From the NCBI RefSeq assembly GCF_900155425.1, contig NZ_LT700191.1, forward strand, positions 1,876,967-1,940,966: 64,000 nucleotides of DNA, in the 5' to 3' direction. Source of the stretch: Parabacteroides massiliensis (GTDB taxonomy: Bacteria; Bacteroidota; Bacteroidia; Bacteroidales; Tannerellaceae). Shown here one piece after another: positions 1 to 64,000 of the stretch; position 1 is the first letter of the stretch; the number at the start of each line of letters is the position of its first letter. The position numbers were made by a program, and so were the translations under genes. The notes below the pieces were generated by a model. It saw only the letters and a program-made list of their open reading frames with translations, had not been told where the DNA came from and made no database searches.

Positions 1-80
1 AAGTGAAAAAAGACAATATTCAGATAAACGCTTTATCATATTCCTCTATGTAAATTTGTGTATGATTGTTATACGCGGCT

Positions 81-136
81 GTGTGCCGAAACCAACTTGT
101 CCTGCGCTTGGCAAGGACAAGCCGGTTTCGGCACAC
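81..136. terminator. Strong bipartite hairpin, probable terminator of the imelysin operon
   Basis: A 13-bp perfect outer stem (81-93 with 124-136) encloses a second perfect 8-bp stem (96-103 with 114-121). It lies just downstream of the stop of the minus-strand imelysin gene. No long T-run is attached, so it may act as an mRNA 3' end stabiliser as much as a terminator. Confidence 0.7.
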
Positions 137-161
137 TTTCTATGCCGTAGCTAAGCTATTC

Positions 162-1385
162 TTATTTGGCAGGAACCGTACGTGCCTTTCCATCTTTGAA
201 GACAAGGAATTCCAACGTGTGGAAACCGCGTACGTTCTGAGCTGATTCGACAGCGGCGTCATCGTCTCCGTCTTTCCAAATCAAAGAAGACCAAGATTCG
301 GATTTCATGATCTGTACGATAGCCGGAGCATCCAAAGGCCAACTATCCATGTTGGGGTCTAAGCCAAATTCGTCTACCGGTCCGAACAAGAATGCTTCAC
401 TCTTTTCCCACGGTTCACGAGCTGCCAACCATGCGTTGCAAGTTGCAGTGAAACCTTCATTCGAAGGATTGGCTGCGAATGCATCGACTGCTGCCAACAG
501 GGCTTTGTTCTTTTCTTGCAATTTCTTGTATGTCGGAACAACTACATTATCCACATAGTGGTTAACGATAGCCTGCAGTTCTGCTTCCGGAATGTTGTTG
601 ACCGCATCTTTCAGGTTGACATCATCAGCTCCGATTACACTTCCGTCTTCTGCTTCCACTTCGCTCAGCAGTTTCTGCAATTTGGAGCAAGCTGCCATGG
701 CTGCTTCAGTCTGTGAACTGACAATATGGTTACGGAAAGGAGCTGGGATTGCCTGGATTGCTTTCCAAGCGTCGTTGATCGCTGCATCGACTGCTTTACC
801 AATGGCTGTGTTTTCAAGCGCTTTTGCCAAAGAGTGTTCGGCAGGAACTGCTGATTCAATGGCATTGGCTGTCACAGCTTCGCCGTCAATATAGATACCG
901 TAGTAGGAGTTTTTGATAGACACGATGTTGTTGCTATAGTCGTCGATGGAGTGCCAGCTATACCATGATTCAACGGCCAGAAGCGCTCCGTCTTCGTCAC
1001 CGCCTACATACAGGTTGTAGGGATCTCCGATTTTGGCAGTACCTACTTCATTGGCGATTTCCGCACATTTTTCAACGATTTCCTGTGCACAGCTCTGAAT
1101 ACTGCTATATCCGGTTGAAGCATCGTGGCTCTTGAACAATTCGGCATACGTTTTTCCGGTATTGTTGTAGTTGACAGCCCATGCGTTGTATAGGTTTTCT
1201 GAATCTGTATTCAGCAGTCGACCTACATTTTTCATGTAGTTACCCCATGCAGAAGCATTTTCAGCAGTGTAATCGACATCTGTTGCCGGAACTTCAGGTG
1301 TAGGATCGTCGTTACTGTCGCAGGAAACGGCAGAGAAAGCCAGTCCTACTGACAACAAAGAAGCTAAGAATAAATTCTTTTTCAT
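162..1385 (-). CDS. Imelysin (peptidase M75-like) lipoprotein
   Basis: 407 residues. The N-terminus is a lipoprotein signal with Cys22 after the hydrophobic stretch (AVSC), so the protein should be anchored in the envelope. Near the C-terminus (about residues 387-392) it carries GFHTLE, the GxHxxE signature of the imelysin/M75 family (IrpA, EfeO-like), whose members bind iron or heme-related ligands and often lack proven protease activity. Length fits the family. It is the second gene of a minus-strand pair, 34 bp after the porin gene, and is followed by the hairpin at 81-136. The pairing of an imelysin with an outer-membrane porin suggests metal or small-solute acquisition; that is inference. 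Start chosen at the ATG giving the signal peptide. Confidence 0.85.
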   Translation of the reverse strand: MKKNLFLASLLSVGLAFSAVSCDSNDDPTPEVPATDVDYTAENASAWGNYMKNVGRLLNTDSENLYNAWAVNYNNTGKTYAELFKSHDASTGYSSIQSCAQEIVEKCAEIANEVGTAKIGDPYNLYVGGDEDGALLAVESWYSWHSIDDYSNNIVSIKNSYYGIYIDGEAVTANAIESAVPAEHSLAKALENTAIGKAVDAAINDAWKAIQAIPAPFRNHIVSSQTEAAMAACSKLQKLLSEVEAEDGSVIGADDVNLKDAVNNIPEAELQAIVNHYVDNVVVPTYKKLQEKNKALLAAVDAFAANPSNEGFTATCNAWLAAREPWEKSEAFLFGPVDEFGLDPNMDSWPLDAPAIVQIMKSESWSSLIWKDGDDDAAVESAQNVRGFHTLEFLVFKDGKARTVPAK

Positions 1386-1419
1386 TTTTTTCTATTGTAT
1401 AATTATTAGTGATTAATAT

Positions 1420-2772
1420 TTATTTACTCAAAAACCAACCGACATAAGCGATACCGATTGAAAACTCGTTTTCGCTGTTGTAAGGGCCGGTGCCGAACAT
1501 CTTGCCTGTTCCGATCTGCCGTGTCATATAGTCGGCTTTCACTACCAGGTTAGGCAGTGCGAACCAGTTCAGACCGACTGTCCACATGCTGACTTTGTTT
1601 CTCAACTCCATCACCTGCATGCCTTCTCCCTCTTCTTGCGGGTTGTAGTATTCATAGCGGGCGAACGGATAGATCACCGGAACTTTGGGGTTGTTGAAGA
1701 ACGCGCTTACGTTCACTCCGATTTCGCCGGCATAGCTGACAGCTCTTTTGGCGACGGGAACGACACGGGTGTAAGGCGATTTATTGGACAATTTCGTGTT
1801 TACGGAACTGACATATTCTGCGTTGGACAAATTACCCCAGACGAAATTGGTACGGGCCGTTACGTATTTGTTCTTGTACTGCGCATCGGCTGTATATATA
1901 CGTACGGGAATCTTGTGCAACGGATATTCCGTCAACTTGTCGGAATTGGCTCCTGTATTGGCGCAATAGTAGAAAGAGGCGCCTGCACGCAAACCGGGGA
2001 CACCTTTGTAGTCCAACCGGAACGCATAGCCCGGAGAAGTGAAATTGTCTTCTTCGAAAATTCCCTGTTTGCCGCCTGCAATCCATGTGTTACGGTCGAA
2101 GCCGTTTGCATTCAAACCGGAAACGACCAAAGCCTGGTAACTGAAAGTCGTATAGCCGCGACCGAACGTACCGAAGATTTCAAGACCGTTGTCATGCCAG
2201 GTCGACGGTAAGATCGTCGTTTCCCCTTCCGGACGGTAGGTGCCGAAGAAGTTGATCGGTTCATGATGCGAGTTGGTCAGGCCGACCGGTACGATAATGT
2301 GGCCTGCACGGATGTTGAATGTCGGATGGATCAAACGAGTGATGTGGAACTGCTCCAAGGCGACTTCTCCGCCTTTCTCCACTTCCGTTTCATATTCTCC
2401 GTTTTCCGAATTCTCAATTTCGTATGCCGTGCCCACGCCGCCGGCTTCAAATTCGATCTCTGCTCCCAATATCCATTTGGAGTTGAATTTATAATCGAAT
2501 GCTGCGACAAAGCGGGGAATGGAAATCGTGTTGCGATGATCTTTTTTATTGCCTAAATGACCTCCATAGAAACGGTTAATGCCATAATCCTTGAAACTTG
2601 CGACAGCTTCACCGTATCCGCCGAAACGGAACTTGTTGTATCCGGATGCGTAAATGGCTTCGGAGCGTTCTGCGGCAGATCCATCTGTCATTGTTTCTTC
2701 TTGCTCCTGTGCAAACGCTGTTGCGCAAGAGGTTAGTAGAGTGATTGCTAATAAATTAGTTAACCTTTTCAT
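1420..2772 (-). CDS. Outer-membrane porin (OprO/OprP-like beta-barrel)
   Basis: 450 residues with a Sec signal ending near Ala21-Gln22 (TAFAQ), then alternating amphipathic segments typical of a 16-stranded porin. It starts with a FRFGGYGE strand and ends with aromatic-rich strands (IAYVGWFLSK). This matches Bacteroidetes phosphate-selective-porin-type proteins; substrate cannot be told. First gene of the porin-imelysin operon. A Bacteroidales promoter on the minus strand fits well: -7 element at 2792-2799 (TAATTTTG), TTG at 2820-2822, 20-bp spacing. A perfect dyad, TACCTA-N4-TAGGTA (2854-2869), sits about 73 bp upstream of the predicted transcription start, so the operon is probably under the same regulator as pflB. 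Confidence 0.85.
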   Translation of the reverse strand: MKRLTNLLAITLLTSCATAFAQEQEETMTDGSAAERSEAIYASGYNKFRFGGYGEAVASFKDYGINRFYGGHLGNKKDHRNTISIPRFVAAFDYKFNSKWILGAEIEFEAGGVGTAYEIENSENGEYETEVEKGGEVALEQFHITRLIHPTFNIRAGHIIVPVGLTNSHHEPINFFGTYRPEGETTILPSTWHDNGLEIFGTFGRGYTTFSYQALVVSGLNANGFDRNTWIAGGKQGIFEEDNFTSPGYAFRLDYKGVPGLRAGASFYYCANTGANSDKLTEYPLHKIPVRIYTADAQYKNKYVTARTNFVWGNLSNAEYVSSVNTKLSNKSPYTRVVPVAKRAVSYAGEIGVNVSAFFNNPKVPVIYPFARYEYYNPQEEGEGMQVMELRNKVSMWTVGLNWFALPNLVVKADYMTRQIGTGKMFGTGPYNSENEFSIGIAYVGWFLSK

Positions 2773-2791
2773 TGCGTTTTTAAATTTTGGG

Positions 2792-2822
2792 CAAAATTAG
2801 ATGGGTTGCGGACAGTGCGCAA
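2792..2822 (-). promoter_or_regulatory. Promoter of the porin-imelysin operon
   Basis: Read on the minus strand, TAATTTTG (2799-2792) matches the Bacteroides -7 consensus TAnnTTTG. A TTG (2822-2820) lies 20 bp upstream, giving a predicted start near 2788 and a leader of about 16 nt. Confidence 0.6.
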
Positions 2823-2853
2823 TCGCAATTAGTAGGTAAAAAGGTCTTGATGT

Positions 2854-2869
2854 TACCTATTTGTAGGTA
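2854..2869. promoter_or_regulatory. 16-bp dyad operator, copy 1 (porin promoter)
   Basis: TACCTATTTGTAGGTA is a perfect 6-4-6 inverted repeat centred about 73 bp upstream of the predicted porin transcript start. Related dyads occur at 2935-2950, 3192-3207 and 7541-7556. Geometry (16 bp, two-fold symmetric) suits a dimeric Crp/Fnr-type regulator; the protein is not identified. Confidence 0.6.
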
Positions 2870-2934
2870 TTGTGTGGTTTTTTGCAGGAGAAATGGTATG
2901 AAATCCCTATAATAGGGGAGGTTAAAGACAAATA

Positions 2935-2981
2935 TACATATTTATAGGTATTGTCCTGCTGATCGTCCGGTCATACTTTTG
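2935..2981 (+). promoter_or_regulatory. Dyad operator copy 2 plus promoter of small RNA unit 1
   Basis: The dyad TACATATTTATAGGTA (2935-2950) directly abuts a TTG (2951-2953), followed after 20 bp by TACTTTTG (2974-2981), a perfect TAnnTTTG -7 element. The dyad centre falls about 42 bp upstream of the predicted start near 2985, the classic class II activator position of Crp/Fnr-type proteins. Confidence 0.6.
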
Positions 2982-2984
2982 CGT

Positions 2985-3150
2985 TTGTCAATTATGTATC
3001 ATGATTAGGTATAATCGTCAACTGAAGCCTTATTGATAGAATGTCAATGTAATGTTTATTTAAAGTAAAAAGTAAATAACAACAGCGGGGATTTTTTATT
3101 GGTTTTCCTTGCGCAAAAGAAGAACTGTTTTGAGAAAAACGGTTCTTTTT
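2985..3150 (+). ncRNA. Putative small RNA 1 (about 165 nt)
   Basis: Bounded by the promoter ending at 2981 and an intrinsic terminator at 3121-3150. There is no convincing ORF. It shares two blocks with the downstream unit at 3242-3396: a TTAG(G)TATAATCG block near the 5' end (about 3005-3016) and a TTTTTATTGGTT block (about 3093-3104). Same order, same promoter architecture and similar length suggest tandem duplicates of one sRNA. Not matched to any named Bacteroidales sRNA. Confidence 0.5.
3121..3150 (+). terminator. Intrinsic terminator of small RNA unit 1
   Basis: An 11-bp stem (3121-3131 with 3136-3146, one G-U pair) with a GAGA loop, followed by a T-run ending at 3150. Confidence 0.75.
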
Positions 3151-3191
3151 GTTTAAATATCACCCTGATTAGGTAGCAAAAGGAATCTTTT

Positions 3192-3238
3192 TACTCATAT
3201 ATAGGTATTGCGGGACGCCGGAAGTGCCCGTATCTTTG
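3192..3238 (+). promoter_or_regulatory. Dyad operator copy 3 plus promoter of small RNA unit 2
   Basis: The dyad TACTCATATATAGGTA (3192-3207) abuts a TTG (3208-3210), then 20 bp, then TATCTTTG (3231-3238). This is exactly the spacing seen at 2935-2981, with the dyad centred about 42 bp upstream of the predicted start near 3242. Confidence 0.6.
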
Positions 3239-3241
3239 CAA

Positions 3242-3396
3242 TGTCATTAAGAAAGTAACACTATTAGTATAATCGCTATATCAAAACCTTTTGCTAATTA
3301 TGTAAGCATATAAGATGATTAACTATATCGGAAAGTTTTTATTGGTTATTTTCGATATAAAAAAGAAGCCTCTCTGTGAAGAAAGGCTTCTTTTTT
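3242..3396 (+). ncRNA. Putative small RNA 2 (about 155 nt)
   Basis: Runs from the predicted start near 3242 to the terminator at 3361-3396. Shares the TTAGTATAATCG block (about 3262-3273) and a TTTTTATTGGTT block (about 3336-3347) with unit 1. A short reading frame from 3315 crosses the terminator and is not credible as a gene. Target mRNAs cannot be inferred by eye. Confidence 0.5.
3359..3396. terminator. Bidirectional intrinsic terminator
   Basis: Stem AAGAAGCCT (3363-3371) with AGGCTTCTT (3384-3392), a 12-nt loop, a T-run on the plus side and a six-A run (3359-3364) on the other, so it works for either strand. It ends small RNA 2 (plus) and the small ORF at 3410-3499 (minus). Confidence 0.75.
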
Positions 3397-3409
3397 ATAT
3401 TCCCGTATC

Positions 3410-3499
3410 TCATCCATATCCGTCCGGAATCAATTCGACATCAATGATTTTCTTCGTTGATTGCTTTTCTCTTTTTACTGTAATTTCATGCATTGGCAT
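3410..3499 (-). CDS. Possible 29-residue small protein
   Basis: ATG-initiated frame (second ATG two codons later at 3493). The peptide contains KREKQSTKK and ends VELIPDGYG, a lysine-rich, well-mixed composition that reads like protein. It overlaps the last codons of the repeat-containing frame at 3486-3779 in another frame and stops just before the shared terminator at 3359-3396. No family recognised. Either a real small protein or the tail of a decayed gene. Confidence 0.35.
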   Translation of the reverse strand: MPMHEITVKREKQSTKKIIDVELIPDGYG

Positions 3500-3779
3500 A
3501 GTTGCGTTTCTCACCTTTCTTATTTTCCTCGGTTGAAACTAAAATGTCTGCGGTCGAAACAAAAATGCCTGCGGTCGAAACTAAAGTGTTCGCGGTCGAA
3601 ACAAAAGTTTCTGCGGTCGAAACAAAAGTTTCAACCGATGAAACAAAAGTTTCGTCCGAGGAAACTTTAGTTTCAAAGGAGGGAACTGTTTGAAACTTTA
3701 GTTTCACGAAAAATAGGTACTGAAACTTTTTACCGCTCAATGCTTTCCCGTCACAAATTGAAAATGGATCCATCCTCAA
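3486..3779 (-). CDS. Hypothetical 97-residue protein encoded across the 21-bp repeats
   Basis: Minus-strand frame whose middle is a degenerate heptad series of the type ETFVSTA, produced because the DNA repeat is 21 bp (seven codons). A GTG at 3707 could be a later start (VKLKFQTVPS). The opposite strand is also open (VETKVSA heptads, 3535-3693), which is expected for such a repeat, so openness is weak evidence of coding. Function unknown; may be only repeat DNA. Confidence 0.25.
   Translation of the reverse strand: MRMDPFSICDGKALSGKKFQYLFFVKLKFQTVPSFETKVSSDETFVSSVETFVSTAETFVSTANTLVSTAGIFVSTADILVSTEENKKGEKRNYANA
3529..3705. repeat. 21-bp tandem array of GAAAC-N4-GTTTC palindromes
   Basis: GAAAC recurs at exactly 21-bp spacing at 3535, 3556, 3577, 3598, 3619, 3640 and 3661. 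The best-conserved unit reads GAAACAAAAGTTTC followed by a 7-bp linker, usually TGCGGTC. The last units become GAAACTTTAGTTTC, a perfect small hairpin, which is repeated at 3692-3705. Units differ by several substitutions, so the array is not a recent expansion. Confidence 0.85.
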
Positions 3780-4059
3780 AGCAATACCCTTGGCCTATCG
3801 GGTGATCCCAGGTTTCAGGCTGTTCTATTTTTTGTATATCCTTAACAAGGGAGAAAGGCTTTTTTTGATGGATTTTGCGGGGTTTGCTGTTTTTACTGCT
3901 TTTACGTTCCGATGCATAGATTGGGGTATAAGCTTGTATTGTATTGATTGTTTTGCAGTTATGGGTATTTGGAGGTGCCGGTCTATTATATGGGAAAGGG
4001 TTATATTTGGTAGTACTTAATGACTGTTTGGTAGTTTTAGATTGTTGTTTGTGAGGAAG
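3751..4059 (-). pseudogene. Remnant of an unidentified coding sequence (C-terminal part)
   Basis: On the minus strand 102 codons are open from an in-frame TAA (4060-4062) to a TGA at 3751-3753. The translation is protein-like, ending ETWDHPIGQGYCFEDGSIF plus two residues, but there is no ATG, GTG or usable TTG start. The 5' side ends only 17 bp from the inverted repeat of the invertible cassette at 4079. This looks like the 3' end of a gene cut off when the S-layer cassette arrived. Family not recognised. Confidence 0.3.
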
Positions 4060-4078
4060 TTATATCGGCTTGTCGGAA

Positions 4079-4294
4079 TGACTAAAAAAAACGTAGGTTT
4101 AAATTAGTCATTTCTTCGAAGCCCTGGATCGTTTTGTATCGGAAAGTAGGTTTTTCGTCCTTGTTTAGCTATCTGATTGATAAGAAAGAATATAGAAATG
4201 GAAAAATAATTTGATGAAAGGATTGCAGGTTTAAAAAGTAGTTGTATTTTTGTAGCTGAAAATGGCGAATAAAAACGTACGTTTTATCTCGTCA
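4079..4294 (+). promoter_or_regulatory. Invertible promoter cassette A, ON orientation
   Basis: Flanked by inverted repeats of the form TGAC-N5-AAAACGTASGTTT: left 4079-4100, right 4273-4294 (its complement), one mismatch in the 13-bp core. Inside is a promoter facing right: TTG 4223-4225, 19 bp, TATTTTTG 4245-4252, start near 4256, giving a leader of about 125 nt before the S-layer-type gene at 4383. The ~170-bp interior is about 94% identical to the interior of cassette B (10985-11199), but in opposite orientation. Phase-variable promoters flanked by inverted repeats are known for Bacteroides capsule loci and for Parabacteroides surface glycoproteins. Confidence 0.8.
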
Positions 4295-4382
4295 AAATAC
4301 AGGATTTTAGTAAAAACCTGTTAAGTAGAAAGTAAGAACGATATTCAATATACATATTATTATTAATTAAACATTTTAGATT

Positions 4383-7235
4383 ATGAACAAGAAGTTTTCT
4401 ACTCTCCTGATGGGTGGTTTGCTGATGGCAGGTGCAGTTTCTGCACAAACTCCGGCTTTGATTGAAAGAGGTTGGGGACAAGCTGAAACCGAACCCTCTG
4501 CTAAGTTTTATTACCAGATTGTAAACGGTAACGCAGGTACTGTTGGCTACGCTTTGCAAGCTGCTGTCCATACAAATGGTGCTGATAGCTTGAAAGCTGT
4601 TAGCGTTACTGCTTTGAATGATGCCTTGAATGGCCCTGATGTAGAAAAGGCCATCGAAGCTATGGCTACTTTAGACTCTACTTTGTGGGCTTTCGCTCCG
4701 AACGGAGATGAAAACCTGGGTTACTACTCAATTGTAAACAAAGCCACTGGTAAAAAATTACAGTTTGCAAAAGAAGGCAATGCTGTTATGGGGGCCGGTC
4801 TGAATGCTTGGTTTATCGAGGAATTCGGTTCTAATAAGGACGTTAAATTGAAAAGCTACGTTATCAATGCTGACGGAAGCAAAACAAGCTATTCTATTGA
4901 AAGCAATCGTACTGCTGGTGGTCCTGTAACAATAGCAAAAGGAAACGCTTCTGCCGGTTACAAGATCGTTCGTCCGGGACACATCTACATGAACGCAGCT
5001 CAGTTGAATGCTGAAGGTGATGGTAATTCTTTCAAAATGGCCATCGAAGATTTGGCCGATGCTGAAAATCCGTTTGTAAAGACAGCTTTGAAAGCTTATG
5101 ATTTGAGCGAACAAAACGGACAGAAGAATGTTGGCCTGAAAGTTGTTGACGGCAAGATCCTGAGAGCAGATGCCAACAAATATACAGGTGATGCTAAATA
5201 CAACACTAATGTATATGTTGTAGTTGATACTGCTATGTATACTTCTAAAGGTGGTGTAGACGTTAACGGTGTAGACGCTTTCGGTTTCAAATTTGCTGTT
5301 GACAGTGCAAAAGTAAACGCTGACGGCAAAATTGATGGTGCTGTACAGGCTCCGGGCCGTAACGTTGCAAACTATCGTTTTGCCATTTACAAAGACGTTA
5401 CTTTGGTTGGTGAAGACGATCAGTTGCTGATCAAGCTGCTGGGTGTTCCGACATACAATGAAGCTGCTCAAGGATCAAAATTCACTGGTGCTCCTAAGGT
5501 CTCTTATGTAAGTTGGGCTGGCTTCGCTGAAAAGGGTGATGAACTGACAACTGCAAGAATTTCTCGCGACAATTCAAAATATGTATATGAACTGCCGGTT
5601 ATCACTTTGGCTGCTGGTGCTAAGGCTGACATCGCTCCGGGTGTTTACTACATCAAGTATAAAGATGCTAAGTATGCTTATGCAAACATGAGTTTGTCAT
5701 CTTCTAACGGTTGGACTCCTTCTTATGCAGAAGCAACTCCGGCTGCAAATATGAACAACGACTTGTTGGCAAGAACACAGTATGTTGTTACAGGTGCTAA
5801 CGGTAAATATACGATTGTAAACCGTGAATCTGGTGAAACTAAGATCAGTGGCCGTATCTATGTAAAAGATGGCAAGTTCATTCAGGGTTCTAATACATTC
5901 GAATTGGAAGCCGTTCCTGCAGAAGTTGCAGCTGACAACCACGTAGGTTACAGATTCTTCTCTAATGAAGAAGTTGGTAATTTGGCTGTTGCCTTGAAGT
6001 TCAACTCGAAGATCGGTTCTGCTTTCATGGTTGACGCTAAAAAGAAAGTTTCAGTTGATGCAGAAACTCAATTAGAAGATGCTTCATTCTTCAAGATGTT
6101 GCCGGTATCTACAGTTAAGTTCGGTGTAGATATGGAATACGGTGTTTACAAACTGTACAAACAGTTTACAAAAGACTTCTTGGCTGCCGATGGTAGTGTA
6201 ACAGTAAACAACGGCCTTTCAAATGTAACATTGGATACTGAAGCCAATGCTGCTTTGGTTGTATTCCGTTCTACAGGAAAAGCCGGTGAATATCAGATTA
6301 TTTTTGCCGACAATGCTGAAAAACTGTATGATCAACTGAGTGTATTGGCAACAGAAGCTAAATTCAACAAACTTGCTGTTGACGATGCTAATGCGGCAGT
6401 TAACGGTTTCTGGACACTTGAAACTCCGGCTGCTCCTGACTATCTGACAATCGAAGATGCTCCGGCTCACAAACGTATCTTCTCTACAGAAAATACTTCT
6501 TTGGCCATCTCTATGCAAGCTAACAGAAACGGTATCTTGAAAGCAGTTGCAGACAAGGGTGACTATATCGAAGATCAGTTCAAGATCTGGGTAGACACTG
6601 CTTGTGTTGAAAACGCTGAAAAACCGTTGTATTACATCACAACTGGTGCTGGTTTGAGCGAAGAAGCTCGTGAAGAAGGCCACATGATGTACATGAAGCC
6701 GACTTCATTCACTACTGTAAACAATGTAGAAGTTGCAAAAGTAGAATTCGTTGAAGGTTATGCATTTGGTGCTGACTCTTTGGCTTACGCAATCTACAAA
6801 GATGATGCTACTGTCAAAGAATTCAAGGAATTCAAAGATATGGCTAAGAACGAGGCTGCATTCGCATTCCAGACTACTCCGGTAGAAGGCGAATATGTTG
6901 TAGAAAATGTTGCTACTCAGTCTTACCTGCGTCAGGTGAACGGTGTTCTGTATTTGACTAAAAAGTATGCAGACGCTCTGACATTCGGTATCGAAGCAAC
7001 AGACACTCCGACAGCTAACGAAACTATCGCAACATCTGAAGTTAAGGTTATCGCTGGCGAAGGTAACGTAACAATCGCTGGTGCTGCAGGCAAGAAAGTT
7101 GTTATCAGCAACATCTTGGGTCAGACTGTAGCCAACACAGTTATCTCTTCTGACAATGCAACAATCGCTGCTCCTGCAGGTGTAGTTGTTGTAGCTGTTG
7201 AAGGTGAAGCTGCTGTTAAAGCTATTGTTAAGTAA
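4383..7235 (+). CDS. S-layer-type surface protein, DUF6383-like C-terminus
   Basis: 950 residues. Signal peptide of 21 residues ending VSA before QTP. The body has no catalytic motif and is rich in Ala, Val, Asp and Lys, with low-complexity beta-type segments; Cys is almost absent. The last ~75 residues, beginning at PTANETI and ending AVKAIVK, match the terminal domain of the 1592-residue protein at 13270-18048 and resemble a cell-surface sorting/anchoring module (compare type A Por-secretion tails: conserved Gly-Lys-x-Val and GQT positions). Strong codon bias fits high expression. It follows cassette A, which is in the ON state. Role as an S-layer or surface glycoprotein is inferred from family type and context. 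Confidence 0.75.
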   Translation: MNKKFSTLLMGGLLMAGAVSAQTPALIERGWGQAETEPSAKFYYQIVNGNAGTVGYALQAAVHTNGADSLKAVSVTALNDALNGPDVEKAIEAMATLDSTLWAFAPNGDENLGYYSIVNKATGKKLQFAKEGNAVMGAGLNAWFIEEFGSNKDVKLKSYVINADGSKTSYSIESNRTAGGPVTIAKGNASAGYKIVRPGHIYMNAAQLNAEGDGNSFKMAIEDLADAENPFVKTALKAYDLSEQNGQKNVGLKVVDGKILRADANKYTGDAKYNTNVYVVVDTAMYTSKGGVDVNGVDAFGFKFAVDSAKVNADGKIDGAVQAPGRNVANYRFAIYKDVTLVGEDDQLLIKLLGVPTYNEAAQGSKFTGAPKVSYVSWAGFAEKGDELTTARISRDNSKYVYELPVITLAAGAKADIAPGVYYIKYKDAKYAYANMSLSSSNGWTPSYAEATPAANMNNDLLARTQYVVTGANGKYTIVNRESGETKISGRIYVKDGKFIQGSNTFELEAVPAEVAADNHVGYRFFSNEEVGNLAVALKFNSKIGSAFMVDAKKKVSVDAETQLEDASFFKMLPVSTVKFGVDMEYGVYKLYKQFTKDFLAADGSVTVNNGLSNVTLDTEANAALVVFRSTGKAGEYQIIFADNAEKLYDQLSVLATEAKFNKLAVDDANAAVNGFWTLETPAAPDYLTIEDAPAHKRIFSTENTSLAISMQANRNGILKAVADKGDYIEDQFKIWVDTACVENAEKPLYYITTGAGLSEEAREEGHMMYMKPTSFTTVNNVEVAKVEFVEGYAFGADSLAYAIYKDDATVKEFKEFKDMAKNEAAFAFQTTPVEGEYVVENVATQSYLRQVNGVLYLTKKYADALTFGIEATDTPTANETIATSEVKVIAGEGNVTIAGAAGKKVVISNILGQTVANTVISSDNATIAAPAGVVVVAVEGEAAVKAIVK

Positions 7236-7540
7236 TAAGAAACAATACTGTAGTAGTCAGGGGCGCAAGTCGCCCCTGCAACGCATTATTTTATAATCAA
7301 ATAATTCAAAACAACTTGCGTGAAACCGTATGAAGGGGAATTTCCTCTATTTATGATTTTAAGTACCCTGTGACAGGTGAACAAGCGGTTGGATTTAATA
7401 TTAATAATACTAAAGTAATGAAATTAAAAATTCTTCTGCATCTCCCTCTGTGAAGATAAGGTGCAGGCAAAAACAAGCCCCGGTAGTATTTGTACTGCCG
7501 GGGTTTCGTTGTTTTATATGTTGCCTTGTGAATTCCTTTA
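7236..7540 (+). other. 3' untranslated region conserved between the two S-layer-type genes
   Basis: This gap shares several blocks with 18049-18282: an ATAATCAAATAATTC block just after the stop, GGTGAACAAGCGGT, and an ATATTAATAATACTAAAGTA block, ending in similar hairpins. No gene is visible; an 11-codon frame inside is not conserved. The shared 3' UTR suggests duplication of whole transcription units and a role in mRNA stability. Confidence 0.6.
7478..7503 (+). terminator. Terminator of the first S-layer-type gene
   Basis: An 11-bp perfect stem CCCCGGTAGTA (7478-7488) with TACTGCCGGGG (7493-7503), loop TTTG, preceded by an A-rich tract and followed by T-rich sequence. Confidence 0.8.
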
Positions 7541-7556
7541 TCCCTATTTGTAGGTA
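7541..7556. promoter_or_regulatory. 16-bp dyad operator, copy 4 (pflB promoter)
   Basis: TCCCTATTTGTAGGTA differs from the perfect porin dyad at one position and has the same TTTG spacer. It is centred about 79 bp upstream of the predicted pflB transcript start. Confidence 0.6.
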
Positions 7557-7596
7557 TTTTTCTTCAGTTTAACATTCCTCTTCTTTTACAATGGTT

Positions 7597-7624
7597 TTTG
7601 GATAGAAGAAAAGACTTATCTTTG
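7597..7624 (+). promoter_or_regulatory. pflB: Promoter of pflBA
   Basis: TATCTTTG at 7617-7624 is a consensus -7 element; TTTG at 7597-7600 is a candidate -33 box with a short 16-bp spacing. Predicted start near 7628, leader about 30 nt. Confidence 0.55.
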
Positions 7625-7656
7625 CACGCCTAAACCGAATTAGACAAGATAAGCTT

Positions 7657-9897
7657 ATGATGTTTGAAAATGAGAACTGGAAGCAGTTCAAAGGTGAAAC
7701 CTGGAAAAAAGAGATCAATGTAAGAGATTTTATCCAGAACAATTACAAACCTTACGAAGGAGACGATGCTTTCCTCGTACCCTCTTCGGAGAAAACGAAG
7801 AAAGTGTGGAACAAACTGACCGAAATGTTTAAGGTGGAAAGGGAAAAAGGGGTATATGATGCCGAAACAAAACTTCCCCAAGGAATCGATACATACGGAC
7901 CCGGTTATATCGATAAGGAAAACGAGGTGATCGTCGGATTGCAGACAGACGCCCCGTTGAAACGCGGTATCTTCCCGAAAGGTGGTATCCGCATGGTCGA
8001 AAACAGCCTGGAAGCCTATGGCTATCATTTGGACCCGATGACAAAGGAAATCTTCACCAAATACAGAAAGACGCACAACGAAGGTGTTTTCTCTGCTTAT
8101 ACGGACGAGATGGTGGCTGCACGCCGTTCTGCCATCATCACGGGGCTGCCTGATGCCTACGGCCGCGGACGTATCATCGGTGACTACCGCCGTGTGCCTC
8201 TGTACGGTACCCGGATCCTGATCGAAGAAAAGAAACATTTCCAGAAACGTCTCGATATCCAGGAGTTGACGGAAGAAATCATCCGGAGCCGTGAGGAGAT
8301 AACGGAACAGATCAAGGCACTGAAAGCCTTCGAGAAAATGTGTGCCGGTTATGGTTTCGATGTGACTCGTCCGGCAAAAGATGCCCGCGAAGCCGTGCAG
8401 TTCCTGTATCTGGCTTACCTGGCTGCCGTAAAGGACCAGGATGGAGCGGCCATGTCTCTCGGACGTACTTCCACATTCCTCGATATTTACATTGAAAAGG
8501 ATCTCCGCGAAGGCAAGCTGACGGAAGAGGAAGCACAGGAGCTGATCGACCAGTTTATCATCAAACTGCGTATTGTCCGTTTCCTGCGTACACCGGAATA
8601 CAACGACCTGTTCTCCGGCGACCCTGTTTGGGTGACCGAATCGCTGGGCGGGCAAGGCGTCGACGGCCGCTCGTTGGTGACAAAGACTTCTTACCGCTAT
8701 CTGCATACCTTGTATAACCTCGGCCCGGCACCCGAACCCAATCTGACGGTGCTTTGGTTCAACAATGCTCCGGACAACTGGAAAAACTTCTGTGCGAAAG
8801 TTTCGATCGACACCTCTGCCATCCAGTACGAGAACGACGACCTGATGCGTCCGGACTATGGCGACGATTACGGCATCGCCTGCTGTGTGTCTCCGATGAA
8901 GATCGGCAAGCAGATGCAGTATTTCGGAGCTCGTGCCAACCTGGCCAAGTGTTTGTTGTATGCGATCAATGGCGGACGCGACGAGAAATCGGGTGTGCAG
9001 GTGGCTCCCCGCTTCGAACCGATCACCAGCGAGTATCTGGATTACAACGAAGTGATGGAGAAATACGAGCAGATGATGCGCTGGTTGGCAAAAGTCTATG
9101 TCAATGCGCTGAAGATCATCCACTACATGCACGATAAATATGCGTATGAGGCATTCGAAATGGGGCTTCATGACGGAGACGTGGAACGTATCCGCGCAAC
9201 CGGTATCGCCGGCCTTTCTATCGTTGCCGACTCGCTGGCTGCCATCCGTGACACGAAAGTGAAAGTGATCCGTGACGAACGCGGTTTGGCTGTCGACTTC
9301 GAACGCGAAGGCGAATATGTGCCTTTCGGAAACAATGACGACCGTACGGACAGTATTGCTGTCGACATTACCGAGAAGTTCATGGAATACCTGCGCCAGC
9401 ATCAGACATACCGCAATGCTACGCCGACACAATCCATTCTGACGATCACATCAAACGTGGTTTACGGAAAGAAAACCGGAACGACTCCCGACGGCCGTCC
9501 GGGTGGTACGCCGTTCGCTCCGGGAGCCAACCCGATGAACGGACGCGATACGAAAGGGGCTGTCGCCGCTTTGGCTTCTGTAGCCAAACTGCCTTTCCAG
9601 CATGCGCATGACGGTATTTCCTATACATTTGCCGTTTCACCCGCTACGTTGGGTAAGGAACGCGATATCCAGGTGAACAACTTGGTGAGCCTGTTGGACG
9701 GCTATTTCACGCCCGATGGTGGCCAACACCTGAATGTGAACGTGTTCGATAAAGAACTGTTGGTCGATGCGATGGAGCATCCGGAGAAATACCCGCAACT
9801 TACGATCCGTGTTTCGGGCTATGCCGTCAACTTCGTCAAGCTGACACGCGAACAACAGCTCGACGTCATCTCGCGCACCATCAACAGCAGTTTATAA
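7657..9897 (+). CDS. pflB: Formate C-acetyltransferase (pyruvate formate-lyase)
   Basis: 746 residues, normal family length. Converts pyruvate and CoA to acetyl-CoA and formate in the cytoplasm during anaerobic growth. The adjacent catalytic cysteines are seen in GIACCVSP (Cys409-Cys410) and the glycyl-radical motif RVSGYAVNF places the radical glycine at 721. Followed by its activase gene, so this is a complete pfl unit. The start could be either of two adjacent ATGs (7657 or 7660). The upstream dyad at 7541-7556 suggests control together with the porin operon and the two small RNAs. The gene pair sits between two phase-variable S-layer cassettes, unrelated in function. Confidence 0.97.
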
Positions 9898-9941
9898 TTG
9901 TCAATTCTCAATTGTCAATTGTTTAAAGTCCATTGATTAAT

Positions 9942-10664
9942 ATGTTGGGGCGCATTCATTCTTTAGAGAGTTTCGGGACCGTTGACGGTCCCGGAATTCG
10001 CTTTGTCATTTTTATGCAAGGTTGTCCGCTTCGTTGCCTCTATTGCCACAATCCGGATACTTGGGAGGTAAAGCGCGAGACGCCTTATCGGCTGGAACCC
10101 GAAGCGTTGCTTGCCGAAGTGCTGCGCTATAAGAATTTTATCGCTAAAGGCGGTGTTACCGTGACCGGTGGCGAACCTTTGCTGCAACCGGAATTCCTTA
10201 AAGAGTTTTTCCGCCTTTGCCGTGAGAACGGTATCCATACGGCGTTGGATACTTCCGGCTATATCTGCTCCGGCAAAGCATTGGAAGTTCTTGAATATGT
10301 CGATCTGGTCCTGTTGGACATCAAGACGATCGATGCCGGGCTTCATCCCCGCCTGACTGCTGTGAAGCTCGATAACACCTTGCGTTTTCTTGATGAGCTG
10401 GAGAAACGCGGCATTCCCGTGTGGATCCGCCATGTGGTTGTTCCCGGCCTGACGGATAATGATGAGGACCTGGAAAAATTGGCCGAATACATCAGCCGCT
10501 ATAAAGTGGTTCGGAAAGCCGAACTCCTGCCTTACCACACGATGGGAACCTACAAGTATGAGGCACAAGGCTTGGACTATAAGCTGAAAGGTGTGGAACC
10601 ACTTTCGGCAGAGCGCCTGGCCAATGCAAAAGCAATCTTCCGAAAACATGGGATAACCGTATAA
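9942..10664 (+). CDS. pflA: Pyruvate formate-lyase activating enzyme
   Basis: 240 residues from the ATG at 9942; a TTG three codons earlier is less likely. Radical SAM enzyme: CPLRCLYC gives Cys28, Cys32 and Cys35, the CxxxCxxC motif holding the 4Fe-4S cluster, followed by HNPDTW, typical of PFL activases. A glycine-rich TGGEPLLQ motif follows at about residue 80. It installs the glycyl radical on PflB. The gene is 44 bp downstream of pflB; the spacer holds short AT-rich direct repeats of the TCAATTGTCAATTG type that are common between Bacteroidales genes. A hairpin at 10736-10777 probably ends the transcript. Confidence 0.95.
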   Translation: MLGRIHSLESFGTVDGPGIRFVIFMQGCPLRCLYCHNPDTWEVKRETPYRLEPEALLAEVLRYKNFIAKGGVTVTGGEPLLQPEFLKEFFRLCRENGIHTALDTSGYICSGKALEVLEYVDLVLLDIKTIDAGLHPRLTAVKLDNTLRFLDELEKRGIPVWIRHVVVPGLTDNDEDLEKLAEYISRYKVVRKAELLPYHTMGTYKYEAQGLDYKLKGVEPLSAERLANAKAIFRKHGITV

Positions 10665-10735
10665 ACCGCATCGGATTCCTTTCATGATACTATTTGATTC
10701 TCAAAGAATATTCTTTTCTACCTTCCTGTAATTCC

Positions 10736-10782
10736 GGGGTTTTATGGATAGTTTTTCTTTTTGCTGCCTAAAACCCCTTTTG
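10736..10782 (+). terminator. Probable terminator of pflBA
   Basis: Stem GGGGTTTTA (10736-10744) with TAAAACCCC (10769-10777), 24-nt T-rich loop, then TTTT. The following 200 bp up to 10984 is AT-rich and shows no gene; a minus-strand frame there lacks protein character. Confidence 0.5.
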
Positions 10783-10984
10783 TCCCCTTTTTTTCTTCTT
10801 TTTTTCAAAAACAGTAATTTTTTACTTGTAGTATTACTTGAATAAAAACGTGCAAGTTCTTGTAACTTAGAAATATATTTCTTTGATGCAAAATAACGGA
10901 AAAGCCTGTTTCTGAGGGGTGAATTCGGCTCATTTCTTGTTTGTAAATTCTTGTGGATAAGAAAGATAGCGGAAGAAACCAAAA

Positions 10985-11199
10985 TGACTAAAAAAACGTA
11001 CATTTTTATTCGCCATTTTTCAGCTACAAAAATACAACTACTTTTTAAACCTGCAATCCTTTCATCAAATTATTTTCCCATTTCTATATTCTTTCTTATC
11101 AATCAGATAGCTAAACAGGGACGAAAAACCTGCTTTCCGATACAAAACGCTCCAAAGCATCGGAAAAATGACAAATTTAAACGTACGTTTTCATTGTCA
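10985..11199 (-). promoter_or_regulatory. Invertible promoter cassette B, OFF orientation
   Basis: Flanked by TGAC-N4-AAAACGTACATTT (10985-11005) and its near-complement AAACGTACGTTTT-N4-GTCA (11179-11199), one mismatch in the core. Inside, read on the minus strand, are TTG (11056-11054), 19 bp, then TATTTTTG (11034-11027). The promoter therefore points left, away from the S-layer-type operon at 11260. The interior is the near-identical reverse complement of cassette A. Flipping between the repeats would point the promoter at 11260-18048. An extra direct copy of ACGTACATTTTT lies at 11200-11211. Confidence 0.8.
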
Positions 11200-11259
11200 A
11201 CGTACATTTTTTAAGAGTTCATGAATAAGATGCGAATGTTGTAAGAAAAGAAATAGCAT

Positions 11260-13236
11260 ATGTTTGGACGTTTTACATCTTTATTGACTGTGGCTTCACT
11301 GGTTTGTTGGGGAATCGTGAGTCATGTTTCTGCGCAAATACCATCTTTGTCGGCCGACATCATGGCTTTGTACGGGTATCAGATGGACGGTCGTACCAGC
11401 CTCCCTCTCGGTACGAATGAAAACATATCTATATATAATGTATACGACGCTCCTGTCGATGGGTGTTATTTCGGTTTGAGCAATCCGAAAAACACCTATG
11501 ATCCGATGGGAATTGATTGCGAAGCCTGTTTGGAGGCCGGAGGGCGGTTGAAGATAAATGGTTCTTATGTATGGGGCTTGACAAGCACAAGCGATAAGAT
11601 ATATTGGGGGACGACAAACAATTTGCTTTGCCTTGCATTTGCCATTGTTGGCGAAGCGGCTACTACAGCCTATGAAACATCCGACTGGACGTGCGATTGT
11701 CCCGAAGGTTCGAGCAATGAAGCTTTGCCTCCGAGGGTTTATGTCTATGAACCCAATAGCGGGGTTGTTAAGGATTTGACGCCTGACGACGAGGCGGTCA
11801 AAGGCACGGCTTGCACAGGGCTTCGTTCTGCCGGAAGTTTGAATGATGTGGTCTTTTTAGGTGGGCCGGATACCAAGCATGGGTTGACGGTTTACGCTTA
11901 TTCTACCAAGGACGATACGTTCTTGGGGCTTAGCCATTTCGAAAATGTATCTAATATAGAAGGTTTTCAGGTGACGAATATCCGGAAATGGTTGGTTATC
12001 GATGGTGTGCTTTATTGTGGCGTACGCTATGTGCATGGCGAAAAATCAGGTGGTGCGATCCTTCGTTGGAGAGGAAATGCGGAAAATCCCTTCCAGTTTG
12101 AAGTGGTCGGCTATACTGCTGCAGAAGCGGCAGAATTGGCTTTCCATGACGGACGTATCTATGTAGGGGGATGGCCTGCAATGATTTTCCGCAGCCCGGA
12201 GCTTCCCGAAGGCGGGCTCACTGCCGATCATGCGGCAACTTGGGAAACTGTTTGGAGCATGTCCGACTACGAGATCGATCCTTTTGTCTTGAGACTGACG
12301 GGTATCGGCGGCTTTAAATCCTATAAAGGCCGTTTGTATTGGGGCTTCCTGCATATCCCTTGGGCTTATCTGTCTGTGCTTCCTGCTTATTACGGTCTTA
12401 CTTCGCAAGAAGATATATTGGCTGCGGTCTTGGGCGCTTGGCGTTCGTCTGCGCTTTTCTCGGCTTCTGACTTTTCGAGCAAAGATGATGTGGTGATGCT
12501 CTATGGCGAAGAGAAGTTGCCTCAGTTTGACCGGGCGAAGAAGAAGTGGGAGATCAAACCCAATGCTTCCGGCTACAAACCGAAATGGGGGCGTAGCGGT
12601 GCCGGTAACCTTTTCCTCAACTACATCTGGTCGATGGAAGTGTATAACGACAAATTATATATCGGAACGATGGATATGTCAGACCTGATAGAGCCGGCGT
12701 TGAATTCTTCGGAATTTTCTTTGGGTGGCATGAGTTCTTCATTGGTGCTGAATATGCTCAAAGTCGATAAGAAACAATATGGCTATGACTGCCTGGTGAT
12801 CGATGATCCGGAGAAGGAACCGTCTTTGGTGACGAATGATGGTTTTGGTAATCCGGCAGCCTACGGGATACGTAATATGTTGGTCCATGACGGGCAACTC
12901 TATATCGGGACGGCCAATCCGTTGAACCTGCATGAACAGGGCGGCTGGAGCCTTTTGACGTTGACTGAACGGTCAGCGCCTACAGCAAGTGCTAAACAAC
13001 CGGAAGTGGCGGATCTGCTCTATCGTCAGACCGATAGTTATGTGGAGATTTCTTCATTGAAAGGTGAGTCGATTGAATCGGTTACACTGGTCGATATGGC
13101 CGGTCGGATCCTCCGGAAAGAAAAAGGAGATTCTCCTACAGCAGTCTTGGTTACGGACGGATTGCCGGGCGGAGTTTATGTGGTTATGGTTCAGACGAAC
13201 GCTGTTACGAAAAGTTTCAAAATAAAAGTGAGATAA
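11260..13236 (+). CDS. Secreted beta-propeller-like protein with C-terminal sorting-type tail
   Basis: 658 residues. Signal peptide ending VSAQ near residue 25. At least six spaced segments of the pattern x-[KRVQ]-[IL]-Y-x-G (KIYWG, VLYCG, RIYVG, RLYWG, KLYIG, QLYIG) look like beta-propeller blades. The last ~70 residues (VEISSLKGESIESVTLV, then AGRIL, GGVYVV, KSFKIKVR) resemble a type A Por-secretion/T9SS sorting domain. First gene of a two-gene operon with the 1592-residue S-layer-type protein (33-bp gap) and downstream of cassette B, presently OFF. Likely a surface partner or accessory of that protein; the exact role is unknown. No enzyme motif recognised. Confidence 0.6.
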   Translation: MFGRFTSLLTVASLVCWGIVSHVSAQIPSLSADIMALYGYQMDGRTSLPLGTNENISIYNVYDAPVDGCYFGLSNPKNTYDPMGIDCEACLEAGGRLKINGSYVWGLTSTSDKIYWGTTNNLLCLAFAIVGEAATTAYETSDWTCDCPEGSSNEALPPRVYVYEPNSGVVKDLTPDDEAVKGTACTGLRSAGSLNDVVFLGGPDTKHGLTVYAYSTKDDTFLGLSHFENVSNIEGFQVTNIRKWLVIDGVLYCGVRYVHGEKSGGAILRWRGNAENPFQFEVVGYTAAEAAELAFHDGRIYVGGWPAMIFRSPELPEGGLTADHAATWETVWSMSDYEIDPFVLRLTGIGGFKSYKGRLYWGFLHIPWAYLSVLPAYYGLTSQEDILAAVLGAWRSSALFSASDFSSKDDVVMLYGEEKLPQFDRAKKKWEIKPNASGYKPKWGRSGAGNLFLNYIWSMEVYNDKLYIGTMDMSDLIEPALNSSEFSLGGMSSSLVLNMLKVDKKQYGYDCLVIDDPEKEPSLVTNDGFGNPAAYGIRNMLVHDGQLYIGTANPLNLHEQGGWSLLTLTERSAPTASAKQPEVADLLYRQTDSYVEISSLKGESIESVTLVDMAGRILRKEKGDSPTAVLVTDGLPGGVYVVMVQTNAVTKSFKIKVR

Positions 13237-13269
13237 TCAATATTTATTATTAATTAAATTGTTTAACAC

Positions 13270-16200
13270 ATGAAAAAAAGTACTCTTAGAAAAGGAGGCG
13301 TAGTCCTTCTTGGTGCTATGACCTTGTTCGGCACGGGTGTTCTTTCTTGGGCGAATATTACGGAAGCTGTGAATCCGCCTATTGAAAAAGCACAGCCGGG
13401 GTGGACAAAGGTGACAAATGGTAAATTCGGTACGGAGTCGACAGATTTGGACAAGAATCTTCGCGACTACGTGAAGATGGATCTGACTCAGGCAGCTAAA
13501 CCGAGCCATGACAATGTTGCTCGTTACTGCTCAACGTTCGATTTCAGCAACCTGGGTGTCGATCTGCTTCCGGGTTTGGCAATTAGTTTTGCTAATACAG
13601 ACGGGAATGAGGTTGTAAACGGTCTTTTCCAGGCTTGGTCTTATGATGAGGTTAAGAACCATGAACCGATCAAGAGTTCTTCTGTTTTCAAAGTTGCTTT
13701 GAATGAAGAAGGTACTGAATACGGTTTGGGTATTTATCCGAACTATTCGGCTAATGCTCGCGTTGAATTCGTTTACAGCACAAGAGGCCTTTCTGATGTC
13801 AACAGAATTCAAGTGAAATTGGATTCATACGGTGATAAAGCCGAAATCAATGTTTCTCGTACTTACAACGTACATGCTACTATTTACAATTTGGATGGAA
13901 CTAAGGTTAAAGACCTGAATGAGTATACTTATGTAGCTGACAAGAATCATTTAGGAAAACCGGAAGAATGGGCCATCCAGACTTCTAATGTGAATGCAGG
14001 CGAAAATCTGAAAGTCGGAGATTTGGACAATAAGATCATTCGTGTGATCATCACTTCTGAAAACCCTGTTCAGGATGGTCAAACTGACGTTACTGAACCG
14101 TTGTTGGTAATCAGCGATGTTCATATCGATTTCTTGCGTCCGGAAGTTACTTTGGCTGTTGCAGATAATGAAGTTTTGGAAGCTGGTGCCGGCCGTACTA
14201 CCGATTGCGATCTGAAGACATTGGAAACTACAGTTAAGTTCTGGAATACATTGGATATGACAGAACTGGGTGCAGCTGCTCGTGGTGATATCTATCCTAA
14301 CGAAGGCAATGAGTTGTCAGAAGAATTGCGCTATGAAGGTGAAAGACCTGCTTTCTATGAAATCTCTGCTGCCCATCCGTTTAGACTGCATGGCATTAAG
14401 GTGTCAAACGTGAGTGATCCTACCAAGGAAGATAAATTCTTTGATTTTGCTGAAATAGCAAGCAAAAACGGTAAAATCGGTAAAGATGTAACGAAATTTA
14501 CAACAGGCGCTTTGGTTGGTCAGGACTCTTTGATTACTTACCGTATTCCGAGAGAATTCTTCATTGAAGCAAATGGTGAAAAATTTGCCAACGAATATAA
14601 GGTTACGATGACCTATGCTTTCGAGCCGTTGACAGTTGGTACATTCGAAGATGAGTATATCAAGGCTACAACATCTGCTCGCAGCACAGATACAGCTAAG
14701 GTTGTTCTGAAAGGTAATTCTGTTCCTGTATACAAAGAAGCTGACGAACTGACATTTACAAAATATCGTGAAGTTCAGTACGCTAACGCTATTGAATTCA
14801 AGAACCTTCCGAATTTTGCTGATGTTGATGGCGGTTTCTATTTGAACAATGATACAAAAGCCGATGAAAATGCAACAGAACGTTATGACGATGATGCTGT
14901 TCAGATCGGTTGGAGAGTTGTTACAAAAGATAACGTATACTTTATCAGACAAGAAGGTGCAACTCATATTTTGCCTGCAAAAGCTGCTGCTCCTGAATAT
15001 GAAATTTACGACTACGACAAGATCAATTGGAACCTGAATACATCTATTGTATTTGAAGATGCTATCTTCCCTGACGAACCGTTTGAAGGTCCGCTTTCGA
15101 TTATCGACTGTACAGGTAAACTGGAAAAGAACGTTATTTCTGTTCACCCGGTATTCCGTTGCGTACGTAAGGATGTTAACATCAGCAATAGCGAATCTCT
15201 GAATCCGATCGAAAAATTCGCTTTGGCAGATGAATTGACTTATGAAGTTAGCAAGTACAAATATACAGGTGCAGATCTGAAGGCTGGTAAGGATGAAGCT
15301 GTATATGAAGGTCCGGTTGTCGCTAAATGTGCTCAGGCTTTCGTATGGTATCGTTTCGAAGGCGATTCAACTGCTCTGGGTGGAGCTATGTTGGCTAAAG
15401 CTATCGACGCTATGGATATCAACACTGGCCGTGTAGATGCTTACTTCTCTGGTTACAGAACTGGTGCATTGGACGAAACTGCCATGAGATCTCGTGAACA
15501 TACAATCCGTATTTTTGCCGGTGAAAATGTTGAAAAAGATGCAAATGGTATCGCTACAATCAAAGTCTTCAAAGAGAAATTCAATATCGACTTGTGGGCA
15601 AATGATGTTACTGGAGATAAGAACTGGTTACCTGCAGAAGGTTATTCTTACAAAGATGACAGCTTCGAACAGACGACTAATGGCTTCTTCTTCACTTACA
15701 ATGCTAAACAGCAGTATGTAAAAGCAAGCTGGAGCGCAACAAGCAATGCTAACGACGCTGCTTCTGCATGGCGTGGTCAGAATGTAACCGATACATTGTA
15801 TATCAAAGTCGATCTGAGTACTCCAGCTATGCAGGCTGCTTTGAAAGAAGATGGTATCCCTGTACAGGTTGTTTATCGTCCGTACAACGAAAGATATACA
15901 TTGTTGGAAGGTTTGAGAGATCTCTTCAGAGGTGATATTCCTCTGTGGGCTAACTCTTGGAACCATGTTGCTCAGTTCGGTATCGTTGTAGGCAATGCTT
16001 ATAATGAGTTCTATACAACAGGTTCTACTTCTAAGGGCTTGATCACAACTATGACTACAGACCACTCGATTGCTTCTTATGCAAACTTCGCAGACTTTGT
16101 AAACAATCGTTTCGGTGATCTGCCTAACGGTCATATCCACGGAATCTACAAAGACTTCTATGCTAAAGATCATGGTTCTTACTATGTTGGTTCTGAATGT

Positions 16201-18048
16201 CTGAATGGCATCAAGAGAGATCATAACTTCATCGTTGCCGGTTTGAACTTGATCAACAATGTAGAGTTGTATGCTTACGAAGCTGCTCCGGGCGCATTCA
16301 AACGTACCGTTCTTCCTATCTTGGGTTCTGTTGCTGAAGACGGATCTTTGGTTCCGAATGAATATGGTGAAGCTTTGTTCATCGTTTCTACTGATTTCGC
16401 TCCGAAGGCTGCTGACAAGGCTAAAGCTGAGGTTGAAAACATCACTGTAAACGGTGATTTGGTTGCTATGAACTACTTGAAGGATGAAGTTGTCCTCAAA
16501 CCGGTTCAGACTGCAGGACACGATTCTGTATTCGTTTATGACCTGGATAAGGAAAATCATGGTTACCTATTTGACGGCAAGTTGAATATCTTCAACCACT
16601 ATGCTGCTTACGAAGCTGATTCTGTTTCTACAGTTATCAAGGGTGACGTTCGCGTTCCTGAATTGTGGCTGTCTTCTGACAGAGCTGGTAAGGACAAGAT
16701 CGCAGCTTACTCGTTCGACGAAGTATTGGCCGGTGAATCGAAAGACGGCGTTATCTACGTACAGGGTCGTGACCTGCCGTTGAGCAAGGATGATCCAATG
16801 TTGGATGGCAATGTAATCGAAGCTGTTCTGCCGATCGTAGCCGATGGCGTTTATACAAGTGATGAAGAAATCGACATCTATGTTGCTGCTAAAGACACGC
16901 TGAACGAAGATGGTGCTATTACAGGTACTATCGCTTGGCCGGTAACTATCACTGCAACTCCGGATGTAGACGACTTGTGCAACACAGAAGGTGTATTCTC
17001 TGTAGACGGTCTGTGTGAAAACTTGAAACAGGAATTGTCTCTGACTCATGCTCCTGTTTTGGCAGGCGGTTTCGCTGTTGACGTTATCAAGACGAACGGT
17101 GGCCGTGCCGAAATCAACTGGGAATCTGTTCCTGGTGCTGACTACTATACAGTTCAGATTGGTAACACTGTTGTAGATCCGATTTCTGAAAATGTATTCA
17201 TCTCTCAGGTTTTGGCTGAAAACAACTCTATCAAGGTTACTTTGAAGAACGGTACCGGTAAGGATATCAACAAAGATATCGCTATCAACTACTTCTTGGA
17301 ACTGACAGGTTACGACAAGAACGGTAAAGTTGTTGTTGCTCCTGAAGTGATCAGCCGCGAAGAGATCAACCCGGATGTATGGGTATCTGAAGAACTTGTT
17401 GTTAAGTCATTCGATGCTGAATTGTCAGAAGATATCATCTACAAGATTCGTCTGTGCGAATACGACACGAACCGTCAGATCGACGTTTATGAATTCGACA
17501 ACACTTATTCTCACCTGTATCGTAAGACTGTTGACGGCGGTGTAATCTTGATGAACCGCGGTAGCTTCAATACGGCTGACTGGTCAACTGTTAAGGTTGA
17601 ATACCCGACTGCCGACTTCAAAGCTCTCGCTACATCTGAAAAGACAACCGATACTAAAGTCACTGTAGTCAATATGGCTGCAAGCACAAACTACGAAGTA
17701 CGTGTAATTGCTCACAGCGATTGTGAAAAGGTTAACGCTTCTCGTTCTGCTTTGGCTGACATCCATACTTCAATCGACGAAGGTGGTTCTGGTAACGTAG
17801 CATTCGAAGGTATCGAAGCTCCGACAGCTAATGAAACTATCAACGCTGCAACTGTAAAGGTTGTTGCCGGTAAGGGTCAGGTTGTCGTTATGAACGCTGC
17901 CGGTAAGAAGGTTGTTGTAAACAACGTCTTAGGCCAGACAATCGCTAATACGGTTATGACATCTGACAACGTTACAATCGCTGCTCCTCAGGGTGTAGTT
18001 GTAGTAGCTGTTGAAGGTGAAAAGGCTGTAAAGGCAATCGTAAAATAA
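13270..18048 (+). CDS. Large S-layer-type surface protein, DUF6383-like C-terminus
   Basis: 1592 residues with a signal peptide (hydrophobic to about residue 30). Long body of beta-rich sequence; around residues 1270-1350 a fibronectin-III-like segment (RAEINWESVPGADYYTVQI) is visible. The terminal ~75 residues, from PTANETI to AVKAIVK, match the 950-residue paralogue at 4383. The leader just before the ATG shares an AATAT...TATTATTAATTAAA block with the leader of that paralogue, and the 3' UTR is also shared, so these are duplicated transcription units with diverged bodies. Controlled by cassette B through the 11260 gene, presently OFF. Surface-layer role inferred. Confidence 0.75.
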   Translation: MKKSTLRKGGVVLLGAMTLFGTGVLSWANITEAVNPPIEKAQPGWTKVTNGKFGTESTDLDKNLRDYVKMDLTQAAKPSHDNVARYCSTFDFSNLGVDLLPGLAISFANTDGNEVVNGLFQAWSYDEVKNHEPIKSSSVFKVALNEEGTEYGLGIYPNYSANARVEFVYSTRGLSDVNRIQVKLDSYGDKAEINVSRTYNVHATIYNLDGTKVKDLNEYTYVADKNHLGKPEEWAIQTSNVNAGENLKVGDLDNKIIRVIITSENPVQDGQTDVTEPLLVISDVHIDFLRPEVTLAVADNEVLEAGAGRTTDCDLKTLETTVKFWNTLDMTELGAAARGDIYPNEGNELSEELRYEGERPAFYEISAAHPFRLHGIKVSNVSDPTKEDKFFDFAEIASKNGKIGKDVTKFTTGALVGQDSLITYRIPREFFIEANGEKFANEYKVTMTYAFEPLTVGTFEDEYIKATTSARSTDTAKVVLKGNSVPVYKEADELTFTKYREVQYANAIEFKNLPNFADVDGGFYLNNDTKADENATERYDDDAVQIGWRVVTKDNVYFIRQEGATHILPAKAAAPEYEIYDYDKINWNLNTSIVFEDAIFPDEPFEGPLSIIDCTGKLEKNVISVHPVFRCVRKDVNISNSESLNPIEKFALADELTYEVSKYKYTGADLKAGKDEAVYEGPVVAKCAQAFVWYRFEGDSTALGGAMLAKAIDAMDINTGRVDAYFSGYRTGALDETAMRSREHTIRIFAGENVEKDANGIATIKVFKEKFNIDLWANDVTGDKNWLPAEGYSYKDDSFEQTTNGFFFTYNAKQQYVKASWSATSNANDAASAWRGQNVTDTLYIKVDLSTPAMQAALKEDGIPVQVVYRPYNERYTLLEGLRDLFRGDIPLWANSWNHVAQFGIVVGNAYNEFYTTGSTSKGLITTMTTDHSIASYANFADFVNNRFGDLPNGHIHGIYKDFYAKDHGSYYVGSECLNGIKRDHNFIVAGLNLINNVELYAYEAAPGAFKRTVLPILGSVAEDGSLVPNEYGEALFIVSTDFAPKAADKAKAEVENITVNGDLVAMNYLKDEVVLKPVQTAGHDSVFVYDLDKENHGYLFDGKLNIFNHYAAYEADSVSTVIKGDVRVPELWLSSDRAGKDKIAAYSFDEVLAGESKDGVIYVQGRDLPLSKDDPMLDGNVIEAVLPIVADGVYTSDEEIDIYVAAKDTLNEDGAITGTIAWPVTITATPDVDDLCNTEGVFSVDGLCENLKQELSLTHAPVLAGGFAVDVIKTNGGRAEINWESVPGADYYTVQIGNTVVDPISENVFISQVLAENNSIKVTLKNGTGKDINKDIAINYFLELTGYDKNGKVVVAPEVISREEINPDVWVSEELVVKSFDAELSEDIIYKIRLCEYDTNRQIDVYEFDNTYSHLYRKTVDGGVILMNRGSFNTADWSTVKVEYPTADFKALATSEKTTDTKVTVVNMAASTNYEVRVIAHSDCEKVNASRSALADIHTSIDEGGSGNVAFEGIEAPTANETINAATVKVVAGKGQVVVMNAAGKKVVVNNVLGQTIANTVMTSDNVTIAAPQGVVVVAVEGEKAVKAIVK

Positions 18049-18225
18049 GAAGACGATTTATAATCAAATAATTCTAAAATGTAAGGCCGCGCAGAGTGGA
18101 ATCCTATACGCCCTCTAAGTATCCTGAGAAGGTGAACAAGCGGTCAAATATTAATAATACTAAAGTATTGAAATAAAGTTCATGCTGTGAGTATTTCTGC
18201 GAAGAAAGAAAACGGAAAAAAACAA

Positions 18226-18255
18226 GCCCCGGAGGTGTCAGTCATCTCCGGGGCT
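18226..18255 (+). terminator. Terminator of the second S-layer-type operon
   Basis: A 12-bp perfect stem (18226-18237 minus one unpaired end, with 18243-18255), GC-rich, loop TCAGT, flanked by A- and T-rich tracts. Counterpart of 7478-7503. It lies 28 bp before the stop of the convergent GH20 gene. Confidence 0.75.
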
Positions 18256-18282
18256 TTGTCTGTTTGGTGATTATCGGTTTGC

Positions 18283-20664
18283 TTACCGGAGCTTGATCTC
18301 GTCTACAAACAAGAACGCCGAATTACCTGCGCCTCCGTGCCAGGCCGGAAGTTTGTCGCTCTTGATGATGATCTCGACGTAGCGGGCTTTTACCGGATCG
18401 AAAGATATTTCTTGCGGGTAAAGGCCGTCTGGGTCATTTTTGCCTAAAGACGGGATTGTTTTGGATGCTACTTCTTTGAAGTTCTGCCCGTCGTCCGAAA
18501 TTTTTACGGTAACGCCTGCCGCGCCCATGATCCAATCTCCTTTCACGACATTCGTGTTGAAAGAAATGTGGCTGAATTCGGCCGGTTCTTTCAGGTCGAT
18601 AACGGCATCGAGGTCCTTGCCTTGGAACCCCAACCAACGTCCGGTCTTGTAGTTATCGTTGCCGCTCAGGCCATCGGTCAGTTCCGGTCCACCGTTGAAG
18701 TCATATCCTCTGCTGGGGGCCACCTTCAAGGTGACCGGTTTGGCTGTTGCCTTGTTGAAATCGATCTTTTCAGAGAAGATGCGGCTGTTTCCGGTCGGGC
18801 GGACAGCAATGGCTTTCACCTCTGCATTTTGTTTGATGCGGAGAGGCGCTTCGTATTTCGGGGAGGCTGCCGTCGGTTCGCTGCCGTCGAGCGTGTAATG
18901 GATATCGGCGTTCCCTTCGGTTTCGAGCGTTACGACGATTTCCCCTTTGTCACCATCGGTAGCGAAGGAGGCGCGAACGTCGAAGATGTGTTTGGCGTAG
19001 TTGTAGCCCAAACGGTTGTAAAGCTCGGTCATGCGGACCAGGCGAGGCAGGAATGCCTTGAAGTCTTTCGGTGCGTTTGTCCATTGTATTTCGGCCAATG
19101 CGTCCATACGAGGCAATACCATGTATTCGACCTGGCTGAATGTCGGGATATATTCTGTCCAGAGGTTCGCTTGCACGCCGATCACATATTTCCGGTATTC
19201 TTCCGGTATTCCGGCAGTCGGTTCGAACGAATAGACGCGTTCCAACGGCAGATAACCGCCGATGGCAAGCGGGTCGTGTTCCGTGTCGGTAGACTGGTAA
19301 TAGTCGAAATAGAGGTAAGAGTTGGGCGTCATGATCACATTATGTTTCTGTTTGGCAGCTTCGATACCGCCGTTTACGCCACGCCAGCTCATCACCGTTG
19401 CGTTCGGAGCCAGTCCGCCTTCCAGGATTTCGTCCCAACCGATGATATGCCGTCCTTTGCTTTCGACGAATTTCTCCATGCGTTCGATGACATAGCTTTG
19501 CAGGCGTTCTTCGGCCGTGTGCTTGTCGTTCCCTTTGAGACCTTCCGCCTTGATGCGGGCTTGGCACTTCGGGCAACTTTTCCAACGCACTTTCGGGCAT
19601 TCGTCACCGCCTACATGTATATATTCGGACGGGAAGAGGTCGATCACCTCGCCGAGCACGTCTTCGAGGAAGATCATGGCTTTTTCGTTACCGGCACAGA
19701 TCACCTCGTCAGAAACGCCCCACTGTGTCCACACTTCGTACGGTCCGCCCGTACAACCCAGTTCGGGGTAGGTCGTGATGGCTGCCAATTGGTGTCCCGG
19801 AAGGTCTATTTCGGGGATGATCGTAATGAAACGTTCTTGGGCATAAGCGATCACGTCGCGAATTTCGTCCTGCGTGTAGAACATGCCTTCGCCATACGGC
19901 TTGCCGTCATATTTGCCGGAGTTGCGGCCGATGACTGTCTCCCGGCGTTGTGTCCCTATCCGGGTCAGTTCCGGATATTTCTTGATCTCGATACGCCATC
20001 CCTGGTCGTCCGTCAGATGCCAATGGAAACGGTTCATGTTGTGCAGGGCAAGAATGTCGATAAACTTCTTGACCGAGTCGGTCGGGAAGAAATGGCGGGA
20101 AACATCGAGGTGCATGCCGCGATACGGGAAACGCGGATAGTCGTTGATGCTGACAGCCGGAAGTTCGATGGCCATACCTTCGGCCACGGCGGGGAGCGCT
20201 TTGCGCAAGGTTTGCACGCCATAGAAAATGCCGGCGTTGGATGCTCCGGCGATCTCGATGCCGTTCTCGCTGACCAGCAGGCGGTAGCCTTCCGGGTTCC
20301 GGATGTCGGAAGCGATCGACAGATGAATGCCTTTGTCTGCGTTTCCTGTGCCCACTTTCGGTTCATAGCCCGTGGCCTCTTTGATGTAGGAGGCGAGGAA
20401 ACGGGCAGTCTGTTCCATCTCCGTATCACCTTCCTTATAAGAGATCGGGGTAGACGGTTTTAACAGGAACGGAGCGCTGCCTTGTGTCGCCACTTCTTGC
20501 GGAAGCGGGATTATGGCGTAGTCGCCTTGTGCTTTTTCCCCACCCGAACAAGCCATGCCGCCGGCTATGACTGTCAGGATACATGCATACTTTGTCAGTC
20601 TGTTCATGCGTTTAAGGATCGAAAATTCCGGGATTTTCAGTGAAAGGGAATTTGTCTTTTTCAT
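18283..20664 (-). CDS. Beta-N-acetylhexosaminidase, GH20, with chitobiase-type C-terminal domains
   Basis: Start set at the ATG 20664 (793 residues); an ATG at 20607 would give a cleaner lipoprotein signal (VIAGGMAC). The region has a -7 element on the minus strand at 20705-20698 (TACCTTTG). An N-terminal GH20b-like domain (about 50-170) precedes the (beta/alpha)8 domain with the HVGGDE catalytic pair near residue 352. The C-terminal third has a short chitobiase-like beta domain and a discoidin-like (F5/8 type C) domain. It should remove terminal GlcNAc or GalNAc at the cell envelope by substrate-assisted catalysis. Convergent with the S-layer operon. A CPKCQ cysteine pair near 365 is an extra detail. 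Confidence 0.92.
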   Translation of the reverse strand: MKKTNSLSLKIPEFSILKRMNRLTKYACILTVIAGGMACSGGEKAQGDYAIIPLPQEVATQGSAPFLLKPSTPISYKEGDTEMEQTARFLASYIKEATGYEPKVGTGNADKGIHLSIASDIRNPEGYRLLVSENGIEIAGASNAGIFYGVQTLRKALPAVAEGMAIELPAVSINDYPRFPYRGMHLDVSRHFFPTDSVKKFIDILALHNMNRFHWHLTDDQGWRIEIKKYPELTRIGTQRRETVIGRNSGKYDGKPYGEGMFYTQDEIRDVIAYAQERFITIIPEIDLPGHQLAAITTYPELGCTGGPYEVWTQWGVSDEVICAGNEKAMIFLEDVLGEVIDLFPSEYIHVGGDECPKVRWKSCPKCQARIKAEGLKGNDKHTAEERLQSYVIERMEKFVESKGRHIIGWDEILEGGLAPNATVMSWRGVNGGIEAAKQKHNVIMTPNSYLYFDYYQSTDTEHDPLAIGGYLPLERVYSFEPTAGIPEEYRKYVIGVQANLWTEYIPTFSQVEYMVLPRMDALAEIQWTNAPKDFKAFLPRLVRMTELYNRLGYNYAKHIFDVRASFATDGDKGEIVVTLETEGNADIHYTLDGSEPTAASPKYEAPLRIKQNAEVKAIAVRPTGNSRIFSEKIDFNKATAKPVTLKVAPSRGYDFNGGPELTDGLSGNDNYKTGRWLGFQGKDLDAVIDLKEPAEFSHISFNTNVVKGDWIMGAAGVTVKISDDGQNFKEVASKTIPSLGKNDPDGLYPQEISFDPVKARYVEIIIKSDKLPAWHGGAGNSAFLFVDEIKLR

Positions 20665-20763
20665 GATGATCAAGATTTATTTATAATTATACTGTGGCAA
20701 AGGTACAGATAAATAGTTGGCTTCCTTGTTAGAAGGCCGCTTTTTCTTGGATAGGTGCTTACG

Positions 20764-21603
20764 TTATTTTTGTTCTTTTTGGTCTACCGTGAAAAAGTCG
20801 TTCACCTTTTTCACGGTGCTGCACCGGGTATAGGCGTCGTGGCAGTAGATGATCGCCTGTTTTTTAGAGGTTGCTTCTTCCAACATCCGTATTTTCTCGT
20901 TGTAGGAAACGACCGGACAGGTGTCGTAGGCCGAGATCCAGAGAGGCGAAACGCTTGCCGCCAACGGGATGACATCGCCCGCGAAGACATAGGTGCGTTC
21001 GGAAGTCGTGATGTAAGGAGCGATTTGCCCCGGCGTATGCCCGTCGAACAAACGCAGGTCGACGCCGGGACAGAGAGTCGTGTCGCTTTCGATGAGGCGG
21101 AGCTTGCCGCTGTCGCAAACGGCCTGCATGTTCTCGATGAAATAGGAATCGGCTTCGAGCGCGTTCGGGTGAAGGAAGTTTTCCCATTGTGCACGGCTTA
21201 CCCAATGAGTGGCGTTCGGAAAGGTCATTTTAAGAAGATGTTTCCCGTCCGGTTGCACTTCTTTCTGTGTCGTATATCCGCAATGGTCGAAGTGGAGATG
21301 CGTGAGGACGACATCCGTCACATCTTCGCAGGCAACACCTCGGCTTTGAAGTTCATCCTTCAGGTCGACCAGGTCGAAGAATTTGTAATAGCTGAGCTGT
21401 TTCAGATGTTTGTTCCCTGCCCCGTTGTCGACGAGTATGATTCTCCCGTTCCCGTCGCGCACCAATACACTGCGCATGGCTAAGATACATCCGTTTTGTT
21501 CGTCGCTCGGGTAGCGGCGGCTCCAGGCGGTTTTAGGGATTGCACCGAACATGGCGCCTCCGTCTGCATGGAAAAAGCCTGTGTCTATAAGTTGAATATC
21601 CAT
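20764..21603 (-). CDS. MBL-fold metallo-hydrolase
   Basis: 279 residues from the ATG at 21603; a longer frame upstream overlaps the promoter and is rejected. The HLHFDH motif (HxHxDH, about residue 92-97), a downstream GHTPGQ histidine, FAGDVIPL aspartate and YCHDAY histidine complete a binuclear metal site of the lactonase/quinolone-synthase-like MBL branch. The substrate is unknown; acyl-homoserine lactonase-like enzymes are the nearest layout. Promoter: TATCTTTG on the minus strand at 21629-21622, so the leader is short. Divergent from the Mur-ligase-like gene. Confidence 0.85.
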   Translation of the reverse strand: MDIQLIDTGFFHADGGAMFGAIPKTAWSRRYPSDEQNGCILAMRSVLVRDGNGRIILVDNGAGNKHLKQLSYYKFFDLVDLKDELQSRGVACEDVTDVVLTHLHFDHCGYTTQKEVQPDGKHLLKMTFPNATHWVSRAQWENFLHPNALEADSYFIENMQAVCDSGKLRLIESDTTLCPGVDLRLFDGHTPGQIAPYITTSERTYVFAGDVIPLAASVSPLWISAYDTCPVVSYNEKIRMLEEATSKKQAIIYCHDAYTRCSTVKKVNDFFTVDQKEQK

Positions 21604-21701
21604 AAATATACTTTTTTTGAACAAAGATAGGGAAGTTTTTTCTCTCGAACTCATACAAAGGGTGAATGAAATTGTGTACATTTGCAGGCAAAATCTGAGT
21701 G

Positions 21702-22637
21702 ATGCGAAAAGTTCATTTAATCTCCGTAACCGAGCCTCTGTTGTTTGACTTGGCCTTGGCTATCCACCAAAAAGGATATGAGGTAAGCGTATCCGGTGTT
21801 GGACTGACTGATACGACCCTTGCCAGACTGAGGGAAGAAGGTTGTACCTGCCATGGAGACGGATGGTTTCCGGAGAGATTAACTAAGGATATACATTTTG
21901 TGGTATTAGGGGCCGCAGTCCGCCAGGACAACCCCGAATTGATACGCGCAAAGGAACTGGGATTATTAGTGCTTTCGATTCCTGAATTCATATTTCAGCG
22001 GACGAAAGAAAAGACGCGGGTCGTGGTTGCCGGCAGCCGGGGAAAGAAAACGATCATCTCGATGATTGTCTGCGCCCTGAAGCGGCAGAAATTTGCGTTC
22101 GACTATGCGTTGACCAGCGAAGTCCCCTTGTTGCCCGACCGTGTGCATCTGAGCTACGAAGCCCGGATTGCGATAATCGAAGGCGACGAGCATGTCACGT
22201 CGGCTTTGGAGAAACGCTTCCAGCTCGAGTTCTACCGTCCGCACATCGCCATTCTGACCAATCTGATGTGGACTTCCGCAACCGACCATGCCACGCCTGA
22301 AGCCTATCATACGACTTTCCGTACGTTCGCCGCTTCCATCGAGCGCGGGGGAAAATTGATCTATTTCGATGGCGACCCCGTTGTCAAGCAGCTTGCGCAG
22401 GAGGTGCGCGAGGACATAACAGCCATGCCCTACGACCAGCATGTCGTAATCGAAAAAGAAGAAAAGACCTATTTGCAGACTCGCTACGGGGACTTCCCCG
22501 TTTATATCCCGGACCGCTTTTTCCTGATCAATCTGAATGCCGCCCGCCTGGCCTGCCGCCAGTTAGGAATAAAAGATGCAGATTTCTATCAGGCATTATC
22601 CGAATACAGCATGTCTCTGGCCCACCCGAATCTGTGA
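21702..22637 (+). CDS. Shortened Mur-ligase-like protein (Mpl/MurC type) lacking the C-terminal domain
   Basis: 311 residues. Domain 1 (about 1-100) is a Rossmann-like MurC/Mpl N-terminal domain (RKVHLISVTEPL). The central ATP-binding domain follows, but the P-loop reads AGSRGKKT where Mur ligases have GTHGKTT, so a Thr is replaced by Lys. The protein stops after DADFYQALSEYSMS, exactly where the third (ligase) domain should begin; family members are about 450 residues. It probably cannot ligate, and may be a binding protein or a decayed gene. Reading frame is intact. ATG at 21702 is preferred to GTG at 21699; TACATTTG at 21677-21684 is the -7 element. Confidence 0.7.
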   Translation: MRKVHLISVTEPLLFDLALAIHQKGYEVSVSGVGLTDTTLARLREEGCTCHGDGWFPERLTKDIHFVVLGAAVRQDNPELIRAKELGLLVLSIPEFIFQRTKEKTRVVVAGSRGKKTIISMIVCALKRQKFAFDYALTSEVPLLPDRVHLSYEARIAIIEGDEHVTSALEKRFQLEFYRPHIAILTNLMWTSATDHATPEAYHTTFRTFAASIERGGKLIYFDGDPVVKQLAQEVREDITAMPYDQHVVIEKEEKTYLQTRYGDFPVYIPDRFFLINLNAARLACRQLGIKDADFYQALSEYSMSLAHPNL

Positions 22638-22706
22638 TCTCCGTGGGCATGCAAAATATGCTTGATCTTCCCATATAAATCAATATTTTTATCTAAGTTT
22701 GCAATC

Positions 22707-23255
22707 ATGATTATTGCGAGACAAAAAAGAAAAGAAAATATAGCCGAATATCTGTTGTACATGTGGCAGGTGGAAGACCTGATACGTGCCAACAATTTCG
22801 ATATGGATTCGATCCGTCGCACGGTTGTGGACCGTTACGACCAGCCGGATGAGGTGAAGGAAGAGATTGCCAAATGGTATGAGGATCTGATCGAGATGAT
22901 GCGTAGCGAAGGGGTGAAGGAAAAGGGACATATACAGTTGAACAAGAATGTGATCATAGCCCTGACCGACCTGCATCTCCGTCTTCTGAAATCGCCGAAA
23001 GAAATGGTGTACGGGGCGGCTTATTACAAAACACTCCCTTTTATCGTTCAGCTCCGTGCCAAATCGGGCGGCGAGGATTTGCCTGAGTTGGAGACTTGTT
23101 TCAATGCTATTTACGGTTTCCTGATGCTGAAGATGCAAGGGAAGGAAATCAGCCCCGAAACGATGGAGGGGATCAAACAGATCAGCTCGTTCCTGGCGCT
23201 TCTGGCCGAGAAGTATCGTGAAGATATGAACGGAGAGCTGAAATTAGAAGAATAA
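22707..23255 (+). CDS. DUF4924 family protein
   Basis: 182 residues, mostly alpha-helical and charged, cytoplasmic, function unknown. The start at 22707 is set by a -7 element TAAGTTTG at 22694-22701 that lies only 5 bp upstream, so the mRNA is leaderless or nearly so; the longer frame would begin upstream of the promoter. It is followed after 6 bp by rfbD and then prfC, an order I associate with other Bacteroidales. Confidence 0.75.
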   Translation: MIIARQKRKENIAEYLLYMWQVEDLIRANNFDMDSIRRTVVDRYDQPDEVKEEIAKWYEDLIEMMRSEGVKEKGHIQLNKNVIIALTDLHLRLLKSPKEMVYGAAYYKTLPFIVQLRAKSGGEDLPELETCFNAIYGFLMLKMQGKEISPETMEGIKQISSFLALLAEKYREDMNGELKLEE

Positions 23256-23261
23256 GACAAG

Positions 23262-24128
23262 ATGAAAACGATTTTAGTAACAGGGGCTAACGGGCAACTG
23301 GGTAATTCGGTCCGTCGGTTGGCTGTCGGGTATCCGCAATATGCGTTTGTGTTTACGGATGTGGATACGCTCGACATCTGCGATGCCGGGGCAGTGGATG
23401 CTTTTGTCAAGGAGAAGCAAGCCGATTATATCATAAACTGTGCCGCCTATACGGCAGTGGATAAGGCGGAGGATGACGAAGCGCTTTGCCTTCGTATCAA
23501 CCGGGATGCCGTACGGAACTTAGGCGAGGCGGCGCGTGCGGCAGGGGCGAGGGTGATCCATGTTTCTACGGACTATGTGTTCGACGGGACGAACCATTTG
23601 CCTTATGTGGAAACGGACGAGACGTGTCCGGCTTCTGTCTACGGGCGCACGAAACTTGCCGGCGAACAGGCTCTGCTGGAAGTTTGCCCGGATGCGGTGA
23701 TCATCCGCACGGCTTGGCTTTACTCCGAGTTCGGGAATAATTTTGTCAAGACGATGTTGCGTTTGGGAAATGAACGGGAGCAGTTGTCTGTCGTGTTCGA
23801 CCAGGTCGGTTCGCCGACGTATGCCGGTGACTTGGCAGCCGCTATTTTAAATGTGTTGGAGCAGGCGGAGACGGGTGCTTTCGTCCCCGGTATCTATCAT
23901 TTCTCCAACGAGGGGGTTTGCAGCTGGTATGATTTTGCCGTGAAGATTATGGAGTTAGGTAATGCGCCTTGCCGTGTTCTCCCGATCGAGTCCAAAGATT
24001 ATCCGGCGAAAGCCGCCCGTCCGCATTTCAGTGTCCTGAACAAAGCCAAGATCAAAACAACATATAAAATCAGCATTTCCCATTGGGAAGCGAGCTTGCG
24101 GGAATGCATGAAAAGAATAACAAAATAA
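23262..24128 (+). CDS. rfbD: dTDP-4-dehydrorhamnose reductase
   Basis: 288 residues. NAD(P)-binding GANGQLG at residues 7-13, and the YxxxK active site in YGRTKLAGE near residue 128. It reduces dTDP-4-keto-L-rhamnose to dTDP-L-rhamnose, the last step of rhamnose donor synthesis. No rmlA, B or C is next to it, so the rest of the pathway lies elsewhere, or this copy serves a separate purpose. Tightly linked to the DUF4924 gene (6 bp) and prfC (12 bp). Confidence 0.92.
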   Translation: MKTILVTGANGQLGNSVRRLAVGYPQYAFVFTDVDTLDICDAGAVDAFVKEKQADYIINCAAYTAVDKAEDDEALCLRINRDAVRNLGEAARAAGARVIHVSTDYVFDGTNHLPYVETDETCPASVYGRTKLAGEQALLEVCPDAVIIRTAWLYSEFGNNFVKTMLRLGNEREQLSVVFDQVGSPTYAGDLAAAILNVLEQAETGAFVPGIYHFSNEGVCSWYDFAVKIMELGNAPCRVLPIESKDYPAKAARPHFSVLNKAKIKTTYKISISHWEASLRECMKRITK

Positions 24129-24140
24129 GATAAGATAACA

Positions 24141-25721
24141 ATGAGTCAGTATTCAGAAGAGATTGAGAGAAGAAGAACGTTTGCTATTATCAGCCACCCG
24201 GATGCCGGTAAGACGACCCTTACCGAAAAACTGTTGCTTTTTGGTGGTGCCATTCATGTGGCAGGAGCCGTAAAATCCAACAAGATCAAGAAGACAGCTA
24301 CTTCCGACTGGATGGAAATTGAAAAGCAACGTGGAATCTCCGTCGCAACCTCCGTGATGGCTTTCGACTATTCCGGCCATAAAATCAATATCCTCGATAC
24401 GCCCGGCCACCAGGACTTCGCCGAAGATACGTTCCGTACGCTGACGGCTGTGGATAGCGTGATCATCGTGATCGATACCGCAAAAGGTGTGGAAGCCCAG
24501 ACCCGTAAACTGATGGAAGTCTGCCGTATGCGTAAGACTCCCGTGATTGTGTTTGTCAATAAGATGGACCGCGACGGTAAGGACCCGTTCGACTTGCTGG
24601 ACGAGATCGAAGAGGAACTGCATATCCATGTGCGACCGCTGAGCTGGCCGATCGACATGGGGCAGCGATTCCGTGGTGTCTATAATATATATGAACAGAA
24701 ATTGAACCTTTATACTCCGAGCAAACAGTATGTGACGGAGAATGTCGAATTTAAGGATATCAACAGCCCGGAACTGGAAAACTATATCGAACCGGAACAG
24801 GCCGAAAAGCTCCGTTCCGATATCGAGCTGATAGAAGGCGTTTATCCCGAATTCGATGTCGATACTTACTTGAAAGGAGACATCGCTCCGGTGTTCTTTG
24901 GTTCTGCCTTGAACAACTTTGGGGTGAAAGAGTTGCTGGATTGCTTTATCAATATCGCTCCTTCTCCCCGTCCCGTATCGGCAGTCGAACGGGTGGTCGA
25001 TCCGGAAGAGGATGCCTTCTCCGGCTTCGTTTTCAAGATACATGCCAATATGGACCCGAACCATCGCAGTTGTATCGCTTTCGTGAAGATTTGTTCCGGA
25101 CGTTTCGAACGTAATGCCAACTACAAGCATGTCCGTTTCGGAAAGATGATGCGTTTCAGCAGTCCTACGGCTTTCATGGCACAGAAGAAGGAAGTGGTGG
25201 ACGAGGCTTTTGCCGGTGATATCATTGGTTTGCCCGATACCGGCAACTTCAAGATCGGCGATACGCTGACATCCGGTGAAGAACTTCACTTCAAAGGATT
25301 GCCGAGTTTCTCTCCTGAAATGTTCAAGTATATCGAAAATGCTGATCCGATGAAGGCCAAGCAGTTGAACAAGGGTATCGAGCAGTTGATGGATGAAGGT
25401 GTCGCCCAGCTCTTCACGAACCAGTTCAACGGGCGCAAGATTATCGGTACGGTCGGACAGTTGCAGTTCGAAGTGATCCAGTACCGCCTGCTCCACGAAT
25501 ATGGCGCACAGTGCAAGTGGGAGCCGATCAGCCTTTACAAAGCATGTTGGATAGAGAGTGACAATGCCGCTGCGCTCGAAAACTTCAAGCGTCGTAAGGC
25601 ACAGTATATGGCACTCGACAAAGAAGGACGTGATGTCTATCTGGCCGATTCCGGCTATGTCTTGATGATGGCACAACAGGATTTCCCCGATATCAAGTTC
25701 CACTTTACGTCGGAGTTCTGA
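24141..25721 (+). CDS. prfC: Peptide chain release factor 3
   Basis: 526 residues. GTPase motifs: G1 in [14 protein letters not shown]3 in DTPGHQDF, G4 in NKMDRD, then the EF-G-like domains 2 and 3 of RF3. It recycles RF1 and RF2 from the ribosome after termination. Third gene of the DUF4924-rfbD-prfC operon. Length is standard. Confidence 0.97.
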
Positions 25722-25767
25722 TAAGATTTATAATCATACAAGTTTATAATGTTTATAATGAAGTAAG

Positions 25768-26253
25768 ATGAAGAAGTTATTTGTTTCATGCATGATTGCC
25801 TTTATGGCGATTTGCTCGGCCGGTGCACAGGAGGTGTATATCGGCGGCGGTTTTACAGTCGGTAGTATAGATGATAAGTTTGTCTTCCAGATTACACCGG
25901 AAGTAGGATGTCATTTGACTGACCAATGGGCTGTGGGTGGTGAAATCGGTTATACGCATTACGATGATTATAATCGTTTCCAGTTTGCTCCGTATGCTCG
26001 CTACACGTTTTATAAGAAGGGTATCGTAGGATTGTTTGTCGATGGGACGATTGGGATTGCCGCCGGTGACGGTGATACTGGTTTCCGGTTGGGATTGCGT
26101 CCGGGACTTTCTTTGAAAGCGACAGAACATATATCTTTTGTCACTAAAGTCGGATTTCTTGGTTATAGCGATTCGTATAACGGAACATCAGATTTTGCAG
26201 GTGTGAACTTCGACACGGAAAATATCAGCATCGGTTTCCATTATAATTTTTGA
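25768..26253 (+). CDS. Small outer-membrane beta-barrel protein
   Basis: 161 residues. Signal peptide ending SAGAQ. Eight short amphipathic strands and a C-terminal aromatic residue (IGFHYNF) fit an 8-stranded barrel of the OmpX/OmpA-membrane-domain type. Function unknown. It is 46 bp after prfC, so it may be co-transcribed. The hairpin at 26278-26319 follows. Confidence 0.75.
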   Translation: MKKLFVSCMIAFMAICSAGAQEVYIGGGFTVGSIDDKFVFQITPEVGCHLTDQWAVGGEIGYTHYDDYNRFQFAPYARYTFYKKGIVGLFVDGTIGIAAGDGDTGFRLGLRPGLSLKATEHISFVTKVGFLGYSDSYNGTSDFAGVNFDTENISIGFHYNF

Positions 26254-26277
26254 CAGGAAACATCCAGATGGAGAAGG

Positions 26278-26325
26278 AAGGAATCGGAAAGGGCGGGAAG
26301 ACGGCTTTTCCGGTTCCTTTTCTTT
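26278..26325. terminator. Bidirectional terminator between convergent genes
   Basis: Stem AAGGAATCGGAAA (26278-26290) with TTTCCGGTTCCTT (26307-26319), one G-U pair, T-rich on the plus side. It lies between the OMP gene and the convergent HAD gene. Confidence 0.7.
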
Positions 26326-26335
26326 TCGGTGTAAG

Positions 26336-27031
26336 TCATAAGATATGTTTGATCTCCTCCAAGCTTCCGACCGTATAAGTCGGCGTAAATCCTTTTGCCG
26401 GCAATCCTTTCGGGTTCAGCCATAGTTGGTCGATTTTGGAATTGTGGGCCCCGATAATGTCAGCTTCCCAACTGTCGCCGATCATCAGGCTTTCGCTCCG
26501 GCGGGAGTTGGTGTTTTTAAGGGCAAAATCAAAAATTCCTTTATGAGGTTTGGGGATACAGGCATCTTCGGAAAGAATCATCCTTCCGAAATAGGGGGCG
26601 AGACCGGAATTGCAGAGTTTTTTGAATTGGACTTCCCGAAAACCGTTGGACAGGATATACATGCGATAGGAGGGACGCAGGTATTCCAATAGCTCGATTG
26701 CGCCCGGTACCAGGCGCGTCTTGTGGGTTGTCCGCTGGAGGAATTCGTTGTTGATCGCCAATACCGACTTCGTGTCTTCTATCCCCAACGGGCGGAGCAT
26801 GTAGCGAAAACGTTCGATAATCAATGTCTGGCGGTCTATTTCATTGTTTCGGTATTGTTCCCACAGCCGGTTGTTATGAGGCCAGTAGATATCAAAGAAA
26901 GCCTCGAAGGAGGCATAATACCGGTCAAAGTGGTGAGCGGTATATACTTCTTCGAGGCATTCCTTATTATTATGGTACGTGTCCCAAAGGGTATCGTCCA
27001 AATCAATAAAAAGACTTTTGTATTTCATCAT
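26336..27031 (-). CDS. HAD-family nucleotidase, YjjG type
   Basis: 231 residues. HAD motif I DLDDTLWD near residue 10, motif II serine/threonine at LSNGF, motif IV GDSWEADI. The helical cap after motif I matches the YjjG noncanonical pyrimidine nucleotidase branch, a house-cleaning phosphatase. Two adjacent ATGs; the first overlaps the stop of the upstream lipoprotein gene (ATGATG/TGA overlap at 27028-27031), implying translational coupling. Last gene of the minus-strand operon that includes rsmI. Confidence 0.85.
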   Translation of the reverse strand: MMKYKSLFIDLDDTLWDTYHNNKECLEEVYTAHHFDRYYASFEAFFDIYWPHNNRLWEQYRNNEIDRQTLIIERFRYMLRPLGIEDTKSVLAINNEFLQRTTHKTRLVPGAIELLEYLRPSYRMYILSNGFREVQFKKLCNSGLAPYFGRMILSEDACIPKPHKGIFDFALKNTNSRRSESLMIGDSWEADIIGAHNSKIDQLWLNPKGLPAKGFTPTYTVGSLEEIKHIL

Positions 27032-27900
27032 CCAACTTCAATCACCAGATATTTGCCAAGACTCCAGAAAGCCTTTTCGTCAGTGATCTTCAACGTCATG
27101 TTGCCGTCTTCGTCTTTTACAAATTCATAAGAACCTTCAGGATGGTTGGATTTCAGTTTCGCTTTACCGGCAAACAACGGGATTTCTTTCACTTCGCGGA
27201 TATCGATAGAGATGAAATAATCTTTGTTGAAACCGTTCTGCAGCACTTTGGATTTGGCAAACAAACCGCCGCCTGAAAGGATTTTCTGGTCTTTCAGCTC
27301 CTTCGCCGTACCGAAACAATAATAGGCGGTATGGAGTTTCTTGTCCTGTTCACGCAATTTTTCGGACTGGGCTGCAGTTGTGGTGGACAAATCTTCCACG
27401 TCTTCGTTCAAAGAAGCAACCATTTCATCCAATTCCTGGATGCGTACATTCTTCTTTGCCAGGTCTTCCTGCAAGGCAACAATCATATTGGCTTTCTGGT
27501 CAAGTTCGGAAGAAAGGCGGCTGATCGTTTTTCTCAAAGCGGTAGATTGGATTCCGCTCTTTTTCAGCTTCTCTTCCAATTCGCTGATCTGCTGTTTGTT
27601 CTTTTTCAGCGTTTCGCTGATCAACTGCATGTTTTCTTTGATCTGTTCGCGATTGCTCTTGTTCAGGTCTCCTTTCTGTTGTTGTATGTTGAGATAGTTT
27701 TCTGCATCGCGGATGGACTGGATGTCGGCCTCTACCTCGTTCAGAGTGCTGAGGATTTCATCCATTTCGGCATTGCTTTTGGTGTTTTCGATTCTCAGAG
27801 AGTCGTTTTCTGCTTTCAGCTTCTTGTAATCTGCTGAATTCTGTCCGCAGGAGGCCAGCATGGCTGTGCAAATCGTTGTTGCAATTAATACTTTCTTCAT
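27028..27900 (-). CDS. Coiled-coil lipoprotein
   Basis: 290 residues. Lipobox LASC at residue 18. Residues about 22-190 are a long charged coiled coil (repeated LKxEN, LEEKLKK and QELDE patterns). A compact C-terminal domain (about 195-290) has no recognised family. Likely a periplasmic spacer or envelope-associated factor. Placed between rsmI and the HAD gene, 18 bp after rsmI. Confidence 0.7.
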   Translation of the reverse strand: MKKVLIATTICTAMLASCGQNSADYKKLKAENDSLRIENTKSNAEMDEILSTLNEVEADIQSIRDAENYLNIQQQKGDLNKSNREQIKENMQLISETLKKNKQQISELEEKLKKSGIQSTALRKTISRLSSELDQKANMIVALQEDLAKKNVRIQELDEMVASLNEDVEDLSTTTAAQSEKLREQDKKLHTAYYCFGTAKELKDQKILSGGGLFAKSKVLQNGFNKDYFISIDIREVKEIPLFAGKAKLKSNHPEGSYEFVKDEDGNMTLKITDEKAFWSLGKYLVIEVG

Positions 27901-27918
27901 GTTCTTTCTGTTGTTACG

Positions 27919-28623
27919 TTAAACTTCTGTCTCTGTTACTTTGTCTTTTTTATCTTTTAAGCCTGCTAATACGATAACAATTTCACCTTTCGGTTCGTTC
28001 ACAGTGAAGTGAGCGATAACTTCTTCCAGTGTGCCGCGTACGGTTTCTTCGTGTATCTTCGATATTTCGCGCGATACGGAAACCGGGCGGTCATTTCCGA
28101 AAAACTCAGCCAGCTGCGTCAATGTTTTGACCAGCCGGAAAGGTGACTCGTAGAAAATGATGGTGCGATATTCCGTTGAGAGCTCTTTCAGGCGTGTCTG
28201 CCTTCCTTTCTTTTGGGGAAGAAAACCCTCGAAACAAAATTTCTCGTTGGGAAGTCCCGAAGCGACCAAGGCAGGAACGAAAGCCGTGGCTCCCGGCAGA
28301 CATTCTACTTCTACACCCTGACGTACACATTCGCGCACTAACATAAATCCGGGATCGGATATCGCAGGCGTACCGGCATCCGACACCAAGGCGATGTTTT
28401 CGCCTACCTTGATACGGGCTGCCACCTGTTCCACCGTTTTATGTTCGTTGAATTTGTGATGTGACTGCATCTTATTCTGTATTTCGAAATGTTTGAGCAG
28501 GATGCCTGTAGTACGCGTGTCTTCCGCCAGAATAAGATCGGCCTCTTTCAACACGCGGATTGCCCGGAACGTCATGTCTTCCAGATTTCCGACGGGAGTG
28601 GGTACTACTGTTAATTTTGCCAT
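27919..28623 (-). CDS. rsmI: 16S rRNA (cytidine1402-2'-O)-methyltransferase
   Basis: 234 residues. Tetrapyrrole-methylase fold with the N-terminal PTPVGNLEDMTFRA signature and AEDTRTT, SDAGTPAISDPG and LPGATA motifs typical of RsmI. It methylates the ribose of C1402 in 16S rRNA. Slightly shorter than the ~280-residue E. coli protein, as in other Bacteroidetes. 24 bp after the upstream gene. Confidence 0.93.
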   Translation of the reverse strand: MAKLTVVPTPVGNLEDMTFRAIRVLKEADLILAEDTRTTGILLKHFEIQNKMQSHHKFNEHKTVEQVAARIKVGENIALVSDAGTPAISDPGFMLVRECVRQGVEVECLPGATAFVPALVASGLPNEKFCFEGFLPQKKGRQTRLKELSTEYRTIIFYESPFRLVKTLTQLAEFFGNDRPVSVSREISKIHEETVRGTLEEVIAHFTVNEPKGEIVIVLAGLKDKKDKVTETEV

Positions 28624-28647
28624 AGCGCTTTTTCAATTGTCCATTGC

Positions 28648-29433
28648 TTAGAGGAAGCGTTTTTCAAGCAGCTTGATAAAGTCTGCTACCGCTTCATCTT
28701 CTATATTCCACTTTAATTCGTTATTCAAATATGTGACCGAGTCTTCATACGAGTGAAGATCGTTCAGGTCGTTGATTGCTTTGTTCATCCGTGCCTCGTC
28801 TCCTCCGAACAACTCGCGGCGGAAACGGAAACGATCGTTCAGGCTGAATGCCTTACGGAAGTCCGAAAGGTTTTTCTTTTCCAACAAATCGTTGAGGAAT
28901 AATCCGGGACGTTCAGCGGAGATCACTTTTTCGGATGTTCCCACTACGGGAGCCTCTGATTCTTTAACGGGATTTGGCTCCGGTTTGGCCGGAGATTCCT
29001 TTTCTGTGGGAAGTTCTTGCCTGATTTCCTCTGCAGGAGTCATTATGGGGGTCGGTTGAGTAACTGCCGGTCCTTCTTCAGGTTTTTCCTCCGAAAGAGC
29101 CTTTTTTGCGGTTTCTTCCGTTACAGCCCGTTTGATTTCCGGTTCTTGGATGACCGGCTCTATTTCTGCCTGTACCTGTTCCGTTTGTACCGGGATGGTG
29201 GCCGATGTGGGAATAGATTGGATCAAAGCCTGATGCTCTTCCATCTGTTTGCGTAATGTTTCGATCTGAGCCGTTTCCAGAGCATGGAGATCTTTCAGAA
29301 TCTTATGAGTGAGGTCGAAAGTCTGGCCGAAAAAAGACACCGGATACACTTCTGCATCCCGCATGCCGGCAACCAGCGTTTCAAGCTCCCGGATATCCAA
29401 GAGCAGATAATCTATTTTTTCCTTATTCGCCAT
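28648..29433 (-). CDS. Hypothetical protein with Pro/Glu-rich linker
   Basis: 261 residues from ATG 29433, chosen because the -7 element TATTTTTG lies at 29493-29486 on the minus strand, so the longer frame starts upstream of the promoter. N-terminal helical region (1-85), a Pro/Glu/Thr-rich disordered linker (about 90-180), and a C-terminal helical domain ending in KLLEKRFL. No signal peptide, so cytoplasmic. Family not recognised. First gene of the operon with rsmI. Confidence 0.65.
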   Translation of the reverse strand: MANKEKIDYLLLDIRELETLVAGMRDAEVYPVSFFGQTFDLTHKILKDLHALETAQIETLRKQMEEHQALIQSIPTSATIPVQTEQVQAEIEPVIQEPEIKRAVTEETAKKALSEEKPEEGPAVTQPTPIMTPAEEIRQELPTEKESPAKPEPNPVKESEAPVVGTSEKVISAERPGLFLNDLLEKKNLSDFRKAFSLNDRFRFRRELFGGDEARMNKAINDLNDLHSYEDSVTYLNNELKWNIEDEAVADFIKLLEKRFL

Positions 29434-29547
29434 TCCTTTATGCCATTCATGAAAATCAGCAAGCCGATTTTCGTTTATATTGCAACAAAAATAGGTATTT
29501 CTTATATATGTAACGAGTTTAAAATACAAAATATTGTTATTCATCCC

Positions 29548-30963
29548 TTACTCCTCGAACTCTTTCGGCAGATTGACCAGATAGAGCCGGTGGGTCGCAC
29601 GTGTGAAGGCTGTGTAAAGCCAGCGGTAGAAATCTTCCCCCAGCATTTCTTCCGTGATATAGCCGATATCCAGAAAGACGTTCATCCATTGGCCGCCCTG
29701 TGCCTTGTGGCAGGTGACGGCATAGGCGAATTTGACTTGCAGGACGTTGTAGTGGGGATCGGCTTTCATCTTTTTCATCTTTCCCGCCTTTGTCGGGACA
29801 TCTTCGTAATCTTCGAGGATGGTAAAGAAGAGTTTGTCGTTCAGCTCTTTCGGTAGTGCAGGCGCATCGGTCTGCAAGGTGTCGAGAAGGATCTTGACAT
29901 CCATCTCGAGATCATAATCCTGAAAACGGACCGATACGTCGGCAAAACGAAAACCATAAAGCTCGTAAGTTCTTCGTACACGCAACACCTGTATGATTTC
30001 GCCGTTAGCGATGAAGTCCATCTCCTTATTGCCGGCAGTCCAGAAGTAGTTGTTCTTGGCAACCATCAGCCTGTCGCCGGACGAAAGTTCTTCTTCCCGA
30101 TACAGGATGCGGTTACGGATACCATTATTATATATGGTAGCCCGCTTGTTGGAACGTGAAATGATCATGGTCTCTTCGATCCCATCCCGGCTGTAGGCCG
30201 AGGATATCTCTTCGATCAGTTCGTCTCCGTTTACCTTCCTGAAATCGGTGAAGCCTTTCAGCCTTAGTTTGGGGAAAATCTCGACCGTCTCGTTTCGCAA
30301 GGCATCCCGGAGACGGGTAGCGTTGAACAAAATGCCGGAGTTTTCGCTTTGACGGACAACCTGTGTGAGGGTGATTTCCTGTACCTTTAAATTATACTCG
30401 CGTAGTATTGCCGGGTTGAGAGCCGGACTTTCGGTTTGCATGACGGGAGGTAGCTGTGCCACATCGCCCATTAGGATCAGGCGGCAATTCTCGCCGGAAT
30501 AGACATACTGGATCAAATCGTCCAGCAGGCGTCCGGTGCCGAAAACAAACGAGTCCAACCCCTCATTGGCTATCATGGAGGCTTCGTCTACAATAAATAG
30601 CGTGTCTTTATGCAGGTTGTCGGCCGGCTGAAAACCGGTCGGTTCGTTGGAAAAAGCTTTTTGGCGGTATATTTTTTTATGTATCGTAAAAGCCTTCTGT
30701 TCGGCATAGCCGGAAAATACTTTTGCTGCCCGTCCGGTCGGGGCGAGCAGGATGCTTTTCTGTTTTAGCTCCGCCATCGTCTTCACCAAGGCTCCGACCA
30801 GTGAAGTTTTACCGGTTCCTGCATATCCTTTCAGCAGTAAAAGCGAATCCGGCTCTTCCGAAAGCAGGAATTCGGATAGGACATTTAACGCTAAAACCTG
30901 GTCTTCGGTCGGATTATATGGGAAATTTTGCGTAATTTGGCGGCTTAAATAACTATTTATCAT
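29548..30963 (-). CDS. RecD-like ATP-dependent DNA helicase (AAA_30/UvrD C-terminal)
   Basis: 471 residues. Walker A GYAGTGKTSL near residue 47, Walker B DEASM near 122, GDVAQLPPV motif III, and a C-terminal UvrD-type AVTCHKAQGGQW motif. Superfamily 1B helicase fold like RecD2 but without its long N-terminal extension. Probably works in DNA repair. A near-consensus -7 box TACCTTTA lies on the minus strand at 30993-30986. Confidence 0.88.
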   Translation of the reverse strand: MINSYLSRQITQNFPYNPTEDQVLALNVLSEFLLSEEPDSLLLLKGYAGTGKTSLVGALVKTMAELKQKSILLAPTGRAAKVFSGYAEQKAFTIHKKIYRQKAFSNEPTGFQPADNLHKDTLFIVDEASMIANEGLDSFVFGTGRLLDDLIQYVYSGENCRLILMGDVAQLPPVMQTESPALNPAILREYNLKVQEITLTQVVRQSENSGILFNATRLRDALRNETVEIFPKLRLKGFTDFRKVNGDELIEEISSAYSRDGIEETMIISRSNKRATIYNNGIRNRILYREEELSSGDRLMVAKNNYFWTAGNKEMDFIANGEIIQVLRVRRTYELYGFRFADVSVRFQDYDLEMDVKILLDTLQTDAPALPKELNDKLFFTILEDYEDVPTKAGKMKKMKADPHYNVLQVKFAYAVTCHKAQGGQWMNVFLDIGYITEEMLGEDFYRWLYTAFTRATHRLYLVNLPKEFEE

Positions 30964-31014
30964 TTTGATCGTAATAATTTTCGCGATAAAGGTAGTGTAT
31001 TAAATATTCTTTTT

Positions 31015-31022
31015 TAAATTTG
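31015..31022 (+). promoter_or_regulatory. Promoter -7 element of the 31057-33086 operon
   Basis: TAAATTTG matches TAnnTTTG and lies 35 bp before the start codon. Confidence 0.5.
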
Positions 31023-31056
31023 CCGAACGAAATAAATTCAAAAAACAATATAAACC

Positions 31057-31686
31057 ATGAAAGTTACATTAAAGATTTTATTGGCTGTGGCAGTAGTACT
31101 GCTTGCGTACATGTGTTACAGAAGTATTATGGGTCCGATCGAATTTAAAGATGAGAAGGATCGTCGTGAAAATTTGATCAAAGCTCGTTTGATCGATATT
31201 CGTAAAGCACAGATCGAGTATAAGAACATTCACAAGGTGCATGCAGCCAATTTTGATGAACTGAGTAAGTTTTTAAAAGATGAAAAATTGCCGTTCCTTA
31301 TCAAGGAAGGTGTGCTGACTGACGAACAGCTCGAAAAAGGTATGACTGAAAAAGAAGCCGTTAAGAAAGGTCTGATCAGACGTGACACTGTTTGGGTAAC
31401 AGCAGTGGACACATTGTTCGGTAGTGGTTATAATGTAGACGATATGCGCAATGTGCCGGGTGCAAACGTGCAGTTCTCTATGGATACGGCTACTCTTACT
31501 TCCGGTTCCGGTTATACAGTAAAAGTATTCCAGTGCGGTGTCCTGTATGACGATTATCTGGGCGACTTGGACAAACAGTTGGTTTACAACCTGAAGGATA
31601 AGGCTGAAAAGATGAACAAATATCCGGGTCTGCGCGTAGGTTCTGTTGAAGAAATCAATAACAACGCAGGTAACTGGGAAGATTAA
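31057..31686 (+). CDS. Membrane-anchored hypothetical protein
   Basis: 209 residues. One N-terminal transmembrane helix (about 5-22, VTLKILLAVAVVLLAYMCY) with no cleavage site, then a soluble charged domain that should be periplasmic. Small-residue and lysine-rich loops; no catalytic motif. The layout resembles pseudopilin-like or secretion-related proteins, but I cannot assign a family. Nine bp before the DUF3822 gene. Confidence 0.7.
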   Translation: MKVTLKILLAVAVVLLAYMCYRSIMGPIEFKDEKDRRENLIKARLIDIRKAQIEYKNIHKVHAANFDELSKFLKDEKLPFLIKEGVLTDEQLEKGMTEKEAVKKGLIRRDTVWVTAVDTLFGSGYNVDDMRNVPGANVQFSMDTATLTSGSGYTVKVFQCGVLYDDYLGDLDKQLVYNLKDKAEKMNKYPGLRVGSVEEINNNAGNWED

Positions 31687-31695
31687 TGACAATTT

Positions 31696-32523
31696 ATGTC
31701 TATTAACCTGTCTGATAAGTTAACAGCTGATCATTCGGAAAATTACATAATGTCCATCCGGCTTCGGTCGGGTGGACTTTCTTTTTCCGCATACAGTCCT
31801 TCGGTGAATGAGAGTTTCTTTTATAGAGACATCGAGTTCGACCGGACAAAACCTTATGTCTCTTCTCTGAAAGAATGTTTCTTTGAAAACGATTTCCTGA
31901 CCTGGTTCTACAAACAGGTCAATGTGGTTTGTGCCACTTCCCGGTATACGATTGTGCCGGCAGCCGTTTTTCAGGAAAAACAGAAAGCGGAACTGCTTGC
32001 GTTCACATTTTCTTCTCCCGAAGGACGTTGTCTGAACAACGAACTGAAAGAAGAACAGGCGGAGTTGGTATTCGGAATGGACGAAGAGGTCTATGAGTTC
32101 TGTTCCCGTTCGTTGGTCAATCTTCATTTTGTCCATCATGTCAGCCCGCTGCTTTCGTTATGGAAGAAGCAGAGCCGTACGCGTTTGCACCGCCGGATGT
32201 ATGTCGTGTTGCATCGGCGGGGAATGGATGTGGCATGCTATGCACAGGGGAACCTGCTTTTCGTAAACTCGTTCGAGTATGAACATACGGACGATATTTT
32301 GTATTATATATTATATGTATGGAAACAGGTTGGCATGGATCAACAGAAAGACCAGTTGTTTCTTTCCGGTGATGCAGGTTTACAGAATAGTATAACGAAT
32401 ACGTTGCGGAATTATTTACGAAACATCGATCCGCAGGAGATTCCTTCCGAGGCCTATTTGATGGGAACGGAGGTATTGCAGGCTCCATTGGATCTTATAG
32501 CTTTATCATTATGCGAATTATAA
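31696..32523 (+). CDS. DUF3822 family protein
   Basis: 275 residues, no signal peptide. The order and sequence (SLKECFFENDFLTWFYKQV, FVHHVSPLL) match DUF3822, a Bacteroidetes family with an actin-like fold whose gene sits beside rsmD in many relatives. Function unknown. Its last 13 bp overlap the start of rsmD, so the two are translationally coupled. Confidence 0.75.
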   Translation: MSINLSDKLTADHSENYIMSIRLRSGGLSFSAYSPSVNESFFYRDIEFDRTKPYVSSLKECFFENDFLTWFYKQVNVVCATSRYTIVPAAVFQEKQKAELLAFTFSSPEGRCLNNELKEEQAELVFGMDEEVYEFCSRSLVNLHFVHHVSPLLSLWKKQSRTRLHRRMYVVLHRRGMDVACYAQGNLLFVNSFEYEHTDDILYYILYVWKQVGMDQQKDQLFLSGDAGLQNSITNTLRNYLRNIDPQEIPSEAYLMGTEVLQAPLDLIALSLCEL

Positions 32524-33086
32524 GCGGAATATACGGACGGCGCCGTTTTGACGTACCGTCTACTTTCAGTGCCCGTCCGACGACGGACTTTGCGAAAGAA
32601 AATATCTTCAATGTGATCTCCAACCATATCGACTTCGAAGGATTGGATGCGCTCGATCTGTTTGCCGGGACAGGGAGCATCTCTTTCGAACTGCTTTCAC
32701 GCGAATGCCGGAGTGTGACGGCTGTCGAAAAGAATAATGCGCATGCTTCTTTTATCGCCAAAGTTGCCAAAGAGTTGAAAACGGATTCGCTGACGCTGAT
32801 TCGCGGCGATGTTTTCCGTTATCTCCATTCGGCGCCGGCTCAACATTTCAATTTCATCTTTGCCGATCCTCCTTATGCCCTGAAAGAATTGCCCGAAGTG
32901 CCGGCACTTGTTTTTGAACGCGACCTGCTGCGCGATGGAGGAATCTTCGTGATGGAACATCCGAAGACAAATGATTTCTCCGGATTGCCTTATTTCTACC
33001 AGCACCGCGTCTACGGTTCGGTGAACTTTTCCATCTTTATAAAAGACAAAGCAGTTTCTAAAGGAGGGGAGAAAACAGACGCATAA
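32511..33086 (+). CDS. rsmD: 16S rRNA (guanine966-N2)-methyltransferase
   Basis: 191 residues. SAM-binding DLFAGTGSISFE near residue 50 and the catalytic ADPPY motif near 122, both diagnostic of RsmD. It modifies G966 of 16S rRNA during 30S assembly. The start overlaps the DUF3822 stop region; the 3' end overlaps the convergent cls gene by 29 bp. Confidence 0.93.
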   Translation: MRIISGIYGRRRFDVPSTFSARPTTDFAKENIFNVISNHIDFEGLDALDLFAGTGSISFELLSRECRSVTAVEKNNAHASFIAKVAKELKTDSLTLIRGDVFRYLHSAPAQHFNFIFADPPYALKELPEVPALVFERDLLRDGGIFVMEHPKTNDFSGLPYFYQHRVYGSVNFSIFIKDKAVSKGGEKTDA

Positions 33087-34503
33087 ACGATTCGGCTATG
33101 CGTTGTTTGATCGGTCGCTTCAGCCAGCGTGACGGCACTAACCTTTCGCAACTGTGCATGTCGTGCAGGAACACCTTCTTCATCTGTTGTGCAAACGAAG
33201 GCTGGTAAACAAAGGCGTTGATCTCAAAATTATGCTCGAAACTGCGGAAGTCCATATTGGCGGAACCGATGCAGGTCAGTTCGTCGTCCGTCACCATCAA
33301 CTTCGAGTGTAGGAATCCCGGTTTATAGAAATAGACCTGGACACCCGCCTTTACCATTTCATCAATAAAAGAATGAGTCGCCATGTTCGCCGTGCGCGTG
33401 TCCGAACGCTTGGGGAGCATCAGTCGCACGTCGACACCTCCCAATGCTGCTATCTGCAAAGCTTGGTTCAGTCCTTCGGTCGGAAGGAAATAAGGAGTTT
33501 GGATAAATACATATTTCTTGGCGTTGACAACTGTGAAGATGGCCGCCTGCAAGAGCGTACGCCATTGTCCGACGGGACCGCTGGTACATATCTGCATGAT
33601 GTTATCGTCCGAGTAGACCGGAAGCTGCGGATAATAAATCTTGTCGTTCAGAAGTTTTTTGCTGACCACGTACCAGTCGATCAGGAAAGCCGCCTGCAAA
33701 CCATGTACTCCCTTTCCGATAATCTTAAAATGCGTGTCTCGCCATATTCCCCAACTGGTTCCTTTCGTATAGCGGTCTGCAATGTTCATGCCGCCCATAA
33801 AACCGACTTTGCCGTCTATGACAACGATTTTCCTGTGGTTTCGGTAGTTGACCTTGCTGGTGAAGACCGGAAACGCCACTTTCAGGAAAGCATTGACTTC
33901 GATACCTGCATCCGACATTTCTTTGAAGAACCTGTCTTTCACGTTCCAGCAGCCTACGTCATCGTAAAGGACACGGACTTCGACACCTTCTTTGGCCTTT
34001 TTGATCAACAGTTCTTTAATCTTGTTGCCGATTTCGTCATCGCAGAAGATGTAATATTGAATATGAATATGGTGGGTTGCCTTGGAAATCTCTTCCAGTA
34101 GGTCGTGAAACTTGTCTGCTCCGTTCGTATAGATCGTAATGTCGCTTCCGTAGAGTAGGGACGATTGGTTGCTGTTGGTCAGAAGTGTAACCAGAGGCTG
34201 GTAGTGGGAGGGAACGGAACATGTATCCTGCGGGAACTTCCCTGCTTGCGGACGTTTCATGATGCGCTTATAGGTGCGCCGGGAGATAATCCGTTGCTTT
34301 CGGTTGTCCTGCCCGAAGAAGAAATAGAACAGAAGCCCGATGCCGGGGGCAAGCAGCAACACGATTACCCAAGGAATGGTTTTCAACGGATTTCGATTTT
34401 CCGTGATGATGACCAGCACCAATCCCAAAATGGTGACGCAGTATAATATAATGAATATTATACCCACTACCCATTGTATATGTATGTGTACGAGTGCCAG
34501 CAT
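33058..34503 (-). CDS. cls: Cardiolipin synthase
   Basis: 481 residues. Two N-terminal transmembrane helices (about 8-30 and 38-58), then two phospholipase-D HKD motifs: HRKIVVIDG near residue 222 and HSKLMVTDD near 400 followed by GSANMDFRS. Joins two phosphatidylglycerols into cardiolipin at the inner membrane. Standard length. 3' end overlaps rsmD tail to tail. Confidence 0.94.
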   Translation of the reverse strand: MLALVHIHIQWVVGIIFIILYCVTILGLVLVIITENRNPLKTIPWVIVLLLAPGIGLLFYFFFGQDNRKQRIISRRTYKRIMKRPQAGKFPQDTCSVPSHYQPLVTLLTNSNQSSLLYGSDITIYTNGADKFHDLLEEISKATHHIHIQYYIFCDDEIGNKIKELLIKKAKEGVEVRVLYDDVGCWNVKDRFFKEMSDAGIEVNAFLKVAFPVFTSKVNYRNHRKIVVIDGKVGFMGGMNIADRYTKGTSWGIWRDTHFKIIGKGVHGLQAAFLIDWYVVSKKLLNDKIYYPQLPVYSDDNIMQICTSGPVGQWRTLLQAAIFTVVNAKKYVFIQTPYFLPTEGLNQALQIAALGGVDVRLMLPKRSDTRTANMATHSFIDEMVKAGVQVYFYKPGFLHSKLMVTDDELTCIGSANMDFRSFEHNFEINAFVYQPSFAQQMKKVFLHDMHSCERLVPSRWLKRPIKQRIAESFMRLFSPLL

Positions 34504-34639
34504 TTCGGATGTTTTTATATCTGTCTGTATATCGTAATTTGTAAAGATAGAAAGCTAAAATGAAAATAGCAAATGCATTGCTTTGTTTTTATAAACTGTT
34601 TTTGTAAACCATATAGGGGTGACATTGTTCAATCTTTAC

Positions 34640-34647
34640 TACATTTG
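34640..34647 (+). promoter_or_regulatory. Promoter -7 element of the rhomboid gene
   Basis: TACATTTG fits TAnnTTTG, 24 bp before the start codon. Confidence 0.5.
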
Positions 34648-34670
34648 ATGCCAATAAATTAGAATAGACT

Positions 34671-35270
34671 ATGATTACTTATGTTATTATCGGGGTCACG
34701 GTTATCGTGTCCTATATCTGTTTTGGCAACCATGAGTTGTTCAGGAAGTTGGCGTTCATACCGTATCGCACTGTCCATAATAATGAATGGTATCGGTTGA
34801 TTACGCATGGTTTCGTGCATGCCGACATGACGCACTTGCTTGTGAATATGTTTACTTTCTGGTCGTTCGGGACATATATGGAGAGTGCTTTCGGTTATTT
34901 GGGGCTTGGTACGGGTAGCTATTTAGGCTTGTATTTCGGCGGGATGGTTATCGCTTCCCTTTATGATCTGGTCCGTCGGCGCAATGATCCTTATTATGTC
35001 TCGATAGGCGCTTCGGGAGCTGTATCGGCTGTTTTGTTTACTTCTATTTTACTGAACCCGTGGGGAAAGATTCTGTTTTTTGGCGTATTGCCGGTTCCTG
35101 GAATTATCTTTGGTGTGATTTATCTGGCCTATTGCCAGTATATGGCGAAAAAAGCGGGAGATAATGTCAATCATAACGCCCATTTCTACGGAGCGCTCTA
35201 CGGTCTGATTTATCCGGCAATATTGGAGCCTTCGCTGATCAAGGGGTTTTATCTGTCACTTTTGGCTTGA
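34671..35270 (+). CDS. Rhomboid-family intramembrane serine protease
   Basis: 199 residues with about six transmembrane helices. HGFVHADMTHLLVNM contains the conserved HxxxxHxxxN of helix 2, the GASGA motif carries the catalytic Ser near residue 115, and the catalytic His is in NAHFYG near residue 171. It should cleave substrates within the inner membrane. The last seven codons and the stop lie inside the left arm of the hairpin repeat at 35251-35309, so this element has shaped the C-terminus. Confidence 0.92.
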   Translation: MITYVIIGVTVIVSYICFGNHELFRKLAFIPYRTVHNNEWYRLITHGFVHADMTHLLVNMFTFWSFGTYMESAFGYLGLGTGSYLGLYFGGMVIASLYDLVRRRNDPYYVSIGASGAVSAVLFTSILLNPWGKILFFGVLPVPGIIFGVIYLAYCQYMAKKAGDNVNHNAHFYGALYGLIYPAILEPSLIKGFYLSLLA

Positions 35271-35309
35271 TCTAAAAGTAACCAAAAGATCAAGCCAAAA
35301 GTAACAGAT
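35251..35309. repeat. 23-bp inverted repeat (bidirectional terminator or REP-like element)
   Basis: Arms 35251-35273 and 35287-35309 pair over 23 bp with a single mismatch; the loop is 13 nt. It separates the rhomboid gene from the convergent outer-membrane gene. The arm core CTTTTGGCTTGATC followed by AAAAGTAACCAAA looks like a dispersed intergenic repeat of Bacteroidales; copy number cannot be checked here. Confidence 0.85.
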
Positions 35310-35315
35310 AGATCA

Positions 35316-38132
35316 TTAGAATCTTCCCCCCGGAGGCGGACCCATCGGGCCACCGTTTCTCGGTCCTCTTCCGCCCGGTCCGGGCACGTCGTTCATGCCG
35401 GCTCCTCCTTTAAAGATACTGAAACGGTAGATGAAATGTACCATGAAGTAGCTGCCCAGGGTGTTGTATTCGGAATCTTGTGTATAGCTGGCGGTTACGC
35501 TACGGGAGATGTTGCTGCGTTGTTTCAGTATGTCGTATATCTTGAAACGGAGTGTCGCCTGTTTCCCTTTCAGGAATGATTTGGAAGCGGAAGCGTTCCA
35601 TAGCACTTCGTTTTGTTTGAAACCATCCGAATAACCGGAGTTTGTCGACCAGTTGATGTCGCTTTCCACCTTGAAGTCAAGTGGAAGATAGATCGTAGTC
35701 GTTCCGCCCACGCCGTAGTTGAAAGCATTCAGTTCGGTTTGTCCCTGGAGTGAGTTTTGTGTTCCGTTATAACGGATGTTGCCGTTCAACCCGAGGTCCA
35801 GGTAGTCGGAACGGAAATCGATGCCGGCGCGTTCCATCAGAACCATGTTCTTGTTCGTATTTTTCTCGTCGTTGATAAAACCGTTATTGTTGGCATATGA
35901 AGCCATTGTCATGGAGTTGATCGAAAATTTACGATTCTTGAGCGGAGTGTTGAACAGGACGCGGATGTTCCCGTTGTAGTTCCCGTTCACGTTGTCGTAG
36001 GTCGTCATCTTCTTACCGGTGTTACCGACATAGACGGACTTGTTGACAATATCGTTGATCACATAGTCGAAATTCAACATCACCATCAGAGCTGTTTGTT
36101 TTTCCGGCACAAATTTCTGGAAACGGACGAAGAGATCGTTCGTATAAGTCGGTTTCAAGTCCGGATTACCCATTGTCGTGTTCAGCGGGTCCGAGATGTC
36201 GGCCACAGGTTGCAGTTGTGTCATGCTGGGCTGGCTGGTACGTCCGCGATAGTTGATGCGGAGGTTCGTGCGTTTGTTGAATTTGTAGTTGAAACGGACC
36301 ATTGGCGACAGGTTTACCACATTGCGTGACAGTTTGGAGAGAACCGTGTCACCCACGAAGTTCTCGCTCGTACTGTGAGACGGGTCTACCGTCAAACCGA
36401 TCGTATAATCATATTTTGCCCGTACAGCTTTGAAGGCAAGGCTGACTTGTTGGTTGATGAAATTGTTCCGGTAGCTCTTGCTGTAAGCTGTGTCCAACAG
36501 GTTGTAATCTTCGCTTCCCTCTTCACGGGTGTATGAATTTTTCAGGGATTCTTGTCTGTTTTGCCGGATACTATAGGTCGCCTGGATGAAGTTGTTGTGC
36601 CCGATCGGTTCTACCCAAGATAAATAAGCCCGGTAGTTGAACCCTTTGTTGTCGTAACGGAAACGCTGATCCACCAGCTCGTTGTTCATCCCGTCCACCA
36701 TCATCAGGTATTCGGTATTCGAATAGTTCAATCCTTTATTATAGGAATCGCTCAATCCTCCCGATAGAGAGCCGCTGAAAACACGCCCTTCGCTGTTCAG
36801 TCTACGGCTGAATTCCAGTTGGGCGTTGAGCTTGTATCCGCTTCCGTCAGAGAGGTAATCGGATTCGCCGATGTTGACCGTGTCGCGATTCCCGCTCAGT
36901 GTGTTGAAGGTACTTCCTTCGCGGCTGTGGCTGTCGCTATAGCTGAAACTCGGACGGAAGATGATCTGAGTGAGTGAGTCCGGTTTCCATTCCATACGAA
37001 GGTCGGCGGCCACATTGTCGCTACGTGTATTGCTGTTGTTGTTCTCGTTGTAGAAAGAGGTGCTGTCGCCCGGTAGGATATTCTGGCGGTTGCTCTTGCT
37101 GATCGCATCGTTGTCGGAATGAGAATAACGGAGGTTACCCCCGATCGTCAACTTCGGATTAAATTCCTTACTGAAGTTCAGCCCTATATTTCCGGATGTC
37201 GTGATCCCGTTGCCGGCTCCTCCGCTTCGGCGTCCACGCGGCCCGCCCATTCCGGAGAACATGCTGGAGGCAAGATCCGAGAATCCCATATTGTTTGTGT
37301 TGTTAATGCCTCCCATCAATGTCAACTGGTCGTTGTTGATGAAGCGGTTCACCATGAAATTCCCCTCATACCGGTCTTCACTGCCGTAACCGGCAAAAGC
37401 GTTACCGAACCAGCCTTGTTTCATTCCGGGCTTGACGGTCAGGTTGATGACGGTTTCCTCTTCCCCGTCGTCAAATCCGGTCATCTTGGCCATATCGCTC
37501 AGTTTATCCAATACTTGTACTTTGTCGATCATTTTCGATGGCAGGTTCTTGGAAGCGACTTTCGGGTCGTCGGAGAAGAACTCTTTTCCGTCGATCAGTA
37601 CCTTTTTGATCTCTTTTCCGTTGACTGTGATTTTCCCTTCGCTGCTCACTTCCACTCCTGGCATTTTTTTCAGTAAGTCTTCCAGCATGGAACCTTCCGT
37701 GGTTTTATAGGAATCGGCATTGTACTCCATCGTATCGTTGCGCACTGTTACTTCCGGAGCTTTTCCGATCACGACAGCTTCGCCCAGTTGGATTGCCCCG
37801 TCGGCAAGCGTGAGTTTGCCTAACTTGACCGGATTGGTCTTCCCCGTAACACGCAAAGGTTGATAAAGCGGATCGAATCCGACAAACGACACGTGCAGTA
37901 AATAGCTGCCGTTCTTAATGTCTTTGAAAATGAAACCTCCATCGCGTGATGTGGCAACACCTCCGATCATGGAACTGTCTTTGACACTTAACAAACGGAC
38001 CGTAGCCTGTTCGATTGGTTCATTAGTTCCCTCCTCAATCACCGTTCCGGTGATGTCTACGCCTTTTTGTGCATATGCAGGCATAGTCAACAGAATTAAA
38101 AACAGAATAAAAAAATACCTTCCCGATTTCAT
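35316..38132 (-). CDS. TonB-receptor-like outer-membrane beta-barrel protein
   Basis: 938 residues. Signal peptide ending YAQ. An N-terminal carboxypeptidase-regulatory-like domain (about 25-105, VDITGTVIEEGTNEPI) is followed by a plug-like region with the KKVLIDGKEFF and DVQ-type motifs (about 150-230) and a long barrel with many Asn-rich loops. This is the outer membrane protein beta-barrel family 3 layout, whose members are not strict TonB siderophore receptors. The C-terminus ends in a Gly/Pro-rich tail of about 25 residues, which is unusual because barrels normally end in an aromatic strand. No SusD partner is next to it. Cargo unknown. Confidence 0.8.
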   Translation of the reverse strand: MKSGRYFFILFLILLTMPAYAQKGVDITGTVIEEGTNEPIEQATVRLLSVKDSSMIGGVATSRDGGFIFKDIKNGSYLLHVSFVGFDPLYQPLRVTGKTNPVKLGKLTLADGAIQLGEAVVIGKAPEVTVRNDTMEYNADSYKTTEGSMLEDLLKKMPGVEVSSEGKITVNGKEIKKVLIDGKEFFSDDPKVASKNLPSKMIDKVQVLDKLSDMAKMTGFDDGEEETVINLTVKPGMKQGWFGNAFAGYGSEDRYEGNFMVNRFINNDQLTLMGGINNTNNMGFSDLASSMFSGMGGPRGRRSGGAGNGITTSGNIGLNFSKEFNPKLTIGGNLRYSHSDNDAISKSNRQNILPGDSTSFYNENNNSNTRSDNVAADLRMEWKPDSLTQIIFRPSFSYSDSHSREGSTFNTLSGNRDTVNIGESDYLSDGSGYKLNAQLEFSRRLNSEGRVFSGSLSGGLSDSYNKGLNYSNTEYLMMVDGMNNELVDQRFRYDNKGFNYRAYLSWVEPIGHNNFIQATYSIRQNRQESLKNSYTREEGSEDYNLLDTAYSKSYRNNFINQQVSLAFKAVRAKYDYTIGLTVDPSHSTSENFVGDTVLSKLSRNVVNLSPMVRFNYKFNKRTNLRINYRGRTSQPSMTQLQPVADISDPLNTTMGNPDLKPTYTNDLFVRFQKFVPEKQTALMVMLNFDYVINDIVNKSVYVGNTGKKMTTYDNVNGNYNGNIRVLFNTPLKNRKFSINSMTMASYANNNGFINDEKNTNKNMVLMERAGIDFRSDYLDLGLNGNIRYNGTQNSLQGQTELNAFNYGVGGTTTIYLPLDFKVESDINWSTNSGYSDGFKQNEVLWNASASKSFLKGKQATLRFKIYDILKQRSNISRSVTASYTQDSEYNTLGSYFMVHFIYRFSIFKGGAGMNDVPGPGGRGPRNGGPMGPPPGGRF

Positions 38133-38265
38133 AACTTTTGTTTTATCTTATCTGATATTAAGTACGAAAAAGTAGACACGGAAGTTTTCTGTTAGTTTAA
38201 TAGGACTTGGCTTGATTTTGATTTATTAACAAATATCCGGTGTTTGGCAGATTGACAATACGTCT

Positions 38266-38826
38266 TTAGCCCAAAATGTTTATTAGAAGAGGCAGGTAAT
38301 CTTTCAATTTGATGCGGAGTATCTTAAGAGCCTGCGATATCCTGTATTCGACGGTTTTTACCGATATTCCGAGCTTTTCGGCAATCTGTACATTTGTTTT
38401 TTCTCCGAAACGGCTCAGTGTGAATGTTTCCCGGTAGGTTTCCGGCAGGTTTTCTATCGCTTTGTGTATATTGTCCGTCAGTTCGTTCACGAAATAGTAG
38501 TCCGGATCTTCAAACTGGTCTTTTATTTTTTCATATATCTGGTTATGAATACGTTCGTGATACTGGTTTTTCCTGATCGCATTGAGGCAACGATGCTTGG
38601 TGGAGATAAACAGGTAAGATTTCAAAGACGTCTCAATCACAAGATTTTCCCGTGCCTCCCAAAGTGAAAGCATCAATTCCTGCACAAGTTCTTCAGAATC
38701 ATCATCGGAAATATACTGAGACGCATATTCGCAAAGGGGGGAATAATACTTGATAAACAGTTGTCTATAAGCATCCTTATCCCCTTGTTGTAGTAAGGTG
38801 ATTAAGCTATTATCATCTACACACAT
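38266..38826 (-). CDS. ECF-type RNA polymerase sigma factor
   Basis: 186 residues from ATG 38826, preferred because TATCTTTG on the minus strand (38861-38854) is a -7 element just upstream of it and the longer frame overlaps that promoter. Region 2 (YRQLFIKYYSPLCEYA...EELVQELMLSLW) and region 4 helix-turn-helix (EKTNVQIAEKLGISVKTVEY) are clear. Divergent from the FecR anti-sigma gene, its probable controller, and probably directs transcription of the PUL on the right. Confidence 0.92.
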   Translation of the reverse strand: MCVDDNSLITLLQQGDKDAYRQLFIKYYSPLCEYASQYISDDDSEELVQELMLSLWEARENLVIETSLKSYLFISTKHRCLNAIRKNQYHERIHNQIYEKIKDQFEDPDYYFVNELTDNIHKAIENLPETYRETFTLSRFGEKTNVQIAEKLGISVKTVEYRISQALKILRIKLKDYLPLLINILG

Positions 38827-38943
38827 TCCTTTTAGATTTTTTATCTCTTTGCGCAAAGATAGAAATAATAAAATCATTTTTTATGAAAAAAACTGTATTT
38901 TCTGTTTAGGGTATGGTCTATACAGTTGTGTCGTATATATAGA

Positions 38944-40002
38944 ATGGAAATCGAAAAAGGACATATAAGCGGAATAAATCCGGATACGACTTTGCTCTTC
39001 AAATATTTTAGCGGTATGACGACTGAAGAGGAAGGAAAGCGTGTGGAGGATTGGATGCGGATTTCGGAAGAGAATGAAAAAACCGTATTGCAGACAGCTC
39101 GTATTTTTCATGCCTCTCAAACGAGTGAACGAATCCTTTCCAGAAATTCTGTTGAGGCTTACAAGAAGGTTCAGAAGCGTATAGATAAACGGAATAAAAG
39201 AATAAGGTTATACCGGATTTCTATAGCCGCGGCTTGCTTTGTCGGACTTTTGGTCATGTCGACTGCCATTTCATTTTTGTTGCGGAAGTCTTCCGTTTTG
39301 GCTCCGCAGCAAATAACGGTCTGTGCAAATAGAGGCGTGCGGACATGTCTTGATTTGCCGGATGGTTCGATAGCTTATTTGAATTCAGGCAGTACGTTAT
39401 CTTATCCTTCCTCATATACTGAAAAAGAAAGGAAGGTGACGCTTGTCGGTGAGGCTTATTTTTCAGTGAAACATGATCCGGAACATCCGTTCATCGTGAG
39501 CGTGTCTGATGATCGTTTGAAAGTGAAGGTTCTCGGAACAGAATTTAATGTTCAGGCTTATGAGAAGGAGGAAGTCGTACAAACGACCTTGGTTTCCGGT
39601 GCTGTTAATATAATAATGAAAGAGGATGCCGGAAAAACAAGTGAAAGACATTTGTATCCGTCGGAAAAAGCGGTTTATGATTTAAATGATAAGACCTTGG
39701 AGGTCATGAATGTTGATGTTGAAGGAGAGATTGCCTGGAAAGATGGACGTTTGGTTTTTAAAGAAACTCCTTTGCCTGAAGTTTTGAGGCGTTTGGCTAA
39801 TTTTTATAATGTCGATTTCAAAGTAACGGATCCGGTGCTTGACTCGTATCGTTTTACCGGGACTTTCAATAATCGGCAGTTACCGCAGATATTGGATTAT
39901 CTCAGAATTTCTTCACGAATTGATTATTCGATAAAACGGATGGAAAAGGATGACAGTCAATCCGTGCAGCGGGAACAGGTTGTGCTTCGCAAGATGAAAT
40001 GA
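38944..40002 (+). CDS. FecR-family anti-sigma factor
   Basis: 352 residues from ATG 38944. Cytoplasmic N-terminal sigma-binding part (1-80), one transmembrane helix near 85-105 (ISIAAACFVGLLVMSTAIS), periplasmic FecR domain (QQITVCANRGVRTCLDLPDGS through about 220), and a C-terminal DUF4974-type domain (about 255-325, DFKVTDPVLDSYRFTGTF). It holds the ECF sigma factor until the SusC-type transporter with an STN domain signals ligand binding. 156 bp upstream of SusC in the same direction; the intergenic part has no clear TAnnTTTG promoter, consistent with an ECF-dependent one. Confidence 0.92.
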   Translation: MEIEKGHISGINPDTTLLFKYFSGMTTEEEGKRVEDWMRISEENEKTVLQTARIFHASQTSERILSRNSVEAYKKVQKRIDKRNKRIRLYRISIAAACFVGLLVMSTAISFLLRKSSVLAPQQITVCANRGVRTCLDLPDGSIAYLNSGSTLSYPSSYTEKERKVTLVGEAYFSVKHDPEHPFIVSVSDDRLKVKVLGTEFNVQAYEKEEVVQTTLVSGAVNIIMKEDAGKTSERHLYPSEKAVYDLNDKTLEVMNVDVEGEIAWKDGRLVFKETPLPEVLRRLANFYNVDFKVTDPVLDSYRFTGTFNNRQLPQILDYLRISSRIDYSIKRMEKDDSQSVQREQVVLRKMK

Positions 40003-40158
40003 AAATATGATGTTTAACTTAAATTTAATGCTTATGGAGTAAATGTATGAGTCATGAAAGAGAGAACGTAGGAAAAGTATAGTGGAACTTTTCCCGTCAA
40101 ATTAATTAATAATCCGGGAATCCGGATTTAATTTAATCTTAAATCAATAATTACAAGT

Positions 40159-43100
40159 ATGGCAAAAAATAATGATGGCCGATTGGATCACTATGATCCA
40201 GTGCCTGATTTTACAAAATCAGGTATTCATCGAGTATTTAATTCTATTTTCTTATCTCTGTTCTTATGCGTCGGAACAGTATTTGCATCAGATTCTTATG
40301 CCTCAAATACAATGCTGTCTATTAACGCAGAGAAGAAAAGCATAGCAGAGGTATTGAACGTTATAGAAAATAAGTCGGAGTATCACTTTTTCTATAACAG
40401 CAAATTGGTAAATGTCGATCGTAAAGTAACGCTTTCCGTAGATAACCAAGATATCTTTACGGTATTAGACATTCTGTTTAAAAACAGTAATATAGCTTAT
40501 AGGGTTGTAGATAAGGATATTATTCTGACTGAATCCGCTATTCCTTCAAAAAATGAAAAATACCAAGCAAGCAAACGAATCAAAGGTATAATAAAAGATC
40601 AAACAGGCGAACCGGTCATTGGAGCGAATGTCGTGCTCAAGGACAATAATGGAGTCGGTACGATCACAGATATAAACGGGCAGTACAGCTTGGATGTTCC
40701 GGACAATGCCGTTTTAGTTATTTCTTATATTGGATATACTTCCATAGAAGTTCCGGTAAAGGGACAATCGGAAATTAATGTGACATTGAAAGAGGATTCC
40801 CAAGCAATCGAGGAAGTAGTCGTTGTTGGTTATGGAACTCAAAAAAAGGTGAATTTGGTTGGAGCGGTAGCAGCTGTCAATGTCGATGAAAAAATATCGA
40901 GCCGTTCAATCTCCAATGTGTCTTCCGGACTTTCCGGTTTGGTTCCCGGTTTGCAAGTATCCCAAACAACCAGTATGGCAGGTAAGGATGAAGCCTCTTT
41001 GATGATCCGTGGTATGGGTACGGTAAACAACACCAGTCCATTGGTCGTTGTCGATGGTATGCCGGATGTCGATATCAACCGTATCAACATGGCGGATGTA
41101 GAAAGCATTTCCGTGTTGAAAGATGCGGCTTCTGCTTCTATTTACGGATCTCGTGCTGCTAATGGGGTTATTCTGATAACGACACGTACAGGTAAAAAAG
41201 GAAAGACAAGCATCAATTTTACAGGATCTTATGCAATAGAAAAACCTTCTCGTTCTTATGATTTTATGGATGATTACCCACGTGCCCTGACATTGCAACA
41301 ATTCAGAGCTGCATCGGGAACCAAACGGGAAAGTTACAACTTCAAAGACGGGACGATCGATCAATGGATGGCGTTAGGAATGATCGATCCGTTGCGTTAT
41401 CCGAATACAGATTGGTTTGACACGTTCATGCGTACCGGAACTCTCCAAAACTATACGCTTTCAGCAACAGGTGGAAATGATAAGTCTAATTTTTACATTT
41501 CTATCGGTATGATGGACAAAGAGGGTATTCAGATGAAAAACGATTTTAAACGCTATAATACTCGTTTCAATTATGACTATAATATGTTCAATAATGTGAA
41601 AGTGGGTGCTCGTGTTGATGGTAACTGGTCCGAATTCACCTATAGCGGTTATGCCGATGGTATCACAAACAACGATACCAGTGATTCCGGTGGCGGCGAT
41701 ATGCAATATGCTATTGCCGGTGTGACTCCTTATGATCCTGTAACCGGCCGTTATGGTGGTGTTATGGCTTATGGCGAAGATATCCAGGCTTATAACCCGT
41801 ATGCTTTTTTTGACAGCCGTAACCCGAAACAGACTCGTCAACAATTGAACGGAAGCGTTTATTTGGATTGGAATGTCTTTAAAGGCTTTACGGCTCATGT
41901 TGATTATGCTTTGAGCTTTAGCAACTATTTTCAGAAAAGAGCCGATACTCCGACAGGAGCCGCTTATGATTTTCAGACAGGAAAAGATATCGGGCGTTAC
42001 TATGTGGCCAACAATGTGGGAGTCAGCGATAATAATACGACCAACTACAAGACACAGTTGAACGGTCGTTTACAATATGAGACGACTATTGCGAAAAATC
42101 ACAATATCGGTGCCATGTTTGTCTATAGCGAAGAGTATTGGCATACTCGTTCGACGGGAGCTTCCCGTAACGACCGTATCCATCCGTCGACCAGTGAGAT
42201 CAACGCTGCTTTGACAAATGTTCAAAGCAATTCGGGCAGTTCCGCCTCAGAAGGATTGAGATCCTATATCGGCCGTATGAATTACAGTGCATACGACAAA
42301 TATTTGTTAGAATTCAGTTTTCGTGTCGATGGTTCTTCAAAGTTTGTTAAAGGACACCAGTACGGTTTCTTCCCGACTGTCGCTCTGGGTTGGCGTTTCA
42401 CAGAAGAAGAGTTTCTGAAGAAATATTTATCCTCATGGTTGTCAAGCGGTAAACTCCGTGCCTCTTGGGGAAAGTTGGGTGACAATTCGGGTGTAGATCG
42501 TTTTGAACAATTGGAGACTTTGACAGCAATGAATTATATGTCGAGTGATGTTGTCAAGGGGTTCGTGAACAAGAAGATGATAAACAAAGATCTTTCTTGG
42601 GAAGTTTCAACTGATATCAACGTCGGTTTGGATTTGGGTTTCTTGAATAACCGTTTGCGTACGGAAATTGATTTTTACAACCGTTTACGTACCGGCATGA
42701 ACCGTCCGTCCGAAATGTCCATACACCTGACAGGTGCCTATAGCGCTCCTCGTGCCAATATCGGCGATTTGCTGAATAGAGGTATAGAATTGAACTTGAC
42801 ATGGAAAGATAAAATCGGTAATGTGGAATATTCTGTCAATCTGAACGGGGCTTATAACCGGACTGTCTTGAAAGAGTGGAACGAGTTCCTCAGCCGGGGT
42901 TGGGTCTATTTGGATATGCCTTACCATTTCTTGTATATTTATGAAAACAATGGTATAGCACAGACATGGCAGGATATTTATAACAATACGCCTCAGGGAT
43001 TATCGCCCGGCGATGTGATCCGTAAAGACTTGAACGGCGATGGTATAATCGATGGTAAAGATAAAAAGGCTTATCCGAATATCCAGCGCGACCGCCCGAC

Positions 43101-43566
43101 AACCACTTACGGTATTACCCTGCAAGCTGCTTGGAAAGGATTTGATATATCGATGCTGTTTAACGGAGGTTTGGGACGTAAGGATTTCTGGATTACAGAC
43201 TTCAATAACACGGCTTTTGCCGACAGACGTTATGCTTCCACTTGGGATCACTGGACCGAACCTTGGTCTTTGGAGAATAGAAGTGGAAAATGGCCGAGAT
43301 TAGGAACAAGCACGGATAGAAGTGACAACAGTTATTGGCTCTATAACATGAATTATCTTAGAATGAAAAATATCATGTTAGGATATAATCTGCCGCAAAA
43401 ACTTTTGTCCAAGATATCGATGGCGAATTTGAGGATTTATGCTTCTGCCGAAAATTTGTTTACCGTGACGCAATATCCGGGACTGGATCCTGAAAAGAAG
43501 AACAGTTCCCGTGACTTGTATCCGATCAACCGGTCTTTCTCAATCGGTCTTAATGTTAGTTTTTAA
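40159..43566 (+). CDS. SusC/RagA-type TonB-linked outer-membrane transporter with STN signalling domain
   Basis: 1135 residues. Long N-terminal lead before the signal helix (about 27-45), then an STN domain (about 50-125), a carboxypeptidase-like domain (about 135-215), plug (about 225-340, with EEVVVVGYGTQKK as the TonB-linked SusC signature) and a 22-strand barrel ending SIGLNVSF. The STN domain marks it as a transducer to FecR. It imports large oligosaccharides together with SusD. Two bp before SusD, so the same transcript. Confidence 0.95.
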   Translation: MAKNNDGRLDHYDPVPDFTKSGIHRVFNSIFLSLFLCVGTVFASDSYASNTMLSINAEKKSIAEVLNVIENKSEYHFFYNSKLVNVDRKVTLSVDNQDIFTVLDILFKNSNIAYRVVDKDIILTESAIPSKNEKYQASKRIKGIIKDQTGEPVIGANVVLKDNNGVGTITDINGQYSLDVPDNAVLVISYIGYTSIEVPVKGQSEINVTLKEDSQAIEEVVVVGYGTQKKVNLVGAVAAVNVDEKISSRSISNVSSGLSGLVPGLQVSQTTSMAGKDEASLMIRGMGTVNNTSPLVVVDGMPDVDINRINMADVESISVLKDAASASIYGSRAANGVILITTRTGKKGKTSINFTGSYAIEKPSRSYDFMDDYPRALTLQQFRAASGTKRESYNFKDGTIDQWMALGMIDPLRYPNTDWFDTFMRTGTLQNYTLSATGGNDKSNFYISIGMMDKEGIQMKNDFKRYNTRFNYDYNMFNNVKVGARVDGNWSEFTYSGYADGITNNDTSDSGGGDMQYAIAGVTPYDPVTGRYGGVMAYGEDIQAYNPYAFFDSRNPKQTRQQLNGSVYLDWNVFKGFTAHVDYALSFSNYFQKRADTPTGAAYDFQTGKDIGRYYVANNVGVSDNNTTNYKTQLNGRLQYETTIAKNHNIGAMFVYSEEYWHTRSTGASRNDRIHPSTSEINAALTNVQSNSGSSASEGLRSYIGRMNYSAYDKYLLEFSFRVDGSSKFVKGHQYGFFPTVALGWRFTEEEFLKKYLSSWLSSGKLRASWGKLGDNSGVDRFEQLETLTAMNYMSSDVVKGFVNKKMINKDLSWEVSTDINVGLDLGFLNNRLRTEIDFYNRLRTGMNRPSEMSIHLTGAYSAPRANIGDLLNRGIELNLTWKDKIGNVEYSVNLNGAYNRTVLKEWNEFLSRGWVYLDMPYHFLYIYENNGIAQTWQDIYNNTPQGLSPGDVIRKDLNGDGIIDGKDKKAYPNIQRDRPTTTYGITLQAAWKGFDISMLFNGGLGRKDFWITDFNNTAFADRRYASTWDHWTEPWSLENRSGKWPRLGTSTDRSDNSYWLYNMNYLRMKNIMLGYNLPQKLLSKISMANLRIYASAENLFTVTQYPGLDPEKKNSSRDLYPINRSFSIGLNVSF

Positions 43567-43568
43567 AC

Positions 43569-45467
43569 ATGAATGGTATGAAAAAAAATGGATTTAAAAT
43601 ATTAACGGTCGCATGTGTTGTCGGAGCAAATCTGACTTTCTCTTCATGCGTTGATAATTTATTGAACCAGACTCCGGCTGGAGAGCTGTCTTCTTCCTTG
43701 TATTGGAAGACGGAAAGTGATGCGGAATATGCTATCAATGGCGTTTACAGCCAGGCAAGGGCAATGTTCAACCGTGATTATGTTTTTGACGGAAATACGG
43801 AATACCTGAGATTCAGAGGAAATGTCAGTACTTCTCAAGCTACCGGAGACCGTAGTATTGCTTATCGTAGCGGTTCTTATAACAATCCTTCTTCAACGTA
43901 CGGCAGTGCTTTTGATAATTATTATCGGTATGCTTATGCAACGGTCAACCGTGCCAACTATGCTATCCAGAATATAGAAAAGATGCTTCCCGAAGCAAAG
44001 ACGGAAGAATCCAAAGCTAAGTTGGAAGCTTTTATTGGCGAAGCCAAGATGTTGAGAGGCATGGCCTACTTCCGCCTGATCTCCATGTGGGGGGATGTTC
44101 CCTATTTTGATAAGATAATAGAAAGTAATGATGAGGTCGCTAATATTTCACGTACTTCTATTACGGAAATCAAGCAGCATATTTATGATGATTTTACTTA
44201 TGCATGGGAAAAACTGCCGGAAAAACCGGTGGCATTAGGACGTTTCACCAAATGGGGCGCTTTGGCATTCCGAGGAAAATTGCAACTTTTCTGGGCTTGT
44301 TGGAACCGCACCTCTTGGCCTTGGGACACTCCCGTTTCTCCTGATGGAGGATGGCCTGAACTGGATACGTTCACACCAAGCGCAGCCGAATCGGCACAGG
44401 CCTATAAAGATGCAGCTGCCGATTTCAGGAAAGTGATTGAAGAATCGGGCATAAACTTGTTCCGTAACGGTGAACCTGGCGATTGGGGAGAAATGGGAGG
44501 ATGCGAAGTCTTGCCTAATTATTTCTATCTCTTTTTGCCGACGGCAAATGCAGATCCTGAACTGATGGTCGGCTTTACGCATGGTGGAACCGGAACCGGG
44601 CAGGGAGAAGAATTGATGAGAGATTTCGGTACACGTGCGACGGAAGGAAGTCAAGGCTGGGGGCAACCACGTGCTGAATTGGCTAACCGTTACCAATCGA
44701 CAGTCACCGGTGATTTTTGCGAGAAACTGATCCCGAAGAACCCGACTGATGCGGATGCTCGTACTGCTGTTAATTCTACGTTGAATCCGGAGTCTTATAG
44801 AGATCGTGATTATCGAATGAAATCGACATTCTTGTGGGATGGCGAAACAATGGTGACTATGTTAAGCCTGTCATTCGATCAGATTCGAAAATATCAGTAT
44901 AAGACATTGAAGGGAACAGTAGACGGATATGGCGCTATCAATGCCGATGGAGACCAGACCGGCTACATCATGAGAAAGTTTGTCCGCAATTATGCAGGCC
45001 AGGGACGTTCGGATGGAGATTACCATATGCCGGTAATGCGTTTGGCCGATGTCTATTTGATGTATGCGGAAGCTGCAAATGAGGCTTATGGGCCGACTGG
45101 TGACGGAGGTCTGGCGCTTGATGTGGTTAACCGGGTTCGACATCGTGGTAATTTGCCTGCTTTAAAGCCTGAGAAATACGCCGATAAATTGACGTTCTTT
45201 TATGCCATCGAGCAAGAGAGGATAGTCGAGCTGTTTGCAGAAGGACAGCGTTTCTTCGATCTTCGTCGTTGGCGTTCCATTGAACGGGTGTTCTTGCCGC
45301 CGCAGACATCTCCTGGAGTCAGAATGTATGATACACACGGAGCTTTGAGACAGACTGTTTTCAATAATACCTCCTTGTTGAGTTATCAACGAAACTATAT
45401 CTTCCGGATTCCGCCTTCTGAAAGAAATAAGAATCCGAATTTGACACAGAATACACCATGGTTGTAA
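43569..45467 (+). CDS. SusD/RagB-family glycan-binding lipoprotein
   Basis: 632 residues; ATG at 43569 or 43578. Lipobox FSSC near residue 26. TPR-like helical SusD fold with the conserved LNQTPAGELSSSLYWKTESDAEYAINGVY start, RGMAYFRLISMWGDVPYF core and the C-terminal ERIVELFAEGQRFFDLRRW motif. Caps the SusC transporter at the cell surface. Confidence 0.95.
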   Translation: MNGMKKNGFKILTVACVVGANLTFSSCVDNLLNQTPAGELSSSLYWKTESDAEYAINGVYSQARAMFNRDYVFDGNTEYLRFRGNVSTSQATGDRSIAYRSGSYNNPSSTYGSAFDNYYRYAYATVNRANYAIQNIEKMLPEAKTEESKAKLEAFIGEAKMLRGMAYFRLISMWGDVPYFDKIIESNDEVANISRTSITEIKQHIYDDFTYAWEKLPEKPVALGRFTKWGALAFRGKLQLFWACWNRTSWPWDTPVSPDGGWPELDTFTPSAAESAQAYKDAAADFRKVIEESGINLFRNGEPGDWGEMGGCEVLPNYFYLFLPTANADPELMVGFTHGGTGTGQGEELMRDFGTRATEGSQGWGQPRAELANRYQSTVTGDFCEKLIPKNPTDADARTAVNSTLNPESYRDRDYRMKSTFLWDGETMVTMLSLSFDQIRKYQYKTLKGTVDGYGAINADGDQTGYIMRKFVRNYAGQGRSDGDYHMPVMRLADVYLMYAEAANEAYGPTGDGGLALDVVNRVRHRGNLPALKPEKYADKLTFFYAIEQERIVELFAEGQRFFDLRRWRSIERVFLPPQTSPGVRMYDTHGALRQTVFNNTSLLSYQRNYIFRIPPSERNKNPNLTQNTPWL

Positions 45468-45484
45468 TTAAAAAATTGGATGAT

Positions 45485-45988
45485 ATGAAAAAGATGATTA
45501 ATAAAATTTGCTTGTTCTTGTTCATTGCCTTGCTTGGCGCTTCATGTGAAGATTTTCCGGTAGATGAAGACGGTTTGCTGATCACGACAAGAACGGAATG
45601 TTATGTAAGTAATTTCGATTTGTATGATACGGATCATCAAACGATTAAATTGGGAAATGCCTATGTCGATACGACGGCTCAGGTCGCTATCATGTATGTG
45701 AAATTTGGAACCCCTATTAATAATGTCTGGCCGCGTATATCTCTTTGTGAAGATGCGAAACTGGCTCCTAAAATTACGGATTGGATGGATTTCTCAGGTT
45801 CTAAAATGAATATGGAATTCATCGAAGGTGATTGGAAGTCCGGAAATCCTTCAACGCAATTAGGCGAGCGCATTGTTAGTAATCCGTCGGCATTTCCTTC
45901 AACGGCCAAACGGTTCACTGTTATCGCCGGCAATCGTGAAATCAAAAAGGAATACATATTCCTTATCGTAGAAAGACCATTACAATAA
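45485..45988 (+). CDS. Small surface lipoprotein of the PUL
   Basis: 167 residues from ATG 45485; a frame from 45458 overlaps the SusD stop and lacks a good signal. Lipobox LGASC at about residue 19. Remaining sequence is a single beta-rich domain (NFDLYDTDHQTIKLGNAYV), reminiscent of the small BACON/DUF-type domains found beside SusD. Likely glycan-binding or structural; no enzyme motif. Family not recognised. Confidence 0.65.
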   Translation: MKKMINKICLFLFIALLGASCEDFPVDEDGLLITTRTECYVSNFDLYDTDHQTIKLGNAYVDTTAQVAIMYVKFGTPINNVWPRISLCEDAKLAPKITDWMDFSGSKMNMEFIEGDWKSGNPSTQLGERIVSNPSAFPSTAKRFTVIAGNREIKKEYIFLIVERPLQ

Positions 45989-46003
45989 TAAAAGAGGAAA
46001 AGT

Positions 46004-46996
46004 ATGAAACTGAAATATTATTATTTTGTATTGTTGTCATTTGCTTTAACTTTGGTTGCATGTGATGATGATCCTGTATTATTAAAGGATCCGGTCTCTG
46101 CATTAAGCAATGATTGTATCAAACGCAGTCTGCCTATTGCACCCAATATCGTAGGTAATGAAATAGAATTTGCCTATGCGATGGCTATTCCTAACGAACT
46201 GGGAAAACTTTCGTCTGCTCAGGTTGTTAGCAGTATTGCCGGTGCTTCCGGTACTTACTTCGATCCAAATTCGTACTATACCAATTCGTCCGGCCAGGAT
46301 GTCCCGGTAAAAGTATGTTCGGATTCGCAGACAAGCGGAGCGACAACTTCCATAAACTTTACCGTAGATACCTGTGCGGCAACTTTGCGTTACTATTATA
46401 TTATTCCGGAGGAGGCTCGGGGCAAAGATGTACAGTTCTCATTTTCGGTTAAGGCCAGCAACGGCCAAGTTGCGGAGTACAAATTAGGTCCGTATAAGAT
46501 TTCAAAAATGGATATGATCAAAAATTTGTCAGTAACTAATGACGAATGCTATCTTTCATTCTCGAATGAAGGAGAGGCCATGCATGTTTATTCAAAAGCT
46601 GATTTGCAAGCAGATCCTTCGTTGGCTGCGAAAATTGATATCATGTATGCATACAGTGAAAAATCAGATTTGTCATATGCATTCTACACTGCTTCTTCTC
46701 CAAAAGAATATATGGGGGAAGCGGAACTTCCTTCCGGCTTTGCCAATAATACCAAAATGATCAAAATCTATGGTTTGCAAGATCGCCAACTTTCTGATTT
46801 GCAATATAGCAAATTTGTTGATGATTTGGATTTTGAGGCGCTTGATATGGCTAAAGGCACAAACTATATTTTGGGATTAAAGGAAGAAGCCGGTGCATGG
46901 ATTGAGACGGCCGATGGTAAATATAGGGCGTATATTTATATTAACAAGGCTTCTGCTGGAGGAATGACCGTCAGTGCCAAGAGATATAAAATGTAA
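46004..46996 (+). CDS. PUL surface lipoprotein (possible glycan-binding, DUF4466-like)
   Basis: 330 residues. Lipobox LVAC at residue 20. Two beta-rich halves: about 25-165 and 170-330, the second with EAMHVYSKADLQADPSLAAK and a terminal DGKYRAYIYINKASAG motif. The pattern recalls DUF4466-type PUL lipoproteins, but I am not certain. Position after SusD suggests a surface glycan-binding protein. A hairpin at 47019-47056 follows. Confidence 0.6.
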   Translation: MKLKYYYFVLLSFALTLVACDDDPVLLKDPVSALSNDCIKRSLPIAPNIVGNEIEFAYAMAIPNELGKLSSAQVVSSIAGASGTYFDPNSYYTNSSGQDVPVKVCSDSQTSGATTSINFTVDTCAATLRYYYIIPEEARGKDVQFSFSVKASNGQVAEYKLGPYKISKMDMIKNLSVTNDECYLSFSNEGEAMHVYSKADLQADPSLAAKIDIMYAYSEKSDLSYAFYTASSPKEYMGEAELPSGFANNTKMIKIYGLQDRQLSDLQYSKFVDDLDFEALDMAKGTNYILGLKEEAGAWIETADGKYRAYIYINKASAGGMTVSAKRYKM

Positions 46997-47018
46997 GTTC
47001 TGTTGATTAATTGAGAGA

Positions 47019-47056
47019 TTGTCAGAAGGGTGCGTTTGGCACACTCTTCTGACAAC
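47019..47056 (+). terminator. Hairpin between the binding and lyase halves of the PUL
   Basis: TTGTCAGAAG (47019-47028) pairs with CTTCTGACAA (47047-47056), with GTG/CAC continuing inside. No T-run, so it is more likely an attenuator or RNA stabiliser that lowers lyase expression relative to SusCD. Confidence 0.5.
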
Positions 47057-47107
47057 TGATTATTTCGTTCTATTATTAGTCTATTCTATTATATAAACCC
47101 CTATATC

Positions 47108-49189
47108 ATGAAACACGACATACGATTTTTATTGATAGTGACTGCGCTTTTGCTGATGACCGGTGCTGGAGTTGCCCAAAAGTTTGTCCATCCCGGAATA
47201 GATATGAACCAAGCGGATTTGGAGTATATGCGTAAGCAAGTTCTGGCGGGAGAGCAACCATGGAAAGATGCTTATGAGTTGTTGAAGGAAAAAACGTCAT
47301 TGGATTTTCAAGTAAAACCTTTTGCTCATGTGATCAGCGGGCCCTATTCCAAACCTGATATTGGGGGGAAGGATTTGTCGCGGTCTGCACGTATGGCGTA
47401 TAGTTGTGCTGTTTTATGGTATATATCAAGAGAAGACCGTTATGCCGAAATGGTGATCGATATTATAGGGAAGTGGGCCAATACCTTGCGCAGTTTCGAT
47501 GAAAACAACGCCAAATTGCTTGTAGCATTGACCGGCTATGAGTTTTGTAATGCAGCGGAGATTTTGCGCTATAATTATCCCGGGTGGAAAAAGAAAGATA
47601 CGGAAAATATGACGCGATTGATGATGTCGGCATTCTATCCGACTGTTCGTTATTATTTCCCTGTTGCTAACGGCAATTGGGATGGAGCGATTATGCACAC
47701 CTTGCTGGCCATTGCTGTATTTACTGATAATAGAGAATTATTCGATAATGCTGCCTATCATTACTTGCATGCCAATGCGAATGGCAGTCTGATCAAATAT
47801 GTTTATCCTACCGGGCAATGCCAGGAGACTCGCCGGGATCAGGGACATGTCCAAATGGGGCTTTATGAATTTTCGGGAGCGGCACGTATTGCCTATACGC
47901 AGGGTGTAGACCTGTTCAGTGCTGCGGACAACAGGCTGGCATTAGGTTTGGAGTATTCTGCTCGTTTCATCTGTGGCGATTCCGTATATGCTTATGGCGT
48001 CCCTTCGCAGCGCGAACGGTTTAAGTATCGCGCCGGGTTTGAGTATTGCATCGATCATTTTACGGCAAAGGGTATCGACATGCCTTACCTGAGAGAATTA
48101 TGTAGTCGTACCAAAATGGACAATCCGGCGAATGCCCTATGGAAGCTGACAGCATTCCGTGAAGAATTTCGGCAGAAACCATCCGTGCTTGTTGATATTC
48201 AGGAGAGCAAGATTGCTTATCATGCGGGTGCGACATTGGAACAGGTTTGTCCGACGGGACAATCTGTAATCGAAGTAAATAACCGCGAAGACCTTCAAGC
48301 CGTGTTGAATGCGAATGCAGGGTCGGGGAGAACGCTCTTTTTGCGTGCCGGTGAGTATAGATTGAAACAATCCTTGACCATTCCCTCTGATGTACATATT
48401 TGCGGGGAAGGACGGAACACAGTCCTGATTTGTGAACCGACAGTCCGGACTGCCGCTATTTTATTAGGCGATTTGGAGGCGAAAAACATTACGATAGAGA
48501 ATCTGGTTGTAGATGGCTCCAAAGAACATCAGGAAGCTTATGATCCGAATACCGGACGTTTCTATAGGACCGGGCGTTATAGCAATGAATTGGCAGGGAT
48601 TTCCATGAGAGGAGAAACGGGGCATGCTTTCGGCAATATTAAATTGAAAAACCTGACTGTGATCAACTTTTCCAGATCCGGCGTTTATATATCGGATGCA
48701 GAAGGTGTCGAGATCGACCATTGTGATTTTACGGAAAATGGCGCACATGTCGTTCCCGGGCCAAGACTGCAACATAACCTGATGATCCAACATTCCTCCG
48801 GCATTACGATAAAGGATTCGCGATTCGATACCTCCATACGTGGTTGCGGGTTGGTTCTTGATCATTGCAAGTCATTGAAGGTCGAGAACTGCGAAATTGC
48901 CAGAAATGGCTGGCATGGCTTGCTGATGGCCGAATGCCATAACGGCAAAATCGAAAATTGTCTGATTGAAGGTAATGACGGATGCGGCTTTATGGGTGAG
49001 TATCTGCATGATGGATCCAGCAAGATTCAGATTAAGCATAATACGATCCAGTACAATAATGATTATGGGATCCAAACTTTTGCCATGAAAGAGCCGGACG
49101 TGAAAGATAATCTTTATAGATGGAACGGTAAAGAAGAACGGCAGGAATGCATTTCCCCGGAGAAAAAATTGCAGCTGGAACAATTATAA
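47108..49189 (+). CDS. Alginate-lyase-fold protein fused to a right-handed beta-helix
   Basis: 693 residues. Signal peptide ending GVAQ. Residues about 25-350 form an alginate-lyase-type (alpha/alpha) domain, PF05426/PL38-like: NWDGAIMHTLLAIAVF, QETRRDQGHVQMGLYEF and the helical repeats around them. Residues about 395-680 form a right-handed parallel beta-helix (repeated NITIENLVVDGS, VEIDHCDFTENGAH, LKVENCEIARNGWHG, NGKIENCLIEGNDGCG coils), the fold of PL6/PL31-type lyases and pectin-degrading enzymes. Two polysaccharide-lyase folds in one chain. Periplasmic or surface. Seven bp before the next lyase gene. Confidence 0.75.
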   Translation: MKHDIRFLLIVTALLLMTGAGVAQKFVHPGIDMNQADLEYMRKQVLAGEQPWKDAYELLKEKTSLDFQVKPFAHVISGPYSKPDIGGKDLSRSARMAYSCAVLWYISREDRYAEMVIDIIGKWANTLRSFDENNAKLLVALTGYEFCNAAEILRYNYPGWKKKDTENMTRLMMSAFYPTVRYYFPVANGNWDGAIMHTLLAIAVFTDNRELFDNAAYHYLHANANGSLIKYVYPTGQCQETRRDQGHVQMGLYEFSGAARIAYTQGVDLFSAADNRLALGLEYSARFICGDSVYAYGVPSQRERFKYRAGFEYCIDHFTAKGIDMPYLRELCSRTKMDNPANALWKLTAFREEFRQKPSVLVDIQESKIAYHAGATLEQVCPTGQSVIEVNNREDLQAVLNANAGSGRTLFLRAGEYRLKQSLTIPSDVHICGEGRNTVLICEPTVRTAAILLGDLEAKNITIENLVVDGSKEHQEAYDPNTGRFYRTGRYSNELAGISMRGETGHAFGNIKLKNLTVINFSRSGVYISDAEGVEIDHCDFTENGAHVVPGPRLQHNLMIQHSSGITIKDSRFDTSIRGCGLVLDHCKSLKVENCEIARNGWHGLLMAECHNGKIENCLIEGNDGCGFMGEYLHDGSSKIQIKHNTIQYNNDYGIQTFAMKEPDVKDNLYRWNGKEERQECISPEKKLQLEQL

Positions 49190-49196
49190 TGGACAA

Positions 49197-52100
49197 ATGA
49201 TGAAAACGATATATAGTATAATTTTAGTTTTGTTTGTCTGCTTGCCGGCTCTGGCGGAGAAACATCCGCATATCCTTGTCAAAGATGAAGACAAAGCGGC
49301 TGTGTTGGATAAAATAGAGAAACAGGCTTGGGCGAAACAAATTTTCAATCAGATGAAGGACCGGCTGGATGGCTATGTCGTAAGGCATCAGACTGAGCCG
49401 GATTGGATTTTGGACCGCTATTTGATGAACAGGATTCCGGGAAAGCGTTACACCCGTTTTATATCAGATAAGGAGGGTACGCAATTGATCGGTTACGAAG
49501 GCGACGCTCCGGTTCCGACAGTACGGGTTTCACCCCATAAACGTTCTCCGATCACACCGCAAGGTCGAGCTTATGTCGTGCCTGAGATAGAGGACGTTGT
49601 CCCGAAAGATACGTCTATGACGATGAATTTGTTGAATCCGGGCACTCAGGAATATGAACGGGTGGATCCGCAAGCATTTGTTGCTGCTATTAATGGTAAA
49701 ATCAATACATTGGCTTATGAGGCTTCTGTCATTTATTGGTTGACAGGAGATGAAAAGTATGCAAAGTTTGCTGCCGATATTTTGAACCAGTGGGTAAGCG
49801 GAGTCGTCTATCAGGAACCGATCGATGGTCCGGGACGTACCGGCTTTTTAGATATCCAGACGTTGGGAGATGAAAAGGAGAAGCCGTTGATATTGGCTTA
49901 TGATTTCTTGTATCCTTATCTGGTAAAATATAAGTATCCTTTAGAAAATTATGACAAGGCTTTTGAAAAGGTCGCTTGGACATTGTCGTTTAGAGGATAT
50001 GCCGGAAATAACTGGTTTGCAGCAGAGAGTTCGACTCTGGTTGCTGCCGCATTATCATTGAAAGATGCACGGAAAAGAAATTATTATTTGGATTTTTACT
50101 TGAATCGGGACACGGTTGTTGAAGGTTGCGGACAACTGAGTTTGCCTTCCGCTGCCAAACTGTGGTTTACACCGGATGGGCATTGGAAAGAACCGGGAGG
50201 TTATCATAATTATCCGGTATTGAAGTTAATAGAAGCTGCACTTATGCTTGAAAATAATGGATATCAGATATTTAATCAATATCCGATCTTGTTGAAAGCC
50301 TCTTATGTTATGTTGAAATATTCGTTTCCCGACTTGACCGCTTCGGCTTTTGGCGATACGGGGAGGCCGCGTCAGAGCATGGAGTGTCTGGAGAGTGCTA
50401 TTCTGATGGCTGATAAATATCAATTGCCGATTCTTCCTGATTTATTGAATGCGGCCATGATTTTGGAACAGGCCGGGCAGTATGACCGTTCAAAATCCGG
50501 ACTGACCGGATTGTTGTGTTATCTGCCTGAATTGCCAAAGGCAAAGAGCATGGAAAATCATCTTTGGAATAGATCGGAAAAATTGGATTTCGCATCTTGC
50601 TATCTTCAACGAAATGGAATAGATCCGCAGTATGGGTTGATGTCTGTGGTGCAGGGAGCCACTTATAACCATAATCATTCCAACGGTATGAGCATGGAGT
50701 TGTATGGAGCCGGAGCTGTTCAAGGCATCGATCCGGGTAACGGGCCTACTTATGAACACCCGATGCATGTTAATTATTATACGCAATGGGCAGCTCACAA
50801 CACAGTTGTAGCAGCAGGAGCCTCTACTTCGGTAACACCGTTCAATGGTGGGGGCGGAACGAAAAAAATAGGACAGGTAGAGTTGGTGTCGATGGAACCG
50901 TTGGCAGGTGAAAAAGCCATCTCGGACGAGTTTTCATATACATGGACGAAATATAAAGACGGTTCGACGGAAACAAATCAAGATCGGTTGTTATCGATTC
51001 TCCGAATTGATGAAAAGCATGGCTTTTATGTGGATTTTTATCGTTCCGATAATGCGGTCAGTAATGATTATCTGTATCATAATATAGGAGACAGTGTGAT
51101 TCTTTATACACAAGAAGGAAAAATCTTGAAACAAGATGAGGTTCATTCTTATCCTTGTGTCGGGAAGGACCGTCCGGGACTCCGGTATTTCCGTTCGGTA
51201 CGGACAACCGGGGTCAATGAGAGTGCGGTTGTCGCTTTGTTCTCTGCAAGACAATTAAACACGGGTGCTAGTTTCATGAAGATGTGGATGCCGGCATCGT
51301 CCGATGTCTCTTATTTTACGGCCTTGGCACCTGAAGCGAAAACCGCTTCATCTCCTTATCAAGGCAAACCTTCTCTTGTTGTCACGATGCGGAAAGAAAA
51401 GCCGGCGGTGAGAGAACCGTTTGTCGCTGTTTATGAACCGGTATCAAAAGACTTATCCGCAGGTTCGATAGTGTCTGTAGAGCGGATAAAATTGAATTCT
51501 AAAGGAAAAGAAGGTTGTGCCGTTAAAGTAAATACGAAAGATGGAGATACCTTTACGTTGGTTAATTCATTGAAAGATGGAGCTGTCGTGGTGGAGGATC
51601 AGAAATATAATGCTGATTTTGCTATTTTTGCAAAACGGAAAGGAAAAAATATCGTGTATGTAGGAAATGGAGCTTTTTTCGAGAATAAGGAATTCAAGAT
51701 TGAGTCGGAGAAGCGAGGTGGCTTTTATATGGAATATGATCAAACCTCACTTCTTGTACGGTCTAACTGTCCAATCAAGATACAGGCGAAAAATGGGATG
51801 TTGAAAGAACCTTTCTATTTGGCAGGAGGCGAGAGAGTCTTTAAAAATCAATCGTTACGGGAGAGTCATAGTATGCATTCCGATATAGAAAAACTCCGCA
51901 AACGTTTTGCTATGCAATTATTGGATGCCCCGGTTTCTGACGAACGGATCAAGACGTTGGTGGAAACCCTTCAACCGGATGGCCGCTGGCCGGGGATAGA
52001 CTATGTCGATACTACCCGCACGGCTTTCCAGCATGAACGGCATCTCAGCAATATGTTGGCATTAAGTATCGCTTATAAAAAGAAAGGATCTCCTTACAAA

Positions 52101-53966
52101 GGGAATAAACAGGTAAGAAAAGCCGTTCATCAGGCATTGGCTTTCTGGCTGGAAAATGATTTCATTTGTGAGAATTGGTGGTGGAACCAAATTGGTACGC
52201 CTAATACGATGGTGAGCATGCTATTGATACTCGACCGGGATTTGTCTCAGGAAGAATCGGACCGGATGTTGAAAATTGCGGAACGTGGCAATATGAATGC
52301 TTCAGGGGCGCGTCCGAGCGGTGATCGCATAAAGATCGCAGGATTGCAAGCGAAAGCGGCTCTTTTCAAAAGAGATGCTCAAGAGGTCGCCATGCTGATG
52401 AAAATTATAGAGGGAGAAATAAAATTCTCGACCGGAAGAGGCATGCAACATGATTTTAGCTTCCATCACCGGACGGATTGGGTTAATAACACGCTTTCTT
52501 ATGGTTCCGGTTATGCCGGGGCTTTTATAGAGTGGGCTTCGAATGTGGCCGATACGGAATTCCGCTTTTCGGAACAGACTGTCCGGTTGCTGATAGACTA
52601 TTATATAGACGGCATTTGCAAACAGATGGTTTACGGAAGGATTTCTGATCCGGGTATATTGAACCGGGATATTGCTCGGCCGGGTGAGGAAAAGGTTTGG
52701 AGTCCTTCCGCTCCGGAGAAATTGAGGACCCTGACCAATTACAGGCAGGCTGAATTGGATAATATCATTTGTTTAAGAAAAGGCGATTCATCTTGTGAGC
52801 CGGTTTCTTTTGCCAAGTTTTTTTGGAGAACAGATCATTTTGTATTCCAACGCCCGAATTTTTATACGTCTGTCAGAATGTATTCGACTCGCAATGCCAA
52901 TATGGAAATGCCGTATAATGGAGAAGGGTTGATGAATCATTTTAGAGGCGACGGAACAAATTATCTTTCTATTCGGGGAGATGAATATAAAAGATTGACG
53001 CCTGTTTATGATTGGATGAAGATACCGGGGGCGACAATTGTACAATTGGATAAGATGCCGGGTGAGAGTGAAATACAAAAATGGGGATTGACAGATTATG
53101 TCGGAGCGGTTACAGATGGAATGTATGGAGCGGTTGGTTTCGATTTCAAAAGCCCGCACACTGGTTTAGCCGCCAAGAAAGCCTGGTTCTTCTTTGATAA
53201 AGCATACGTTTGTTTGGGAACGAACATATCGAGCCGGATGGAAAACCCGGTCCTGACAACTGTCAATCAATGTCTTTTGAACGGAGAGGTGACCGTGAGC
53301 GATGCTGATGGCATTCATCTGCAAGAACAGGGGACCCGTACGAAAAAAGAGGTGCGATGGGTGGTTCATGACAAAGTGGGGTATTATTTCCTACAAAAAG
53401 AGAATGTCGTCTTATCCAACCAACGTATGGAAGGAAGCTGGAAGATTGCGAACCGGCAGACAACCGTACCGGCTGATATTGTTAGGCAAGATGTCTTCAC
53501 GCTATCCATCGATCATGGGCAGTCTCCGGATAATGGCGGGTATGCCTATATGGTCATTCCTTCCGTCGATTCGCGATCTGTCGAGAATCGGGTAGAAGAG
53601 GAAGGAGCTGTCGTTCTGGCAAATAGCTCGGAGTTGCAAGCAGTCAGACATGATGGATTAAATATGGCTTATGCTGTATTCTACAAAGGAGGAACGCTTC
53701 GGATCAACGATAAAATAGCAGTAGAGATAGAATCGCCTGGAATGTTGATGATGAAATATAATGATTCCGGTGAAATACAAATGTTGGCTGTCTCGGATCC
53801 GACTCATTTTATGAAGAAACTCCATCTGTCTGTTAATCAGAAAATAGATTGGGCTGCACAAGAAGGCATACAAACGGAGTGGGATAAAGAAAAAGCGTTT
53901 ACTCGGATCGTTGTAGATTTGCCTCAAGATGAATATGCGGGAAAGAGTGTGATATATAATAAGTAA
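49197..53966 (+). CDS. Giant bifunctional lyase: heparinase II/III-like module fused to PL8
   Basis: 1589 residues, about twice the usual size of either family. Signal peptide ending LALAE near residue 20. Residues about 20-885: N-terminal helical toroid with GNNWFAAESSTLVAAAL, and a heparinase II/III-type beta-sandwich with YNHNHSNGMSMELYGAG. Residues about 893-1589: PL8 chondroitin/hyaluronan lyase type, with WWWNQIGTPNTM, the catalytic region HDFSFHHRTDWVNN plus SYGSGY, an NASGARPSGDR motif, and the DGTNYLSIRGDEY strand of the beta domain. The frame is intact across the join. Presumed to cleave uronic acid-containing glycans by beta-elimination. Confidence 0.8.
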   Translation: MMKTIYSIILVLFVCLPALAEKHPHILVKDEDKAAVLDKIEKQAWAKQIFNQMKDRLDGYVVRHQTEPDWILDRYLMNRIPGKRYTRFISDKEGTQLIGYEGDAPVPTVRVSPHKRSPITPQGRAYVVPEIEDVVPKDTSMTMNLLNPGTQEYERVDPQAFVAAINGKINTLAYEASVIYWLTGDEKYAKFAADILNQWVSGVVYQEPIDGPGRTGFLDIQTLGDEKEKPLILAYDFLYPYLVKYKYPLENYDKAFEKVAWTLSFRGYAGNNWFAAESSTLVAAALSLKDARKRNYYLDFYLNRDTVVEGCGQLSLPSAAKLWFTPDGHWKEPGGYHNYPVLKLIEAALMLENNGYQIFNQYPILLKASYVMLKYSFPDLTASAFGDTGRPRQSMECLESAILMADKYQLPILPDLLNAAMILEQAGQYDRSKSGLTGLLCYLPELPKAKSMENHLWNRSEKLDFASCYLQRNGIDPQYGLMSVVQGATYNHNHSNGMSMELYGAGAVQGIDPGNGPTYEHPMHVNYYTQWAAHNTVVAAGASTSVTPFNGGGGTKKIGQVELVSMEPLAGEKAISDEFSYTWTKYKDGSTETNQDRLLSILRIDEKHGFYVDFYRSDNAVSNDYLYHNIGDSVILYTQEGKILKQDEVHSYPCVGKDRPGLRYFRSVRTTGVNESAVVALFSARQLNTGASFMKMWMPASSDVSYFTALAPEAKTASSPYQGKPSLVVTMRKEKPAVREPFVAVYEPVSKDLSAGSIVSVERIKLNSKGKEGCAVKVNTKDGDTFTLVNSLKDGAVVVEDQKYNADFAIFAKRKGKNIVYVGNGAFFENKEFKIESEKRGGFYMEYDQTSLLVRSNCPIKIQAKNGMLKEPFYLAGGERVFKNQSLRESHSMHSDIEKLRKRFAMQLLDAPVSDERIKTLVETLQPDGRWPGIDYVDTTRTAFQHERHLSNMLALSIAYKKKGSPYKGNKQVRKAVHQALAFWLENDFICENWWWNQIGTPNTMVSMLLILDRDLSQEESDRMLKIAERGNMNASGARPSGDRIKIAGLQAKAALFKRDAQEVAMLMKIIEGEIKFSTGRGMQHDFSFHHRTDWVNNTLSYGSGYAGAFIEWASNVADTEFRFSEQTVRLLIDYYIDGICKQMVYGRISDPGILNRDIARPGEEKVWSPSAPEKLRTLTNYRQAELDNIICLRKGDSSCEPVSFAKFFWRTDHFVFQRPNFYTSVRMYSTRNANMEMPYNGEGLMNHFRGDGTNYLSIRGDEYKRLTPVYDWMKIPGATIVQLDKMPGESEIQKWGLTDYVGAVTDGMYGAVGFDFKSPHTGLAAKKAWFFFDKAYVCLGTNISSRMENPVLTTVNQCLLNGEVTVSDADGIHLQEQGTRTKKEVRWVVHDKVGYYFLQKENVVLSNQRMEGSWKIANRQTTVPADIVRQDVFTLSIDHGQSPDNGGYAYMVIPSVDSRSVENRVEEEGAVVLANSSELQAVRHDGLNMAYAVFYKGGTLRINDKIAVEIESPGMLMMKYNDSGEIQMLAVSDPTHFMKKLHLSVNQKIDWAAQEGIQTEWDKEKAFTRIVVDLPQDEYAGKSVIYNK

Positions 53967-53982
53967 CTTAAATTTGAGAAGT

Positions 53983-55842
53983 ATGAAAACATGTATTTTG
54001 GTATGGTTTGTGGCCTTGTTTTGTTGTCATAATGTATCTTTTGCACAGAAAGAATTTGTGGATGCTTCTACGCGTTTATCCGGACATCCTCGGATTCTAT
54101 TGCAGAAAGGCGAAGAAAAGGCTTTGAAAAAAGTGATAATGAAAGATGCGATATGGAAAGATATACATCAGTCATTATTGGCTGAGGCTGAAGATATTGT
54201 AAAATTGCCTGTGAATGAGCGGATAAAGACAGGCAGACGTCTGCTAAGCATATCGAGAGAAAACTTACGCCGTATTTTTATTCTGAGTTATGCGTATAGA
54301 ATGAGTGGGAAGAGTGAGTTTTTGAAACGGGCGGAAAGCGAAATGTTGAAAGCTGCCTCTTTTTCTGATTGGAACCCTTCTCATTTTCTGGATGTCGGTG
54401 AAATGACAATGGCCTTGGCCATCGGATACGATTGGCTCTATCCTCAATTGTCCGTGAAGACAAGAAATGTAATAGAAGAAGCTATTGTTGAAAAAGGGTT
54501 GAAACCTTCTTTTGACGAACGATATAATTGGTTCGTCGATGCTGTTCATAATTGGAACCAGGTTTGCCATGCCGGTGTCGCTTATGGTGCATTGGCGGTA
54601 TGGGAGAAAGAACCGGAGTTGTCCCGTACGGTAATAAATCGGGCAATAAATAAAATATCGATTCCTATGGGACACTATGCTCCTGATGGAGCTTACCCGG
54701 AAGGTGTCGGTTACTGGGATTATGGAACGTCTTTCAATGCAATGTTCCTTAGTGCAATAGAAAAAGTGTTTGGAACGGATTACGGCTTGAGCCAGTTGCC
54801 TGGCTTTTTGAAAACGGGCGAATATGTATTACATGCCGTAACTCCAAACTTGAAAAACTTCGCATATTCGGATAATGGTTCAATAGCTTTTTTTACACCG
54901 ACTATGTTCTGGTTCTATGATAAGACAAAAGATGCTTCCATCCTTTATAACCAAGCGCAATTATACAAGAAAGACGGGCAAATGCGTATCAGAAAGGACA
55001 GGCTTGCTCCGGCAATGTTGATTTGGGGAGCTTCTGCTTCATTGGTTAATCCCCAAAAGCCATCGCAATTACAATGGCGGGCTCAGGGAGATAACCCCGT
55101 TTGCTTTATGCGTTCTTCCTGGGATGATTCGTCTGCCGTTTATGTCGGTGTGAAAATGGGATCTCCGTCTGTTAATCATGGCCATATGGATGTGGGTAGT
55201 TTTTGGTTCGAAGCCAATGGCGTCATCTGGGGAAGAGATATGGGGGGAGAGGATTATAACCGATTGGAAACAAGAGGCGTTGATTTGTGGAATATGCAAC
55301 AGAATTCTCAGCGTTGGGATGTTTACCGCTATAATAATTTTGCGCATAATACATTGTCTTTTAATCGTAAACTCCAGAACGTAAAGGGTAAAGCCCAAAT
55401 AGATGGATACTCGGACCAGGAAAATAACATGTATGTTATTTCAGATTTGACATCGGTCTATAAGGATCAGGTGAAGAGTGCAAAACGCGCTGTTTCTCTT
55501 GTTAATAAAGAATATGTGGTAGTCGAAGATTTGATTGAAGCAACCAAACGTTTTACGATGATGACATGGACGATGCTGACCCCGGCTTCTGCTAAAATCC
55601 TATCGGACAATGTAATGCTGCTGGAAAAAGACGGTAAGAAGTTGTATATAAAGGTGGAAGGACCTAAAAAAGTTCGCTGGCATATTTCTCCTGCCCAATC
55701 TGAATTTAGCTATGATTCACCTAATTCGGGTATTTCGATTATCGGATTTGATACGGATCTGGAATTGGATGCCAAACAAAGTATCAGAGTTTTCCTTTTA
55801 CCGGAAGAAAATAAAAATGTCACATATAAATCAGTATTATGA
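53983..55842 (+). CDS. Heparinase II/III-like polysaccharide lyase
   Basis: 619 residues from ATG 53983; a TTG nine bp earlier is less likely. Signal peptide ending FAQ. Helical toroid domain to about 330 (YNWFVDAVHNWNQVCHAG, YPEGVGYWDYGTSF) and a beta-sandwich with the NHGHMDVGSFWFEANG metal/catalytic motif and WGRDMG, as in PL21 and related heparinase II/III families. Should split uronate-linked polysaccharide in the periplasm. The stop overlaps the start of the GH88 gene by 4 bp (ATGA). Confidence 0.85.
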   Translation: MKTCILVWFVALFCCHNVSFAQKEFVDASTRLSGHPRILLQKGEEKALKKVIMKDAIWKDIHQSLLAEAEDIVKLPVNERIKTGRRLLSISRENLRRIFILSYAYRMSGKSEFLKRAESEMLKAASFSDWNPSHFLDVGEMTMALAIGYDWLYPQLSVKTRNVIEEAIVEKGLKPSFDERYNWFVDAVHNWNQVCHAGVAYGALAVWEKEPELSRTVINRAINKISIPMGHYAPDGAYPEGVGYWDYGTSFNAMFLSAIEKVFGTDYGLSQLPGFLKTGEYVLHAVTPNLKNFAYSDNGSIAFFTPTMFWFYDKTKDASILYNQAQLYKKDGQMRIRKDRLAPAMLIWGASASLVNPQKPSQLQWRAQGDNPVCFMRSSWDDSSAVYVGVKMGSPSVNHGHMDVGSFWFEANGVIWGRDMGGEDYNRLETRGVDLWNMQQNSQRWDVYRYNNFAHNTLSFNRKLQNVKGKAQIDGYSDQENNMYVISDLTSVYKDQVKSAKRAVSLVNKEYVVVEDLIEATKRFTMMTWTMLTPASAKILSDNVMLLEKDGKKLYIKVEGPKKVRWHISPAQSEFSYDSPNSGISIIGFDTDLELDAKQSIRVFLLPEENKNVTYKSVL

Positions 55843-57047
55843 AGATGAAAAAAGCATTCTCTTTTATATGCGTGGGTTTAATGGCTCTTTCTTGTACAGG
55901 AGAAAGAGCGAACGATTTGGTCAGCCAGGATTTTGCTTTTGCAGACAAACAACTGCGCTATGCTTTGACAGAAACGGATAGTGTCCGGAATTCTCTGGGT
56001 AAAACACCGGAAGAACTGCCATCTCCGCGTAATATACAGGCCGATGGCTCTTTGCGCCTGGTTCGTGCCAGGGATTGGTGTAGTGGTTTTTTTCCGGGTG
56101 AACTTTGGTATATGTATGAATATACCAAAGATGATTTTTGGAAAAAGAAGGCAGAGTTTCAAACTGAATTGTTGGAACCTTTAAAATCATATAAGGGTAC
56201 TCATGATTTGGGCTTTATGCTATATTGCAGTTATGGCAATGGGTACCGTATGGAGCAATCGGATAAGTATAAACAAGTTTTATTGGAAGGGGCGAACTCT
56301 TTGGCTTCTCGTTTTAACCCGGTGGTCGGTTGTATTCGTTCTTGGGACCATAATGGGGACAAATGGCAATATCCGGTTATTATAGATAATATGATGAACC
56401 TTGAATATCTGTTTTGGGCAACCAAAGTATCAGGTGATTCGACATTCTATAAAATAGCGGTGACTCATGCCGATAATACCATGAAGAATCATTTTAGAAA
56501 AGATTACAGTTCTTATCATGTGATTGACTATGATACGATAACCGGTGATGTCCGAAACAAACATACCCATCAGGGATATGCCCATGAGTCTGCTTGGGCA
56601 CGCGGGCAAGCGTGGGGTTTGTATGGCTATACGATGTGTTATCGGGAGACCGGAGACAAGCGATATTTGAATCAGGCAGAAGCGATCGCCTCTTTTATCT
56701 TTAATCATCCCAATCTCCCATCGGATTTAATTCCTTATTGGGACTATAATGATCCGGAGATTCCTGCTTCTCCCAGGGATGTATCGGCTGCTGCTATAGC
56801 TGCGTCTGCTTTGTATGAATTGTCGACTTATTCAGATAAGGGAACGCAATACAAAAAATGGGCTGATACCATTTTGAAAAACCTGACGGAATCATATAGG
56901 GTTCCCCTGAATCAGATGCATGGTTTTTTATTGCGCTCAAGTACCGGTCATAAACCAGCTGGAACAGAGATAGATGTCCCAATCGTTTATGCTGATTACT
57001 ATTTTTTGGAAGCACTGATCCGGAAAAGAAATTTGGAAAACGATTGA
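55839..57047 (+). CDS. Unsaturated glucuronyl hydrolase, GH88
   Basis: 402 residues. Lipobox ALSC at residue 19. (alpha/alpha)6 fold with DWCSGFFPGELWYMYEYT, the DNMMNLE aspartate near residue 189, HQGYAHESAWARGQAWGLYGY and the C-terminal PIVYADYYFLEALIR. It hydrates and opens 4,5-unsaturated uronic acids left by the lyases, so it completes the pathway. Translationally coupled to the lyase upstream. Last gene of the PUL. Confidence 0.93.
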   Translation: MKMKKAFSFICVGLMALSCTGERANDLVSQDFAFADKQLRYALTETDSVRNSLGKTPEELPSPRNIQADGSLRLVRARDWCSGFFPGELWYMYEYTKDDFWKKKAEFQTELLEPLKSYKGTHDLGFMLYCSYGNGYRMEQSDKYKQVLLEGANSLASRFNPVVGCIRSWDHNGDKWQYPVIIDNMMNLEYLFWATKVSGDSTFYKIAVTHADNTMKNHFRKDYSSYHVIDYDTITGDVRNKHTHQGYAHESAWARGQAWGLYGYTMCYRETGDKRYLNQAEAIASFIFNHPNLPSDLIPYWDYNDPEIPASPRDVSAAAIAASALYELSTYSDKGTQYKKWADTILKNLTESYRVPLNQMHGFLLRSSTGHKPAGTEIDVPIVYADYYFLEALIRKRNLEND

Positions 57048-57662
57048 GAAGAATGATTCCTAATATGCCAAAACGGTATGTTTTGTTATGCGATCAAGCT
57101 GCTTTTCTTGGATAAACAGCTTGATTAACTTCTCCAGATCCGGATGTAAGAACATGGGAGACCCGGGTGTAGGAAGCGTGTAGACCCGGGTCTTCGCAAA
57201 GTCCCGATGGGGGTGTGGGGGTGTTTATCTGCCATGTTCGGAGAGATTTATTGCTTGTTTCTGCGTCAAAAGAAGCTCATATCGGTAAATGCTTGTTTTT
57301 GTCTGAATAGATGTAAACTGTTTATTATCAATAATGTAAAAGAATTGGTGGGTTGTGAGTATGATAGTCGTATGATAGTTGAATGATAGTTGAAAACATG
57401 AACTATCATGCTTTAATGCGCTGAAATATAGTCTGTTAATGTTGGATATGATGGTATGATAGTTGTATTGCCAAACCTTTATGGAGAATGTGATATTTGA
57501 TTGTTATTTGGGGTTTCTTTTTTATTATACAAGCATAAAAATCGGAAATTTTTGTTACATTTGTTCCCGTATAAGTCCATTTTATGGATGGTCTGTACGA
57601 ATGTATAATCAATGATAAACTTGAATTATTAATAGGCGACAGCCTCTAACCCCTATTTTTGT
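57048..57662. other. Intergenic region with hairpins and ATGATAGT repeats
   Basis: No gene seen in 615 bp. ATCAAGCTG (57093-57101) pairs with CAGCTTGAT (57117-57125), a candidate PUL terminator. AGACCCGGGT (57159-57168) pairs with ACCCGGGTCT (57184-57193). ATGATAGT occurs at 57361, 57372 and 57383, exactly 11 bp apart, again at 57456, and inverted at 57402-57409. TACATTTG at 57556-57563 is a -7 element for the gene at 57663, giving a leader of about 95 nt. Confidence 0.6.
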
Positions 57663-59144
57663 ATGAAAAGAATCCTTGTTACCCTAACTGTCTGCGCGAC
57701 ACTGGCAGCGGTTGTTTCGTGTGAGTATGACTCTCCCGAAATTAGATTCCAGCAGACGACCACCTTCACAAATGACTACAGTAAGGTTATTGACGCTCTT
57801 CGGGATCAGACTTTGACTATTTCCCAAAAGATGGATCTCCTTGCGGATGCCATGAAGAATCAGACGCTGACTCTTTCCGAGAAAATGTCTCTTTTGGAAG
57901 AGGCTCTTAAGAATCAAGCTTTGACTCTTTCTGAAAAGATGGATCTAATGGCAAAAGCTTATGAGAACGGAGTCCTCAAGTACGAGGAATTGACCGGTAA
58001 GCTCATCAGCGAAATCAAAGCTGCGAACACGGGCATGACAGAAAAACTCGATGCTATCAAAAGAGCTGTCGAGGCACAGACAACCGATCTCAATTCTAAA
58101 ATGGACTTCATTGGAAAAGCTCTTGATCTCATTGCCGATACGGCCGAGAAAGGTTTCGACAAGAATGCCGAGGTTTCCGGATTGGTGAAGGCGGCGATCG
58201 AGTCTCTTAAAGGGTCGATGGAGAAGAAGCTTGATGCGATAAATGATGCGATTGCTTCACAGTCTGCAACACTTTCCGATAAACTAACCTTGATCAAAGG
58301 GGCGGTGGATGCCGGGCTCGTAGGGGAGAACAGTACGTTAGGCCTTGTTAAGAAGGCGATCGATGCTTTGAACTTTACTGCTGGAACGGCCAACGAGAAA
58401 CTGGATGCCATCAAAGAAGCGATAAATTCTCCGAGTTCAGGCCTGAATGTGAAATTGGAAGCTATCAAGGAGGCTGTGGCACAAGGACTGGTTGACGTTA
58501 CCACAAAGCAGGATTTGATTCTGGCTGCCATAAACAGTTCTTCGTCCTACTCTTTCACGAAAGACGAACTCCTGGAAGTGGGTGACGATTATTTGTTGGT
58601 CGATGATGCTTTCTGGAATGCCAATCATCAGAACTATGAAATGGTAAGGGCGCTTAAGGATTTGATTCCGCTCTCTTTGCCGACAAAGTGTAAATTCTAC
58701 TTCAAACAGGATTCAGGTAAATATCCTTTGTCCGGTTACGAGGATACAAGTTTCTATGGGCCTCTTTATGAGGAAGGGAAAATCTTGCGTGTCATCCAAA
58801 GTTCGAGTGAATTGATTCTTGCGGTTAATCTTCAAACTGAAAGCAATAATCCTAACTTAATTAGCAAGAATGGCCATTCCTGTTATTTCTTAAAAAAAGT
58901 CTATAGAAGTTGTTACTATGTTTTCCATGTGGGAATAGGTGGATATGCTGCCGGTAAGAAGCTTAAAATGGAGAATATGGGTAGTAAAGACAATTTCGCT
59001 GTAAAATCAGAATATATTGAGTATGATTTTTGGTCTGAAGCAGTAGCAACTAAACTTGGAGTCTGGGGATTCCATGATTTGGCGTATGACCCGAAGGTTC
59101 ACCCGAATCGTTCCAAAGAGTTTATAATAATCGAAGACAAATAA
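57663..59144 (+). CDS. Coiled-coil stalk lipoprotein of unknown function
   Basis: 493 residues. Lipobox VVSC, Cys20. From about residue 35 to 290 the sequence is built of roughly 18-residue repeats of the kind ALKNQTLTLSEKMSLLEE, later EKLDAIKEAI/KLEAIKEAV units, predicting a long rod or coiled coil. Residues about 300-493 form a separate domain rich in Tyr, Phe and Ser with no recognised family (FYFKQDSGKYPLSGYED; GFHDLAYDPKVHPN). Organisation suggests a surface stalk with a head domain. In an operon with the OMP at 59159 (14 bp). Could be an adhesin, phage-receptor or antagonism component; unproven. Confidence 0.65.
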   Translation: MKRILVTLTVCATLAAVVSCEYDSPEIRFQQTTTFTNDYSKVIDALRDQTLTISQKMDLLADAMKNQTLTLSEKMSLLEEALKNQALTLSEKMDLMAKAYENGVLKYEELTGKLISEIKAANTGMTEKLDAIKRAVEAQTTDLNSKMDFIGKALDLIADTAEKGFDKNAEVSGLVKAAIESLKGSMEKKLDAINDAIASQSATLSDKLTLIKGAVDAGLVGENSTLGLVKKAIDALNFTAGTANEKLDAIKEAINSPSSGLNVKLEAIKEAVAQGLVDVTTKQDLILAAINSSSSYSFTKDELLEVGDDYLLVDDAFWNANHQNYEMVRALKDLIPLSLPTKCKFYFKQDSGKYPLSGYEDTSFYGPLYEEGKILRVIQSSSELILAVNLQTESNNPNLISKNGHSCYFLKKVYRSCYYVFHVGIGGYAAGKKLKMENMGSKDNFAVKSEYIEYDFWSEAVATKLGVWGFHDLAYDPKVHPNRSKEFIIIEDK

Positions 59145-59158
59145 CCCGTTTATTCGTT

Positions 59159-59893
59159 ATGAAGAGATTTTTGACAATGATATTCCTAACGTTATCCTCC
59201 GTATTATTCACACGCATCGAGGCGCAGGAGCGGGTTTCCACCTGGAGCCTCTATGCAGAGGGAGGGGCAACGATGGTACATGGACTGGAAATGTTAAGCG
59301 TGGATGCCGCACCGGGTATGAATATCTTTCCTGAGATAGGAGCAGGCGTTTCGTTCGATGTCCGTCCGTGGTTCCGTTTGGGGCTGAACTATGATTTCTC
59401 CAAATATGCCCGTGAGCAGAGGTTCTCTGAGTTCCAGCCTTTGGAGATTCCCGATGGCGGGGAGGAACTTGCTGAACGGCATGGTGGTTTGGCTTATGCA
59501 AGGATGTGGACTCATTACCACGCTGCAGACCTGACTTTTGAGTTCAACATGATGGAACTGTGGAAGAACCGTAACGACAAGCGCTTCGACCTTTATGTGG
59601 GAACCGGTTTCGGATGGCTCTTCGCAAAAGGGAACACCTACGATATTTCGATGGGTCATGAACGTTGGAGTGAATCGTATAAAGAAACGATAAACACTTG
59701 GCTGAATGCCGTGAACACTCGTCATAAGTTTAATGCCGGCTATGTCCCGATACTGCTATCCGCTGAGTTTGACATCAGTCCGGTCATAACTGTTGGTCTT
59801 CAGGGAAACTATAAACATCTTCTCGACAGTGGCAGTGACTATGTCCCCAAGGGAATCGGTACGGCTTCTGCGGTCTTGAGGATAAATCTATAA
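59159..59893 (+). CDS. Outer-membrane beta-barrel protein, partner of the stalk lipoprotein
   Basis: 244 residues. Signal peptide ending EAQ near residue 24. Amphipathic strands with VSFDVRPWFRLGLNYDF and AEFDISPVITVGLQGNYK, ending AVLRINL; fits an OmpA/OprF-like barrel without a peptidoglycan-binding domain. Expression is tied to the upstream stalk lipoprotein, so it may anchor or export it. Family not recognised. Confidence 0.7.
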   Translation: MKRFLTMIFLTLSSVLFTRIEAQERVSTWSLYAEGGATMVHGLEMLSVDAAPGMNIFPEIGAGVSFDVRPWFRLGLNYDFSKYAREQRFSEFQPLEIPDGGEELAERHGGLAYARMWTHYHAADLTFEFNMMELWKNRNDKRFDLYVGTGFGWLFAKGNTYDISMGHERWSESYKETINTWLNAVNTRHKFNAGYVPILLSAEFDISPVITVGLQGNYKHLLDSGSDYVPKGIGTASAVLRINL

Positions 59894-59931
59894 TCTCATA
59901 CGTCGTTGCTTCGACAATCGGATAAAAAGAT

Positions 59932-59972
59932 TAATTTTGTAGCTCAATGTGATACAGTTGTCGCATTGAGCT
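59932..59972 (+). promoter_or_regulatory. Promoter and 5' hairpin of the second GH20 gene
   Basis: TAATTTTG (59932-59939) is a -7 element. The predicted transcript begins at or next to a perfect 9-bp stem AGCTCAATG (59941-59949) with CATTGAGCT (59964-59972), which could protect the mRNA 5' end or hide an operator. Confidence 0.45.
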
Positions 59973-59992
59973 AACTTTAAATTCAGATATCT

Positions 59993-61591
59993 ATGAAATC
60001 AAGTCTTTTTATTTCCCTTTGTTTGGTATTTCTTTGTTCTTGTCAGGAGTCTCCTGTGGAAGAATATGCCGTGATTCCCCAGCCGGCGGAAATTGCCTAC
60101 ACTTCCGGGTTTGCGAAATTGAAAAACCGGCCGGTTGTCGCTTATTCTCCGGGATTGGCAAATGAAGCGCAACTCCTTCAATCCTATCTGTCTTCCGACT
60201 TTTCTGCCGAAGTCGTGCTGAAAGAAAACGGTGGAAAGGCGGACATAACCTTGCTGTTGGACCCTGCTGTTTTGCCGGATAAAAAGGAAGGCTATGTTTT
60301 GGATGCCACATCCGGAAAGATACTGGTAAAAGCCAATTCGCCGGCCGGTATCTTGAATGGTGTCCGGACTTTACGGCAGGTGATCAAAGAAAAAGACGGT
60401 AAGTTGATGGTACAGAAGGCAACTGTTACGGACTATCCTGCTTTTTCGTGGCGTGCCTTTATGCTCGATGAAGGTCGTTATTTCAAGGGCAAAGAAGTGG
60501 TGAAGCAATTGCTGGATGAAATGGGCGACCTGAAAATGAATGTCTTCCATTGGCATTTGACTAACGATCAGGGATGGCGTATCGAAATAAAGAAGTACCC
60601 GAAGCTGACAGAAATAGGTGCTTTTAGAGACTCTTCTGAAATCAATCATTTCGGAAGTGACGTGTATGATGGTAAACGTCATGGTGGTTTTTATACGCAG
60701 GACGATTTAAAGGAAATTGTGGATTATGCGACGAAGCGTCACATTACGATAGTGCCGGAAGTAAGCATGCCGGGACATGCCAGTGCTGCAATCGCTTCTT
60801 ATCCTTGGCTGGGTACAAGTGGTAAGCAGATCAAAGTACCGGGTAAATTCGGCGTGCATTATGAAGTTTTTAATGTGGCCGATCCTAAGGTGATGAAATT
60901 CTTGGATGAGGTGACGGATGAGGTGATTGCTATCTTCCCCGGTGCCGTGTTCCATATCGGGGGTGATGAGGTAAAATACGATCAGTGGAAAAATTCTCCT
61001 GCGATACGTGCCTATATGGCTGAACATAATCTGAAGACTCCGGCAGAACTTCAGGTGTATTTTACAAATGAAATTTCCAATATGTTGGCAGCCAAAGGTA
61101 AGAGAATGATGGGCTGGAATGAGATTACCGGAGATAAACTGCACGAATACCAGTCGGATGCAGACACAGAAGGTGTGAAGCAGGAGTTGGCTCCCGGTAC
61201 GATCGTCCATTTTTGGAAAGGAGATACTGCTCTTGTCAGGAAAACAATAGAAAAAGGATATGATATCGTGAATTCTCACCATGTATATACTTATTTGGAT
61301 TATTCATACGAGTCGATCCCTTTGGAAAAGGCTTACTCTTTCAATCCCGTGCCGGAAGGTTTGACGGAAGCTCAGGAGGGTAGAGTGTTGGGGTTGGGAT
61401 GCCAGATGTGGGGAGAATTTATCCCGACAGTCGAGAGCATGAATCTGAAAGTCTATCCCCGTTTGGCCGCTTATGCGGAAACAGGGTGGACGGATGCTTC
61501 AAACAAGGATTATCAACGTTTTTTGAACAAGTTGGATTTCTTCCTGCAAAAGTGGAATGCGGAAGGAATTGTCTGCGGACCGGTTCAATAG
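59993..61591 (+). CDS. Beta-N-acetylhexosaminidase, GH20
   Basis: 532 residues. Lipobox LCSC near residue 17. GH20b domain (about 20-145), then the (beta/alpha)8 domain with FHWHLTNDQGWRIEIKKYP and the catalytic HIGGDEV pair near residue 321-327. No C-terminal discoidin domain, unlike the GH20 at 18283. Removes terminal GlcNAc/GalNAc. May process products of the nearby PUL or host glycans. Confidence 0.92.
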   Translation: MKSSLFISLCLVFLCSCQESPVEEYAVIPQPAEIAYTSGFAKLKNRPVVAYSPGLANEAQLLQSYLSSDFSAEVVLKENGGKADITLLLDPAVLPDKKEGYVLDATSGKILVKANSPAGILNGVRTLRQVIKEKDGKLMVQKATVTDYPAFSWRAFMLDEGRYFKGKEVVKQLLDEMGDLKMNVFHWHLTNDQGWRIEIKKYPKLTEIGAFRDSSEINHFGSDVYDGKRHGGFYTQDDLKEIVDYATKRHITIVPEVSMPGHASAAIASYPWLGTSGKQIKVPGKFGVHYEVFNVADPKVMKFLDEVTDEVIAIFPGAVFHIGGDEVKYDQWKNSPAIRAYMAEHNLKTPAELQVYFTNEISNMLAAKGKRMMGWNEITGDKLHEYQSDADTEGVKQELAPGTIVHFWKGDTALVRKTIEKGYDIVNSHHVYTYLDYSYESIPLEKAYSFNPVPEGLTEAQEGRVLGLGCQMWGEFIPTVESMNLKVYPRLAAYAETGWTDASNKDYQRFLNKLDFFLQKWNAEGIVCGPVQ

Positions 61592-61663
61592 TGAACCATT
61601 GTTAAATAACAAAATAACTTCGGCCCGGGTTAAACCATTCATCCGCCTCCAAGTCTATTATTC

Positions 61664-61675
61664 AGAAGCGCTTCT
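61664..61675. promoter_or_regulatory. 12-bp perfect palindrome upstream of the Spy-like gene
   Basis: AGAAGCGCTTCT is perfectly self-complementary with a central CG, the layout of LacI-family operators. It lies 40 bp before the start of the gene at 61716. No regulator is identified. Confidence 0.4.
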
Positions 61676-61715
61676 AAAACAAATAAGTTTAATATTAATA
61701 ACAGGTAATTAGTTT

Positions 61716-62087
61716 ATGAAGAAGGTAATAGGATTGTGTTTGGTTCTCTTGATCAGTTCGGTTTCTGTTTTTGCCCAAGGTGGCAAACGAAGTGCAAAAA
61801 AAGGAGGTGATCCGGCACAACGTTGTGAAAAGATGATTGCCGATCTGAAATTGGATGAGAAACAGGCAGCAGATTTCCGTAAAGTGGAAGCTGAGTTCAG
61901 AGACAAGATGGAAGCGGAAAGAAAACAGCTCGATTCGGATCGCCAGAAGATGCGTGAAAAGATGACAGCCATGCGAAATGACCGGGATGCAGAGATGAAA
62001 AAGATACTGACGGAAGATCAGTATAAACAATATCTTGAAAAACAGCGTCCTCAATCTCCTCGAAAAGGACATGGCCGTATGGAATAA
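61716..62087 (+). CDS. Small periplasmic Spy/CpxP-like helical protein
   Basis: 123 residues. Signal peptide ending VFAQ near residue 21. Highly charged helices (KLDEKQAADFRKVEAEFRDK) and an LTEDQYKQYL motif of the LTxxQ class, known for periplasmic stress chaperones. Basic, Arg/Lys-rich C-terminus. Likely a stress-linked chaperone or sensor. A strong terminator follows. Confidence 0.75.
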   Translation: MKKVIGLCLVLLISSVSVFAQGGKRSAKKGGDPAQRCEKMIADLKLDEKQAADFRKVEAEFRDKMEAERKQLDSDRQKMREKMTAMRNDRDAEMKKILTEDQYKQYLEKQRPQSPRKGHGRME

Positions 62088-62095
62088 AAGAAACT

Positions 62096-62134
62096 CCCGC
62101 CCCAAACAATATGGGACGGGAGTCGTTTTTTTAC
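62096..62134. terminator. Terminator between convergent genes
   Basis: Stem ACTCCCG with CGGGAGT, continued inside by CCCA with TGGG, then GTCG and a T-run. It ends the Spy-like gene; the DUF1080 gene stops on the other side. Confidence 0.8.
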
Positions 62135-62149
62135 GAGGAAAACAAGAAC

Positions 62150-63427
62150 TTATAATGTTTTTACTTTCAAGTTTCTCCACAGGACTTTGATACCTCCTCC
62201 ATCATGGATTTGCAGAGCGATGCGTCCTTGTCCGGCTCCGATCTTTTCATCGTTGATATTGACCATCTCTTGTCCGTTCAACCAAGTCTGGACATTGTCT
62301 CCCTGTACTTTGATACGCATGGTATTCCAGTCACCCTCTTTCAGAATGTTTTCTTTTTCATCCGGGATTTGGATCAGCCAGCCGCGTCCGTATGATTCGT
62401 AGATGCCACCGGTGTCGTGACCTTTGGGTGCCACTTCTACCTGCCAGCCGTTAACTTTGACATCTTCTTCAATGAAGGAACGGATGAATACACCGGAATT
62501 TCCGTCTGCCTCCTGTTTGAATTCTACCGTCAGGTCGAAATCGTCATAGTAATCGCGTGTAGCCAGATAACCGTATTTCTTGTCCGGACCGCTTTCGCAG
62601 ATCAGTAAACCATCTTTTACATACCACTTTTCCGTACCGTAGGCTTCCCATCCTTTCAGGTCGGTACCGTTAAATAGCGTCACCTCTTTTGTTTTGCGGG
62701 GAAGTTCTTTGATCTTGATATTACGGAAAGAAGCAGGGTATCCGTGGTCTTGCAGGCAAAGGACGCCTTTTTTAGCCAAACCGTATTCCGGAGCGTTTGC
62801 CCATTTACCACTGTTTTTCTTTGCATACCAGTCGTCGGTCCAAGCTTCGAATTCCAAGATTTTGACTCCGTTCAGCCAATGCTCTACATGCCCGTTGTCG
62901 AATACAATCTTTGAATTATTCCATTCTCCTTGCGGGTTTACTTTCATTTTAGCCTTGTCCGGAAGATGCATGGCGTAATCCACGCCCAACTTCTGCCATT
63001 CTTCCAGCGGTTCAGGGAAGTTCGGCTCGTCTATTAACTGATATTCCGGCCCTGTAACATATGGAACGGCGAACTGAGGGCGTTCGACTACGTGGTACAG
63101 CATACCGCTATTACCACCTTTGGATAATTTCCAGTCCCAAGACAATTCGAAGTTTTCATACTGCTTGTCGGTTACGATATAACCGCTCGCATCGCTACCG
63201 TCTCCTTTTGCCTGGATGCATCCGTTAACCACATGCCAGGGTTGCGTCAGAGTTGTTCCGTTGTAATCTTTCCAACCGTTCAATGTTTTTCCGTCGAAGA
63301 GGAGTTGCCAGCCGTCTGCGATTTCTTCGGGTGTAAGCGTATTGGGCTCTACACTGGTGCACGAAGAAAATAGGGCGAACGATATGGCGCAAGTTGCCAA
63401 AAGGCCGGAGGCTGTCGTTCTTTTCAT
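62150..63427 (-). CDS. Tandem DUF1080 (3-keto-disaccharide hydrolase-like) lipoprotein
   Basis: 425 residues from ATG 63427; a second ATG four codons earlier gives a worse signal. Lipobox FSSC near residue 24. Two DUF1080/laminin-G-like beta-jelly roll domains, about 35-235 and 240-425, each with GWxxLF or LFNGTDLKGWE at the start and a NGVK or NGQEM strand. The family cleaves 3-keto-glycosides in Bacteroides. The -7 element TATCTTTG is on the minus strand at 63486-63479. Confidence 0.88.
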   Translation of the reverse strand: MKRTTASGLLATCAISFALFSSCTSVEPNTLTPEEIADGWQLLFDGKTLNGWKDYNGTTLTQPWHVVNGCIQAKGDGSDASGYIVTDKQYENFELSWDWKLSKGGNSGMLYHVVERPQFAVPYVTGPEYQLIDEPNFPEPLEEWQKLGVDYAMHLPDKAKMKVNPQGEWNNSKIVFDNGHVEHWLNGVKILEFEAWTDDWYAKKNSGKWANAPEYGLAKKGVLCLQDHGYPASFRNIKIKELPRKTKEVTLFNGTDLKGWEAYGTEKWYVKDGLLICESGPDKKYGYLATRDYYDDFDLTVEFKQEADGNSGVFIRSFIEEDVKVNGWQVEVAPKGHDTGGIYESYGRGWLIQIPDEKENILKEGDWNTMRIKVQGDNVQTWLNGQEMVNINDEKIGAGQGRIALQIHDGGGIKVLWRNLKVKTL

Positions 63428-63720
63428 TACTGATTCCATTTTAGAATTAAGTTTTTAAATGAATAATTGATATGGCGACAAAGATACATCATAGGAATGA
63501 GTTCCCCAATTCATAGCGATGATTTGAAAAACTCAAAACATACATATATTTTATCTGTAGTTATTCCTCTTGTACATTATTATACATATAAAAAGTCCGT
63601 TTGCATGAATTGAAAATAGCGGCCTGTATCATACAGAAAAAAGTTTGGGTTGTAACAGTCAGTGTTTCAGAAGTTATCGTAAAAACATCACAAGAGGGAT
63701 AAAAAATAGTTGCAAAAATG

Positions 63721-63752
63721 TTTGGTGCGTATGTTGTAAAGCATTACTTTTG
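63721..63752 (+). promoter_or_regulatory. rRNA operon promoter P1
   Basis: TTTG (63721-63724), 20-bp spacing, TACTTTTG (63745-63752): a near-perfect Bacteroidales promoter in an AT-rich upstream region. Start near 63757. Confidence 0.65.
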
Positions 63753-63825
63753 CATCCGCATTCGAGAGAGAACGCAGGTGTTTAAATGATGAAACAAAAA
63801 ACTTTTGAAAAAAGTTCCGAAGAAA

Positions 63826-63858
63826 TTTGGAAGTTAAAAATAAAAGTTGTTATCTTTG
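63826..63858 (+). promoter_or_regulatory. rRNA operon promoter P2
   Basis: TTTG (63826-63829), 21 bp, TATCTTTG (63851-63858). Start near 63862. The sequence after each start (CATCCGCATTCG; CACCCACGTTCG) is similar, suggesting tandem promoter duplication. Confidence 0.7.
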
Positions 63859-63859
63859 C

Positions 63860-64000
63860 ACCCACGTTCGTTAAATGAACGCACAAGTTCTTTGAAAGAT
63901 TTACATATCAACAAGTAGTACAAGAGACGTATTAATAATACGAAACATACCGTCAAGGACTACAATAAAGAGACGAGATTCTGAGCGAAGGTATAAAAAA
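63860..64000 (+). other. Leader of a 16S-23S-5S rRNA operon
   Basis: Small GTTCGTTAAATGAAC hairpin (63866-63880), a boxA-like GTTCTTTGAAAG (63887-63898) for antitermination, then the ACATATCAACAAGTAGTACA type leader seen before Bacteroidales 16S genes. The 16S gene itself begins beyond the window. Confidence 0.7.

What the first reader, a model, noticed from the sequence alone, without database searches (positions are those of the whole stretch)
4079..11199. Two phase-variable S-layer promoter cassettes caught in opposite states
Cassettes 4079-4294 and 10985-11199 share an interior about 94% identical over ~170 bp but in opposite orientation relative to the downstream surface-protein genes. 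Each is bounded by inverted repeats TGAC-N4/5-AAAACGTACRTTT, with the same spacer length on both sides within a cassette (5 in A, 4 in B). The only promoter-like element faces the gene in A and away in B. This predicts that the 950-residue protein is expressed while the propeller/1592-residue operon is silent in this isolate. Promoter inversion is known for Bacteroides capsules and Parabacteroides surface glycoproteins; this specific pair and its recognition site are read from sequence.
Basis: partly seen in the sequence, partly recalled or inferred. Interest (0 to 1): 0.85.

Follow-up and report, generated by a model that had tools for sequence, protein, structure and literature searches.

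The report
Flip-switch promoters for surface proteins
A Parabacteroides genome carries two nearly identical 215-base DNA cassettes in which the same predicted promoter points towards one predicted surface-protein gene and away from another; they are likely on/off switches flipped by a recombinase, a kind of switch already reported for a related species.

Summary
Cassettes A (4079-4294) and B (10985-11199) share an identical 30-nt promoter-like element that faces gene 4383 in A and away from gene 11260 in B. The "inverted repeats" are halves of 31-32 bp near-palindromic sites around AAACGTACGTTT. Comparison supports inversion: at locus A the cassette is ON in two and OFF in two of four Parabacteroides species. 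A and B belong to a genome-wide set. Of 46 classifiable cassettes before DUF6383 surface-protein genes or operons in six species, 2 face the gene; A is one, the only one of five in this genome. Each of the six genomes also has one such gene with a close, gene-facing promoter and no recombination sites found (locked ON). In 57 of 57 site pairs from 12 species the two sites share the central dinucleotide (AT, TA or TT/AA) in inverted register, as a serine recombinase needs. An Mpi-family serine recombinase encoded elsewhere is the best candidate flipper. Promoter inversion of such genes is already reported for P. distasonis, so A and B are new members of a known kind. The matched dinucleotide classes and the locked copy may be new. 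Switching and expression are untested.

The parts
4079..4110 (.). cassette A, left recombination site TGAC-N6-AAACGTAGGTTT-N6-GTCA (32 bp, core one base off)
   Evidence: sequence; site scan
4223..4252 (+). promoter-like element of A, TTG-N19-TAnnTTTG, facing gene 4383 (ON as assembled); -7 box 4245-4252, ATG 131 nt downstream of its end
4263..4294 (.). cassette A, right recombination site TGGC-N6-AAACGTACGTTT-N6-GTCA (32 bp)
4383..7235 (+). 950-aa predicted surface protein, C-terminal DUF6383 (PF19910, 112 bits, cut-off 23.7)
10985..11015 (.). cassette B, left recombination site (31 bp, core AAACGTACATTT)
11027..11056 (-). promoter-like element of B, identical to A's, facing away from gene 11260 (OFF as assembled)
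11169..11199 (.). cassette B, right recombination site (31 bp, core AAACGTACGTTT)
11260..13236 (+). 658-aa predicted beta-propeller protein with T9SS type A sorting domain (TIGR04183, 26.2 bits, cut-off 23)
   Evidence: model pLDDT 88.8; propeller folds among the best PDB matches, at low TM-scores
13270..18048 (+). 1592-aa predicted surface protein, C-terminal DUF6383 (102 bits), second gene behind cassette B

Best explanation
A and B are two copies of a promoter-like cassette, A's locus carrying it in both orientations in different Parabacteroides species, and each is likely flipped between two 31-32 bp near-palindromic sites by an Mpi-family serine recombinase encoded elsewhere in the genome. 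Shown by sequence: identical promoter-like element in opposite directions; paired sites; both orientations at orthologous locus A; central dinucleotides matched within all 57 site pairs found. Inferred: the recombinase would bind the TGAC...AAACG arms, cut at the central 2 bp (TA here) and invert the interior. The A state would drive the 950-aa protein, while the B state would leave the 658/1592-aa operon without this promoter. Because pairs with TA, AT and TT/AA centres would have incompatible 2-base overhangs, cassettes of different classes would not recombine with each other, whereas A and B (both TA) in principle could.
For: (1) Locus A (between a porin-like gene and pfl/pflA). Cassette interiors compared in gene orientation: G000-G014 147/176 identical as they stand, 92/195 reversed; G000-G012 88/198 as they stand, 138/179 reversed; G000-G001 94/188 as they stand, 124/178 reversed; G014-G012 149/175 only when reversed. 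BLAST agrees, with plus flanks around a minus interior for G012 and G001. (2) A related cassette before a polysaccharide-biosynthesis gene (PF02719) is reversed in G014: 121/161 and 119/161 reversed against 89/168 and 98/176 as it stands versus G000 and G012; G000 and G012 agree, 119/164. (3) 57 of 57 site pairs in 12 of 38 genus genomes match in central dinucleotide in inverted register: AT 25, TA 20, TT/AA 12; within-genome permutation expects 37.7 and gives P = 1.7e-9, or 2.7e-6 with five genomes picked by me to reduce relatedness. (4) The serine recombinase at G000:C4:12157-12777 scores 318 bits against the Mpi-family model NF009949 (cut-off 272), the only one of 7 tested to pass. The gene itself and orthologs of 93-98% identity occur in exactly the 5 genus genomes with the TA-type site; the next best is 80%. 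All 12 genomes with site pairs have an ortholog of at least 71% (Fisher P = 3.7e-5 at a 70% threshold chosen after seeing the data). The two other Mpi-like genes (194 and 169 bits, under the cut-off) have no close ortholog in G017, G020 and G025, which carry pairs. (5) The Mpi repeat of B. fragilis is given as ARACGTTCGTN in PMC8375218 (passage).
Against: No reads or expression data: switching within one strain is not shown. The comparison is between species, so rare inversions over evolutionary time would look the same. Directly next to the cassette the distal side is poorly conserved: the window's distal flank aligns only up to about 640-680 bp before the cassette. The recombinase assignment is correlative and confounded by phylogeny; 7 of the 19 genomes with an ortholog of 70% or more have no site pair, and tyrosine recombinases (26 matches in this genome) were not profiled. 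23 of 38 genomes match the cassette DNA, more than the 12 with AAACGWWCGTTT pairs; the sites of the others were not examined. The most frequent centre in this clade is TA, not the TT of the quoted Mpi repeat. 44 of 46 cassettes are assembled OFF, so most may rarely switch under the conditions sampled.
Confidence: 0.8

Rival explanations
1. The cassettes are invertible promoters, but a tyrosine recombinase flips them, as reported for other Bacteroidales loci.
For: 26 tyrosine-recombinase matches in the genome. PMC8400631 links P. distasonis capsule loci to tyrosine recombinases (passage), and PMC12118408 describes B. thetaiotaomicron S-layer promoters with a different repeat, CCGTTACCTABVRAGTAAC, also found next to site-specific integrase genes (passage).
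Against: The core AAACGTACGT is one base from the ARACGTTCGTN quoted for Mpi. The paired 2-bp centres fit the 2-base overhang of serine recombinases; tyrosine enzymes use 6-8 bp crossover regions (both recalled). An Mpi-family serine enzyme tracks the sites.
Confidence: 0.12
2. The cassettes are relics: a promoter block was copied in both orientations long ago and does not switch.
For: 44 of 46 cassettes are OFF (B) and some sites are degenerate (A left, B left; G012 3057814).
Against: Both orientations occur at the same locus in four species and at a second locus in three. Site centres stay matched in 57 of 57 pairs, which decay would break.
Confidence: 0.06
3. A and B differ because homologous recombination between the two 94% inverted copies flipped or converted the region.
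For: The copies form a 175-nt inverted pair 6.8 kb apart.
Against: At locus A only the interior is inverted between plus flanks, and pfl and pflA keep their orientation relative to gene A.
Confidence: 0.02

Closest known systems
Phase-variable glycoprotein family of Parabacteroides distasonis (Fletcher et al. 2007; paper not held, seen only in reference lists and as described in passages of PMC8400631, PMC2943079 and PMC4030854)
   Same: Genus; family of large surface proteins; control by DNA inversion. In genome G004 (its contig of 4,811,379 bp equals the length I recall for P. distasonis ATCC 8503) 9 of 9 classifiable DUF6383 cassettes face away and one DUF6383 gene has a gene-facing promoter and no sites found.
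   Different: G004 has none of the TGACN5-6AAACGTACGTTT sites; its site pairs have AT or TT/AA centres. I could not read the paper, so further overlap is unknown.
Mpi master DNA invertase and its invertible polysaccharide promoters, Bacteroides fragilis
   Same: Serine recombinase family (NF009949 cut-off passed by one gene here); a core one base from the quoted repeat; many scattered promoters (13 regions for Mpi, PMC4747536, passage).
   Different: Targets here are mainly DUF6383 surface-protein genes (a polysaccharide gene and others also carry the sites); centres TA and AT besides TT; outer TGAC/GTCA arms, which no passage I read describes.
BT1927 S-layer switch, B. thetaiotaomicron
   Same: Invertible promoter of an S-layer protein, inactive in most cells (PMC12578637, passage).
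   Different: A different repeat sequence, also found next to site-specific integrase genes (PMC12118408, passage); its protein was not compared with these.

Membership tests
Mpi-type invertible promoter | genome encodes a serine recombinase of the Mpi family | tested here: met
   C4:12157-12777, NF009949 318 bits vs cut-off 272
Mpi-type invertible promoter | inverted repeats matching ARACGTTCGTN | tested here: inconclusive
   A and B cores contain AAACGTACGT or a one-base variant of it; exact TT-type sites occur in relatives such as G012, G014 and G020
Mpi-type invertible promoter | promoter block found in both orientations between the repeats | tested here: met
   locus A and a polysaccharide locus, between species; not tested within one strain, nor for cassette B
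Mpi-type invertible promoter | the recombinase acts on these sites | not testable with these tools
   only phyletic correlation
Parabacteroides phase-variable glycoprotein family | C-terminal domain shared by the family (DUF6383, putative T9SS targeting) | tested here: met
   genes 4383 and 13270; the link to the P. distasonis family rests on G004 hits and a review passage
Parabacteroides phase-variable glycoprotein family | glycosylated, forms an S-layer | not testable with these tools
   no PDB sequence match, unusable model

The most novel reading that the evidence does not exclude
One master recombinase runs a whole surface-protein repertoire with a two-letter address code: each cassette's paired sites share a central dinucleotide (TA, AT or TT/AA) that keeps classes from recombining with each other. 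The repertoire is held almost entirely silent behind OFF cassettes, and one site-less copy stays permanently ON as the default coat, into which silent variants are exchanged over evolution.
Probability: 0.3. Interest if true: 0.68.

Novelty: new member of a known kind. Interest (0 to 1): 0.5.

Why it matters
It names a candidate recombinase and full recognition sites for a surface-protein repertoire, and turns a vague "phase variation" into tests. Does one gene deletion freeze every cassette? Do cassettes with different central dinucleotides ever recombine with each other? Is the locked copy the default coat? The 2-in-46 ON count also suggests that assembled genomes mostly show the silent state of this repertoire.

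Tried and rejected
AlphaFold model of the 950-aa protein: mean pLDDT 42.9 with 7 sequences, discarded. PDB sequence search for it: no match. Rfam on two loci with 400-nt leaders and two cassette loci: only hits below gathering scores. PADLOC on the three surface proteins: nothing. Site pattern in viral contigs: 8 stretches with one hit each, read as chance. Site pattern in genome contigs: 103 stretches; among the 80 listed rows those with two or more matches all belong to P. acidifaciens or Parabacteroides sp. RGIG9024; match counts of the other 23 were not shown, and records near the window's genome may be left out. Idea that the switch sits next to its recombinase gene: no exact AAACGWWCGTTT core within about 6.7-7.2 kb of any of the three Mpi-like genes. 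Idea that symmetric TA sites would often delete the promoter: among DUF6383 genes with full upstream sequence, none was seen with a TA-type site left alone without a promoter; two cassettes (G004 2996823, G012 3057814) show one core at 1 mismatch but keep the promoter, and G012's second site is visible but degenerate. Mutual exclusion ("one ON per genome") is not supported over simple OFF bias: 2 of 46 is too few. The positional counterpart of cassette B: only a weak flank match (68% over 250 nt, G014) and nothing in 19 kb of G012, so B's orientation could not be compared between species. The original P. distasonis paper could not be read, nor a related one, so which parts are already in print is uncertain; searches listed no held paper whose title, abstract start or read passages describe these sites or matched centres.
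Full report
What was checked. The window lies at G000:C3:1876967-1940966 of a 5.0-Mb, 23-contig assembly. So the genome is a Parabacteroides.

Anatomy. Their interiors align with 143 identities in 153 columns when one is reversed. The element TTGCAGGTTTAAAAAGTAGTTGTATTTTTG is identical in both and points right in A, left in B. It fits the -7 consensus TAnnTTTG quoted for Bacteroides (PMC4747536, passage). A's left core carries AAACGTAGGTTT, B's left core AAACGTACATTT. Gene 4383 (950 aa) and gene 13270 (1592 aa) end in DUF6383 above the Pfam cut-off. The gene between them behind B (11260, 658 aa) has a T9SS type A sorting domain above the NCBIfam cut-off and a confident model (pLDDT 88.8). Its best PDB matches are at low TM-scores and include a titled beta-propeller and several chains that I recall as propellers (sialidases, YncE, Cdc4).

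The genome-wide set. In this genome seven strong DUF6383 genes were found. Five promoter cassettes with paired sites stand before such genes or operons: A, B and those at C3:1832338, C3:879292 and C3:821055. A alone faces its gene. One more site pair stands upstream of a polysaccharide-biosynthesis gene (PF02719) at C1:498376, promoter-like element facing away.

Census. For all 79 DUF6383 genes with E below 1e-20 in six genomes (G000, G001, G004, G012, G014, G020), the upstream region was fetched as far as contigs allowed and classified (B's cassette, before gene 11260 of the operon). 46 have a promoter-like element with at least one site core (43 with both cores at up to one mismatch): G000 5, G001 11, G004 9, G012 8, G014 8, G020 5. 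Two face the gene (A here, and its positional ortholog in G014); 44 face away (binomial P = 1.5e-11 against one half). The other 33: 6 locked (one per genome, promoter 130-137 nt upstream towards the gene, no core found); 11 with another gene-facing promoter-like element about 410 nt upstream and no cores (9 in G020, 2 in G001); 6 in G001 cut off by contig ends; 6, one per genome, without any of these elements; 1 fragment in G012; 3 unresolved in G020. Assembled states reflect the majority of each culture or sample, G001 and G020 are fragmented, and the genomes are related, so the binomial value is only a guide. Exclusion and plain OFF bias cannot be told apart with two ON cases.

Evidence for inversion. 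At locus A, pfl is 96-98% and pflA 83-95% identical in the three relatives whose region was fetched, and a porin-like gene lies on the other side. In gene orientation, the cassette interior of the window is 147/176 identical to that of G014 as it stands (92/195 reversed), but 138/179 to G012 and 124/178 to G001 only when reversed (88/198 and 94/188 as they stand); G014 against G012 is 149/175 reversed. BLAST gives the same picture with plus flanks; for the window the distal flank aligns only up to about 640-680 bp before the cassette, the stretch between being diverged. The polysaccharide-gene cassette is reversed in G014 against G000 (121/161) and G012 (119/161), while G000 and G012 agree (119/164); a looser plus alignment at 69% also runs through the region for G012-G014. 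These are comparisons between species, not within one strain, and B could not be compared.

Matched centres. A pattern for two AAACGWWCGTTT cores 148-178 bases apart found 57 pairs in 12 of 38 genus genomes, with no hit for the reversed control. The pattern allowed any A/T centre at each site, yet all 57 pairs match in inverted register: AT 25, TA 20, TT/AA 12. Within-genome shuffling expects 37.7 matches; the chance of all matching is 1.7e-9, and 2.7e-6 with five genomes only (table typed). A itself is not among the 57 because its left core is one base off, nor is B; both have TA centres. This is what a serine recombinase with a 2-base overhang requires (family knowledge, recalled). It implies that TA, AT and TT/AA cassettes are insulated from each other; that implication is untested.

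Candidate recombinase. Eight resolvase-family matches were found; seven were tested (the long 636-aa one was not) and one passes the Mpi-family cut-off: 318 bits against 272, at C4:12157-12777. Besides this genome, orthologs of 93-98% identity occur in exactly the four other genus genomes that carry the TA-type site with the TGAC arm; the next is 80%. All 12 genomes with site pairs have an ortholog of at least 71%, and none of the 19 genomes below 70% (or without a match) has a pair; 7 genomes at 70% or more have none (Fisher 3.7e-5, threshold chosen afterwards, phylogeny not corrected). Two other Mpi-like genes have no close ortholog in G017, G020 and G025, which carry pairs; G020 and G025 are 90% and 81% complete, G017 99%. 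Tyrosine recombinases were not profiled. 23 of 38 genomes match the cassette DNA; sites of those without AAACGWWCGTTT pairs were not examined.

Locked copy and exchange. The locked gene lies beside the same neighbours (pyruvate kinase, and others) in G000, G001, G012, G014 and G020, but not in the 16 kb fetched of G004. Its protein is 86% identical between G000 and G014. In G012 the closest of the extracted proteins (77%) sits behind an OFF cassette, while the locked site of G012 holds a protein only 43% identical. So the same protein type occurs at locked and switchable positions; exchange is an inference.

Known background. Promoter inversion of a surface glycoprotein is reported for P. distasonis (described in PMC8400631; glycoproteins listed in PMC2943079; C-terminal likeness to T. 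forsythia S-layer proteins in PMC4030854; all passages only). The original paper was not held. The Mpi repeat ARACGTTCGTN comes from a passage of PMC8375218 and the count of 13 inverted regions from one of PMC4747536.

Verdict. A and B are real, very likely invertible promoter cassettes in opposite states, new members of a known kind. The wider pattern (matched centres, strong OFF bias, one locked copy) is the more interesting part and is testable.

Noticed in passing
window 3530-3676: Array of 21-bp repeats (unit about CGGTCGAAACAAAAGTTTCTG, TRF 5.9 copies) in the distal flank of cassette A; parts of this flank match other loci of this genome and of relatives.
   Followed up: partly
window 11198-11209: Partial extra core CAACGTACATTT directly after B's right site, perhaps a remnant of another site.
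   Followed up: no
L271 5976-6182 (G001:C64): Site pair with a promoter-like element between a TonB-plug/SusC-type gene and an Hsp70 (dnaK-type) gene, facing the Hsp70 gene as assembled; one site is degenerate.
   Followed up: partly
L330 (G020:C10) and 8 other G020 loci, 2 in G001: A second class of DUF6383 genes has a gene-facing promoter-like element about 410 nt upstream and no sites; in L330 the leader holds a terminator-like GCGGGC...GCCCGC-T run (by eye). Rfam gave nothing above gathering scores.
   Followed up: partly
L058 8803-12141 (G000:C3:1786302) and counterparts: Locked surface-protein gene whose neighbours are mostly over 90% identical between species while its own product is 38-86% identical, i.e. 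replaced or fast-evolving.
   Followed up: partly
G001 contigs C60, C80, C105, C118: Draft contigs end at or within about 36 bases of an AAACGTACGTTT-type core upstream of DUF6383 genes; the cassettes seem to break assembly.
   Followed up: no
window 40159-61591: Looks like a polysaccharide utilisation locus: TonB plug protein, SusD, alginate-lyase/beta-helix, PL8 lyase, heparinase-like and GH20 proteins.
   Followed up: no
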